Positions 1 to 43,521 of a stretch of DNA of 43,521 bases are shown here, piece after piece; within the stretch, counting starts at the first letter, position 1, and every line of letters starts with the position of its first letter. This DNA comes from Rhodobacterales bacterium (GTDB lineage Bacteria; Myxococcota_A; UBA796; GCA-2862545), in assembly GCA_009936995.1 (NCBI GenBank), contig JAACDH010000177.1:1-43521 (forward strand), in the 5' to 3' direction. The notes beneath the pieces are model-generated. The model was not told the DNA's origin, searched no databases, and worked only from the letters and a program-made list of their open reading frames with translations. The position numbers and the translations under genes are program-made.

Positions 1-3
1 ACC

Positions 4-35
4 TGACCCTACCTAAAATTGACCCTACCTAAAAT
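4..35. repeat. 16-bp direct tandem repeat at window edge
   Basis: The 16-base unit TGACCCTACCTAAAAT occurs twice in a row (4-19 and 20-35), followed by a partial echo (ACCTAACCCC). It lies just downstream of the stop of the DUF1552 gene on the minus strand, in the 75-base gene-free edge of the window. What it does cannot be judged because the array may continue outside the window. Confidence 0.6.
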
Positions 36-75
36 ACCTAACCCCGGCGCCATTGCGAACGTCTACACGGGCTGA

Positions 76-1389
76 CTAGACGAACAGGTCCGACAACGTG
101 GTATCGGCAAAACACGCGCCGACCCCGTGACTTGACGCGCTGATGTCCATCGCTTGCAGGAGGGTCAGCAGCAGCTTGCTGGTGCTCTCTTGGCCCGCCG
201 ACGCGTAGTGGTAGTCCGTCTTCAGCACGCCGCAGGCCGAGCCCGCCAACAGCACTGGCATGTCCGAGATGGCGTGCGTTTGTCCTAGTGAAACCTCGGA
301 ACAGGCCATTACCACGCTGTTGTCCAGCAGGGTTCCGGCGCCCTCGGGGATGGCGGCCATGGCGGCGAGCACGGCGGCGTAGGCCTCCATGCACTGGACG
401 GTGATGGCTTGTACGCCCGACTGTTTGCCGCTCTCGTTGTGGGTGAGGTCGTGGTGGCCAGCGGTGGCGTCGGGGTAGAGCGTGTCGCTGACTGGGTCGC
501 TGAACCAGTGGCTGATCACGCGGGTTTGGTCGCACGCGAAGGCCATGGCGATGAGGTCGGCCATGACACTGTTGGTGAGCGCGAGCTGAGGCCGACCGTC
601 GATGTACGGGTAGTCGGCGTCGGGCTCGGTGGGGAGCAGACAGGCTTCGAGGGCCGGCGGGTCCTCTTCGAGGCGGACCAGGCGCAGTTCGAGGTCGCGG
701 ATGCCGTCTAGGTGTTGTTCCAGACGGATTTTGTCGTTGGCGCCAACGCGGTTCTGCAGGGCCGTGGTGTCGTTCATGACTGCGTCGAGCACGCTTCGTC
801 GCAGGGCCAGCTTGGGGTCGATGGTGAGGTCGCCGGGCTCGCGGAACGTGTCGCCGAAGATCCGCGCGAACAGCGTATGCGGCGAGGTCTCGGTGGGGTT
901 CTTGCTGTTGGGGCCGTTGTAGCTGCGACCGGTCGCCGTGTCGATGCCGGTCTCGAGGGAGCGGTAAAGGGTGTCGTTGCCGACCTCTTGGGCGATGACC
1001 TGGTCGATACTGGCGGCGGTGAAGTTGCCCTGCAGATCGAGGGGTGCTGCGGTGAGGATGCCGGCGGCGCCCGTGCCGTGGGGCGCGTCGTTGACCAACT
1101 TCACCTCGAGGCCGCTGACGACGGTGAGATGGGACTTTACCGCCGCCAAGGGCAGCAGGGACTCGGAGAGGTCCCAGGTGGAGCCGGAAGCCAGGGGTGT
1201 CCACTTTTCGGGCCGGTTGCCATTGCCCCAGAAGAACATGCCGAACCGCTTGGGCAGCGCGCCGCCATCGGCGTAGGCGTTGCCGTTTACGTTGAACATC
1301 GCCTCGAGCGGAGGCAGCCCGAGGCTGAGGGCGGTGCCGCCGAAGAGTCCGCTAAGTACGGTGCGACGGGGCAGGATGAAGCGACTCAT
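76..1389 (-). CDS. DUF1552 family secreted protein (Tat signal), copy 1
   Basis: A 437-residue protein of the DUF1552 family, of unknown biochemical role, usually encoded beside DUF1592-type proteins in Planctomycetes and Myxococcota. The N-terminus MSRFILPRRTVLSGLFGG has a twin-Arg motif (RRTVLSG) and a hydrophobic stretch, so export by Tat is likely. Family-like stretches include MFFWGNGNRPEKW near residue 50 and, toward the C-terminus, DLTHNESGK and a V-M-A-C-S-E segment. The start at 1389 is chosen because GGGAG lies 7 bases upstream and the ATG overlaps the TGA of the upstream DUF1592 gene (ATGA); a longer frame reaching 1560 lies inside that gene and is rejected. It is one of two DUF1552 genes in the window; the other is at 38488-39852. 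Confidence 0.88.
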   Translation of the reverse strand: MSRFILPRRTVLSGLFGGTALSLGLPPLEAMFNVNGNAYADGGALPKRFGMFFWGNGNRPEKWTPLASGSTWDLSESLLPLAAVKSHLTVVSGLEVKLVNDAPHGTGAAGILTAAPLDLQGNFTAASIDQVIAQEVGNDTLYRSLETGIDTATGRSYNGPNSKNPTETSPHTLFARIFGDTFREPGDLTIDPKLALRRSVLDAVMNDTTALQNRVGANDKIRLEQHLDGIRDLELRLVRLEEDPPALEACLLPTEPDADYPYIDGRPQLALTNSVMADLIAMAFACDQTRVISHWFSDPVSDTLYPDATAGHHDLTHNESGKQSGVQAITVQCMEAYAAVLAAMAAIPEGAGTLLDNSVVMACSEVSLGQTHAISDMPVLLAGSACGVLKTDYHYASAGQESTSKLLLTLLQAMDISASSHGVGACFADTTLSDLFV

Positions 1390-3011
1390 TGTTGGGCTCC
1401 CACAGCGCGGAATGTCTGGCTGATGGCCACCTCGCGGAGGAGGGCCTTCATGGAGTAGTCCTCTTCGATAAAGCGGCCGTGCATCCAGCTCACCGCAGCC
1501 AACTCTTGGAGCTCGGGTCGGTGGCCCACGGCGTAGGCGTACAGCGTCTCGGACATGCATGGCGTGAGGCCGGGATGCTCGCGTAGAGCGATGGCCAGGC
1601 CCACGGCGTCGGTAAAGGGGACGCCATCGAGATCACCTGAAGCGTCGATGTTAGAACCATTCTCGGTGGTTCTGTAGACGCCCAGGCCGTCGAAGTTCTC
1701 GAGGGCAAGGCCGATGGGGTCGGTGAACGCGTGGCAGCCGGCGCAGAACGCGTTGTCGAGGTGGGCAGCCACCCGCTCGCGTCGGGTGGGTGCGTCGGGC
1801 GAAGGTTCTGGAATGGAGGTGTCGACGTCGGCGGGTGGGTCGGGCACCTCTTCGCAGAGCAGGACTTCGCGTACGAAGCGCCCGCGCGTGGTGGCCGAGG
1901 TGCTGACCGGGTGTGCGTACCGGGCGAGGACCGCGAACTGGCCCAAGAGCCCCAGCCGCGCTTGGTCCATGGGCAGCTCGGTCAGGGCATGACCGGCTTG
2001 GCTGGGCGCTTGTACGTTGTAGATCATCGCCAGGTTGGGGTCGATGAAGGTCTTGCGAGTGGTGAGCCAGTTGCGGAAGTCCTCGTCGCGGTCGAACACC
2101 AGGGCTTCGACAGTCTTGAGGGTCTCTTCGCGGGCTGCGGGCCCTAGGGCGGCCGACATGGCTGGGAAGACGGTGGTGTCCTTGCTGAGGCCGTCGAGGG
2201 CCTGCAGGTCTAGCATCTCGGTGATGAAGTTCCGAAAACCGCGCCGGGCTCGGTCGTCTTCGAGCATGCGATCGATGTGTTCGACCAAGGTGTCTTCTTG
2301 GGTGAGCTCTCCCGCGGCTGCGGCTTCGAGAAGCTTGGCGCCCGGTGTGGTATTCCACAGCAGGTAGGACAGGCGGCTGGCCATCTCGTAGTCGGAGTAG
2401 CGCCAGGCCCCGGGATTGTTTGGATCGGGCTCACCCAGCTCGATGCGGTACAGAAAGTTTGGGCTCTGCAGCAGCATGACCACGCCGAAAGACAGCCCTT
2501 GGTAGAAGTCTTCGAGGGTGTTCGCGGCGTCGTTGGCGACGGTGGTGACGATGTCCAGCTCGCTTGCGGTGAGGGGACGGCGCCAGGCGCTTCGGCCCAG
2601 GTCGGAGAGCGTCGCCCGTGCACAGGCGTCGTCGACGATGTCGGTGGGGGCGCAAAGCACCAGTGCGTCGCGGATGGGGCCGGGCTCGAACACTTGATCG
2701 GTCATGAGGAAGGCGGCGTCTTCGTATCGCTCGACACCCAGGGGAGAGATCGCGCTGATGCTTGCGCCAATACTGATCAGCCGGTCTTCGACGATGTCCG
2801 GTTCGAGGCGAGAGGGCAGCAACACGTCGGGGGTGAGCACGTCGGCCAGAGAGTTCAGATACTGGGCCTGGGTGAGTCGCCGAAGTACCGCTTGTGGTGG
2901 AACAACCTCTGGTTCCTCCCCCAGTCCGAAGTCGGGGCTGTGTACCACAGGCGGGCTGCTGCACGCCATGATGAGCAGTGTGAGTGCGGGTCGTAACTTG
3001 CCGCGAAACAT
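1386..3011 (-). CDS. DUF1592/DUF1588-type lipoprotein with CxxCH motif, copy 1
   Basis: A 541-residue member of the planctomycete-type family that strings together DUF1587, DUF1595, DUF1592, DUF1588 and DUF1585. Visible landmarks in order: LTQAQYLNSLADVL (DUF1587-like) near residue 45, SAWRRPLTASEL (DUF1595), YEMASRLSYLLWNTTPG (DUF1592), then FCAGCHAFTDPIGLALENFD (DUF1588) and a DUF1585-like end. CAGCH is a c-type haem attachment motif, so a monohaem periplasmic protein is plausible but not proven. With the start at 3011 the N-terminus ends in a lipobox (LIMAC), suggesting a lipoprotein. GGAGGT sits about 6 bases before this ATG, preferring it over an in-frame start at 3050. It overlaps the downstream DUF1552 gene by four bases. 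Confidence 0.87.
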   Translation of the reverse strand: MFRGKLRPALTLLIMACSSPPVVHSPDFGLGEEPEVVPPQAVLRRLTQAQYLNSLADVLTPDVLLPSRLEPDIVEDRLISIGASISAISPLGVERYEDAAFLMTDQVFEPGPIRDALVLCAPTDIVDDACARATLSDLGRSAWRRPLTASELDIVTTVANDAANTLEDFYQGLSFGVVMLLQSPNFLYRIELGEPDPNNPGAWRYSDYEMASRLSYLLWNTTPGAKLLEAAAAGELTQEDTLVEHIDRMLEDDRARRGFRNFITEMLDLQALDGLSKDTTVFPAMSAALGPAAREETLKTVEALVFDRDEDFRNWLTTRKTFIDPNLAMIYNVQAPSQAGHALTELPMDQARLGLLGQFAVLARYAHPVSTSATTRGRFVREVLLCEEVPDPPADVDTSIPEPSPDAPTRRERVAAHLDNAFCAGCHAFTDPIGLALENFDGLGVYRTTENGSNIDASGDLDGVPFTDAVGLAIALREHPGLTPCMSETLYAYAVGHRPELQELAAVSWMHGRFIEEDYSMKALLREVAISQTFRAVGAQQ

Positions 3012-3144
3012 CCAGACCTCCGATGGCTGTGAGTATATCGAGTCGGTCATTGTCGGAACGTAAATTCACGGACCCCTGTGGGTAAAATCGGTTCCGCTGA
3101 GCAGATCTGCGGCCGATGCCCTGCTACGGTGGCGAAGCGAGGTG

Positions 3145-4017
3145 ATGGTGCGAGACATGCTGCCCCTAATGCTGTTGCTGGCCTGTGGCGGTCAGGTGGA
3201 ACCCACCTCGGTGGCGGATCTTGACTGTGATGGCGACAGCGACAGCCAGGTGATGGTGATGCGTACAATTACCTTCGCGCGGGCCAGCGCCGATGGCCTG
3301 AGCGACGGCTTCGACCTCGACGGCCGGGTCAGTGTGGAGGGCGACCCGAATGGTTGTTTTGTAGGGGACTACGTCAACGTAGAGGGAGATGAGGGCATCG
3401 ACAACGGCTTCGCGCAGATCTTACCGGTCCTCGAACTCACCGAGGCGGCGGCGATCGAACCCCTGCTTCAATCGAGTATCAACGCGGGCGACCTGCTGCT
3501 CACCGTCCAGCTGGTCGACCTCGACGACCCCATGGACGACGCTTGCGTGGATGTGCGGGTCAGCGCCGCATTGGGCAACCCGGTGGTCGGCTCAGATGAT
3601 CGGATTATTGCGGGTCAAACCTACGAGTGGGACCGAACGGCCGACAGCCAACAGGCGTTGGATGCGTCCATCGTCGACGGACGGGTCGATGTCGAATTAC
3701 CCCAGTTTGCCCTTGCGGTGAGCATCCTCGACGCCGACATCAAGCTCCACCTCACCGATGTCCGTCTGCGCTTGGACTACGATGAGAGCACCGGTACTTG
3801 GCACGGTGTCCTGGCTGGCGGGCTGTTCTCGGATGCCCTGCTGGCCGTCGTAGCGAGCGAGACCGTCGATCCTGGAGTCGTCGGCACCCTCGAGAACCTG
3901 CTGCGCCTCACCAGCGACCTCGCGCCGATCACGGAAGGACAATGTGAAAGAATCTCTGTGACGTTGAATTTCGAGGCGGTCAGCGCGTTCTACTACGACC
4001 TTGACGCACTCGAATAG
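3145..4017 (+). CDS. Secreted lipoprotein of unknown function
   Basis: A 290-residue protein beginning with a lipoprotein signal (MLPLMLLLACGG, lipobox LLAC). I do not recognise a family. The mature part is acidic, rich in Asp and Val, with alternating hydrophobic residues that suggest beta structure, and few Cys. GAGGTG precedes the ATG at 3145; a GTG one codon upstream (3142) is also possible. It is divergent from the DUF1592 gene (134 bases between starts) and leads a same-strand trio with the genes at 4030 and 4856, with only 12 bases to the next start, so an operon is likely. Role unknown; a cell-envelope location is inferred. Confidence 0.7.
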   Translation: MVRDMLPLMLLLACGGQVEPTSVADLDCDGDSDSQVMVMRTITFARASADGLSDGFDLDGRVSVEGDPNGCFVGDYVNVEGDEGIDNGFAQILPVLELTEAAAIEPLLQSSINAGDLLLTVQLVDLDDPMDDACVDVRVSAALGNPVVGSDDRIIAGQTYEWDRTADSQQALDASIVDGRVDVELPQFALAVSILDADIKLHLTDVRLRLDYDESTGTWHGVLAGGLFSDALLAVVASETVDPGVVGTLENLLRLTSDLAPITEGQCERISVTLNFEAVSAFYYDLDALE

Positions 4018-4029
4018 CAGGAGGCCTAC

Positions 4030-4746
4030 ATGATCTGGCTGTTGTTAGCGCTTGCCGCGGCACAAGAGGCGCCACCTTCCGAGGAGGCTGATGAATCCAC
4101 CGTCTCGGCACCGGAGCCCTCCGACGACACAGCGTCCGAAGACGTCGTAGACGAGCCGTCGTCCCAAGACCTGGCCCTGCCTTCTGCCTTGGACGAATTC
4201 GAGCAAACTGCCCGCGAGAACCTCGCCGACCCCGACGCCGGACAACTGGCCGATCTGTTGCCAATGTCGGAGATGTGGCGAAGCAACCGGTCGATATGGG
4301 GCGGAGGATGGTATTTTCGGCCTCGAATCGCGTGGGTCCATCACCAGGCCGCAGACATCGACTACGACCCCATGTGGTTGGGCCTGCGGGTAGGACGCCG
4401 AGGATTCCAGCTGGAACGGGACGTGGCGATGTCGTGGGATGCGAGCTTTACTGCCGAGTTCCCATCCGGTCAGCGCACTCAGGGCCGCGACCTATCCACG
4501 GCCATTATGTTCGGTCTGAACGCGTCGAATGTGGGTCTGAGGCTGGGACCCGGCTGGGTACACAATCAAATTCTGTTTCGCGGGACGCCTGGTCCCCTCG
4601 AGAGTGCCCAGGGTTTTACGGCCCGAGCCGATCTGATCGGTAACCTGGGCAAGCTGGGCGTCTTCGTCGGTGCAGAGCCTGTCTGGTGGCTGACCGAAGG
4701 TCGAACCGACGTTCCGAACTTCGGCTTGGGCGACGAGGTCATCTGA
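4030..4746 (+). CDS. Outer-membrane beta-barrel-like protein, interrupted by in-frame TGA
   Basis: A 238-residue reading frame starting MIWLLLALAAAQ, a very short hydrophobic signal with no positive charge. AGGAGG lies 5 bases before the ATG, so the start is firm. Residues 15-60 are acidic and probably disordered. From about residue 85 the sequence alternates polar and hydrophobic residues with many Gly/Trp (GGGWYFRPRIAWVHH, NVGLRLGPGWVHN), as expected for beta-strands of an outer-membrane barrel; no family name can be given. The frame stops at TGA 4744-4746, but the same frame stays open for 35 more codons with barrel-like sequence (see next entry), so the product is either truncated, read through, or the TGA is an error. 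Confidence 0.65.
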   Translation: MIWLLLALAAAQEAPPSEEADESTVSAPEPSDDTASEDVVDEPSSQDLALPSALDEFEQTARENLADPDAGQLADLLPMSEMWRSNRSIWGGGWYFRPRIAWVHHQAADIDYDPMWLGLRVGRRGFQLERDVAMSWDASFTAEFPSGQRTQGRDLSTAIMFGLNASNVGLRLGPGWVHNQILFRGTPGPLESAQGFTARADLIGNLGKLGVFVGAEPVWWLTEGRTDVPNFGLGDEVI

Positions 4747-4854
4747 CAGGGAGGACTCGCCTTCAAGGCACTCTCCGTCGATCTTTCCCACCGGCTCACG
4801 GCCGATGGATCCATCCAGCGCATTGGCCTCGGTCTGCGCATCCTAGGAGGCTGA
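4744..4854 (+). pseudogene. In-frame continuation of the barrel gene beyond TGA
   Basis: Directly after the TGA at 4744-4746 the same frame continues for 35 sense codons to TGA 4852-4854. The encoded stretch contains LAFKALSVDLSHRL and IQRIGLGLRILGG, two amphipathic strands of the kind that close a beta-barrel. The next gene's AGGAGG lies inside the last codons and its ATG is at 4856, the tight spacing expected if 4854 is the original end. One base change (for example CGA to TGA) explains it. Genuine recoding is possible but no supporting element was seen. Confidence 0.6.
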
Positions 4855-4855
4855 G

Positions 4856-5662
4856 ATGTGGTTGTGGATGGCTGTGGCCCTGGCGGCTGCCCCCGAGGGC
4901 GTCGACCTTGATGATGTGTTTGGCTGGGAAGACCGGGCGCACAAGATGCTCACCGGACCCATGGGCTGCTGGGATGTGGCGGGCGACGTCAAGATGTCTA
5001 TTGCCCTGTTTCAGCCGCCCACGATGTTCAGCACAGGGGGTCGCAAAGACGTTCTTTCTGAGGGCGCGTTCAGCGGCCGATTGGTCGAGGGGGTCTGGCG
5101 TGATCTGAGAGTCGACCTGGAAGAGACCGAGGACGGAGAGAGCGCGGACAAGATTGTGATTGATGTGGGGGTTCATCCCTTGTTTGGGCTAACTAGCGAG
5201 TCGCCGAATGACGCAGGTGGCGCCACAGAAATCACCCCGGCCAACTTGGTGCGTTCGCTGGTGGAACGCGAGCTGGGAGCGACTGCGACATCTGGAGTCC
5301 GTTGGGATGACGAACGGAACGGCCTGGTTCTGGAGCAGAAGGTACCGATCACCGATGCGCCACGCAGCCCAGAGAGCGACGTGGTGACCTTCTTTCCCGA
5401 CGCAGGTGCCGCCACACAGATGGATGTGGTGTTCCCCAAGCAGTTCAAGATCGGCGATGGCTGGGTGAAGCTCCGGACCAGCAACGGGCAGCTTCACCTG
5501 CGGGCTCGGGTGGTCGATGGACAGTCGATTCCTTCGGTGGAGAGCATGTCCGCTGTGTTTGGCGTGCTCGGATATACATTGGGCTTTGAGCAGAGGTTGG
5601 TGTACACCTCGTTCAAGCGCTGTGGGCCGTCTGCGCCTGAAGCAGACCCTATGCCGGAATAG
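4856..5662 (+). CDS. Secreted protein of unknown function
   Basis: A 268-residue protein with a short, uncharged hydrophobic N-terminus (MWLWMAVALAAA, probable cleavage before PEG), much like its upstream neighbour. AGGAGG is 5 bases before the ATG. I do not recognise the family. The body has mixed beta-type sequence with Cys residues near positions 38 and 257 and a Pro/Glu-rich end. It is the third gene of a tight cluster with 3145-4017 and 4030-4854, so a shared envelope function is inferred. It converges on the TraB/GumN gene with only 8 bases between stops. Confidence 0.65.
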   Translation: MWLWMAVALAAAPEGVDLDDVFGWEDRAHKMLTGPMGCWDVAGDVKMSIALFQPPTMFSTGGRKDVLSEGAFSGRLVEGVWRDLRVDLEETEDGESADKIVIDVGVHPLFGLTSESPNDAGGATEITPANLVRSLVERELGATATSGVRWDDERNGLVLEQKVPITDAPRSPESDVVTFFPDAGAATQMDVVFPKQFKIGDGWVKLRTSNGQLHLRARVVDGQSIPSVESMSAVFGVLGYTLGFEQRLVYTSFKRCGPSAPEADPMPE

Positions 5663-5670
5663 CTCGAACG

Positions 5671-6999
5671 CTATAGTCCTGCTTGTTCCATGGCTTGACG
5701 GATTGGGGCGCACGCTTCAGCCTCGGAGATTCCCGGTCCACTGATGGCGGAGATCATCAAATCGGCGCTGACACATCCGGCGACCTGGGCTTGAATGACA
5801 TCGCTGATCAGCGCCTCGCCCTGGGGCAGCTGATCGGCCCATTGAGAGACGCACAGAGGAACTGATTTTTGCACGCTCTCGGTGCACAACTCTTGGGTCT
5901 CGACCAGGCAAGATACCATCGGGTTCTGGTCGGAACAGACCGCTGAGGTCAGCATGTTGGTGAGCACGTAGGACCAGCGCTCGACGGCGGCTTCGTCGAC
6001 GGGACCGCCTTCGTCGAACGGGGGCTTGTCGGCTGTGGGATCTGGTTTCCAGGGCGGATCGACAGCCCGCTCAGCGCTGAGGCGGTTGAGGGTGTAACCG
6101 TTGGCCTTGAGCTGTGTGAGCAGTCCACTCTTCCCGAACATATGGGCAGCTCCAACCGCGACAAATACACCTCCATCGGCGAACATCGCTTCGAGTTTGG
6201 GCATCCAGTTGTTGTTGCGTACGTCGAGCAGGTCGCCCATGGAGGCTGCGTAGGCCTCGTCTTGGAGGAGCGCCTCAAGGGGAGCGCTTTTGCTGTAGAG
6301 ACAGGCCTGAATGATGGCGTCCATCTCGGCCTCTTTCTGTGGAGAAGGCTCGCCTCTTGTTTTCTGTTGAAGCTGCAGCAGGCTCTGCTCGTTGAAGATG
6401 TTCATCACGGCAAGTTGCTCTTCGAAGGTCTCGAGGGCCGCGCTGTCCGCGCCGCTCTCGACCGCCTCACCATGAATTGCGGCGTCGAGAAAGGCGTACT
6501 TGGGTGGCGCTTTCTCTGGAGGAGGCGTGGCGTCTTGCATCTCGAGGATGACCAGGGCCGTCCAGGGAGGCATGTGCTCGAGCATGGTGGCGGGCAGGGC
6601 GGGCCGGGAGCGGAAGAGCAGGCTGCGCCAGGCCTCGGGGCCGAGCTGGGTGCTAAGGGAGTAGCTGGGGTCGTAGAGCTTGGCCATGATCTGCATGGGG
6701 TCGAGCTGGCTCATGTTTAACTCGGTGACCACCAGGCGGGCATCGGTGAGGGGAGGCTGCTGCGCAGGTGGGAGCGCGTAGTCCAAGGGAATGGGCAAGT
6801 GGCAGGTGCCGAAGAGGTGGTTGCTGACACCGTCCTTTTCTACGCGCCACAACAGCAGCTCGCTGGTGGCCATGGGAACGTCAACCGCGGTGGCGGGCGT
6901 CTTTATAGGGGCCTGTGCTTGCCCGGCAACAGTGGGTTGCGTGGGGGCTTTTTGACAAGCCACGAGGGCCAAAAGCAGGCCGAAGGAAACGCGAGTCAT
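5671..6999 (-). CDS. TraB/GumN family lipoprotein with C-terminal extension
   Basis: A 442-residue protein. The N-terminus is a lipoprotein signal with Cys15 in LALVAC, followed by a Pro/Thr/Ala linker. The TraB/GumN (TIKI-like) domain covers about residues 47-312: HLFGTCHLP (GTxH, His67), VVTELN (Glu93) and FVAVGAAHMFGKSG (His286), the conserved residues of this putative metalloprotease family. After the domain come about 130 extra residues with several Cys, not typical of the family, of unknown role. The ATG at 6999 has no clear Shine-Dalgarno. The gene lies 26 bases downstream of the lipoprotein gene 7026-7937 on the same strand, so the two may be co-transcribed. Exact substrate unknown. 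Confidence 0.83.
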   Translation of the reverse strand: MTRVSFGLLLALVACQKAPTQPTVAGQAQAPIKTPATAVDVPMATSELLLWRVEKDGVSNHLFGTCHLPIPLDYALPPAQQPPLTDARLVVTELNMSQLDPMQIMAKLYDPSYSLSTQLGPEAWRSLLFRSRPALPATMLEHMPPWTALVILEMQDATPPPEKAPPKYAFLDAAIHGEAVESGADSAALETFEEQLAVMNIFNEQSLLQLQQKTRGEPSPQKEAEMDAIIQACLYSKSAPLEALLQDEAYAASMGDLLDVRNNNWMPKLEAMFADGGVFVAVGAAHMFGKSGLLTQLKANGYTLNRLSAERAVDPPWKPDPTADKPPFDEGGPVDEAAVERWSYVLTNMLTSAVCSDQNPMVSCLVETQELCTESVQKSVPLCVSQWADQLPQGEALISDVIQAQVAGCVSADLMISAISGPGISEAEACAPIRQAMEQAGL

Positions 7000-7025
7000 G
7001 GAAACACCGCATTGAGACGTAATCC

Positions 7026-7937
7026 CTATAACTCCGTCATGCGCAAAATGTTCCAGTCGTAGGCGGTGACGTAGCCGTTGTAGCCAGCTGCACCTGTGGG
7101 CGCGTTTGTGACTGTACTGCTGGCGTTTACATCGTAGCAGCTGTGGGTATACTGGAAGGCGTAGCCGACTTCTTGGTCATTTGCCGTGCCAAGATCGAGG
7201 TACAACGAGAAGGCCTTTCCGGCGAACAGCGTGTTCCAATCGCCGGGGTTGGTCGACTCGACGACCGGGCGGAGACTCGTTTCGATGTCGACCATCTCGC
7301 CTATGCCGATCCGCCAACTACGAGCCGCCGCCCAACCGCGGGCGTCGGTGTGGCCTACACCGGCGAAGGTGGGATAGTCGGTGAAGCCGCTGTTGGTGGT
7401 CAAGTTGATGGACCAGCCCTCGTGGACGATGCCGCCTGAGGCGGTGTTCCAGGCGCCAGCGCTGGGGGTGAGTGAGGTGCTGGCGTCGAAGATGGCCGAG
7501 CAGATGAGCGCAAAGACGTCGTCGTAGAAGTGGTAGGTCAACCAAGCGGAAGAATCCGTTCCGTTGAGCTGCATATCGACGATATCGCCGCCGTCGGCGA
7601 TGCCGTCGAAACCGATACCGACCCAGACCGGAGTGGTGTTGCCGCCGGCGGGTCCCGTAGGCGTGAGGTCGAAAAGGTTGGGCGGATTACAGCTACTCGT
7701 GGTTCCGGTTGCTGTCCCGGTACCGGTGCTCGTTCCTGTGCCCGTGGTGCCGGTGGTACCCGTGCCGGTGGTACCGGTTCCGGTGCCGGTTCCATTTCCC
7801 GAACCTGTTCCGGTGTTGGTATTGGTGTTCGGACCGGCATTCAGACCCGTGTCGTACACCTTGCTGTAGTCGGACAATCCACCGCAGGCGGTGAGGAGGA
7901 AGACGGTAGCGGCGACAGACGAGATGCGCAGATCCAT
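7026..7937 (-). CDS. Lipoprotein with Gly/Thr repeat linker
   Basis: A 303-residue lipoprotein (lipobox LLTAC near residue 18). Residues about 36-84 are an almost pure Gly/Thr/Asn linker (TGTGTGTTGTGTTG type), then a globular region of about 215 residues rich in aromatic residues, Asp and Gly, with two Cys near its ends that might pair. I do not recognise the domain. AGGAA lies 7 bases before the ATG. Such linkers in Myxococcota-type lipoproteins are thought to hold a domain away from the membrane; that is inference here. A second lipoprotein with a Thr/Ser linker follows at 8087-8827. Confidence 0.72.
   Translation of the reverse strand: MDLRISSVAATVFLLTACGGLSDYSKVYDTGLNAGPNTNTNTGTGSGNGTGTGTGTTGTGTTGTTGTGTSTGTGTATGTTSSCNPPNLFDLTPTGPAGGNTTPVWVGIGFDGIADGGDIVDMQLNGTDSSAWLTYHFYDDVFALICSAIFDASTSLTPSAGAWNTASGGIVHEGWSINLTTNSGFTDYPTFAGVGHTDARGWAAARSWRIGIGEMVDIETSLRPVVESTNPGDWNTLFAGKAFSLYLDLGTANDQEVGYAFQYTHSCYDVNASSTVTNAPTGAAGYNGYVTAYDWNILRMTEL
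7685..7832. repeat. Simple-sequence repeat coding for Gly/Thr linker
   Basis: Degenerate short repeats of the GGTACC/GGTTCC/GGTGCC kind encode the Gly-Thr linker of the lipoprotein on the minus strand. The periodicity is in frame (six bases, Gly-Thr). Such tracts are prone to length change by slippage or recombination. The open frame seen on the plus strand here is only its mirror image. Confidence 0.7.
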
Positions 7938-8004
7938 GGGACGTTCCTAGGCGGTTGTTGCTGACTACCAGATTTTCACGTGTTTGCGAGACTAAAAGCG
8001 TACA

Positions 8005-8051
8005 AAACTCGTCAGGACACCGCTAGGCGGTGTGTTGGGTACTGCGAGTTT
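8005..8051 (-). terminator. Nested inverted repeat, probable terminator
   Basis: Two nested perfect inverted repeats lie downstream of the lipoprotein gene 8087-8827 on the minus strand. The inner one is ACACCGC (8017-8023) and GCGGTGT (8027-8033) around a 3-base loop; the outer one is AAACTCG (8005-8011) and CGAGTTT (8045-8051). On the minus strand the structure ends in GAGTTTTGT, a short T-run. This fits a Rho-independent terminator between two lipoprotein genes, though the T-run is weak. Confidence 0.5.
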
Positions 8052-8086
8052 CGAAGGCCTCCTGGCGCTTCTGTGTTCAACAGTAC

Positions 8087-8827
8087 TTAGAGACAATTGG
8101 GGTCGGCGGCGATGTCGGCCTCGGTCACCGTCTGTAAGGGTCCGCTGACGCCTTGGCCCGTCAGGTCGACGACTTCGATGGCAAGACAGGTGTTGTTCGT
8201 GCTGGGCGCGGGGCACGGGGCGCAGCTGACGCCAAACAAGCCGAGTAGATCGCAAGTTTCGCCCGGCTGGATATCGAGGCTACTGGTGTCGACGATGCCG
8301 GCGAAGGACATGTCCTGCATTTGGCTTAGGTCGGCCGAGAAGGTGCCGGAGATGGCCACGTCGGCGATGATCAGATCCGCGCCGCTAACGCTCAGGACGA
8401 TCTCGTTGGTGATCAGCTCGAAGTAGGGGTCGGCGCTGAAATCGGCGGGGGTGGGCGTCGTGAACGTGGTGGTGCAGAGGTCTTGCCCGCTGACGCCATC
8501 GCTGAGCGCGCCGATGATGTACAGGTCGGGACCTTGGATGTCGGTGATGCCGAGCAGGAGCTCTTGTTCGAGCAAACTCCCGATGATAAAGCCCACACCG
8601 GCCGGTTGGATCCAAGTGCCCGAGCTGATGTCGATGACGTAGGTGTTGTCGATCAGATCGGCGGGAGGCGTCGTTGTAGCCGTTGTCGTGGTGGACGTGG
8701 TGGACGTGGTGGACGTGGTCGACGTGGTTGGGGGCGTGTCGGTGTCGACCGGGTTGGTGGGGTCTTCGGCCTCTTCAGAGCTGCAGCCGAGGATGATAAA
8801 AGGCAGGCACAGTAGGACATAGCGCAC
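8087..8827 (-). CDS. Lipoprotein with Thr/Ser repeat linker
   Basis: A 246-residue lipoprotein starting at GTG 8827, with GGAG 6 bases upstream. The signal ends in the lipobox ILGC (Cys15). Residues 30-54 form a Thr-rich linker (TTSTTSTTST type), encoded by a 9-base repeat (GTGGACGTG on the plus strand, about 8690-8730). The remaining 190 residues form an unrecognised, Asp/Ile/Ser-rich, probably beta-rich domain with Cys clustered toward the C-terminus (around CDLLGLFGVSCAPCPAP), likely disulphide-bonded. It is divergent from the MopE-type gene at 8925. It shares lipobox-plus-linker design, but not visible sequence, with the gene at 7026. Confidence 0.72.
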   Translation of the reverse strand: MRYVLLCLPFIILGCSSEEAEDPTNPVDTDTPPTTSTTSTTSTTSTTTTATTTPPADLIDNTYVIDISSGTWIQPAGVGFIIGSLLEQELLLGITDIQGPDLYIIGALSDGVSGQDLCTTTFTTPTPADFSADPYFELITNEIVLSVSGADLIIADVAISGTFSADLSQMQDMSFAGIVDTSSLDIQPGETCDLLGLFGVSCAPCPAPSTNNTCLAIEVVDLTGQGVSGPLQTVTEADIAADPNCL

Positions 8828-8924
8828 GTTAATCTCCGGGTTGGGTGTACCATAGCTCTGTTTGGTGGTGGGTTGCTCGTGGGGCGCGATCTTTTCCTGT
8901 AAGATAGGAGACTGGAGGTCGATA

Positions 8925-9836
8925 GTGTCTGCACGTATCTCACTGGTGTTTCTATTGGCGGCGTCTTCCCTGCTCGGCTGTGAGGAGGAGGTTGTGGAAT
9001 GTCGAAAGGGCTTTATTCCTACCTATTTGGATGCCGACGGCGATGGGTTTGGAGACGGCGACACCCTCGACGACACCTGCGGGGTGCCTGAAGGTCGTTC
9101 CACAAACAACGGTGACTGCGACGATAGCTTGGCCGAAAGCAATGTGGAAGCCGAAGAAATCTGTGATGGGTTCGACAATAACTGCAATGGTATTGTCGAC
9201 GACGGCCTCGAGGGATTGGTCTGGTACGAAGACAGTGATGGCGATGGCTATGGCAACCCCGAGATGATCTCGGACACCTGTATTATGCCGGATGGCTACG
9301 TCGAGAACGGTGACGACTGCTGGGACGAAGACGCCGCCATCAATCCCGGCGCCGAAGAGGTCTGTGACGGCATCGATAACGACTGCAATGAGCTCGCAGA
9401 TGGTCGCGACGGCGACTTGGACTGCGGAGAGTGGATCGAGGACTTCGAGCTGGGCATTCTGGATGCATACTGGAGCGTGGCTCAGTGGCGTGTCAACCCT
9501 GTCAACTTTTACGAAGGTGGTTTTGGCGCGACGAGTTCAAATATCGGTGATGGCCAGTCCACGGCCCTAGAGGTAGCGTTGGAGTTCACCGCCGATGGCG
9601 AGCTGTCGTTCTGGTTCCAAGGCGACTCCGAGAGCAACTTCGACTTTCTCCGCTTCAAGATCGACGGGGTAGAGATGGCCTCGTGGTCCGGCTCTTACCC
9701 CTGGACCCAGCATGTCCTGCAAGTACCGTCCGGTCCGCACATCCTTCGGTGGGAATACACGAAAGACGGCAGCGTCTCTACCGGTGCCGACGCGTACAAC
9801 ATCGACTTGATCGAGAGCACGAACACGGCGTTGTAG
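8925..9836 (+). CDS. MopE-type metal-binding-motif lipoprotein
   Basis: A 303-residue lipoprotein starting at GTG 8925 with GGAGGT 6 bases upstream; an ATG at 8862 would place the signal internally and is rejected. The lipobox is SLLGC. Residues about 30-170 contain the Asp/Cys repeats annotated elsewhere as putative metal-binding MopE repeats: DADGDGFGDGDT, GDCDDSLAESN, ICDGFDNNCNGIVDDGLEG, DSDGDGYGN, VCDGIDNDCNELADG. Repeated DxDxDG segments suggest Ca2+ binding. The C-terminal 130 residues (IEDFELGILDAYW onward) look like a beta-sandwich, possibly lectin- or adhesion-like, of unknown ligand. It converges on the giant repeat protein with 3 bases between stops; the two share the repeat type, hinting at related envelope functions. 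Confidence 0.82.
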   Translation: MSARISLVFLLAASSLLGCEEEVVECRKGFIPTYLDADGDGFGDGDTLDDTCGVPEGRSTNNGDCDDSLAESNVEAEEICDGFDNNCNGIVDDGLEGLVWYEDSDGDGYGNPEMISDTCIMPDGYVENGDDCWDEDAAINPGAEEVCDGIDNDCNELADGRDGDLDCGEWIEDFELGILDAYWSVAQWRVNPVNFYEGGFGATSSNIGDGQSTALEVALEFTADGELSFWFQGDSESNFDFLRFKIDGVEMASWSGSYPWTQHVLQVPSGPHILRWEYTKDGSVSTGADAYNIDLIESTNTAL

Positions 9837-9839
9837 GGG

Positions 9840-12800
9840 CTATCGTCGCCGGCGTAGTCCCAAAAGGAGTAGGGCGACCATGCCCCACCCCGACGTACTG
9901 CCGATAGACGTACAGCCGCAGCTGGCCTTGGGTGGAAGCACCGCTTGGCCGCCGTTGCAGTTTTCGTCGAGCGCGCCATTGCAGTTGTTATCGATGCCGT
10001 CGCAGATCTCGGCTGCACCGGGGTTGGCCCAGCCGTCGTTGTCGTCGCAGTCGCCTTCGTTGACCGAGTAGCCGTCGCCGTCGTTGTCGAAGAAGCCCTC
10101 GTCGATGTCGCCATCGCAGTCGTCGTCGATTCCGTTCTCGAGCTCGGTCTGTTCGGGGGAGATCTGGTCGTTTGCGTCGTCACAGTCGCCGGCCGCTTCG
10201 GAGAAACCGTCGCCATCGTCGTCGGTGTAGAAGCCGTTCTCGTCGACGTCGCCATCGCAGTCGTCGTCGATGCCATTCTCGGGCACCTCTGGGGCACCGT
10301 CGTAGATGGTGTCGTTGGTGTCGTCGCAGTCGCCTTCGGCCTCGCTCATGCCGTCACCGTCGTCATCGTAGAGCTCGGTTCCCTCGTCGGTGGTGCCGTC
10401 ACAATCGTTGTCGATGCCGTCGGGAAGCTCGGGTGCGCCGGGCCACACGGTGGCGTCGTTGTCGTCGCAGTCGCCGGCGTCGACTGTGAAGCCGTCGCCG
10501 TCGCCATCAAGTACGCCATCGTCGATGACGCCATCGCAGTCGTCATCGATTCCGTTTCCAAGTACTTCGGTTACACCTGGGCTAATCGTGGCATCGGCGT
10601 CAGCGCAGTCCCCGGGGATGGCGCCGTCGGCACAGAACACCAGGTCTTCGCAGTAGCCGTCGCCGTCGTCGTCCCAACAGTCACTGCCCTCGTCCGCGGT
10701 GCCGTCGCAGTTGTTGTCGATGCCGTCGCAGATTTCGGTAAGCGCTGGAGAAGCTACGGTCAGATTGTCGTCGCAGTCGCCACCCTCTTCGGTGTAGCCG
10801 TCGCCGTCGTCGTCGTACCAGATGGTGCCTTCATCGACGATACCGTCGCAGTCTTGGTCGGTTCCGTCTGCGACTTCGGCCAGCCCGGGGGCGATGGTGT
10901 CGTTGAAGTCGTCGCAGTCGCCGTCGCAGCTAGTGAGACCGTCGGCGTCGCTGTCGAGGAGGTTGAGCAGGGCGTCGTTGTCGTCGCAGTCATCGCACTC
11001 GAGGTCGCCGTCGCCGTCGTTATCGACCTCGAAGGTGATATTGGGGCAGGGGTCGCAGCCGTCGGGTGTGCCATCGGTGGCGGTGTCGACCAGATCGCTG
11101 AACACTGGGCAGATGTCGCAGGCGTCGGGCACGGTGTCGCCGTCGAGGTCGTCGAAGTCGGAGCCGGCCGGACAGATGTCGCAGCCGTCGACCACGCCGT
11201 CACCATCGGGGTCGGGACCGTTGTCGTCGAAACCGGGGCAGATGTCGCATAGGTTGGGTACGCCATCGCCGTCGTCGTCGGTGGGGTCGGCGTTGCAGTC
11301 ATCGCAGATGTCGCCGATGCCATCGCCGTCGGTGTCGATTTGGGTGGGGTTGATGGTCAGGACGCAGTTATCGCAGTCGTCGCCAACGTTGTCGCTGTCG
11401 AAGTCACTCTGGAGTGGGTTGGCGGTGAGTAGGCAGTTGTCGCAGGCGTCGCCGAGCAGGTCGCCGTCGGCGTCGGACTGAGCGGGGTCGGAGATGTTCG
11501 GGCACACGTCGCAGAAGTCGCCGGTGCCGTCGATGTCGGTGTCGATCTGGGCCGGATCCGAGACAGTGGGGCACACGTCACAGACGTCTCCCACGAGGTC
11601 GGCGTCGGTGTCGAGCTGCGAGAGGTTGCTGTTGGAGACACAATTATCGCAGGCATCACCCACCGAGTCGGCGTCGGCGTCTGTCTGGGAGACGTTGGCG
11701 ATGCCGTCGCAGTTGTCGCACAGGTCTCCCACGGTGTCGCCGTCTGCGTCGAGCTGCGCGGAGTTGGAGACGAGGTCGCAGTTGTCACAGGCGTCGCCGA
11801 GTAGATCTCCGTCTGTGTCGAGCTGGGAGGTGTTGGCGTTGACCGGGCAGTTGTCACAGTCGTCGCCGAGTAGATCGCCGTCGGTGTCGAGCTGGGAGAC
11901 ATTGGGAATGATGTCGCAGTTATCGCAGGTGTCCCCTACCGAATCACCGTCAGCGTCGAGCTGGGCCGCGTTGGCATCGGAGAGGCAGTTGTCGCAAGCG
12001 TCGCCCACCAGGTCGGCGTCTGCGTCGGCTTGGGCGTCGTTGGCGGCGGCCGGGCAGTTGTCGCAGTCGTCGCCGAGAAGGTCGCCATCAGTGTTGATTT
12101 GGGCCAGGTTGCTAACCGTGGGACAATTGTCACAGGCGTCACCGAGGGCGTCGGCGTCGGTGTCGGTCTGGGAGGCGTTCGACACGGTGCTGCAGTTGTC
12201 GCAGTCGTCGCCGAGTAGATCGCCGTCGGTGTCGAGTTGGTCGAAATTCTGTGTGGAGGCGCAGTTATCACAGACGTCGCCCACCAGGTCGCCATCGCTG
12301 TCGAGTTGGTCAAAGTTGTCGGTGGTGGTGCAGTTGTCGCAGACGTCGCCGAGTAAGTCGCCGTCGGTGTCGGTCTGAGCGTCGTTCGCGGTGCCGGCGC
12401 AGTTGTCACAAGCGTCGCCCCACAAATCGCCGTCTACGTTGGTCTGGTCTTGGTTATCCATAGAAGGACAGTTGTCGCAGGCGTCGCCGAGGGTGTCGGT
12501 GTCGCTGTTCAGTTGGTCAAAGTTGGCCGCCGTGGTGCAGTTGTCGCAGGCGTCGCCCACCAGGTCGGTGTCGGTGTCGGTCTGGGCGTTATTGGAGTCG
12601 GAAAAGCAGTTGTCGCAGGCGTCTCCGACCATGTCGCCGTCGAAGTCCAGCTGGTCGTTGTTGGAGTCGTTCGGGCAGCTGTCGCAGGCGTCGCCCACCA
12701 GGTCGCCGTCAACATCTTCTTGGCCGGGGTTGCTGATGTCAGGGCAGTTGTCGTCGTTGTCGTAGACGTCATCTGCGTCGCCATCGCGTCGGATGTTCAG

Positions 12801-14132
12801 GTCGTCGGCGATGGCCTCGGTGATCTCGTTGTTGGTGACGTCGAGGACAAACGCGGTGTTGGACAGGATGCTCTCGTCAGCCACATCGGCGATGACTACG
12901 TCGATGATCACGGTAACGCTGTTGCCGGCGGTGACTGGGATGCCGTCGATAAGTGCGTCGGTGGCCGTAGAGTTGTTGATGCCCGTGCCGTCGTCGACGA
13001 CCGTGTAGCTGGCGGCTTCGGCGGGGATGACGTCGGAGACATCGGCAAAGCCATCTAGGGTTCCGCCGTTGGTGATTTCGATCGTGTATCGGACCGTATC
13101 ACCAGGGTTGATCACGCCGTCCGAGTTCACATCAATCTGAAGTGCGCCCTCCTTGGTCGCGATGATGTAGGGGAGCTGGTCCATGCCCACCACGTTGACC
13201 GCCAGCCAGTACTTGTCGTTGCCGCCGCCAAAGATGACGTCGATGCTGCTGTCGAGGGCGGTGAGCGCAGTGGAGATGTCGAAGGCGTCGATGTCGACCC
13301 CCACCACGCCGGTTTGGGTGGGTGTGGTGGTGTTGATGGTCCGGTTCATGGGGTTGTCGGTGGGATTATCGGGGTCGCTGAGTCGAAGATAGCCGCCGCC
13401 TGGCACGCCGGCGACGTCGACGAACTCGGTGGCCGAGGCCGCGCTGTCGCCCTCCATGGTGTAGTAGGTGAGGCTGCCAGACGGTGAAATTGCTGCGTTG
13501 AAGCCGGATAGACTGAGGTTTACCGTGTTGGCGGAGAGGGTCTGGATACCGTCGTAGAGCACCACACGGCGCGCGCCCAGGCTGGTGTCGGAGTACACCA
13601 AGAGCAGGGCCGCCGAGGCGTTGTCGGTGGAGCCGTTGTTGATGCGTCCTGTGTAGTCGTCGACCGTCCAGGTGCCGATCATCGTGGCGCCGCCGGCGGT
13701 GACTTCGGCGGTGAGATCGGTGTGACAGGACCACACGTCGTAAGAGCCCGCACCACCGTCTGCACAGTAGCAGGCGTCGGCGGTGACGGCGTTGACCGAG
13801 CCGTCGGCGTACGTGACGGTGAGGTCGGCGTCCGGCGAGGATGAGGTGCACGGATCGGGGGTGGAGGATTGGGTTTGGGTGCCGCCCCAATACAGCTGGG
13901 CGTGTACGAGGGTAGCGGAAGCGGGTACGTCGACGGCGGTTACGTCGAAGCTGGCCGGCAGCGCCAGGGTGTCGACCTTGTTGTCGCCGTCGGTGTCGGC
14001 GGCCAGGGAGGTGCCATGGAGGAAGTGCGCCAGCGAGCCGTCCCAGCTGTTGCGCTGCGCAAGGGGTTCGTCGGCTTGGGCTGTGGCGGCGAACGTCAAC
14101 AGGGTGGCACCAAGCATGCGGATTGCGAACAC
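9840..14132 (-). CDS. Giant secreted TSP3/MopE repeat protein with MYXO-CTERM-like tail
   Basis: A protein of about 1430 residues. Start: GTG 14132 is preferred (GGAGG 4 bases upstream) and gives a signal peptide ending [11 protein letters not shown] 14156 or 14117 are alternatives. Order: signal; an N-terminal beta-rich region of about 280 residues; a DUF11-like domain ([20 protein letters not shown]); 21 thrombospondin-type-3 repeats of 23 residues (pattern CDNCxxxxNxxQxDxDGDxxGDA); about five shortened copies (CDICP...); seven MopE-type repeats ([27 protein letters not shown]); and a tail with CGC, a hydrophobic stretch [10 protein letters not shown] and RRRR. The tail matches the MYXO-CTERM sorting pattern, so cleavage by a myxosortase and surface display are inferred. 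The repeats should bind many Ca2+ ions. Likely an adhesin or surface fibre; ligand unknown. Confidence 0.88.
9960..10990 (-). repeat. MopE-type Asp/Cys repeats (7 copies)
   Basis: Within the giant gene, seven imperfect units of about 35-50 codons repeat the pattern DDDGDG-(x)n-GDCDD-(x)n-P-(x)n-IDNDCDG-x-x-DEG. They lie C-terminal to the TSP3 array. On the plus strand they show as recurrent GTCGTCGCAGTCGCC-like words. Boundaries are approximate. Confidence 0.75.
11308..12756 (-). repeat. TSP3 array, 21 x 69-bp in-frame repeats
   Basis: Twenty-one consecutive units of 23 codons (69 bases) each, all with CDNC or a close variant at the start and GD near the end, with no insertions or deletions between units. 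Variation is concentrated in residues 5-12 of the unit. Five shorter degenerate copies follow to about 10990. The strict spacing points to expansion by unequal recombination with selection for the Asp and Cys positions. It is coding sequence, not a CRISPR array. Confidence 0.85.
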
Positions 14133-14217
14133 GATTCCTCCGAAGGTGTGAATCATCGGAGTGTAACAGTCGGTCAAGACATTGGTGTGGCGACTTGTGA
14201 GGAGGTAGTGTTGATGC

Positions 14218-15168
14218 ATGTCTCGTGGACGAAACACAGCGTATTTTTCGGGGGTGTTCCTGGCGCTCGGCGCGTTGTGGTGGCTGTGGCCGTCGCCCGA
14301 GGCCGTGCAAGTCGCTGATCCCAAAGTGCGCGTTGAGAAGTTCACATCTAGAATATCAGGCCCCGTGGCCTCTTCGGCAGACGCCCCCTCGGAACAGACC
14401 GTGTCTGACGACCTCGTTGCCGTTCGATGTGTAGTGAAGCTCGAACCCGGCGCAACAATCACCCACTTGGTGGCGTTTGGGGGCAGACGGGGCATTCGGT
14501 TAGACGGTCAGCTCGATGGCGACGTGCTTGCGTTCCAGGCCCGAGGCGCGTCCGGCGAGGGACTGGTGCAGTTCGACGGCTACCAACGGTCTAACTTCCA
14601 GTGGGCCACCATCGACGGTGAGGTCCGCTGTAGCCTTTCACCTCCTCGCCGATTGAGCGCCTTCGTCCAAGGGCGTGTGCACGCTGCGGTCAAAGCCATG
14701 GACGGTGCGGTGTGGGTCGAGGGCTGCGGCACCCGGACCGCGATGCTCGACTCTTCCGGTGGCTTCACCCTGGACACCGTTCCCCAGGACTGCCAGCTGC
14801 GCGCCTGTCGGCAAGCGGGTCAGCTTCGCCTTTGCGGCCCAGCGGTACCGGTGAAGCTCAGCGAAAATGGCGAAGTTCTCGTGGACCTCCAGGCCCCCGA
14901 ATATCGGCCCGCCGGCATCGGCATCGAGCTGATGCAGGTGAACTCCGGCATCCGAATCGGTCGGGTGCTGCCCAATACGCCCGGTTGGCGTGCGGGGCTG
15001 GAGCAGGGCGACGTCATCACCTCGGTAGATGGCGAGTCGGTCCAAGGCATGGATCTGGATGAGTTCATTTCGTGGGCGGTGGGCCCCGAGGGCACGGATG
15101 TTGCGATCGAAGTGATGACCGCAGAAGGCGTTGAGGAAGTGGTCATTCGGCGGGGAATCGTAAACTAG
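14218..15168 (+). CDS. Membrane-anchored PDZ-domain protein
   Basis: A 316-residue protein with an uncleaved-looking N-terminal membrane segment (about residues 9-25, [16 protein letters not shown]) and a periplasmic remainder. The last 90 residues form a PDZ domain: [41 protein letters not shown]. The middle (about 60-220) is beta-rich with three Cys pairs and is not recognised. GGAGG is 12 bases before the ATG, and an in-frame stop just upstream excludes an earlier start. It is divergent from the giant repeat gene (85 bases between starts). No protease domain is present, so it is more likely an adaptor or a type II secretion GspC-like relative; that is a guess. Its stop shares the CTAG at 15165-15168 with the stop of the opposing gene. 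Confidence 0.75.
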
Positions 15169-16514
15169 CTCCCGGCTTGCTCTGTCCTTCGCTTCGCCTG
15201 GTATGTCAACGTCCCCAGCCGAACCGGCACGCCCACCCAGCTGGCCGCCCAGCCGCCCCAAGTCTCGATTCGTAGATTCGCGGTGCCGCTAAATGTTAGG
15301 CTGCGCTCGCCGACCACATGGCCTTGAAAAGCCACCCGAACCCATGCCGGTAGGGCGATGCCTCGCCACACCACTTGGTTGGCGCCCAGCACCAAGTCGC
15401 CGTTGTGAAGCAAGCGCGGAACCAGTGGAACCCGCACACCCAGCTCGGGGAAGGTCTCGACGACGGCGGGGGTTCCGTCGACGGTTTGACCCGGCGCAAA
15501 ATCGGAGTCGAATACCCGCAGCTGGTCGTCGCAGTCGATCTCGCGGACAAAGTGCATGGTGCCGTCTTCGCGAGAGAAGACGTGGAACCGGGCCGGCCAG
15601 GTGTTGCCCTCGCGGCTCTCGGAGAGGCCTTGGCCAGTCAGTCGCTGGACCACGGAGAGGATGATTCGAACCAGCACATTGGGGCAGGAGAACGCAGCCC
15701 GGGCGTCCCAAGAACTCGGGTTGTTGTAGAACCGCCTTAAGGTGGGATGGACTTCGAGGGCGCGGTCGCCGAGGACAGACTCTAACAGTGGCCACTGGTC
15801 GGCGTTGGCGATGCGGCCTCGGGCGCGAAGGCGGAGTCCCCGTCGGACCAATCCGGCGCTCGAGAAGGCGCCGATTAGGCTGCTGACCAGGGTGGAGACC
15901 ACCTGGCGATCGGTGATTTGGTCAGACGGCCTGGACTTGGGTGCGAGGACGCTTCGGGCGGCCCGACCGAAGTACATGGCGAGCAGCCCGGTTCCGTCGT
16001 TGAGCAGGTGGCGGACCGCGCGGATGAGCCCCGTAGCGAAAGCGGTCTCGCCGGCCCAGTCGCCCCGTCGAGCCAGGCTGTCTTCGTGGCGAGCCCCTAA
16101 GCTGGCGGCCATGTGGTCCCGTAGACGCTGGTACGTGGCGTCGTCGGCGTTGGCGTCTGCCTCGGCTTGAAACTGACGATCCCAGCCGGCCTCTTCGACG
16201 GCAGCGAGGTCTTCGATATGAGCGTCTAACCAGCGTTCAGTGCGGATCTGAACCGGCTGTCCGGCTTCGCAGCTGTGCACGTAGGCTCGCCACTCGTCGG
16301 TCTTTGGTTGGCCGTCCCCGTCGACGGGGCACATGGTGTCGCCGATGCGCGCGAACGGTTCGCTGACCTGCCAGAACTCCCCCAAGACCGTGGCGGACGC
16401 GCCCAACAGGTGCAGCGAGACGGCTTCGCAGGGGTAGCGTTGATAGAACGCTACCAGCTGGGCCAGGGTGGCGCGGGCCTGGTCGTCTCGCGCGGTGGGA
16501 TCAGACCAGTTCAC
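15165..16514 (-). CDS. DUF4166-like domain protein
   Basis: A 449-residue protein starting at GTG 16514, with GAGGAG 6 bases upstream; it overlaps the end of the upstream membrane SRPBCC gene by 14 bases. Residues about 260-440 resemble DUF4166, a domain often found behind saccharopine-dehydrogenase-like enzymes: VHPTLRRFYNNP, PARFHVFSREDG, HFVREIDCDDQLRVF, LVPRLLHNGDLVL, LPAWVRVAFQGHV. The first 240 residues are not recognised and show no nucleotide-binding Gly motif, so a linked dehydrogenase is absent. Tight overlap with the SRPBCC gene suggests both act on one hydrophobic ligand; this is inference. The stop codon overlaps that of the convergent PDZ gene in a shared CTAG. Confidence 0.55.
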   Translation of the reverse strand: MNWSDPTARDDQARATLAQLVAFYQRYPCEAVSLHLLGASATVLGEFWQVSEPFARIGDTMCPVDGDGQPKTDEWRAYVHSCEAGQPVQIRTERWLDAHIEDLAAVEEAGWDRQFQAEADANADDATYQRLRDHMAASLGARHEDSLARRGDWAGETAFATGLIRAVRHLLNDGTGLLAMYFGRAARSVLAPKSRPSDQITDRQVVSTLVSSLIGAFSSAGLVRRGLRLRARGRIANADQWPLLESVLGDRALEVHPTLRRFYNNPSSWDARAAFSCPNVLVRIILSVVQRLTGQGLSESREGNTWPARFHVFSREDGTMHFVREIDCDDQLRVFDSDFAPGQTVDGTPAVVETFPELGVRVPLVPRLLHNGDLVLGANQVVWRGIALPAWVRVAFQGHVVGERSLTFSGTANLRIETWGGWAASWVGVPVRLGTLTYQAKRRTEQAGS

Positions 16515-17685
16515 GGCGCTCCTCAAGGGTTCCGCTGCCGACCCATCCCCTTGCGAACGGGAGTTTAGGCAGCGCCGCACCGAGTAATCGGGGGATCGCG
16601 AAGCGGACGAAGGAGGCGCGGTCGCTCCGGCTGGCGGGGGCGAAGCCGGGCTCGTCTAGCCAGCGCCGAAGGGTCTCGAAGCTCCACTCGGTGGCCAGAG
16701 AGAGCAACGGGCGGAACATCAAATGATCGAACCAAGCGCCAGGCCAGCCGAAGCGCGCGTCGTAGTCGTACACGCTGCGGAACAGGAGAGTGCCGTCATC
16801 TTGGGGCATGTAGGTCCAGACGCCTTTACCGTTGTGCATGAGCGATTTGGGGTCGTCGCTGTCGAAGCGAAAAGCGGACGAACGGAGGTGATCGGTGTTT
16901 CGATAAGAGCCGGTTCCCTGGATAGCGATGCCAGGAACGATGCGGGTGATGTACAGCAGCTCGCGGGTCTCGTCATCTGCGCTGGGCTGCGAGAGGTACT
17001 GAATTTCGTCGAAGCGCAGGTCCCACTGGACGTGGTTGGCGGCGTCGATGGTGCGGTCCCAGACGTCTTGGGCGTTGGCCTTGAGGACCACCTCGGTGAC
17101 GATGCGTTTGGGTGTCTTTAGTGGCATCGGAGACGGGACATGCTCGCCCAAGCGCTTCCGGTCAAGCGCGAGAAAAGCCAACCAGTGATCGGGCATAAAG
17201 TCCCAGAGTCCCAGCCCAATGGCGCTTGCTCCCATGACGGTCATGTAGGTTCGGGCGAGCTCGGGAACGGCCGGCGCGGCCCACAGAATCGCCGTGGGTT
17301 CGTGCCACCAACCGGTGGCCGCTTGGGCCACGGCCATGGCGTATCCGCCGACCAAGAAGGAGAGGATGATGTGCAGCAGGTACTCTCCGCGCTGAAGGCC
17401 GCCCACTTCGGCGCGGGAGTCGTTCTCTACCCACACATCGGTCCAGGCGGCGAGCACGTCGACGACGTACAGCGGCAACAGGAGCAACAGCGCCCAGCCG
17501 TGCCACTGCAGGTGGGCGATCCACAAGAACTGCAGGCCGTAGGCGATATGGCGGACAGCGTGAAGCCGGGCTTCGGTGCGGCTGGACGCGCGGAACGGAA
17601 CCTTGGCCTGCCAAGCGTGGAACACCAAGACGTCCAGGGCTCCCAAGTGTGCGACGACCAGCAGTATCCAGAATGCGGTGACCAT
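16501..17685 (-). CDS. Membrane protein with C-terminal SRPBCC (START-like) domain
   Basis: A 394-residue protein. Residues 1-165 contain about five hydrophobic segments (FWILLVVAHLGALDVLVF, WALLLLLPLYVVDVLAA, LLHIILSFLVGGYAMAVA, others) and form a membrane domain. After a linker, residues about 190-345 look like a polyketide-cyclase/START-type SRPBCC domain: PKRIVTEVVLKANAQDVWD, ANHVQWDLRFDEI, GTGSYRNTDHLRSS, GVWTYMPQDDGTLLFRSVYD, ending in the long helix with LATEWSFETLRRWL. SRPBCC domains bind hydrophobic ligands. The ATG at 17685 has only a weak upstream GAG. It is coupled to the DUF4166-like gene; together they may form a membrane lipid or pigment handling pair. Confidence 0.68.
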   Translation of the reverse strand: MVTAFWILLVVAHLGALDVLVFHAWQAKVPFRASSRTEARLHAVRHIAYGLQFLWIAHLQWHGWALLLLLPLYVVDVLAAWTDVWVENDSRAEVGGLQRGEYLLHIILSFLVGGYAMAVAQAATGWWHEPTAILWAAPAVPELARTYMTVMGASAIGLGLWDFMPDHWLAFLALDRKRLGEHVPSPMPLKTPKRIVTEVVLKANAQDVWDRTIDAANHVQWDLRFDEIQYLSQPSADDETRELLYITRIVPGIAIQGTGSYRNTDHLRSSAFRFDSDDPKSLMHNGKGVWTYMPQDDGTLLFRSVYDYDARFGWPGAWFDHLMFRPLLSLATEWSFETLRRWLDEPGFAPASRSDRASFVRFAIPRLLGAALPKLPFARGWVGSGTLEERRELV

Positions 17686-17725
17686 GGTTGCTCATCTCGG
17701 GGGTCTGCTGTCGTCGTGACGCAGA

Positions 17726-18205
17726 CTACTTTGCCGAGAGTACAGCTTTGATGGTGTCGAAGTCTACGGTCCAGGTCTCGTTGAGGCAGGTTACCGTGGC
17801 CAGCAGCTTGTCGTTCTCGGTAATGCTGACGCCGGCGCCCGCATCTCCAGCGCCACCGGTGACCTCGAAGACCGTGTAGCTGACAGCCTTGTTGGTGAAG
17901 TGCACGTCCCGCTCGAATGAGCGGGCGAGGGCCTTTTCTTCGTAGGTGAACACGCTCGTGGCAGTGGACGCATCTTTAGGGAAGCTGAGCTCGACCGTGC
18001 CGACGGCTCCAAATCGATACTGAATACCTGACTTGTCGGCGGTCTGGCACAAGCTGATGTGCTTGGACTTCGAGACTTCACAATGAAAGAGCGAGGTCTC
18101 GGCGGCGGCACAGTGGCCCACGGAATCTGACGTAAGCGTCTCGGCTTGGGCGTCAACGCTGCAACCGACGGAGGCGAGCACGAGCAAAGAAGAGAAGCGG
18201 TACAT
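17726..18205 (-). CDS. Small lipoprotein of unknown function
   Basis: A 159-residue lipoprotein with lipobox SVGC (Cys15) in MYRFSSLLVLASVGC. The mature part has five Cys, a central beta-rich region (YRFGAVGTVELSFP, SVFTYEEKALARSF) and a Gly/Ala turn (VTGGAGDAGAGVSI). The pattern recalls small periplasmic proteins that begin with a Cys-rich hairpin, but I assign no family. No strong Shine-Dalgarno is seen. It lies 40 bases downstream of the membrane SRPBCC gene's start, on the same strand, and is probably transcribed separately upstream of that gene. Confidence 0.65.
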   Translation of the reverse strand: MYRFSSLLVLASVGCSVDAQAETLTSDSVGHCAAAETSLFHCEVSKSKHISLCQTADKSGIQYRFGAVGTVELSFPKDASTATSVFTYEEKALARSFERDVHFTNKAVSYTVFEVTGGAGDAGAGVSITENDKLLATVTCLNETWTVDFDTIKAVLSAK

Positions 18206-18300
18206 GGTGGTTCTCGGCTTGGTGTTGTGTTGAGCATAGGGCTGGCTGGACGCGAACGCATCTCACCCCGTTCTCACCGTGAGCATCCTCTCAGCGTTTG

Positions 18301-18699
18301 CTATCGCCGACGGTTTCGCCACTCGGCGACCAGATTGTCGAGGTTTAACAACGCAATGTTGGAGCTAATGCCCGACATATTCGTGGCATTCACCTTTCGG
18401 ATCTGCTCGTTCAGAATCGCCAGAGCCTCGCGGACCTTTGCCTCGGTGGGCAGCTTGTGAAGGGCCTTCAGCTTCTGTTGAACGTCTTTGCGCAGCTGCA
18501 GCGGCGGTGGCAGGATTCCGTCGAAGGTCTCGTCCTTCATCTTCTGGTTAATCCACCAGTTTGGATCGCGACGATCAAGGTCTTTGAGGGGTTTTCCGGC
18601 ACCGGGAAGGTTGTCGAAGGAGCCCTTTTCGACGGCCGAGCGGATCTGTTGATCGACCCAGGATTCGTAGGGGACGTTGAGCGGCTTTCGGACGGTCAT
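18301..18699 (-). CDS. DUF1992 (DnaJ-C28-like) domain protein
   Basis: A 132-residue protein consisting almost entirely of the DUF1992 domain, also found in DnaJ homologue subfamily C member 28. Signature stretches: YESWVDQQIRSAVEKGSFDNL (start of domain, here split: YESWVDQQI then AVEKGSFDNLPGAGKPL), NWWINQKMKDE, LPPPLQLRKDV, and the helical end VREALAILNEQIRKVN. The J-domain itself is absent, as is usual in bacteria. AGAGGA precedes the ATG. The function in bacteria is unknown; it is presumably cytoplasmic. It sits between an Ntn hydrolase gene (66 bases upstream) and a lipoprotein gene. Confidence 0.86.
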   Translation of the reverse strand: MTVRKPLNVPYESWVDQQIRSAVEKGSFDNLPGAGKPLKDLDRRDPNWWINQKMKDETFDGILPPPLQLRKDVQQKLKALHKLPTEAKVREALAILNEQIRKVNATNMSGISSNIALLNLDNLVAEWRNRRR

Positions 18700-18765
18700 G
18701 GGGTCCTCTCTATTTTCTTTAAACCAGCTTTCGTAGTAGGGAAACTGCAGCCAGATGTTGCGCGG

Positions 18766-19779
18766 CTAGACCCCAGAGCTGTGCACGTCTCGTCCGACCA
18801 CGCCGGTCGCGTCCACCCAGGCTACACCGCAGGCTTCGGTGGAGTGGGCGTATCCGGTGGAGCCATCGGCGGTGACCCCGATGACGCCGAGCAGTCCGCC
18901 GTGAGCTTGAACCTCGATGAAGGTTCGTTTGAGCGCGTCTTCGAGGGAGTTTCCGTCGATGACCCGGGTGGCGATCCGACCGCACAGGTTCAGGTCCAAG
19001 ATCTGTTCACCGAACCCCGTCGCGGACAAGGCGACTTCTGGGGTGGCGTAATTGCCGGCTGGTGTGGGTGAGACCGAGATCCGACCGACCGATTCATGGC
19101 CACGACCTCCCGTCGAAGTGCAGGCCCACAGCTGCCCGTCGGCACCCAAGGCCACCACGCCAACGGTGCCGTAGCGGCGCTCCGGCGGTGGAAGCAGATC
19201 GTCGGGGACCGCCAGATTTGCCTCCCGCGCTGCCGAGACGTCGTGTTCATCGGCATCTCCGATGGCGGACTCGCGATCGACGTGGTCTGCGCCGTTCACC
19301 AGGGCTTGCCACCGGGCGATGTTGGTGGTGGTGCGCACGTCCTGGGGCGCGATGCCTTGGACGGACATCCAGTGGGCCGATCCTTGACCGTCGCGGTTCC
19401 GGTCTCCCGACGCTTGCAAGCTGTCGGCCAACGCGCTGGGATGTAAGCAGTGCTCGACGTTGTACACCGCGCTCAAACGCAGTTCGGTGCCGTTCATCAT
19501 CGCCGCGGACATACGTGCTGCGCCGTCCTTTTGCAGTCGTGCGCCCCGACCGGCGTTGAACTGGGGGTCGGCCTCGAGGACGGCGATGGCAGCCAACACC
19601 GCCGCGCGACTACCGCCTTCATTCATCGCCGACATTCCCGCCAGCGCGGCCCGTTCTAGGGCGTCTCCCCTGAGCCTTCGGCGCTCGGGTGTAGTGGTCG
19701 CCAAGTAGGAGCCCGCCCCTCCGTGAACGAGGACGATAGGGGGCTGTAGGGCGTGGACAACGAGGGTGTGCGGTGACAT
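18766..19779 (-). CDS. Isoaspartyl peptidase/L-asparaginase-like Ntn hydrolase
   Basis: A 337-residue protein of the N-terminal-nucleophile threonine hydrolase family T2 (IaaA, glycosylasparaginase, taspase). The precursor is cut before Thr205 in RRYGTVGVVALG to give the nucleophile. Other family landmarks: VHGGAGSY at 18-25, FNAGRGARLQKDG, and TSTGG at 221-225. In IaaA the substrate sits on the Arg and Asp of GRVGDSP; here the stretch is GRISVSP, keeping Arg233 but with Val236 for the Asp, and TGTGE is TGFGE. Altered specificity is therefore likely. GGAG lies 4 bases before the ATG. The N-terminal part before residue 15 lacks a signal, so it is cytoplasmic. Confidence 0.83.
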   Translation of the reverse strand: MSPHTLVVHALQPPIVLVHGGAGSYLATTTPERRRLRGDALERAALAGMSAMNEGGSRAAVLAAIAVLEADPQFNAGRGARLQKDGAARMSAAMMNGTELRLSAVYNVEHCLHPSALADSLQASGDRNRDGQGSAHWMSVQGIAPQDVRTTTNIARWQALVNGADHVDRESAIGDADEHDVSAAREANLAVPDDLLPPPERRYGTVGVVALGADGQLWACTSTGGRGHESVGRISVSPTPAGNYATPEVALSATGFGEQILDLNLCGRIATRVIDGNSLEDALKRTFIEVQAHGGLLGVIGVTADGSTGYAHSTEACGVAWVDATGVVGRDVHSSGV

Positions 19780-19826
19780 GGGCGCTCCGGGCGCTCACCG
19801 TGCCACAGGAGGTTGAACTTCGCGCC

Positions 19827-20597
19827 TCAGCTCGCTTTTTTGACCGGAGGTGGAAGCGTCCGAATGTCGAAGCTGCCCTGCTCTTCGCCGGCATTAGATG
19901 TCTCGACTCGGCGTTTGAGCACGTACTCGATGACATGGTCTTTCTGAGTCTTGAACTGAATGGTTCGAGCCTCCTCGAACTCGATGCCGTAGCGGACAAA
20001 GTTGGGGTTCTTCCAGCTTCGGTTGCGGATCAGGCAGACGAAGACGTTGGGCCATGTGCTGCCGGGCAGCAGGAAGTGCACGGTGAGATGATCGAAGACA
20101 ATCATCTCGGCCTCGAACTCCACGGGTACGTCGAAGGCCAGTCCGGTGGTGGAGACGTCGACGATGGTGGTGCGAAGCGGCTCAAGGTTGGCATCTTCGG
20201 GCGGTTCGACGGTGACGTCGATGATGTTGCCTTCACGGGGTACCGCGCGGAACGCCTGGCGTCGGTCGAAGAGGCGGACCAAGTCTCGGTGAAGGAGCGC
20301 GTCGACGGCACCGGGGTCGACGAACTGGAGGGTGTAGACGCACTTATCGTTGGCTTCGTTGCGATTGCAGGCCACGGCTGGGACCACCACAGAGGTGCCG
20401 GATGGGCTGTCGCTAATCCACAGTTCGGCGGGACGTGACATACCGATGGCCGGAGCGGTGCTGCTGGAGAGAGAGACTTGTACGGACTCGGGTGTGATTT
20501 CCTCGAGCTTGCACGCCACGGGTTCCCCGCCCGGGGTCGCGAGAAGCAGCCGAAAGCGATTGGGGACTTCGATACTGTCGAGCAGTTTGCCTGACAT
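19827..20597 (-). CDS. PilZ domain protein (c-di-GMP effector candidate)
   Basis: A 256-residue cytoplasmic protein, started at ATG 20597 where GGAGG is 4 bases upstream; an in-frame ATG at 20681 lies inside the CDF gene and is rejected. The C-terminal PilZ domain shows both c-di-GMP contact motifs: RxxxR in DRRQAFRAVP and DxSxxG in DVSTTGLAFDV, plus the closing YGIEFEE. The N-terminal 110 residues (NRFRLLLATPGGEPVACKL onward) look like the beta-barrel that precedes PilZ in YcgR-type proteins. Both binding motifs intact suggests real c-di-GMP binding. The partner is unknown; surface motility or exopolysaccharide control are usual roles in Myxococcota. Confidence 0.82.
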   Translation of the reverse strand: MSGKLLDSIEVPNRFRLLLATPGGEPVACKLEEITPESVQVSLSSSTAPAIGMSRPAELWISDSPSGTSVVVPAVACNRNEANDKCVYTLQFVDPGAVDALLHRDLVRLFDRRQAFRAVPREGNIIDVTVEPPEDANLEPLRTTIVDVSTTGLAFDVPVEFEAEMIVFDHLTVHFLLPGSTWPNVFVCLIRNRSWKNPNFVRYGIEFEEARTIQFKTQKDHVIEYVLKRRVETSNAGEEQGSFDIRTLPPPVKKAS

Positions 20598-20671
20598 GGA
20601 ACCTCCGACCAAGGTGGTCACGGCACCTATCGGATCGAAGATATCTTTTCTTGAGATCCTTATGCAACTGA

Positions 20672-21589
20672 TTAGCGGCACGGACGCAAGGCTGACTCGG
20701 GCTGGACGGTGACGTGTGCAGTGGGGATTTGGGTCCGAATGACCGCCGAGATCTCGACGCAGGTGGGCTCGATGACCACATTTGGGTACATCACGGCGTG
20801 TACAGAAATGACGTCTTTCCCAGGTCTAAGTGTCCAAACATGGAGGTCGTGGAGCTCGCAAACGCCGTCTACCTCGAGGATGGTCTGGCGGAGCTGGGCG
20901 ACGTCGATAGAGTCGGGGGCTCCTTGCATCAGTACTCCCCAAACGCTCTTGAGAACCCGGGTACTGCCGACCACAAGAATAATCGCGATGACCACCGAGA
21001 TGAGGGGATCGGCCCAGGTCCAGCCGAACATTAGAATGAGTGCGCCGGCGATCATGGCGCCCAGACTTCCGAGCAGGTCGCCCATGACGTGTAGCCAGGC
21101 AGCTTGGGTGTTCAGGTCGTGCTCGTGGGCGCCGTGGAGTTTCCAGGCGACGATGAGGTTGACGAGGAATCCGATGGAGGCCACCACCATCATGGGTCCG
21201 CCGAGGACTTCTGAAGGGTGAGCGGCCCGCGTCAGGGCTTCGACGGCGATCCACACGGCGAGCACGCTGAGTGCGCCAGCGTTTACGGCCGCTCCGAGGA
21301 CTTCGGCGCGTTGGTAGCCCATGGTCTGGTATCGGTCGGCGGGACGTGCAGAGACGCGAACGGCCACCAGTGCCAAGGCGAGCGCCCCGACGTCGGAGGC
21401 CATATGCCCGGCGTCCGCCAACAGCGCGAGGGATCCGGTCCACCAACCACCGATGACCTCGACCACCATGAAGCCCGCGGTGAGGGCCAAGGCGAATCTT
21501 AAGGTGCTTCGCGAAGTGCTTGCGTGGGTGTGGTCGTGGTCGTGGTCGCAGGGCTCGGTAGAGGGCTCGTGGTGGGTGTGGGCTTCCAT
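20672..21589 (-). CDS. CDF family divalent metal cation exporter
   Basis: A 305-residue inner-membrane protein of the cation diffusion facilitator family (CzcD/ZitB type), which exchanges Zn2+, Cd2+ or Co2+ for protons. The N-terminus is His/Asp-rich (HTHHEP, CDHDHDHTH), followed by six membrane segments. The transport site has His62/Asp66 (HMASD) in TM2 and His167/Asp171 (HVMGD) in TM5, the pair seen in Zn/Cd transporters. The C-terminal 85 residues are the cytoplasmic metal-binding dimer domain (CELHDLHVWTLRPG, ending TAHVTVQPES). No good Shine-Dalgarno precedes the ATG, but a promoter-like sequence ends 6 bases before it (see 21596-21623). It lies 79 bases downstream of the CotH gene and 75 bases upstream of PilZ. 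Confidence 0.92.
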   Translation of the reverse strand: MEAHTHHEPSTEPCDHDHDHTHASTSRSTLRFALALTAGFMVVEVIGGWWTGSLALLADAGHMASDVGALALALVAVRVSARPADRYQTMGYQRAEVLGAAVNAGALSVLAVWIAVEALTRAAHPSEVLGGPMMVVASIGFLVNLIVAWKLHGAHEHDLNTQAAWLHVMGDLLGSLGAMIAGALILMFGWTWADPLISVVIAIILVVGSTRVLKSVWGVLMQGAPDSIDVAQLRQTILEVDGVCELHDLHVWTLRPGKDVISVHAVMYPNVVIEPTCVEISAVIRTQIPTAHVTVQPESALRPCR

Positions 21590-21595
21590 CGCTTC

Positions 21596-21623
21596 AATGT
21601 AGTGATGTGAACGCCATAGTCAA
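21596..21623 (-). promoter_or_regulatory. Sigma-70-like promoter giving a leaderless CDF transcript
   Basis: On the minus strand, TTGACT (21623-21618, 5 of 6 matches to the -35 consensus) and TACATT (21601-21596, 4 of 6 to -10) are separated by 16 bases. The -10 box ends only 6 bases before the ATG at 21589, so transcription should begin at or next to the start codon. That agrees with the missing Shine-Dalgarno. Predicted, not proven. Confidence 0.5.
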
Positions 21624-21636
21624 TCGAAAACCTAGG

Positions 21637-21649
21637 TACTTACGAAGTA
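21637..21649. promoter_or_regulatory. Inverted repeat upstream of CDF promoter
   Basis: TACTT-ACG-AAGTA, a perfect 5-base inverted repeat around three bases, lies 13 bases upstream of the -35 box of the CDF gene and 19 bases after the CotH stop. It could be an operator for a metal-responsive regulator or a small CotH terminator stem; no regulator gene is adjacent. Short enough to be chance. Confidence 0.25.
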
Positions 21650-21668
21650 ACACCGGCGCTATGAGGCC

Positions 21669-23378
21669 CTAGTTGCCGGTGCAGATGCTGGGGTCTGGGA
21701 GGGTCAAGCAGTCGTTCATCCAGTCGTGTCGGGCTTCGATCCAGGCCTTGAGCAGACTGACCTCGCCGGCGAGGTTTCCGCCCCGGGGTGGGTAGTTGGG
21801 CCAGGCGGCGAAGTTTCGGGGAGCGGCCTCGGAGAGCTCGGAGGCCATAGCGTCGATGTTCGCGTGGACGGTTTGTCTGGAGAGTTCGTTGTCGAGGAGC
21901 GCCTGCCAGCGATCCCAGTATTGCTCTGTGAACGCCGGATCGCGGAATAAGCCGCCCCAGAAACCATGTTCGAACACGAAGGTGCAGTCGGTGGTGATGT
22001 TTGAGTTGTCCCACCAGGTGGGGTCTTCCGCGCGGGAATCTTCGATGCAGCCCATGGTGCGGTCGAAGTCCCAGATGGGTCCAGCGAGCAGCGCGGTGTC
22101 ACGGTCTTTGTGGAAGTAGCCACTCAGCCGGAAGGCGTCGGGGTTTTTGGTGAACACGTTGAGGATGTGGTTGTCGATAAAGCTGTCCACGTCGATGATC
22201 TGGTCGTAGTGCCGGCCGGTCGTGGGATGGGTGAAACTGGGGCTGGCCAAGGCGCCCGCCAGCTCGTCGAGCAGCCCTGTGAGGTAGGCGCCTTGTTGGG
22301 GCGCGAGGTCGGCCTCCGAGGGGTTGACCGACACGAAAGGCTGCTGAAAATAGAAGGTACCGCCGGCTGTTCCTGCGTAGAACCCAGACTCTCCTGGCCC
22401 GGGTCGGTCCTCTTTGAACAGGTAGCCCCCCGAGAGCTCGGGCAGGGTGAGATCCGTTGGGGTAAGCTCGGTAATCGGCACCCGGTCCCGATCCCGCTCG
22501 ATGCGCTCCATGGCCACGTAGACGCCTACGTAGTCGTCGGTTCCTAGGTTCTCTCCTCGTTCGGCGACGAACAGCTCTACGAAGCGCGTCCTCGGCGCAT
22601 ATCGACCGATGCTATTGCTCAAATGGAAGATCAGCGCGTTTCGCATGAGGGCGCGATCGAAGGTGAGCGGCGCCAACAAGATCCAGTCGGCTTCGTTGGG
22701 CATACCCAGCAGCGAGATATCTTGATCAACGTTGCCGGGGTTGGTCGGGTGCCAGGTCTCCATGCGGTACGGTTTTTTGGGCGCGTCGGCCGAGCTGGAG
22801 CCGCGTACTTTGATGCCGGCGCGGACGCTTAGGTTTGCGGAAGTCGGGAGGGTGAGTCGGCCGCTGCCGTCGGGTTCGAAGACAGTGAGCGAGAAGGCGG
22901 TGTAGTCCTCGGATTTACTGTCGGGCGCATCGCCGCCGGTCCACAGGGTCAGTACGGGGAGGTCGGTGGACCAACCGATTAACGAGTCGTCGAGTAGCAA
23001 AAAAGTAGGCGCGATGCCCATCGTAGCCCCGTTGATCTCGATGATGGCTCGCAGATGCGCGCTCTGGGTGAGCGTGATGGGTGTGGTGTACAGGGTGGAT
23101 TGGCCGGCGACAGGGGCCGTGCCGTTAAGGGTGTACCAAATAGAGCCTTCGTCCGGGCTGAGGTCGTTGCTGGCGGTGACGGTGAGACTGACCTCTTGGC
23201 TGTTGACGAAGGTGCCACCGGGTGGGGATGCCGTGAGCGTTGGCAGGTTCATGTCGCCTAGGTCGCCAGTATTGACCGCGCCTTGGGCGGGTGGCACGTC
23301 GTCCAGTCGATCGGGGTTCTCGACGATGGTGGACGACGGGGTGCAGGCGATCAGCAGGGGGAGCAGCAGGCGGGTCAT
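21669..23378 (-). CDS. CotH kinase family lipoprotein
   Basis: A 569-residue protein starting at ATG 23378 (GGAGG 6 bases upstream), overlapping the stop of the lamin-tail gene by four bases. It begins with a lipoprotein signal (LLLPLLIAC). Residues about 45-125 resemble the chitobiase C-terminal Ig-like domain (ASPPGGTF, IWYTLNGTAPV, AHLRAIIEING). Residues about 175-490 form the CotH domain: IKVRGSSSADAPKKPYRME, RNALIFHLSN, GVYVAMERI, GGYLFKEDRP, VDSFIDNHILN, and the hallmark GPIWDFDRTMGC. CotH proteins are atypical secreted protein kinases first known from Bacillus spore coats; the target here is unknown. The pairing with a lamin-tail protein recurs in many bacteria. Confidence 0.87.
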   Translation of the reverse strand: MTRLLLPLLIACTPSSTIVENPDRLDDVPPAQGAVNTGDLGDMNLPTLTASPPGGTFVNSQEVSLTVTASNDLSPDEGSIWYTLNGTAPVAGQSTLYTTPITLTQSAHLRAIIEINGATMGIAPTFLLLDDSLIGWSTDLPVLTLWTGGDAPDSKSEDYTAFSLTVFEPDGSGRLTLPTSANLSVRAGIKVRGSSSADAPKKPYRMETWHPTNPGNVDQDISLLGMPNEADWILLAPLTFDRALMRNALIFHLSNSIGRYAPRTRFVELFVAERGENLGTDDYVGVYVAMERIERDRDRVPITELTPTDLTLPELSGGYLFKEDRPGPGESGFYAGTAGGTFYFQQPFVSVNPSEADLAPQQGAYLTGLLDELAGALASPSFTHPTTGRHYDQIIDVDSFIDNHILNVFTKNPDAFRLSGYFHKDRDTALLAGPIWDFDRTMGCIEDSRAEDPTWWDNSNITTDCTFVFEHGFWGGLFRDPAFTEQYWDRWQALLDNELSRQTVHANIDAMASELSEAAPRNFAAWPNYPPRGGNLAGEVSLLKAWIEARHDWMNDCLTLPDPSICTGN

Positions 23379-23908
23379 CGGCGGCCTCCGTTGGTAGACT
23401 CGGGGGTGCCGTCGAGGGTTTGGGAGAGGCAGTCGGGCAGATCTTGGCAGCAATCGGGCTGGCGGGACCAGGTGTAGTCCGAGGCGACGACACCGAAGGT
23501 CAGCTGCTCGCCGGCGCCGTCGAAACGGAACAGACCCAGGGTCTCGCCGTCCGCGTTGAGGGAGAAGGGCAGGTGGGCTGGGCCAAGGTCGGCTCGCCCG
23601 TCTGCGGTGAGCAGCAGGTAGCCGCCTGCGTCGACGAACAGCGAGGTATCTAATGGGTATTTGTAGGGGTCGTCTGCGTCGTCGGTGAGAAAGTAGCCGG
23701 CCAGCGACAGCCCGCTGGAGGTGGGGTTGTGTAGCTCAATCCAGTCAGTGGACGCGGTGGGGTTCGCGGAGAACTCATTGATGCACACGTTCAGCGGGGC
23801 TGCGGTTTTTGGTGCGGTGTCGACGGTCTGGGATGGTGGGGGGTCGGGCCACGGGGAGCTGCACGCGCAGAGGAGCAGGAATCCGAGGCTGAAGTGGCGT
23901 TGCGGCAT
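23375..23908 (-). CDS. Lamin-tail domain (LTD) lipoprotein
   Basis: A 177-residue lipoprotein (signal MPQRHFSLGFLLLCAC, Cys16). After a Pro/Thr linker comes a lamin-tail domain, an Ig-fold found in secreted bacterial proteins: VCINEFSANPT, DWIELHNPTSSGLSLAGYFLTD, LFVDAGGYLLLTADG, FSLNADGETLGLF. The last 30 residues hold a Cys cluster (DCCQDLPDC), probably disulphide-bonded. It is translationally coupled (ATGA) to the downstream CotH gene, so both products likely act together outside the inner membrane. No Shine-Dalgarno is seen; a TACACT box lies 6 bases before the ATG but lacks a -35 box. Confidence 0.83.
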   Translation of the reverse strand: MPQRHFSLGFLLLCACSSPWPDPPPSQTVDTAPKTAAPLNVCINEFSANPTASTDWIELHNPTSSGLSLAGYFLTDDADDPYKYPLDTSLFVDAGGYLLLTADGRADLGPAHLPFSLNADGETLGLFRFDGAGEQLTFGVVASDYTWSRQPDCCQDLPDCLSQTLDGTPESTNGGRR

Positions 23909-24019
23909 GAGACCAGTGTAGTCGGTGTGGGTGTCGCCAGTGCTTCACGGACCTCTGACCGTGACAGTTGTGGACAGCGGAGATAGGTCGATTGTGGCTT
24001 ATGGAGCAGCGATAAACCT

Positions 24020-24991
24020 ATGAGATACCTGGTAACTGGCGCGACGGGCTTTATCGGACTTCACCTGTGTCAGGCCCTGGTCGATCGCGGAGACAGCGTG
24101 CTGGCCTTGGTTCGCACGCCCGCGAAAGCGGCGAAGTTGCCCGACGCGGTGCAGACCCTCGCGGGCGATCTCACGTTGTTCGCCGGCGACGTGACGCTTC
24201 CAGAAGTCGACGTCGTGATTCATCTCGCGGGCGTCGTTGCGGCACCCACGGCTGATGTGTACGAGGCGATCAACTTCACAGCCGTCAAAGAGCTGGTTAA
24301 TTGCCTGGAACGTCAATCTTGGAGCCCAAAGCGGCTGGTCTTCGCCTCTTCGCTGGCTGCTGCGGGTCCCTCTTCGTTGGACCGTGCCTGGACCGAGAAA
24401 GATCCATTAAATCCCATTGATCCGTACGGCGAAGCCAAGATGCGCGCGGAGGCTGTGGTCCGCGACGCCAGCTTTCCCACCACCTGCTTCCGACCGTGCA
24501 TTGTGCTGGGCCCCAACGACTCTGCGTCGCTGACCCTGTTCAAGGCGGCACAAGGCGGCGTGGGCATTCGGGTGGGGTCGCAGGCTCAGCAGCTGAGCTT
24601 TGTAGACGTTCGCGACGTAATTACCGGCATCCTGCACATGAGCGACGATACACGCGACGGCCACTACACCTACTACGTCAGTCACCCCGAAGCGATCGAC
24701 ACCGAGCGGCTCTGGGCCGGTCTGGGACGCGCTTTGGGACGACGGGTTCGGGTGCTGCCGGTGCCCGCATTGTTACTTCGGGCCTTGGTTCCATTTGCCA
24801 CGCTGGGCTCTAAATTGCTGGGCAAAACCAATCAGCTGGACCTGAAGCAGTATCGGCAGATGGTGGCGCCGGCGTTTGTCTGTTCCAGCGCGGCGCTCAG
24901 CGAAGATTTAAGTTGGCAAGCAGAATACGGGCTGGACGCAACCTTGGCCCACGCGACGGCGGGCTACCGAGCCAGTGGGGCGCTACGCTGA
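24020..24991 (+). CDS. NAD(P)-dependent SDR epimerase/dehydratase-like protein
   Basis: A 323-residue extended short-chain dehydrogenase/reductase. The Rossmann motif TGATGFIG is at residues 6-13, the catalytic pair is Tyr136/Lys140 (YGEAK), with Ser at 110-111 (VFASSLAAAG). The closing half (RPCIVLGPNDSASLTLFKAA, VDVRDVITGILHM) is typical for nucleotide-sugar epimerases or 3-beta-hydroxysteroid dehydrogenase-like members; the substrate cannot be told. GGAG lies rather far upstream of the ATG. It is divergent from the lamin-tail gene and its 3' end overlaps the convergent hydroxylase gene by nine bases. That neighbour acts on sterols or fatty acids, so lipid-linked substrates are a possibility. 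Confidence 0.83.
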   Translation: MRYLVTGATGFIGLHLCQALVDRGDSVLALVRTPAKAAKLPDAVQTLAGDLTLFAGDVTLPEVDVVIHLAGVVAAPTADVYEAINFTAVKELVNCLERQSWSPKRLVFASSLAAAGPSSLDRAWTEKDPLNPIDPYGEAKMRAEAVVRDASFPTTCFRPCIVLGPNDSASLTLFKAAQGGVGIRVGSQAQQLSFVDVRDVITGILHMSDDTRDGHYTYYVSHPEAIDTERLWAGLGRALGRRVRVLPVPALLLRALVPFATLGSKLLGKTNQLDLKQYRQMVAPAFVCSSAALSEDLSWQAEYGLDATLAHATAGYRASGALR

Positions 24992-26188
24992 CGCCATCCA
25001 ATCGCGCCAGGTGAACAGCCATCCTAGGCTTAGAACGACACCGACCGCCACGCCCATCATAGAGAGGGGAGCGACGATGGCGGCGACGGCGATGGTGGAC
25101 ACCAGCCGTGCCCCCTCCGAGGGCAGCGTCCAGCTTCGACGCTCGAACAGGCCGCCGAAGTTCAGGCATCCCCAGACCACCCATATTCCGCTGGCTGCGA
25201 CGTGCAGCGTGGGGAGGTCCCCCGAGAGGTAGAGCAGGGCGGTCATGGCGCCGATGACCGTCAGAAAGTGAAGTCCGATATACAGGTTTAGGCCGCCCGG
25301 TGTCGTGGGGTTGTACTTGTTTTGGGTGGCCCGTTGAACCGGCTGTGCGGCCGGGTAGGGCGCGAGTCCAGCGGGGCGGAATCCGGGGGGGCCGAACCAC
25401 ACTTTTAGGCGGTCGGCTGATGTGGTTGATGCGCGGTGGTCTACGAGGAGTAAGCCGAAGTACCACCAGTTTGCGTAGAGGGGGTTGAAGCTCTCTAAGG
25501 GCTTGACCGTGCCGTACACCGGTTCTTCGATTTCTTCCTCGAAGGTGCCGAACATCCGGTCCCAGATGATTAGGATCGCGGCGTGGTTTCGGTCTAGGTA
25601 CTGAGGATTGGTGGCATGGTGAACCCGGTGGTGAGACGGTGTGTTGAACACAAGCTCAAAGGCGCCGAGTTTGCCGATGGCCTCGGTGTGGATCCAGAAC
25701 TGATACAGCAGCGAGATGGCGCTGATAATCGCATAGACCAGGGGGTCGACACCTAGAAAAGCCAGGGGGATATTGAACACCAAGTGGAAGATGGGGCTGG
25801 TGATTGACTGGCGCAGGGCGACCGCAAGATTGTACTCCTCGGATTGGTGATGCACCACATGGGTGGCCCAGCCGATATTCACGCTGTGGGTGAAGCGATG
25901 CCACCAGTAATAGATGAAGTCGTAGGCGAAGAAAGCGAAGACCCAGGTGGCAACAGAAGTGGAGTCCAGGTCGAAGATGCGAAAATGGGCCCAAGTGAAG
26001 CTGTAGACGAGGAACGCGAACCCCGCGACGACCATGCCCGTGGTCTGCGAGCTGATGCCGCAAGACAGGTTGGTGACGGCATCGTTGAACCGGTACAGGG
26101 TGCCGTTTTTGCGACGGTCGTGCCAGAGCTCGACCCCCATCATAGCCACGAAGACCGGAATAGCGAAGGCGATGATTTTGTGGTCCAC
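24983..26188 (-). CDS. Fatty acid hydroxylase/sterol desaturase family membrane protein
   Basis: A 401-residue integral membrane di-iron oxygenase. The start is GTG 26188 with TAGGAG 5 bases upstream. The eight-His signature is clear: HRFTH (97-101), HVVHH (110-114) and HHRVHH (186-191), with His167 between. Family members hydroxylate or desaturate fatty acids, sterols or carotenoids, or cleave alkylglycerols. Length and the FNDAVTNLSCG stretch resemble alkylglycerol monooxygenase-like members. Four more hydrophobic segments follow the catalytic part (residues 290-400). It overlaps the end of the SDR gene on the opposite strand. Confidence 0.86.
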   Translation of the reverse strand: MDHKIIAFAIPVFVAMMGVELWHDRRKNGTLYRFNDAVTNLSCGISSQTTGMVVAGFAFLVYSFTWAHFRIFDLDSTSVATWVFAFFAYDFIYYWWHRFTHSVNIGWATHVVHHQSEEYNLAVALRQSITSPIFHLVFNIPLAFLGVDPLVYAIISAISLLYQFWIHTEAIGKLGAFELVFNTPSHHRVHHATNPQYLDRNHAAILIIWDRMFGTFEEEIEEPVYGTVKPLESFNPLYANWWYFGLLLVDHRASTTSADRLKVWFGPPGFRPAGLAPYPAAQPVQRATQNKYNPTTPGGLNLYIGLHFLTVIGAMTALLYLSGDLPTLHVAASGIWVVWGCLNFGGLFERRSWTLPSEGARLVSTIAVAAIVAPLSMMGVAVGVVLSLGWLFTWRDWMASA

Positions 26189-26229
26189 GTCTACTCCTAG
26201 GCGGAACTTAGTGTACCGCCCATCGGGTT

Positions 26230-27420
26230 CTACGACGACCCAAACAACGCCAACATAGGCCGCACCTCGCCCGTATTCGGGACCACCTGGCCTTCCAACG
26301 CCGACTCTACCACGCCCAGATGACCTTGCAGCACGCCCTTCAGCACCGACCGCAGATCGGTCGTCGACCGTAGATCGCGGCCCTCATGCAGGGCATCGTT
26401 GGCCAAGCCCGGCCAGTCCCCGTACACCTGGCCGCCACGGACTGCGCCGCCGGCCAGCAGGGTGACAGCGCCCGTGCCGTGATCGGTGCCACCGGTGCCA
26501 TTGCCGGCCACGGTGCGACCGAACTCGGTGATGAACAGCACGGTCGTTTGCTGCCACACGTCGCCTAAGCCCGCTCTCAGTCCCAGCAGCCCGCCGGCCA
26601 ACGACCCCAACATCCGATCCAACGTCGCCTGTTGACCGGAGTGCGTGTCCCAGCCGCCGGTGTCGATGACCGCGACCCGAGGCCCATTGGGGTCGGCCAG
26701 CACGCTGCCCACCACTTTGGCGCTCTTCTCGAACGCCTCGGGGCCGCCCTCTTTGTTCCGGCCACCCGTCTCGCGTCGGCGGTGGGCCTCCAGCATCGCT
26801 TGCGTCTGTAGTCCTGCCTCCAAGGCCGGCCCCAGGTCGGGGTCGTCTGCGTATAGGTCCAGCACAGACGCCATCAGCGCGTCGTCCGGACGCCACTCTC
26901 TGAGGGGATCGGCGCTGGTCGAGTCGGCTAGGCCTCGCAGCAATAAGGGGACCGTCCGACCCACGGCCATGGGAGGGTTCTCGCCGCCCAACGCGAAGAC
27001 CGCCCGGTTCAGCCAGCCGTCTTCTCGCTCGAACGGCTTGGTGCCACCGCTCTCGAGCACGTTCTGGCTGTCGAAGTGCGAGCGGTCTTGGTACGACAGT
27101 CCGGTGGCGTGTACCACGGCAAGGTCGCCATCGGCCCACAGGGGCAGCAGGCCCGCCATCGCTGGGTGTAGGCCAAAGTAGCCGTCTAAATTCAGAATTC
27201 CGCCCTTCTCTCCGGGCATCGGTAGGGCGGCTTCTCCGCGGGCCTTTGCGTACGCTGGGTCACCAAACGGTGGCACGATGGCCAGGCCGTCTACCGCGCC
27301 GCGCATCAGCACCACGATCAGCCGTTTTTCGGGTCCTTCAGAGGCCCAAGCTGCGGAAGGTAGGGTGGCGAAGAGCGTAGTCGCGGCGACACTCTGGAGT
27401 AGTTGTCGACGTGTGGTCAT
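26230..27420 (-). CDS. DUF1501 family Tat-exported protein
   Basis: A 396-residue DUF1501 protein, part of the alkaline-phosphatase/sulfatase-like fold group, of unknown activity. The N-terminus MTTRRQLLQSVAATTLFATL is a twin-arginine signal (cleavage likely after AWA). Family stretches: RLIVVLMRGAVDGL, HPAMAGLLPLWADGDLAVVHATG, SHFDSQNVLESG, DTGGWDTHSGQ, LFITEFGRTVAGNGTGGTDHG. The ATG at 27420 has GGAG 6 bases upstream; an ATG two codons earlier (27426) overlaps the DUF1800 stop as ATGA but has GGAG touching it. It is paired with DUF1800 as usual for the family. Confidence 0.88.
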   Translation of the reverse strand: MTTRRQLLQSVAATTLFATLPSAAWASEGPEKRLIVVLMRGAVDGLAIVPPFGDPAYAKARGEAALPMPGEKGGILNLDGYFGLHPAMAGLLPLWADGDLAVVHATGLSYQDRSHFDSQNVLESGGTKPFEREDGWLNRAVFALGGENPPMAVGRTVPLLLRGLADSTSADPLREWRPDDALMASVLDLYADDPDLGPALEAGLQTQAMLEAHRRRETGGRNKEGGPEAFEKSAKVVGSVLADPNGPRVAVIDTGGWDTHSGQQATLDRMLGSLAGGLLGLRAGLGDVWQQTTVLFITEFGRTVAGNGTGGTDHGTGAVTLLAGGAVRGGQVYGDWPGLANDALHEGRDLRSTTDLRSVLKGVLQGHLGVVESALEGQVVPNTGEVRPMLALFGSS

Positions 27421-27422
27421 GG

Positions 27423-28745
27423 TCATCTCCGCTGCATTTCTGGGCTGGCCAACAGCAGGGCCATGGCGTGGGTAGCGTTCGGAGCGCTGGTAAGGGCGGC
27501 TTGGGTTCGTCCAGAGAGCGTGTCTCCCAGTAGATCAGTGCCGAAGTCCAGGGCAGACGCAACTTTCCCAACGGCGTCGGAGGCCACCTTTTCGGCCCAC
27601 TCCACGCGGGTCAGCATCGCCTCGGGCCCCAACCAATCCGGGGCGACATCGGGCCACCCTTGGGGTGAGGGGGCCTGGAACGGAACTTGGCCGAGATAAA
27701 CCATTGATTTTATTAGGGGGTCGCCGTCTTGGGTGTAGCCCAAGGCTCGGGCGGTCGCGTACACCAGGTCTTCGGGCGTGCGCAGCTTGGTGAACGGACG
27801 TTCCCAGGCTTCGTCTAAGTCAATCAGTGCGTTGTGCAGAGAGGGCAGGTCTCCCTGACTGTTCTCGAAGACGCTCACCAGCTTGTCGACCGCCGATGCT
27901 GGCGGTTGGTCCGAGACGAAGTGCCGGGCCAGCTTGGTGCACACAAATCGGGCGGTCGCGGGCGTCGTTGCGATCGCCGTCAGTGCCAGCTCGGCTTCGG
28001 CTTGGCCCGTAGCAATGTAGGTACGTCCTAGGAACTTCTTCGGACCGGGTTCGTGGCGTCTGGGGTCGAACTGGAAGCCACCGGGCAGTTCGTCGCGGCC
28101 ACGCAGCAGCCCCCATCCGGTGAGCATGGCCGCCAACGCCTCGACGTCTTGTTGGGAATAGCCACTTCCCACGCCCATCGTGTGCAGCTCTAAGATCTCC
28201 CGAGCGTGGTTCTCGTTCAGCCCACGGCCGCTGCGTCGGCCGGCGTCGGAGTTGGGCCCAATGCTGCGAACGTTGTCTAGATAGAGCTGCATCGCCGGGT
28301 GTTTTGTGGCCGTCAGTAGCATTCTCGTGAACGAGCCGTTCAGGTTCTTGCGCACCACCTCGCGCTCGAAGGCGCCGGTTACGCCGCGAACCTCGGATCG
28401 GGAGATGCTCACCGAGAAGTGATTCGACCAGAAGTGAACCAGCCGCTCGACGAAGGGTGCATCTGTGGTTGCTGCAGTCTGGGAGCGAAGAGCCATCTCT
28501 TTCCGAAACGCGTCTCGCATCTGCATATTGAACGCCTCTCGAGCTTCGCCCTTGGACCCTCGCATGTCGCCGAACGTGCGCACGCTGTCGCTGGATGGCG
28601 GCAGCTTCGCCAGCAGTCGAGGCGTCCGCGTCTCGCTTAACTGTGACCGCAACCAACCTCTTGGATCGGGCCGAATCTGTGCGAGCTCTCCAGGTCGTGC
28701 GCCCAGTCCAAAACGGCTCGCTGCGATTACCGCATGTGCATCCAT
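27423..28745 (-). CDS. DUF1800 family protein
   Basis: A 440-residue DUF1800 protein, almost always encoded next to DUF1501. Landmarks: AVIAASRFGLGARPGE at the N-terminus, RLVHFWSNHFSVS, NLNGSFTRMLLTATKHPAM, NENHAREILELHTMGV, VEALAAMLTGWG, FVCTKLARHFVSD. No signal peptide is visible with the start at ATG 28745 (GGAGG 4-5 bases upstream); a GTG at 28757 overlaps that GGAGG and is less likely. Function unknown; roles in surface or polysaccharide handling have been suggested only from context. The gene is coupled to DUF1501 downstream and divergent from an aldo/keto reductase. Confidence 0.88.
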   Translation of the reverse strand: MDAHAVIAASRFGLGARPGELAQIRPDPRGWLRSQLSETRTPRLLAKLPPSSDSVRTFGDMRGSKGEAREAFNMQMRDAFRKEMALRSQTAATTDAPFVERLVHFWSNHFSVSISRSEVRGVTGAFEREVVRKNLNGSFTRMLLTATKHPAMQLYLDNVRSIGPNSDAGRRSGRGLNENHAREILELHTMGVGSGYSQQDVEALAAMLTGWGLLRGRDELPGGFQFDPRRHEPGPKKFLGRTYIATGQAEAELALTAIATTPATARFVCTKLARHFVSDQPPASAVDKLVSVFENSQGDLPSLHNALIDLDEAWERPFTKLRTPEDLVYATARALGYTQDGDPLIKSMVYLGQVPFQAPSPQGWPDVAPDWLGPEAMLTRVEWAEKVASDAVGKVASALDFGTDLLGDTLSGRTQAALTSAPNATHAMALLLASPEMQRR

Positions 28746-28832
28746 CCACGCCTCCACGGTCCCTTCGACGCAGCGCGGCCGAGGATATTGTGCGGCCCTC
28801 TAAATTCAGGTAGTTGGGAGGTGGAGGAAGCC

Positions 28833-29840
28833 ATGCAGCCACGTTCTCTGGGTCGTTCCGGCCTCAAGGTGTCGCCCCTGTGCTTGGGTACCATGACCTT
28901 CGGCAACGAGACCACCGCCGAAGATGCGGTGATGATCGCCGACAAAGCCTTAGACCACGGCATGTTCTTCTGGGACACGGCCGACATGTACGGTCATGGC
29001 AAGTCCGAGAAGATCGTCGGTCGAATACTGGCCGGCCGGCGAGATCAGATCGTGCTCGCCACCAAGGCCTTTGCCACCATGGGCCCCGGAGCCAATGACG
29101 GAGGTCTGTCCGCTCGGCACCTGCTCTCGGCGTGTGAGGGGTCGTTAAAGCGTCTGAACACCGACTGGATCGACCTGTACTACCTCCACCTACCCGACCG
29201 CAGCGTGCCCCTAGACGAGACCCTTCGCGCCATGGAAGACATGGTTCGCAGTGGAAAAGTTCGCTACATCGCCTGCTCCAACTACCGGGCTTGGGAGGTC
29301 ATGGAGCTGCTCGGGACTCAGGCGAAGATGGGTCTTCAGCCTCTGACCGCCGTTCAACCGTTGTACAACCTTGTCAATCGCGACATCGAGGTGGAGATGC
29401 TGCCCATGTGCCAAGCGAAAGGCCTGGGCGTGGTGACCTACAGCCCGCTGGCTCGTGGCGTGCTGAGCGGAAAGTACCGGTGGGGTTCCGATGCCGACGA
29501 GAACACCCGCTTAGGTAGGTCAAACCCGAGGTTCCTGAAGGCGGAGTGGCGTCGGGAGTCCGTAGAAGTGGGGGCGAAGTTGGCTGCGCTGGCAACCTCT
29601 CGGGGAACCACGGCAGCAAAGCTGGCGGTGGCCTGGGCCATGGCGAACCAGCAGGTGCACTCGATCATCGCCGGTCCGCGCACGCTGGCGCACTTGGACA
29701 GCTACTTGGCCGCCTCGGAGTTGACGTGGGATGCCGAGCTCGAGGCCGCGTGCGACGCGCTGGTTCCGCCGGGCAGCCACACGGGGCAGGGCTGGCCAGA
29801 CTGGGACTATTTCCCGGTTACTGGGCGGAGGATTCCGTAG
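28833..29840 (+). CDS. Aldo/keto reductase
   Basis: A 335-residue cytoplasmic aldo/keto reductase using NADPH. The catalytic tetrad is visible: Asp48 and Tyr53 (FWDTADMYGHG), Lys78 (LATKAF) and His119 (LYYLHLPD). The beginning QPRSLGRSGLKVSPLCLGTMTFG and KVRYIACSNYRAWEV are typical of the YajO/Tas-like AKR branch; cofactor residues follow near IIAGPRTLAHL. GGAGG lies 5 bases before the ATG at 28833; a longer frame from 28734 is not supported. It is divergent from the DUF1800 gene. Substrate unknown; these enzymes often reduce small aldehydes. Confidence 0.92.
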   Translation: MQPRSLGRSGLKVSPLCLGTMTFGNETTAEDAVMIADKALDHGMFFWDTADMYGHGKSEKIVGRILAGRRDQIVLATKAFATMGPGANDGGLSARHLLSACEGSLKRLNTDWIDLYYLHLPDRSVPLDETLRAMEDMVRSGKVRYIACSNYRAWEVMELLGTQAKMGLQPLTAVQPLYNLVNRDIEVEMLPMCQAKGLGVVTYSPLARGVLSGKYRWGSDADENTRLGRSNPRFLKAEWRRESVEVGAKLAALATSRGTTAAKLAVAWAMANQQVHSIIAGPRTLAHLDSYLAASELTWDAELEAACDALVPPGSHTGQGWPDWDYFPVTGRRIP

Positions 29841-29939
29841 CGGGTTGTTGTGTGCAGTGGCCCGACGGCGATGGGATGGCGCTGCTAAAGACCGCGGGCT
29901 ATCTCGGGTAGCGCAGCAGCTGTGTTAGAGGTCCGTGAA

Positions 29940-30890
29940 ATGCCTGCTCCAGACTTACCCATGTGCGCTGCCGCGCTGTACAAATTTACGCCCATCGACT
30001 CGCCTGCCGACCTGCGCAACGAGCTTCAGGGCGTGTGCGACAAGGCTGGCCTGAAAGGCACTTTGCTGGTGGCGCCCGAGGGAATCAATGGCACGCTGGC
30101 GGGGAAGCGGGCCGGGATCGATGCCTTGCTGGCGCATCTGCGCGCCAAGCCCCAGCTGGCCGACCTCGAAGTCAAACTATCGGGCGTCGAGAAGATGCCC
30201 TTCTTTCGCATGAAAGTGCGGCTGAAGCGCGAGATTGTGACAATGGGCCAGCCAGGCATAGATCCTACGGTCAGCGTCGGCCAATATGTTTTGCCTGAAG
30301 ACTGGAATGCGCTGATTTCTGATCCCAACACGATCACGATCGACGCGCGAAATGACTACGAAACAGCGGTGGGCACCTTCAGGGGGGCCATTGATCCTGG
30401 GATCGCCACTTTCCGCGATTTTCCTGCCTGGTTTCGCCGAGCGCGCGAACGGCTGCTGGGCGAAGGTAGAGTACCTAAAGTTGCGATGTTCTGCACGGGC
30501 GGCATTCGGTGCGAGAAGTCGACCGCGTTTCTGAAATCCGAGGGGTTGGACAATGTTTTCCACCTCAAGGGCGGAATCCTAAAATACATGGAGCGCGTCC
30601 CCGAGGGTGAGAGCCTTTGGCAAGGCGAATGTTTCGTCTTTGACCAGCGCGTGACCGTGAAGCACGGGCTGAAAATCGGTTCCTACGAGTTGTGCCATGG
30701 CTGCCGCCGCCCTGTTTGCAGCGCAGATAAAGCTTCGCCGCTGTTCGAAGAGGGCGTGCAATGCGCGGCCTGCCATGATGAGCGGACAGACGCGCAGCGC
30801 GAAGGCTACCGCGAGCGCCAGCGGCAAGTGGAGAACGCTACGAAGGCCGGAACGACCCATGTCGGAGCGACCCTACAACCCAAGGTGTGA
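29940..30890 (+). CDS. trhO: TrhO tRNA uridine(34) hydroxylase (rhodanese-like)
   Basis: A 316-residue rhodanese-domain protein of the TrhO (YceA) family, which hydroxylates U34 of certain tRNAs (ho5U) using O2. An N-terminal acylphosphatase-like domain (VAPEGINGTLAGKRAGIDALL, KVRLKREIVTMG) precedes the rhodanese domain with the catalytic Cys185 in FCTGGIRCEKSTAF and the following HLKGGILKYMERVP. The C-terminus has Cys pairs (CHGCRRPVCS, CAACHDE) as in the family. ATG 29940 has GAGG 8 bases upstream; a GTG at 29922 is an alternative. The sequence reads like alphaproteobacterial versions, and it is coupled (GTGA) to the GST-like gene downstream, as in such genomes. Possible import. Confidence 0.9.
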   Translation: MPAPDLPMCAAALYKFTPIDSPADLRNELQGVCDKAGLKGTLLVAPEGINGTLAGKRAGIDALLAHLRAKPQLADLEVKLSGVEKMPFFRMKVRLKREIVTMGQPGIDPTVSVGQYVLPEDWNALISDPNTITIDARNDYETAVGTFRGAIDPGIATFRDFPAWFRRARERLLGEGRVPKVAMFCTGGIRCEKSTAFLKSEGLDNVFHLKGGILKYMERVPEGESLWQGECFVFDQRVTVKHGLKIGSYELCHGCRRPVCSADKASPLFEEGVQCAACHDERTDAQREGYRERQRQVENATKAGTTHVGATLQPKV

Positions 30891-31531
30891 GTGTGCTTCC
30901 AACCCTCTACAGTTTCCGTCGGTGCCCTTATGCGATGCGTGGGCGGATGGCGCTCATGATCGCAGGGCAGACCTGCAAAATTCGAGAGGTCAAGCTGTCG
31001 GCTAAGCCTGCGGCGCTGATCGCGGCTTCCGAAAAGGCGACCGTCCCAGTGCTCGTGCTTCCCGGCGGCACGGTGATGGAAGAGAGCTTAGATATCATGC
31101 GTTGGGCGCTGGCGCAGCGCGATCCAGAGCGGTGGCTTGAGCGCGACGCGCCGAAGCTGATCGAGGCCAATGATGGTCCGTTTAAGCACCATCTCGATCG
31201 ATACAAATACTCAACCCGCCACAAGACCGATCGGGGCGAACATCGCGCCGCAGCGATGCCTATTCTGCAGTGTCTGGAAACGCGGCTCGCGGGTAGCGCG
31301 AACCTCTGTGGAGACGCGCGCGGGTTTGCGGATATCGCTATCTTCCCGTTCATCCGCCAGTTTGCCGCGACCGACCGCAGGTGGTTTGATGCTCAACCTG
31401 TTCCCTCGCTGCGGGCGTGGCTAACGGGGCACATTGCGTCGCCCTTGTTCGTGACGGTCATGACCAAGTTGGCGCCGTGGGCAGAAGGCGACGAGCGCAT
31501 TCTGTTTGCGCCTAACGAGATGGCCCGATGA
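30887..31531 (+). CDS. Glutathione S-transferase-like protein
   Basis: A 214-residue protein with the thioredoxin-like N-terminal fold of GSTs: LYSFRRCPYAMRGRMALMIAG (start split: LYSFRRCPYAMRG), KATVPVLVLPGG with the cis-Pro, and MEESLDIMRWAL, followed by an all-helical C-terminal domain containing FADIAIFPFIRQFAATDR. The CPYA motif recalls omega/beta-like or glutaredoxin-type GSTs with a Cys active site. The start is GTG 30887, overlapping the trhO stop as GTGA. Glutathione use is typical of alpha- and gammaproteobacteria and less so of Myxococcota, which strengthens the case that trhO and this gene came in together. Substrate unknown. Confidence 0.86.
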   Translation: MSVLPTLYSFRRCPYAMRGRMALMIAGQTCKIREVKLSAKPAALIAASEKATVPVLVLPGGTVMEESLDIMRWALAQRDPERWLERDAPKLIEANDGPFKHHLDRYKYSTRHKTDRGEHRAAAMPILQCLETRLAGSANLCGDARGFADIAIFPFIRQFAATDRRWFDAQPVPSLRAWLTGHIASPLFVTVMTKLAPWAEGDERILFAPNEMAR

Positions 31532-31616
31532 TCGTGTGAACGTATAGGACCACACCAGATCTGATGTGCGTGCCCCAAATCGGATAGCCTACGGCCACGC
31601 CCGCGGAGTTCCGTAC

Positions 31617-32696
31617 ATGAGTGACCTGTCTGCCGACCTCAAAGCCCAAGTTCTCGCCCGGTGGGAGCTCGCCGCCGAAGAGGCCGAGAACGCGCTCAAA
31701 CAACGTCTCTCAGTGGCTTTTTTGGGCTCTGCTTCTTCGGGCAAAGACAGCGCCATTCGCGCGCTCTTTGACTTGGACTTTGGCCAGGTCGACCCCATCC
31801 CGGGCTCTACGGACCACATCCGAATCGCCGCCCTCGATGCCGCCGAGCAAGTGCTGATTATCAACGCTCCGGGCTTCGGCGACTTGCGCGAAGACGTAGA
31901 AGCGGCCGCCCATAGGGTGCTCGAACACCTCGACATCGCGGTCTACGTGCTCAACTGTGACGGCGGCGCCACCATCGACGAGCGACGGGATCTGGACGAG
32001 ATCCGCGCCCTTGGACGCCCCACGCTGGTCTGTCTGAACAAGATTGACCTCATCCGCGAGACCCAACGCGAGGTGTTTATCGAGCGCACCCTCGAGCAGC
32101 TGGGCGTAGACCGACAGGATGCTGTCGTCACCGCCTTCGATCCGCTTCCCGCGCTGTCCGAGAAGCCCATTGGCGTCGACGAAGTGATTGGCTGGATTCA
32201 CAGTCACCTCGATGAGGGCGGCAAGGGTTTGCTCTTCGCCAAGCACCTGCGGAACCGCTCCCGGGCCTGCGATGTCATCATTCGCACCGCGGCCAAGCGC
32301 GGCGCCATGGCGGGTGCGATTCCCATCCCCGGCGCCGACGCGACAGCGGTCACGGCGATCCAGGTGAAGCTGATCAGCGACATCGCCGCCTTACACAACT
32401 ACCGCATCGACCGCGACCTGATGTTGTTCATTATCGGCGAGGCGCTGGCCGGCGGCAGCAAGGGCTTTGTGCGCTGGGCTGTCAACGCTGCAAAAGCGGC
32501 GGGATTCATCCCCGGCGGTCAAGTGGTTCACATCGCCACCAGCGCCCTTGGAGCCAGCATCGGCGCCGCCACCACCTTTGGCGTGGGCAAGGCCGCGGTC
32601 GCCTTTGTCCAGAACGGCGGCAAGCTCACCGGAGACCAGCTGCGCCTGGTGTTCAACAAAGAGGCCATCGCTTTCCGGGATGCAGCTGATTCGTGA
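31617..32696 (+). CDS. GTPase with GKD P-loop and DUF697/YcjF-like C-terminus
   Basis: A 359-residue protein; ATG 31617 has GGAG 8 bases upstream, an earlier ATG at 31566 is not supported. The G domain (about 33-215) has the P-loop GSASSGKDS (37-45), switch region GSTDH (63-67), NAPGFGD in place of DxxG (83-89), and NKID (141-144). The P-loop Ser/Thr that holds Mg2+ is Asp44 here. Residues about 240-330 form a DUF697-like module of two Gly/Ala-rich hydrophobic helices pairs (AMAGAIPIPGADATAVTAIQ, GFIPGGQVVHIATSALGA), probably membrane-associated. It overlaps the next, paralogous gene by GTGA. Both share AFDPLP-LSE-PIG. Role unknown. Confidence 0.83.
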   Translation: MSDLSADLKAQVLARWELAAEEAENALKQRLSVAFLGSASSGKDSAIRALFDLDFGQVDPIPGSTDHIRIAALDAAEQVLIINAPGFGDLREDVEAAAHRVLEHLDIAVYVLNCDGGATIDERRDLDEIRALGRPTLVCLNKIDLIRETQREVFIERTLEQLGVDRQDAVVTAFDPLPALSEKPIGVDEVIGWIHSHLDEGGKGLLFAKHLRNRSRACDVIIRTAAKRGAMAGAIPIPGADATAVTAIQVKLISDIAALHNYRIDRDLMLFIIGEALAGGSKGFVRWAVNAAKAAGFIPGGQVVHIATSALGASIGAATTFGVGKAAVAFVQNGGKLTGDQLRLVFNKEAIAFRDAADS

Positions 32697-33823
32697 GTGA
32701 CTCCCTCGAAGAGCTGCTTCGGCAGTGCCACCGAACCGAGCTGCTTCCCCTCGCAGAGGTGCTGAAGATCAAGCCCGAGGGCATGGCCTTAGACGTGTTG
32801 GCGAGGGCGCTCTCGTCTCGGGTTCGTCAGCGCGGCGCCCACATCGTGGCCAACGCCGTGGTGCGAAAGGGCGAGGGACCTCCATGGACAGCGTTGGTTC
32901 GCGGTGTTGCTCGCCGACAAAACATCTTGTTGAGCGGTGACCCCAAGCGGGCGGAGCTTGAGGTGTTGGCGTGGTGGATGGGCGAGCACTGGTCTAAAAT
33001 CGGCACGCCCCATCGCAAGCAGCTTTGGACCCTGATGGAGATGGAGGGCACGCCGCCCGAAGAGGGCAAGGCGGCGCTGGTCGAGGCCCGTCGGCAGCAT
33101 CCCAAGGACCACGAGTACCTCACCACCCGGTTGGGAATCAAGGCGCTTATGTTTGCGTTTATCCCAGGGGGAGGATGCTTAATGGCGTGGTTCTGGGGCC
33201 GTCCCCGCGATGACCTCTTGGTGCGCGCCATTCTCAAAGTGGCTCAGCTCCGTCAGGCGCTGATGCATCGGGTGACCGTGGGGGGTGTGGGCTCGCCAAG
33301 CAGTGGCAAGGACGCCGCCATCGCGGCAATATTTGGGTTTTCGCAAGGCAATATCAACCCAGTCGCCGGCAGCACCACCACCGTCGAGATCACACGATTG
33401 CCGCAGAGCACCGAGCTCTTTGTGGTGAACACGCCGGGTATGGGCGACATCGTCGAGGCGGTGACCGAGCGCGCCCGCGAGGTGCTCGATCTGATCGATG
33501 TCTACGTGTACGTGGTGAACGCCCAGGGTGGGGTTCAGGCGCGCGAGAAGGCCGACTACGACCGATGTGTGGCCAGCGGCCGCCCCGTGCTCGCCGTGGT
33601 CAACAAGATCGACACGCTGCGCCCAGCCGACCGTGAGCGTTACTTGGCCGATGCCCGAGAAAAGCTAGGCGCTAGCGAGTCTTCCTTCCTCGCCGCTGCC
33701 TTCGATCCGCTGCCCCAGCTCTCCGAGACGCCCATCGGCCTGGATGAGGTTCAAGATTGGCTGACTCAGCAACTCGTCGCGCTGGGCAAGTCGCCGTCCG
33801 AGCTACCTTGGCATCACGCTTGA
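32693..33823 (+). CDS. YaaW-like domain fused to GTPase with GKD P-loop
   Basis: A 376-residue protein starting at GTG 32693, coupled to the previous gene. Residues 5-115 resemble the YaaW (UPF0174/DUF3944) family: LLRQCHRTELLPLAEVL, ARALSSRVRQRGAHIVANAV, ELEVLAWWMGEHWSKIG. A hydrophobic stretch with Gly/Trp (ALMFAFIPGGGCLMAWFWG, 151-169) may touch the membrane. The G domain follows: GSPSSGKDA (200-208), GSTTT (226-230), NTPGMGD (246-252), NKID (304-307). As in its neighbour the P-loop carries Asp207 instead of Ser/Thr. It lacks the DUF697 tail. The two genes look like a divided pair, one carrying the YaaW-like head and one the DUF697 tail. Function unknown. Confidence 0.75.
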   Translation: MSDSLEELLRQCHRTELLPLAEVLKIKPEGMALDVLARALSSRVRQRGAHIVANAVVRKGEGPPWTALVRGVARRQNILLSGDPKRAELEVLAWWMGEHWSKIGTPHRKQLWTLMEMEGTPPEEGKAALVEARRQHPKDHEYLTTRLGIKALMFAFIPGGGCLMAWFWGRPRDDLLVRAILKVAQLRQALMHRVTVGGVGSPSSGKDAAIAAIFGFSQGNINPVAGSTTTVEITRLPQSTELFVVNTPGMGDIVEAVTERAREVLDLIDVYVYVVNAQGGVQAREKADYDRCVASGRPVLAVVNKIDTLRPADRERYLADAREKLGASESSFLAAAFDPLPQLSETPIGLDEVQDWLTQQLVALGKSPSELPWHHA

Positions 33824-33877
33824 TTACCGACGCTTACGGCGTGGGACGCGGATGACCCGCTGCGGAGTAGGAGTGTT

Positions 33878-35056
33878 ATGGTATCGCCGTCCCCTGAGCA
33901 GAAAAACAGAGAGCAAATGCGGATTCCTTCGGTGAAAAGCAAGAAAATGCCCAATGGATCGATGGCGAGACTTAGTGTTTTGGCGGGCGTCTGCCTGGCA
34001 TTAGGCACCGGTTGCGCGGCGAAGGTGGATTCATTCACGGTCAATCGCGTCATGGCCCGTGCTTCTGCTCATCCCGATTTGGGTGCCGGTTGCGCCATGG
34101 GTGAGTCCCTTGGTGGTGCTCTCGAGGCGCTCACAAAGACGTCGAACCCCTCGCGAAAAGCCTTAGTGATGTCGAATATGGCGTCGGCGCTGTGCTCCGA
34201 GATGGACGTCCGCGAGGCGCAGCTCGATGGCGCTCGTGCCCGACACAGTCTTAGCGGCACCGCCATGGTGTCCGAGGTCAAAGACGCCAAGATCCGTGAA
34301 GCGCGGGCCCTGCGCGTCACCGCCATGCGTTACTTCGAGGCCTTCAAGCTGCTCGAAGCCGAGTACGGCGAAGTGGGCGCCGAAACCTGTCCAAAAATCA
34401 AGCGTGACGACGAGATTGTATACCTAATGGGCCTGTACTCGGGTATCGCATCCATGCTGCACGACAAGGCCAGCGGCGGCACCGTGGGCGCCACCGAGGA
34501 CCTCCTCGGCAAGGTAGAGCGTGGCACGCACTGCGTCGAAGACGCGGATTGGTGGGGCGTTCCAGGCTCCTTCCGCGCCGCCGCCTGGGCCACCCTTGCC
34601 CGGGCACCCGACGGCGGCGATCCCTGGCAGCTGCTCGAAGAGGCCGCCGAAAGTGGCGAATCATCTGGTATTCGACTGGCCCGCGCCGTCCAAGTGCAGA
34701 TCGCTGCGAATGCGGGCCGCGAAGACGACGTCAGAGTCGGTGTGATCAGCTACGCCGATAGTCAAGCCAATATCGAGGTGAACCCCGCCTACGCGCTCTT
34801 TGATGAGTACGGTCGGGTGGTCGCCCAGCACGAGTCCGACCTCCTCTGGATCGCCGAAACCGGGCATCGCACGCCCGAGTTCGGAACGTTCCCAGATGAT
34901 CAGGAAGAATCTACCGGCCCCGACAGTTCAGGCGGTGCCGACCCCTTCGCCGACGACCCGTTTGGCGATGACCCCTTCGCAGAGCCCAGTGGCGACGAAG
35001 AGCCCGCTGAAGAAGCGGACTCCGAAGAAACCACCGAACAGGAGAAGACCCCATGA
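33878..35056 (+). CDS. TatT-like TRAP transporter lipoprotein with acidic DPF tail
   Basis: A 392-residue lipoprotein. AGGAG is 5 bases before ATG 33878; the lipobox LGTGC puts Cys46 as the lipid anchor after a long n-region (ATG 33962 would shorten it but lacks an RBS). The mature part is helical with Ala-rich pairs (ARALRVTAMRYFEAFKLLEA, FRAAAWATLARAP), matching the TPR-like fold of TatT, the T component of TRAP systems described in Treponema (TatT-TatP). The last 55 residues are disordered and acidic with ADPFADDPFGDDPFAEP. The gene is followed immediately by the binding protein (ATGA overlap) and the permease, whose loop carries the same motif. TatT assignment rests mainly on context and fold pattern. 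Confidence 0.65.
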   Translation: MVSPSPEQKNREQMRIPSVKSKKMPNGSMARLSVLAGVCLALGTGCAAKVDSFTVNRVMARASAHPDLGAGCAMGESLGGALEALTKTSNPSRKALVMSNMASALCSEMDVREAQLDGARARHSLSGTAMVSEVKDAKIREARALRVTAMRYFEAFKLLEAEYGEVGAETCPKIKRDDEIVYLMGLYSGIASMLHDKASGGTVGATEDLLGKVERGTHCVEDADWWGVPGSFRAAAWATLARAPDGGDPWQLLEEAAESGESSGIRLARAVQVQIAANAGREDDVRVGVISYADSQANIEVNPAYALFDEYGRVVAQHESDLLWIAETGHRTPEFGTFPDDQEESTGPDSSGGADPFADDPFGDDPFAEPSGDEEPAEEADSEETTEQEKTP

Positions 35057-36054
35057 AGCGCTTCGCAACCCTACTCGCCGCATTGGCCCTCTCCCTGGGC
35101 GTGGCACCCGTCGCCCAAGCGGGCGACGTCACCATCTGCACCTACGACCCCGCCGGTAAGGCTGGTGAGTACTACAAGATCATGGACGAATACGCGTTGG
35201 CTGCGGCCGGATGGGGCGCCAATGTCACCATCCAGGCCTACACCGACGAAGAGACCGCCGCCAAAGACTACGAGGCTGGCAAGTGCAACGGCGTGGTCGC
35301 CACCGGTGTGCGTCTACAGCGCTTCAACCGGTTCCCCAGCACCATCGAAGCCATCGGAGCGTTGCCCACCTACGACCATCTGCATCAGATGGTCGAGAGC
35401 TTCGCCAAGTACGAGTCGGTGGCCAAGTACCTCCGCTCTGGTGAGCACGAGACCGTGGGCATCCTGCCCGCTGGCGCCGTGTACATGTTCGTCCGCGACC
35501 GGAACATCAACACCGTGGCCGAGCTCGCCGGCAAGCGAATCGCCACTATGGACTACGACAAGGCCGCCCCGGGGATGGTCGACCGCGTCGGCGCCATCAT
35601 GGTGCCCGCCGATCTGGGCAGTATTGGTCCCAAGTTCAACAACGGCGACGTCGACGCCTGCTACATCTCGGCTCCCGCGTACGGCCCGTTCGAGCTCGGA
35701 CGTGGACTGGGCGAGAACGGCGGCATCATCAAGACGCCCATCGCCATGGCTACTCTTCAGGTGCTCATTCACCACGAAGACTTCCCGGCCGACTTTGGCG
35801 CTAAGAGCCGCACCTGGTTCGCCGGTCAATTCAAGGGCGCGCGCGCGCTGGTCGAGAAGGCTGAGGCCGACATCCCCAACAAGTACTGGGTAGAAGTCGA
35901 AGGCGCCGAGAGCTTCGACGACATGTTCCTGTCCGTTCGCCTCGATCTCCGTGACACGCACAAGGCGTATGACGCTAAGATGCTCAACGTCATGGCCAAG
36001 GTGCGCTGTGGCATCGACAGCAGCCGCCCCGAGTGCGTGGAGAAAAAAGAGTAG
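35053..36054 (+). CDS. TRAP transporter substrate-binding protein (DUF6091/TatP-like)
   Basis: A 333-residue periplasmic protein with a classical signal peptide (MKRFATLLAALALSLG, cleavage after VAQA). The mature protein has a DctP-like two-lobe pattern: VTICTYDPAGKAGEYYKIM, GKCNGVVATGVRLQRFNRF, TVAELAGKRIATMDYD, FNNGDVDACYISAPAYGPF. This matches the putative solute-binding family DUF6091 found with TatT-type TRAP permeases. Cys pairs occur at both ends (C near 30 and 330). AGGAG lies 8 bases before the ATG, which overlaps the TatT-like gene by four bases. It ends directly (0 bases) before the TTG start of the permease. Ligand unknown. Confidence 0.78.
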   Translation: MKRFATLLAALALSLGVAPVAQAGDVTICTYDPAGKAGEYYKIMDEYALAAAGWGANVTIQAYTDEETAAKDYEAGKCNGVVATGVRLQRFNRFPSTIEAIGALPTYDHLHQMVESFAKYESVAKYLRSGEHETVGILPAGAVYMFVRDRNINTVAELAGKRIATMDYDKAAPGMVDRVGAIMVPADLGSIGPKFNNGDVDACYISAPAYGPFELGRGLGENGGIIKTPIAMATLQVLIHHEDFPADFGAKSRTWFAGQFKGARALVEKAEADIPNKYWVEVEGAESFDDMFLSVRLDLRDTHKAYDAKMLNVMAKVRCGIDSSRPECVEKKE

Positions 36055-38391
36055 TTGGCTACAAACAACGGTGGAATCAGCGAGGGCACCACGCGAGTAG
36101 CGTCGGTCCTCATCTTCGGCATCTTGCTCCTCACTCTGGTGGTGGGCATTGCGCCAAACGTGAACACCGTTGTGGTGCAAGCGGGGGAGTCTCAGTGGCC
36201 TGGCTATGCCAAGGATCTACGGAGTGATCCCGTCGCCCCGGACTGCGTCCTAGAGGCGCTCGACGAGCAACTCAAGGCCTGTCCAGCCGGTGGCGCTGCG
36301 GCCGATCCAGGCGATGGCGGCGACCCGTTCGGTGGCGACGACCCGTTCGCGGATGACGCGCCGGCGCCGGCTCCGTCCGCCGACCCGTTTGGTGGCGACG
36401 ACCCGTTTGCGGACGCCCCCGCGGACGACGCGCCGGCGCCGACTCCGTCCGCCGACCCGTTTGGTGGCGACGACCCGTTTGCGGACGCCCCCGCGGACGA
36501 CGCGCCCGAGGTCGCCGATGGCGATGCGTTTGGCGGCGACGATCCGTTCGCGGACGACGCTGGCGGCGACGACGCCTTTGGTGGCGGCGACCCCTTCGCC
36601 GACGAGCCGGTCGCAGCCGCCCCTCAGGTCAACTGCGCCGCCCTCGCCAAGCTCCGCGACCGCTGCGATGTTCGCCACACCGAATACGCCAGCAGCGTAG
36701 AGCGCATCACCCCAGGTGTCCGCAAGTTCCGGTCCTTCGAGGGTGCCATCAGCAACGTCGCGAAGTTCCCGTGGTGGAAACAACTGCTGGTCCTTCTGGT
36801 TGGACTGGGCGCAGGTGTCACCACGCTCCATCGCGAGCATATCGCCCTTCGCACGCCCAACACACTGGTCGAGCACCGCTTCCGTCAGAGCTTGGAGATG
36901 CTCGCCGCATTCATGCTCTTCGCCGGTCAAGTGGGCGACTGGATGGTCCAACAGACGACCACCGCCGAGATCGATAACGGCTCCTTGCCGTACCTCTGGG
37001 GCGGCGTATTCCTGATGTTGGCGGGTCTGAACGCCCTGCACCTCGTCAAGCCGCCCGAGTTCAAAGAGAAGGGCAGTACACCCGCGCGCATGGTCATGGT
37101 GGTGCCGCTGTACGTGTTCATGGCGGTCTCCGTCAGCCTCTACTTCTTTGTTGTGGAACAGTACCTCTCTGGCACGGCCACCTATCTGCATAAGTTCGTG
37201 CAGATCCCCAACATCTACCTGGGAATTGGTCTGTACATCTGGGCCGGTATGCTGCTGGCCCGCACCCGTATTGCGCCCCTGATCTTCGGCGTCGCCGAGC
37301 CCTTGGCCCTGCCGCCCGCGCTGCTCGCCTGGCTGGTGGTCGTCCTCGCCGCGGTCCCCACCGCCTACTCGGGTGCGTCGGGTATCTTCGTCATCGCCAC
37401 GGGTGCCGTGGGCTTCGACCGACTGCGTAAGGCAGGTGCAAGCAAGCGTCTTGCCCTCGCCGCCACCGCTATGTCTGGTAGCCTGGGCGTCGTGCTTAGG
37501 CCGTGTCTGGTCGTTGTGCTCATCGCCATCCTCAACAATCAGGTCACCACCGACGACCTGTTCGGCTGGGGTCTGTACGTCTACGGCCTCACCGTCGTGC
37601 TCTCCTTGTTCGCCTTCTTATGGATGAACGAGAGCAAGATCACCATGGCGCCTTTGGGCCAAGCCCTGCCCAAGATGGTCCAGGGCGCGCTTCCCCTGGT
37701 GGGCTTCGTCCTTCTGGTTGTGGGCGTGCTGGCGGTCTTCGGCTACGGTCTCGGAACCTGGCTGAACGAGCACACCGCGCCGTTTGTCGTGCCGGTCACC
37801 ATGTTGGTCCTGATCATCTGGGACCGCGTGCGTCCCACCGGCGAACACGAGCCCGAGCTCGAAGCGAACGATCCCGCGGCACAACCGCTGATGAAGTCTC
37901 TGCTCAGCGCCACCCAAGAGTCCTCCCATCACGTTGGCGCCCTGCTGATGCTGATGGGCTGCTCGGTGGGCCTAGGCGGCGTGGTCGAGCGCTCTGACAT
38001 CATGAGCGTCGTGGTGCCCGAGTCCTTCGGCTCCCCGTTCCTCGCCATGACCTTCTTGGTCTTCGTGATGGTGCTGGTCGGCATGACCATGGACGCGCTC
38101 GGCGCGGTCATTCTCGTCAGCTTCACCGTGGCAAATGTGGCCTACGACAACGGCATCGACCCCATCCACTTCTGGATGATGGTCCTGGTGGCCTTCGAGC
38201 TTGGTTACCTCACGCCGCCCGTCTCGCTGAATCACTTGTTGGCTCGTCAGGTCATTGGTCCCGAGTCACACGTCGAAGAGGAAGACTTCAAGGGCACCTT
38301 CGCGCAGAAGCACGCCCACATCATCATGCCCATGTGGGTGATGGGAACGGCGCTGGTCATCGTCGCCTATGGGCCGCTGTTCTTCTATTAG
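36055..38391 (+). CDS. TRAP transporter fused small (DctQ) and large (DctM) permease with acidic periplasmic loop
   Basis: A 778-residue inner-membrane protein starting at TTG 36055, immediately after the stop of the binding-protein gene; a GGAG is about 12 bases upstream. Membrane segment 1 is residues 15-35; a long loop (36-240, predicted periplasmic) carries the DPFGGDDPFAD repeats and several Cys. From residue 240 come the remaining small-subunit helices and then the large DctM part: TAYSGASGIFVIATGAVGF, AATAMSGSLGVVLRPCLVV, GMTMDALGAVILVSFTV, and DPIHFWMMVLVAFELGYLTPP, the usual DctM landmarks. It imports an unknown substrate with Na+ or H+. A 200-residue loop in this position is not typical for TRAP permeases. 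Confidence 0.86.
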   Translation: MATNNGGISEGTTRVASVLIFGILLLTLVVGIAPNVNTVVVQAGESQWPGYAKDLRSDPVAPDCVLEALDEQLKACPAGGAAADPGDGGDPFGGDDPFADDAPAPAPSADPFGGDDPFADAPADDAPAPTPSADPFGGDDPFADAPADDAPEVADGDAFGGDDPFADDAGGDDAFGGGDPFADEPVAAAPQVNCAALAKLRDRCDVRHTEYASSVERITPGVRKFRSFEGAISNVAKFPWWKQLLVLLVGLGAGVTTLHREHIALRTPNTLVEHRFRQSLEMLAAFMLFAGQVGDWMVQQTTTAEIDNGSLPYLWGGVFLMLAGLNALHLVKPPEFKEKGSTPARMVMVVPLYVFMAVSVSLYFFVVEQYLSGTATYLHKFVQIPNIYLGIGLYIWAGMLLARTRIAPLIFGVAEPLALPPALLAWLVVVLAAVPTAYSGASGIFVIATGAVGFDRLRKAGASKRLALAATAMSGSLGVVLRPCLVVVLIAILNNQVTTDDLFGWGLYVYGLTVVLSLFAFLWMNESKITMAPLGQALPKMVQGALPLVGFVLLVVGVLAVFGYGLGTWLNEHTAPFVVPVTMLVLIIWDRVRPTGEHEPELEANDPAAQPLMKSLLSATQESSHHVGALLMLMGCSVGLGGVVERSDIMSVVVPESFGSPFLAMTFLVFVMVLVGMTMDALGAVILVSFTVANVAYDNGIDPIHFWMMVLVAFELGYLTPPVSLNHLLARQVIGPESHVEEEDFKGTFAQKHAHIIMPMWVMGTALVIVAYGPLFFY
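36355..36498 (+). repeat. Two 72-bp repeats coding for acidic DPF motif
   Basis: Two almost identical 72-base units (36355-36426 and 36427-36498) encode 24 residues each, rich in Asp/Ala/Pro and containing DPFGGDDPFAD. Degenerate units flank them (36310-36354 and 36499-36600), giving eight DPF and two DAF words in total. The near-identity indicates recent duplication. Confidence 0.85.
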
Positions 38392-38455
38392 CCTCGATGG
38401 CTTAGGGGACGATTTGGACGGAGGGAGCGCCGACAAGAGCGCATCCGGAACAAGC

Positions 38456-38482
38456 AGCCCCCGAATGACGTCCTGGGGGGCT
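38456..38482. terminator. Hairpin between convergent genes
   Basis: AGCCCCC (38456-38462) pairs with GGGGGCT (38476-38482) around 13 bases, in the 96-base gap between the TRAP permease (+) and the DUF1552 gene (-). The stem is GC-rich but no T-run follows on either strand, so termination is only suggested by position between convergent stops. Confidence 0.35.
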
Positions 38483-38487
38483 CGTCG

Positions 38488-39852
38488 CTAGACGCTGAGA
38501 TCGAGCAGACCGGTGCTGTCGCCAAAGCTACCCGGCTGCACACCTTGGCTGTCGAGCATCGTCAGGAACAGATTGGCCATGGCCGTCTCGGTGCCGAAGT
38601 CGATGTGACGGCCCGGCGTGACCCGCCCGCCGCCAGAACCCGCCAGCAACACCGGTAAGTTGGTGTGTGCGTGGGAGTTTCCGTCGGCGATCTCGGAACT
38701 GAAGTAGGCCAGCGTGTTGTCGAGAAGCGTGCTGCCATCCGCTTCTTGGACGGCGTCGAGCTGGGTGCAGAGGTCGGCGAATTGCTGAACTTCCCAGGTC
38801 TCGATGGTGACCAGCTGCTCGATGGTCGCGAAGTCGTCTTGGTGGTGGGACAGCTCGTGGTGGCTGCCGGTGACACCCAAAAAGTCGAACGAACGGTTTG
38901 AACCGGCGTTCTCCATCATGAAGGTGACCACGCGAGTGAGGTCGCACTCGAGGGCCTTGACCATCAGCGCGTTCATGGTCGCCACTTGCTCGGCGTACGT
39001 GAGGCCGCTCCCAGGTGTGCCCGGTGGCGCGCAGGCGCCGGTAAATCCACTTTGAATACGAACTTCTAGGTCGCGCACGCCCGACAGGTACTCGTCGAGC
39101 TTGGCTTTGTCGGAGGTCGACAGCTTGCCGTTCAGGTCGGAGATCTGTGTGGTGGTGCGGTCTAAGACGCTGGCTCGCCATTCACGGCGTTGGGCAAGCT
39201 GTTCCTCGGTGAGGGACGTATCAAAGCCGGCGAAGAGGCGGTCGAACACCAGCTGGGCGTCGGTCATCTTGGGCATCGGCGTGTTGGCCGTAGACCACGA
39301 AATATTACGTGCATAAGCGCAGGAATAGCCGGAGTCACAGTCGCCGACCGACGCGCCGCCAGCGGTGCCCAACTCGAGGCTGGGGAACATGGTTTGGTCG
39401 CCGATGGCTTGGGCGGCTACTTGATCGACGCTGATGCCATTGTAGATGTCGTCGCCGTCGGTGAGGGTGACCGTGGCGCAGCTGAGGAAGGAGCCGGTTC
39501 CTCGTGCATGGTCACCGGCAACCGGAACAATGGCGGGCCGATTGGTGAGGTTGGTGAGCACGCTGACTTGGTCTTGGATGGACGCCAGCGGCGAGAGGAT
39601 TCGAGGTAGATCGTAGCCAAGGCCAGTGGCGTTGGGCGTCCAGTCGTTCATCATCATGCCGTTGGGCGTGTGATAGAAGATCAGCCTCGTGGGGCAAGGA
39701 GAGCCGTCTCCGCTGGCCCCGGCCGGCGCGGACAGGGACTCCAAAAAGGGCAGGGTGATGACCGCGCCACCGCCGGCGATGAAGGCACGACGAGACCAGG
39801 GGCCACGGGCTTGTTTTTGCGTCCGGGGGCGCCACCATTGGTTCCAGCTCAT
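38488..39852 (-). CDS. DUF1552 family secreted protein (Tat signal), copy 2
   Basis: A 454-residue DUF1552 protein. The true start is ATG 39852, which overlaps the upstream DUF1592 stop (ATGA) and has GAGGAG 8 bases upstream; the frame stays open to 40671 only as a mirror of that gene. The N-terminus has a twin-Arg motif in GPWSRRAFIAGGGAVITLPF, so Tat export is likely. Family landmarks: RLIFYHTPNGMMMNDWTP, GDHARGTGSFLSC, PSLELGTAGGASVGDCDSGY, CAYARNISW, GSHHELSHHQ and SSEIADGNSHAHTNLPVLL. It differs strongly in sequence from copy 1 at 76-1389, so the pairs are not a recent duplication. Confidence 0.9.
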   Translation of the reverse strand: MSWNQWWRPRTQKQARGPWSRRAFIAGGGAVITLPFLESLSAPAGASGDGSPCPTRLIFYHTPNGMMMNDWTPNATGLGYDLPRILSPLASIQDQVSVLTNLTNRPAIVPVAGDHARGTGSFLSCATVTLTDGDDIYNGISVDQVAAQAIGDQTMFPSLELGTAGGASVGDCDSGYSCAYARNISWSTANTPMPKMTDAQLVFDRLFAGFDTSLTEEQLAQRREWRASVLDRTTTQISDLNGKLSTSDKAKLDEYLSGVRDLEVRIQSGFTGACAPPGTPGSGLTYAEQVATMNALMVKALECDLTRVVTFMMENAGSNRSFDFLGVTGSHHELSHHQDDFATIEQLVTIETWEVQQFADLCTQLDAVQEADGSTLLDNTLAYFSSEIADGNSHAHTNLPVLLAGSGGGRVTPGRHIDFGTETAMANLFLTMLDSQGVQPGSFGDSTGLLDLSV

Positions 39853-41879
39853 GGGGTCTCTCCTCGGTGCATACGGAAGGGTTGGCTCACCGCGATGGCG
39901 ATGGCGAGGTCCTCGAAGGCCCAGTCGTTGGCGGTGAAGTGCTCGTTGATACCGTCGAGAGACGCGTTGTCGTCGAGGGTGGGGCTGCGGCCCATGGCGT
40001 AGGTGAACAGTTTCTCCGCCATGCACTCGGACAATCGCTCGTCTTGGACGATAACCGATGACAATTCGCGGGTGCCGTAGAAGGACTCGCCGGTGGGAAG
40101 GGTGCCGCTGGCGTCGATGGGGAAGCCGGCGTCTTCGGTGCGGTAGGCGCCGATGGCGTCGAAGTGCTCCATGCCCAGGCCGATGGGGTCCATGGCGTCG
40201 TGGCAGCTGGCGCACATGGGGTCTTGCCGATGCTGCTCGAGCTGTTCGCGAATCGTTTGGGGGGTGCTGTCGTCTTCGATCAACCCCTCGACCCCGGCGG
40301 GCGGCGGTGGCGGCTCGTCGCAGAGCAGGTTGGAGAGCACCCACTTTCCACGGAGAACGGGCGACGTGCGCGCGGGATAGGCGTTGATGATGTGGATGCC
40401 GGCCATGCCCAGTAGGCCACCGCGGTCGTCGGCGGTGAGGTCGACTGTGGACCAGTCGGTGACGCCGCTGATGCCGTAGTGGGCGGCCAGTCGGGCGTCG
40501 ATCTCGCCTTCGGAGGCGGTGAGCAGCTCGCGCATGTCGCGCCGTTCGGTGAGGAAGCTGTCGAAGAAGCGGGTCATCTCTTCTTTCATGGCCGCGCGCG
40601 GATCTTCGTCGAAGTTTGGGAAGGTCCACACGTCGGGATTGCGGTCGTCGATGGCCCGGATATACAGCCACTGACCGGCGAAGTTATCGACCAGCGCTGT
40701 GGACTTGGGATCGGCGAGCATACGCGTGACCTGCTCGGTGATGCCCTCGGTGGTGTGGAGGGAGCCGTCGGCGGCCGCTTGGTACAACAGGTCGTCGGGG
40801 GTGGAGCTCCAGAGGAAGTAGCTGAGGCGGGATGCCAGCTCGTAGTCTCCGAGAAGCACCGGTGCTTCGGAGTCGGGTGTGTCGTTTTGCTCGACGCGGA
40901 AGATGAAGTCCGGTGAGAGCAGGGCGCCCTGGAGCGTGAGGCGGAGGCCGTCCTCGAAGTCGCCACCGTTACTGGTGACGGCGTCGTAGACCGACAGTTG
41001 ACCCTCGACCTCGGCGGCGGTGACTGGGCGGCGCCACGCCTTGGGCAGGAAGGCGCTCATCACCTCTTCGGCCCAGGCTCGTTCGCCCGTGGAGGCCGGG
41101 TCGCAGACCATTAGGGCTTCGCGCATGGGGTTGGGGCCGGCGGCGAGATCTAGGGGACCTTCGATGGCCAGGTAGTCGATCTTTAGGTTGCGGTCGTCGC
41201 CTACGGCTGGGTCGTAATAGTCGTTGAGGAACGAGATCACGATGTTGTGAATCCCTTCGGTGAGCTCAAGCTCGAGCTCGATGACCTCGGCGCTGTTTTG
41301 GTCATCGGCCACGACGTCGAAGATTTGGTCGGTGTATTGGTCGTGCCCGATGGCGGCCTGCACCAGCTCGGGACCCGCTTGGTCGCCCCAGACCAGGGCG
41401 CTGATGCGATAGTTGCCGGTCTCGGGGAGGTCCACCGATGCGATGAGATCGCCGTTGGACCAGAGGTTGAAGTAGTCGCTGCCCACGCCACCCGTGGTGG
41501 TGATGACGTCGGGGCCCTCGCCCTCGAAGCGCAGGTTGAGCGGCTCGACCATGCCAATCGCCAGGGCCTCGATGGCAAGCGCTTCGGCGGCACGTTCATA
41601 TAATTCAACGTGGAGCGGCGACAGGGTCAGCGTCTCGGCGATATTGTCGAAGCCGTGACTAGAGTTGTCGTAGGGGAAGTCGTTGGCGGGCTCGGTTTGG
41701 GTGCCGAGGAGGTCTTGGACGGTGTTGTTGTACTCCACCCGATTGAGTCGGTGCAGTACCTTATGCCCTGGATCGACTGCGCCAACCTGAACGTTATCTT
41801 CAGGTTTTTCGTCGTCTTGATTACACGAACAGGCGGGCATTATCGCCAGCGCTAGACATGCAGAAATTGCTCTAACCAT
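39849..41879 (-). CDS. DUF1592/DUF1588-type lipoprotein with CBM-like insert and CxxCH motif, copy 2
   Basis: A 676-residue lipoprotein (lipobox IMPAC) starting at ATG 41879, with GGGAGGGG 6 bases upstream; an ATG at 41951 is rejected. Domains in order: DUF1587 (LHRLNRVEYNNTVQDLLGTQ), a beta-rich insert of about 130 residues resembling a carbohydrate-binding module (DLPETGNYRISALVWGDQ, NIVISFLNDYYDPA), DUF1595 (AWRRPVTAAEV), DUF1592 (YELASRLSYFLWSSTPDDLL), DUF1588 (CASCHDAMDPIGLGMEHFDA) and DUF1585 (AEKLFTYAMGRSP). CASCH is a c-type haem motif. The insert is absent in copy 1 at 1386-3011. The role is unknown; a polysaccharide-linked one fits the insert. Confidence 0.89.
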   Translation of the reverse strand: MVRAISACLALAIMPACSCNQDDEKPEDNVQVGAVDPGHKVLHRLNRVEYNNTVQDLLGTQTEPANDFPYDNSSHGFDNIAETLTLSPLHVELYERAAEALAIEALAIGMVEPLNLRFEGEGPDVITTTGGVGSDYFNLWSNGDLIASVDLPETGNYRISALVWGDQAGPELVQAAIGHDQYTDQIFDVVADDQNSAEVIELELELTEGIHNIVISFLNDYYDPAVGDDRNLKIDYLAIEGPLDLAAGPNPMREALMVCDPASTGERAWAEEVMSAFLPKAWRRPVTAAEVEGQLSVYDAVTSNGGDFEDGLRLTLQGALLSPDFIFRVEQNDTPDSEAPVLLGDYELASRLSYFLWSSTPDDLLYQAAADGSLHTTEGITEQVTRMLADPKSTALVDNFAGQWLYIRAIDDRNPDVWTFPNFDEDPRAAMKEEMTRFFDSFLTERRDMRELLTASEGEIDARLAAHYGISGVTDWSTVDLTADDRGGLLGMAGIHIINAYPARTSPVLRGKWVLSNLLCDEPPPPPAGVEGLIEDDSTPQTIREQLEQHRQDPMCASCHDAMDPIGLGMEHFDAIGAYRTEDAGFPIDASGTLPTGESFYGTRELSSVIVQDERLSECMAEKLFTYAMGRSPTLDDNASLDGINEHFTANDWAFEDLAIAIAVSQPFRMHRGETP

Positions 41880-42002
41880 ACGGGTCCCCTCCCAGCTCAT
41901 GACGGGAGTATACAAGCACATTTCGTCGGTACTCGATTTTATCCTCGACATACGAGACGAACCCGCCTGCGTTGATTGTGCGTCTTGATTCGTTGCTTAA
42001 AT

Positions 42003-42063
42003 TCGAGAAACAAAAGAACCCCGCTGGCCGAAGTCCTCCGAAGAGGAAAAGGGCAAGCAGGGT
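42003..42063 (-). terminator. Rho-independent terminator with UUCG loop
   Basis: On the minus strand, 35 bases after the stop of the 43-residue protein gene, ACCCTGCT (42063-42056) pairs with AGCGGGGT (42025-42018; one G-U), and inside it TCCTC-TTCG-GAGGA (42047-42034) forms a hairpin with the very stable UUCG loop. TCTTTTGTTT follows. It separates this gene from the DUF1592 gene downstream. Confidence 0.65.
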
Positions 42064-42097
42064 GATTTTACGTTTTCTACATGATCCGAAAACGGGA

Positions 42098-42229
42098 TCA
42101 GGTGCGACGCTTGACCTTGTTGAGGCGTCCGCCAGCTTTGCGCTTGAGGAGGCGCTTGGACTTGACGAGGCGTTGCTTGCGGTGTTTTGCCGCGAGCTTT
42201 GCGTGAGAACGTGAGGAACGGCTGGCCAT
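42098..42229 (-). CDS. 43-residue highly basic protein
   Basis: A 43-residue protein starting MASRSSRSHAKLAAKHRKQR and ending RLNKVKRRT, about half Lys/Arg/His, with no acidic residue. ATG 42229 has GGGAG 7 bases upstream and a UUCG-type terminator follows, so a real small gene is likely despite its length. It is divergent from the phosphatase gene (78 bases between starts). The composition is that of ribosomal or nucleic-acid-binding proteins; it is not the bTHX, bS22 or AURKAIP1-like short protein as far as I can tell. An open frame on the opposite strand (41972-42214) covers it, but has no RBS or family signal. Confidence 0.65.
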   Translation of the reverse strand: MASRSSRSHAKLAAKHRKQRLVKSKRLLKRKAGGRLNKVKRRT

Positions 42230-42307
42230 GACTGGCTCCCTTAATATTTCTACCCGCCGGGATTAACCCCCTTCACCAGATCGCACAATCCGGGATAGGG
42301 TGTGAGG

Positions 42308-43114
42308 ATGATTGGACGTACATTCGCGATCGGCGACATTCATGGAGACCTCATCGCGCTTCGCGCGCTGTTGACGCTGTTTCCAGAGCTAAAATCTGAC
42401 GATACCCTGGTGTTTTTGGGCGACTATGTCGACCGAGGTCCCCGGTCGGCGCAGGTCATCGAATTTCTGCGGCACGAGTTGCCAGAACTTACCTCGGCGA
42501 AGATCGTCTGCTTACGCGGCAACCATGAAGACGCTTGGCTGCGGGTGATCGACCAAGGCTGGGACGCTTTTGTGCTGCCACCCGGCAATGGTTGTCTGGC
42601 GTGTCTGCGTTCTTTCACGGGCGGTTCGGTGGTCACCCTCGAATCCCGTCCCCAAGACGAGGAAGAGCTCGAGATGCTGTGCACGGGCAGCTTCTTTCCC
42701 GAAGATGTCGTCGAGTGGATGCGCGAACTTCCGCACTACTACGAAGACGGGCACGCCATCTTCGTGCACGCGGGCCTGCCCCAAGATGAAAACGGTGACT
42801 TCCAGCACCCCGAAAACGTCCTCAACAAGCGCAAGCTGCTCTGGCTCCGCACCGAAGAGTTCTTCCGAGACTATCGGGGAAAAATGATCGTGTTCGGCCA
42901 CACGGTCACCTCCACGCTGCCCGAAGAGCTGTCCAACTACACCCCAGACGATCCCTCGGATCTGTGGGCCGGCGAGTGCTGCATCGGTATCGACACGGGC
43001 TGCGGTAAGGGCGGCTTTCTCACCGGCGTTCAGTTCCCCGAGATGGTGGTCTGGGAGTCCCGGTCGCCCGAAGAACGCGCCGCCGCCCGAGCCGCGCCAA
43101 TGAGTACATCCTGA
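42308..43114 (+). CDS. PPP-type metallophosphatase (serine/threonine phosphatase-like)
   Basis: A 268-residue cytoplasmic phosphatase of the calcineurin-like PPP family. All metal and phosphate motifs are present: GDIHG (9-13), GDYVDRG (38-44), RGNHE (70-74), VHAG with His154, and FGHT (196-199). Bacterial members act on phosphoproteins or on Ap4A-like nucleotides; the GDYVDRG form favours the protein phosphatase branch. ATG 42308 is chosen because AGGG lies 7 bases upstream; a GTG at 42302 is possible. The C-terminus (RSPEERAAARAAP) is Ala/Arg-rich. Its stop overlaps the apparent start of the MATE gene, so the two are probably co-transcribed. Confidence 0.9.
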   Translation: MIGRTFAIGDIHGDLIALRALLTLFPELKSDDTLVFLGDYVDRGPRSAQVIEFLRHELPELTSAKIVCLRGNHEDAWLRVIDQGWDAFVLPPGNGCLACLRSFTGGSVVTLESRPQDEEELEMLCTGSFFPEDVVEWMRELPHYYEDGHAIFVHAGLPQDENGDFQHPENVLNKRKLLWLRTEEFFRDYRGKMIVFGHTVTSTLPEELSNYTPDDPSDLWAGECCIGIDTGCGKGGFLTGVQFPEMVVWESRSPEERAAARAAPMSTS

Positions 43115-43521
43115 ACCGGCGCTATTACGCCCTCGCCATCCCCATGATCCTCGCCAACATCACGGTTCCCCTCGCGGGACTTGTGGATGCGGCGATGCTG
43201 GGTCACCTGGACGGTGCGAGCCATCTGGCGGGCGTGGCGCTGGGCTCGGTGGCCTTCGATTATATCTTCTGGACGTTTGGCTTCCTAAGAATGGCGACCA
43301 CAGGTCTCACCGCGCAGTCTGTGGGCCGTCAAGACCTCCTCGAGGCCGACCGAACGGGTCTGCGGGCCCTGTGCATGGGGGCCGCCATCGGCGCGGCCCT
43401 GGTGCTGCTGTCCCCGGTCTTGGGTACGCTCGCCTTCCTGCTCCTCGAGGGCGAGACGTCCGTGATGGAGAGCGGTCGCGCCTACTTCGACATGCGAATT
43501 CTGGGGGCACCGGCCACCCTG
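43111..43521 (+). CDS. DinF-type MATE efflux transporter, 5' part
   Basis: The first ~137 codons of a MATE family multidrug/toxin exporter (Na+ or H+ coupled), cut by the window end. Recognisable stretches: RRYYALAIPMILANITVPLA, LVDAAMLGHLDGASHLAGVA, and FWTFGFLRMATTGLTAQSVG, the last being characteristic of the DinF branch. The conserved N-terminal sequence begins before the first ATG (43144), so translation may start at CTG 43111 (overlapping the phosphatase stop as CTGA) or another non-ATG codon. No stop or frameshift is seen within the visible part. Confidence 0.85.
   Translation, partial: MNRRYYALAIPMILANITVPLAGLVDAAMLGHLDGASHLAGVALGSVAFDYIFWTFGFLRMATTGLTAQSVGRQDLLEADRTGLRALCMGAAIGAALVLLSPVLGTLAFLLLEGETSVMESGRAYFDMRILGAPATL

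Follow-up and report, generated by a model that had tools for sequence, protein, structure and literature searches.

We begin by considering a three-gene operon in the window, by which we mean the whole stretch of DNA that was analysed (43,521 nucleotides). The three genes are referred to as T, P and M:

33878-38391, plus strand: the T-P-M operon, genes in the order T, P, M
33878..35056, plus strand: T, a mostly helical lipoprotein of a TRAP-type operon and probable remote relative of TatT (longest open reading frame, likely start at ATG 33962; assigned from the lipobox Cys46, the all-helical model of the relative L064, and an HHalign comparison with the TatT profile)
35053..36054, plus strand: P, a TRAP-type solute-binding protein of the AdeT1_2 family (PF19582) that contains no DPF word (assigned with Pfam and Foldseek)
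36055..38391, plus strand: M, a fused TRAP QM permease with a TTG start (assigned from its DctM domain and with Foldseek)

The start of the P reading frame overlaps the stop of T by 4 bases, and the TTG start of M follows directly on the TAG stop of P. In one related operon (L055), T and P lie in a single frame that could be taken for a natural fusion; this candidate was rejected because the frame crosses the signal peptide of P, and it is treated as an assembly frameshift and left unused.

The identities of P and M are supported by the Pfam scan, where P scores 207 bits against PF19582 (cut-off 27) and M scores 58.1 bits against DctM (PF06808, cut-off 23.8); the stricter NCBIfam dctM cut-off is missed by M (70.4 of 268). 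The structural comparison agrees with the QM assignment. The P-M model of the window finds IseQM (PDB accession code: 9pym) in Foldseek with an E-value of 1.5e-11 and a TMt of 0.64, followed by the SiaQM entries, so that the matches of the M fold (9pym, 8y4w, 8thi, 7qe5) span E-values from 1e-11 to 1e-8. The models of P, from the window and from L064, match TRAP binding proteins, and for L064 these include TatP of Treponema (3u65). Sequence searches of the PDB with T and P return zero or merely weak matches.

The earlier note on this DNA described T as a TatT-like lipoprotein, a description of which only part can be kept. T carries the lipobox LGTGC with its cysteine at residue 46 in the numbering of the longest reading frame, and this cysteine is nearly invariant among the relatives. 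Because the lipobox is met only at residue 46, the real start of T probably lies downstream of 33878, with ATG 33962 the likelier choice. None of 40 T proteins (that of the window and 39 relatives) matches the Pfam TatT family PF16811, and the PF16811 match that the source genome does possess sits on another contig (C618), outside the T-P-M operon. When the T profile is aligned with the true TatT profile, HHalign gives an E-value of 1e-4 over 280 columns at a probability of just 57%. This value, together with the missing PF16811 match, suggests that T is a remote relative of TatT and not a member of its family. T would be a periplasmic lipoprotein, probably in the outer membrane.

The feature that draws our attention to this operon is a repeated short word, DPF, found both near the end of T and in the stretch of M between its first two transmembrane helices (TM1 and TM2):

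34937..34987, plus strand: the T tail motif ADPFADDPFGDDPFAEP with three DPF words at 34940, 34955 and 34970 (from the translation; predicted to be disordered in L064)
36283..36627, plus strand: the TM1-TM2 loop of M, about residues 76-191, predicted to be disordered, with eight DPF and two DAF words at 36322-36597
36348..36506, plus strand: a 72-bp tandem unit within the DPF array of M (97% matches)

Translation, tandem-repeat analysis and shuffling together bear out the repeats that had been reported in the two proteins, including the near-identical DNA units. When only the T tail is shuffled the mean number of DPF words is 0.07 and three are reached in 0 of 20,000 shuffles; when only the M loop is shuffled the mean is 0.31 and eight are likewise reached in 0 of 20,000. 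The best ungapped alignment of tail to loop scores 83, versus 42 +/- 7 for shuffled tails, of which none in 500 scores as high. One detail of the earlier description has to be amended: the motif does lie in the tail of T, but T does not end with it, as about 22 further residues, acidic in character, come after ADPFADDPFGDDPFAEP. Within the window the motif words differ from each other by synonymous codon changes, which suggests that it is the peptide that is maintained.

Is such a word merely common in this genome, as would be expected of generic acidic filler? A DNA pattern for tandem DPF words, run over the whole source assembly (5.6 Mb, about 78% complete), matches only the T and M of the T-P-M operon, and a looser pattern allowing 2 mismatches adds one weak and unrelated site. 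Of the 64 tandem-DPF sites found across 16 related genomes, 57 belong to T or M in the orthologous operon. The repeats are confined to these two proteins in this genome and nearly so in its relatives, and the suspicion that they are found throughout the genome can be set aside.

The location of the M loop relative to the membrane can be approached through its homologs and its own architecture, for which the flanking elements are:

36082..36195, plus strand: the TM1 helix of M, residues 10-47, with its N-terminus inside by homology with SiaQ
36244..36282, plus strand: the first arm of the loop base, a helix with C64-x11-C76 (the spacing is constant in each of the 12 permeases examined from the DPF clade)
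36634..36666, plus strand: the other arm of the loop base, with C194-x9-C204 where the confidently modelled helix of residues 194-217 begins in the P-M model (again with constant spacing in these 12 permeases)

The tract between the two cysteine pairs varies in length among the same 12 permeases. In the model the TM1-TM2 stretch has the form of a four-cysteine helical hairpin, which may be closed by disulphides. SiaQ has its N-terminus inside, and its TM1-TM2 loop is periplasmic, with a predicted contact to SiaP (D36 with K143) (PMC9971032). By homology, the M loop would then be periplasmic, as had been proposed, and its motif array would hang where P docks. The idea that such a loop is special to this permease does not survive the comparison, as nearly all relatives own one.

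We turn to whether the two halves of the pair travel together. Among the 50 Myxococcota operons in which both T and M are readable, DPF or NPF words occur in both the tail and the loop in 19, in neither in 31, and in one without the other in none, so that the co-occurrence which the earlier note wished to see tested holds in every such operon. Counting DPF and NPF words only, T carries 1 to 4 copies and M carries 2 to 14, and the two numbers are correlated (rho 0.68, n=16). A phylogeny of the permease core unites all DPF permeases in a single clade (18 rows, SH-aLRT 100), and this topology points to a single, joint origin of DPF in T and M. Because the clade has a single origin, the concordance in 50 of 50 operons represents few independent events and not 50. 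Inside this clade, single tails and their own loops match with no more than a weak excess over random pairs (p = 0.06 and 0.34; Mantel p = 0.03).

In operons outside the DPF clade, tail and loop hold other acidic-hydrophobic words at the same sites, for example:

L057: DDLLDEL in M, DDLLDGL in T
L058: DDLDALLED in M, DDLLEGLEED in T
L079: DDLFGD in M, DEDLFGD in T
L076: DDMF in M, DDMF in T

The word spectra of tail and loop match better within their own operons than in permuted pairs, with p = 0.0002 for the Myxococcota and p = 0.007 after removal of the DPF class, and the motif distances are correlated given the divergence of the core (partial Mantel r = 0.60 and 0.37, p = 0.001). Two genomes that contain two systems each are informative in this respect. 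G013 has one system with DPF (L046) and one with DDALIGELL (L086); G048 likewise has a DPF and a LIGELL-type system (L055 and L096). Each of the four systems keeps its own flavour in both T and M. Cross-scores computed letter by letter do not cleanly separate the paralogues in either genome, the sequences being of low complexity. In one further operon (L093, genome G067) the acidic loop and the tail motif are both absent, having been lost alike.

The pairing may extend to the Gammaproteobacteria, where the T proteins inspected all terminate in an acidic-hydrophobic word (e.g., DLDDLL) and where two hydrophobic residues remain as a pair amid acidic ones in the M loop (DDPMAALLG, DDFDLFE). Here the likeness between tail and loop words equals that of words shuffled by letters (18.4 versus 18.4), and a window score multiplying acidity by hydrophobicity is uninformative for both the gammaproteobacterial and the DPF sets. 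Since letter similarity is no better than in shuffles, the claim for this class is one of conserved position and word type only. As to their surroundings, the gammaproteobacterial loci have unrelated-looking neighbours in common, such as an HU-like gene.

With these patterns in hand, two simple explanations can be weighed. The tracts might be generic acidic and disordered spacers, in which slippage changes the number of repeats and only charge and flexibility matter. The highly variable copy numbers and linkers, the recent duplication represented by the 72-bp unit and the predicted disorder of both tracts would all be expected of such a spacer. A spacer does not account for the hydrophobic core of the word being kept while the linkers change, for the synonymous differences and the confinement to T and M described above, for the concordant presence across 50 operons, or for the single-copy versions that persist in the T tails of L059 and L065 and at the C-termini of the gammaproteobacterial T proteins; we regard it as distinctly unlikely. 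The other explanation, raised in the earlier note, is that the repeats bind divalent cations such as calcium. Aspartates are indeed many, but no known calcium-binding repeat is matched in the Pfam and NCBIfam scans, and across lineages it is the hydrophobic residues that are kept, whereas the number and spacing of the aspartates vary. The combination of acidic with hydrophobic residues kept elsewhere (DDLLDEL, DLDDLL) fits protein docking better, no pointer to cations has been found, and we consider this explanation very improbable.

If the words are docking motifs, the next question is which partner reads them. T and M share P as a partner, and a comparison of operon neighbours finds no fourth gene that recurs across groups, which leaves P as the one known partner that T and M share. 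A motif present on both T and M is then most simply read by P, and for this reason we propose P as the receptor. The charges do not suggest a simple electrostatic attraction: the T tail has 17 acidic and 1 basic among 47 residues, the M loop has 40 acidic and 7 basic among 164, and the P of the DPF clade is itself mostly acidic overall. The same charges bear on a different arrangement, in which the T tail would dock directly on M, or the repeats would stick to one another, to form a lipoprotein-permease tether that does not need P as reader. A motif common to both proteins with correlated copy numbers, disordered stretches long enough for bridging, and the position of T immediately before M in several operons are all compatible with such a tether. 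Both tracts are strongly acidic, however, which makes binding of like to like repulsive unless cations bridge them, and when two proteins carry an identical motif they are more usually two ligands of one receptor. We judge the tether unlikely. Of the docking role foreseen in the earlier note, docking by the motif thus stands as the best reading, and docking of T on the permease itself falls behind P as the reader.

The interactions with P were modelled with AlphaFold2 using two read-through fusions, T-P of L064 and P-M of the window, in which the stops are read as Gln as a modelling device only. The folds are confident in both. In T-P, T is all-helical and its DPF tail is disordered (pLDDT 36-48); in P-M, the loop tract is disordered (pLDDT 37-47). 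Neither a docked tail nor a docked loop on P is predicted by these single-chain models, built with 111-128 mostly unpaired sequences. As the alignments are shallow and unpaired and the chains single, this result is weak evidence against docking. It is also what one would see if the tags were read by a protein other than P, located in the periplasm or a membrane and encoded at another locus, such as a chaperone, a scaffold of the envelope or a channel of the outer membrane. This reading gains from the recurrence of the word in both T and M where P has no obvious complementary charge. A reader shared by the whole host is hard to reconcile with flavours that are specific to the operon even within one genome (G013, G048), and beside the operon itself no fourth gene recurs across groups. 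This alternative, too, appears improbable.

We therefore favour, tentatively and at somewhat less than an even chance, a pair of short linear docking motifs that are both read most likely by P, which is held at T and then handed to M. The three genes would form a TRAP importer resembling TPAT (TatT-TatP-TatQM), with T as the lipoprotein, P as the soluble binding protein and M as the fused QM permease. The disordered tail of T and the disordered TM1-TM2 loop of M would carry copies of one docking motif, matched in flavour within the operon (DPF in one clade, DDLL-type words in others), and one receptor, most likely P, would read both. P would be loaded at T and held there by the tail motif, and would next be caught by the multi-copy loop suspended over the P-docking face of M. 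With its several copies, the loop would concentrate P close to the permease, and P would in this way be passed across the periplasm. A more specific form of this proposal, that the motif is a handle for passing P between T and M whose sequence changes in concert in the two proteins and whose copy expansion tunes the catch, is offered as a conjecture of lower probability.

A motif common to both end stations would mark out definite residues for mutagenesis, and peptides for assay, in the study of the hand-over of P. It may also serve as a signature by which T and M components of Myxococcota and Gammaproteobacteria could be recognised in sequence data and matched to each other, with a reach that includes the cultured genera Marinobacter, Hahella and Thalassolituus. 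Should the motif prove to be a handle for the hand-over of P, it would amount to a principle that is new to secondary transport spanning the cell envelope.

Acidic short linear motifs with a Phe or Leu core are familiar from other settings, such as the DPF words of endocytic adaptors and the C-terminal tip of SSB. Like the motif described here, these are short, repeated, located in disordered tails and place an acid beside a bulky hydrophobic residue; they belong to unrelated proteins and a different compartment, and the likeness is one of resemblance only. In the searchable literature, outside which most subscription papers lie, we find no description of paired motifs of this kind.

The closest known system is TPAT of Treponema (Tp0956, Tp0957), where a lipoprotein, a binding protein and a fused QM permease are likewise encoded together in an operon of three genes. 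The P model of L064 matches TatP (3u65), and the T profile is remotely TatT-like. According to the accessible part of a review (PMC5812351), TatT binds TatP, P must also dock on QM for substrate delivery, and a hand-over from lipoprotein to permease is merely proposed in the published model; that part does not mention a paired motif. The present system differs in that Pfam TatT does not recognise T and that P belongs to the AdeT1_2 family; a DPF loop is absent from those permeases that were read next to true PF16811 genes in the Myxococcota phylum. With SiaQM (8thi, 7qe5, 8y4w) and IseQM (9pym), M has in common its fold and, as in Q, a TM1-TM2 loop expected in the periplasm beside P (PMC9971032), whereas M differs in its disordered loop with putative docking words on a four-cysteine hairpin and in an identity of just ~15%. 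The sterol-transport proteins BstC and BstB of Methylococcus resemble it in that BstC is TatT-like, and differ in having another binding-protein family (Phosphonate-bd) and another transporter; no such motif is noted in the accessible part of their description (PMC10942540). What is known, then, is the TPAT-like type of TRAP importer, and what appears to be new is its conserved paired linear motif.

Among the relatives of the TRAP-type operon, the lipoprotein of G174 (L089) has an additional C-terminal PEGA-like domain beyond its tail motif, DDLLDGLL. In genome G048, a single 717-aa frame (L055/L110) spans both the lipoprotein and the solute-binding protein, with the signal peptide of the latter included; this read-through is probably an assembly frameshift at the end of the lipoprotein. 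An operon of the DPF clade is also contained in a MAG record titled 'Klebsiella pneumoniae' (L115, CAMASI010000006.1), a species name that is almost certainly wrong.

In the window, the transporter is immediately preceded by two side-by-side GTPase genes (31566-33823), each of 376 aa and each matching MMR_HSR1/GTP_EFTU, with a DUF697 match in the first as well. Farther away, a long 69-bp tandem array (11439-12710) lies within a 1551-aa ORF on the minus strand (9840-14495); read on that strand, it resembles Asp-rich repeats of the thrombospondin type-3 type, with Cys.

We turn to the true TatT proteins, which match PF16811. Many of those in the phylum (L184-L203) likewise have an acidic-aromatic word (DDLF, DDYF) at their C-terminus, which may represent an earlier version of the lipoprotein tail motif. 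A separate, weak PF16811 match is found in the window's own genome (G000:C618:16358-16816), which may therefore hold a second T-type system. The permease adjoining a true TatT gene in G002:C11 (L212) has a large early insert of a different kind, in which a domain-like unit (TEGxIRVLLSGDAE...FPGYDEPLDAG...KCDSFAESC) occurs twice.
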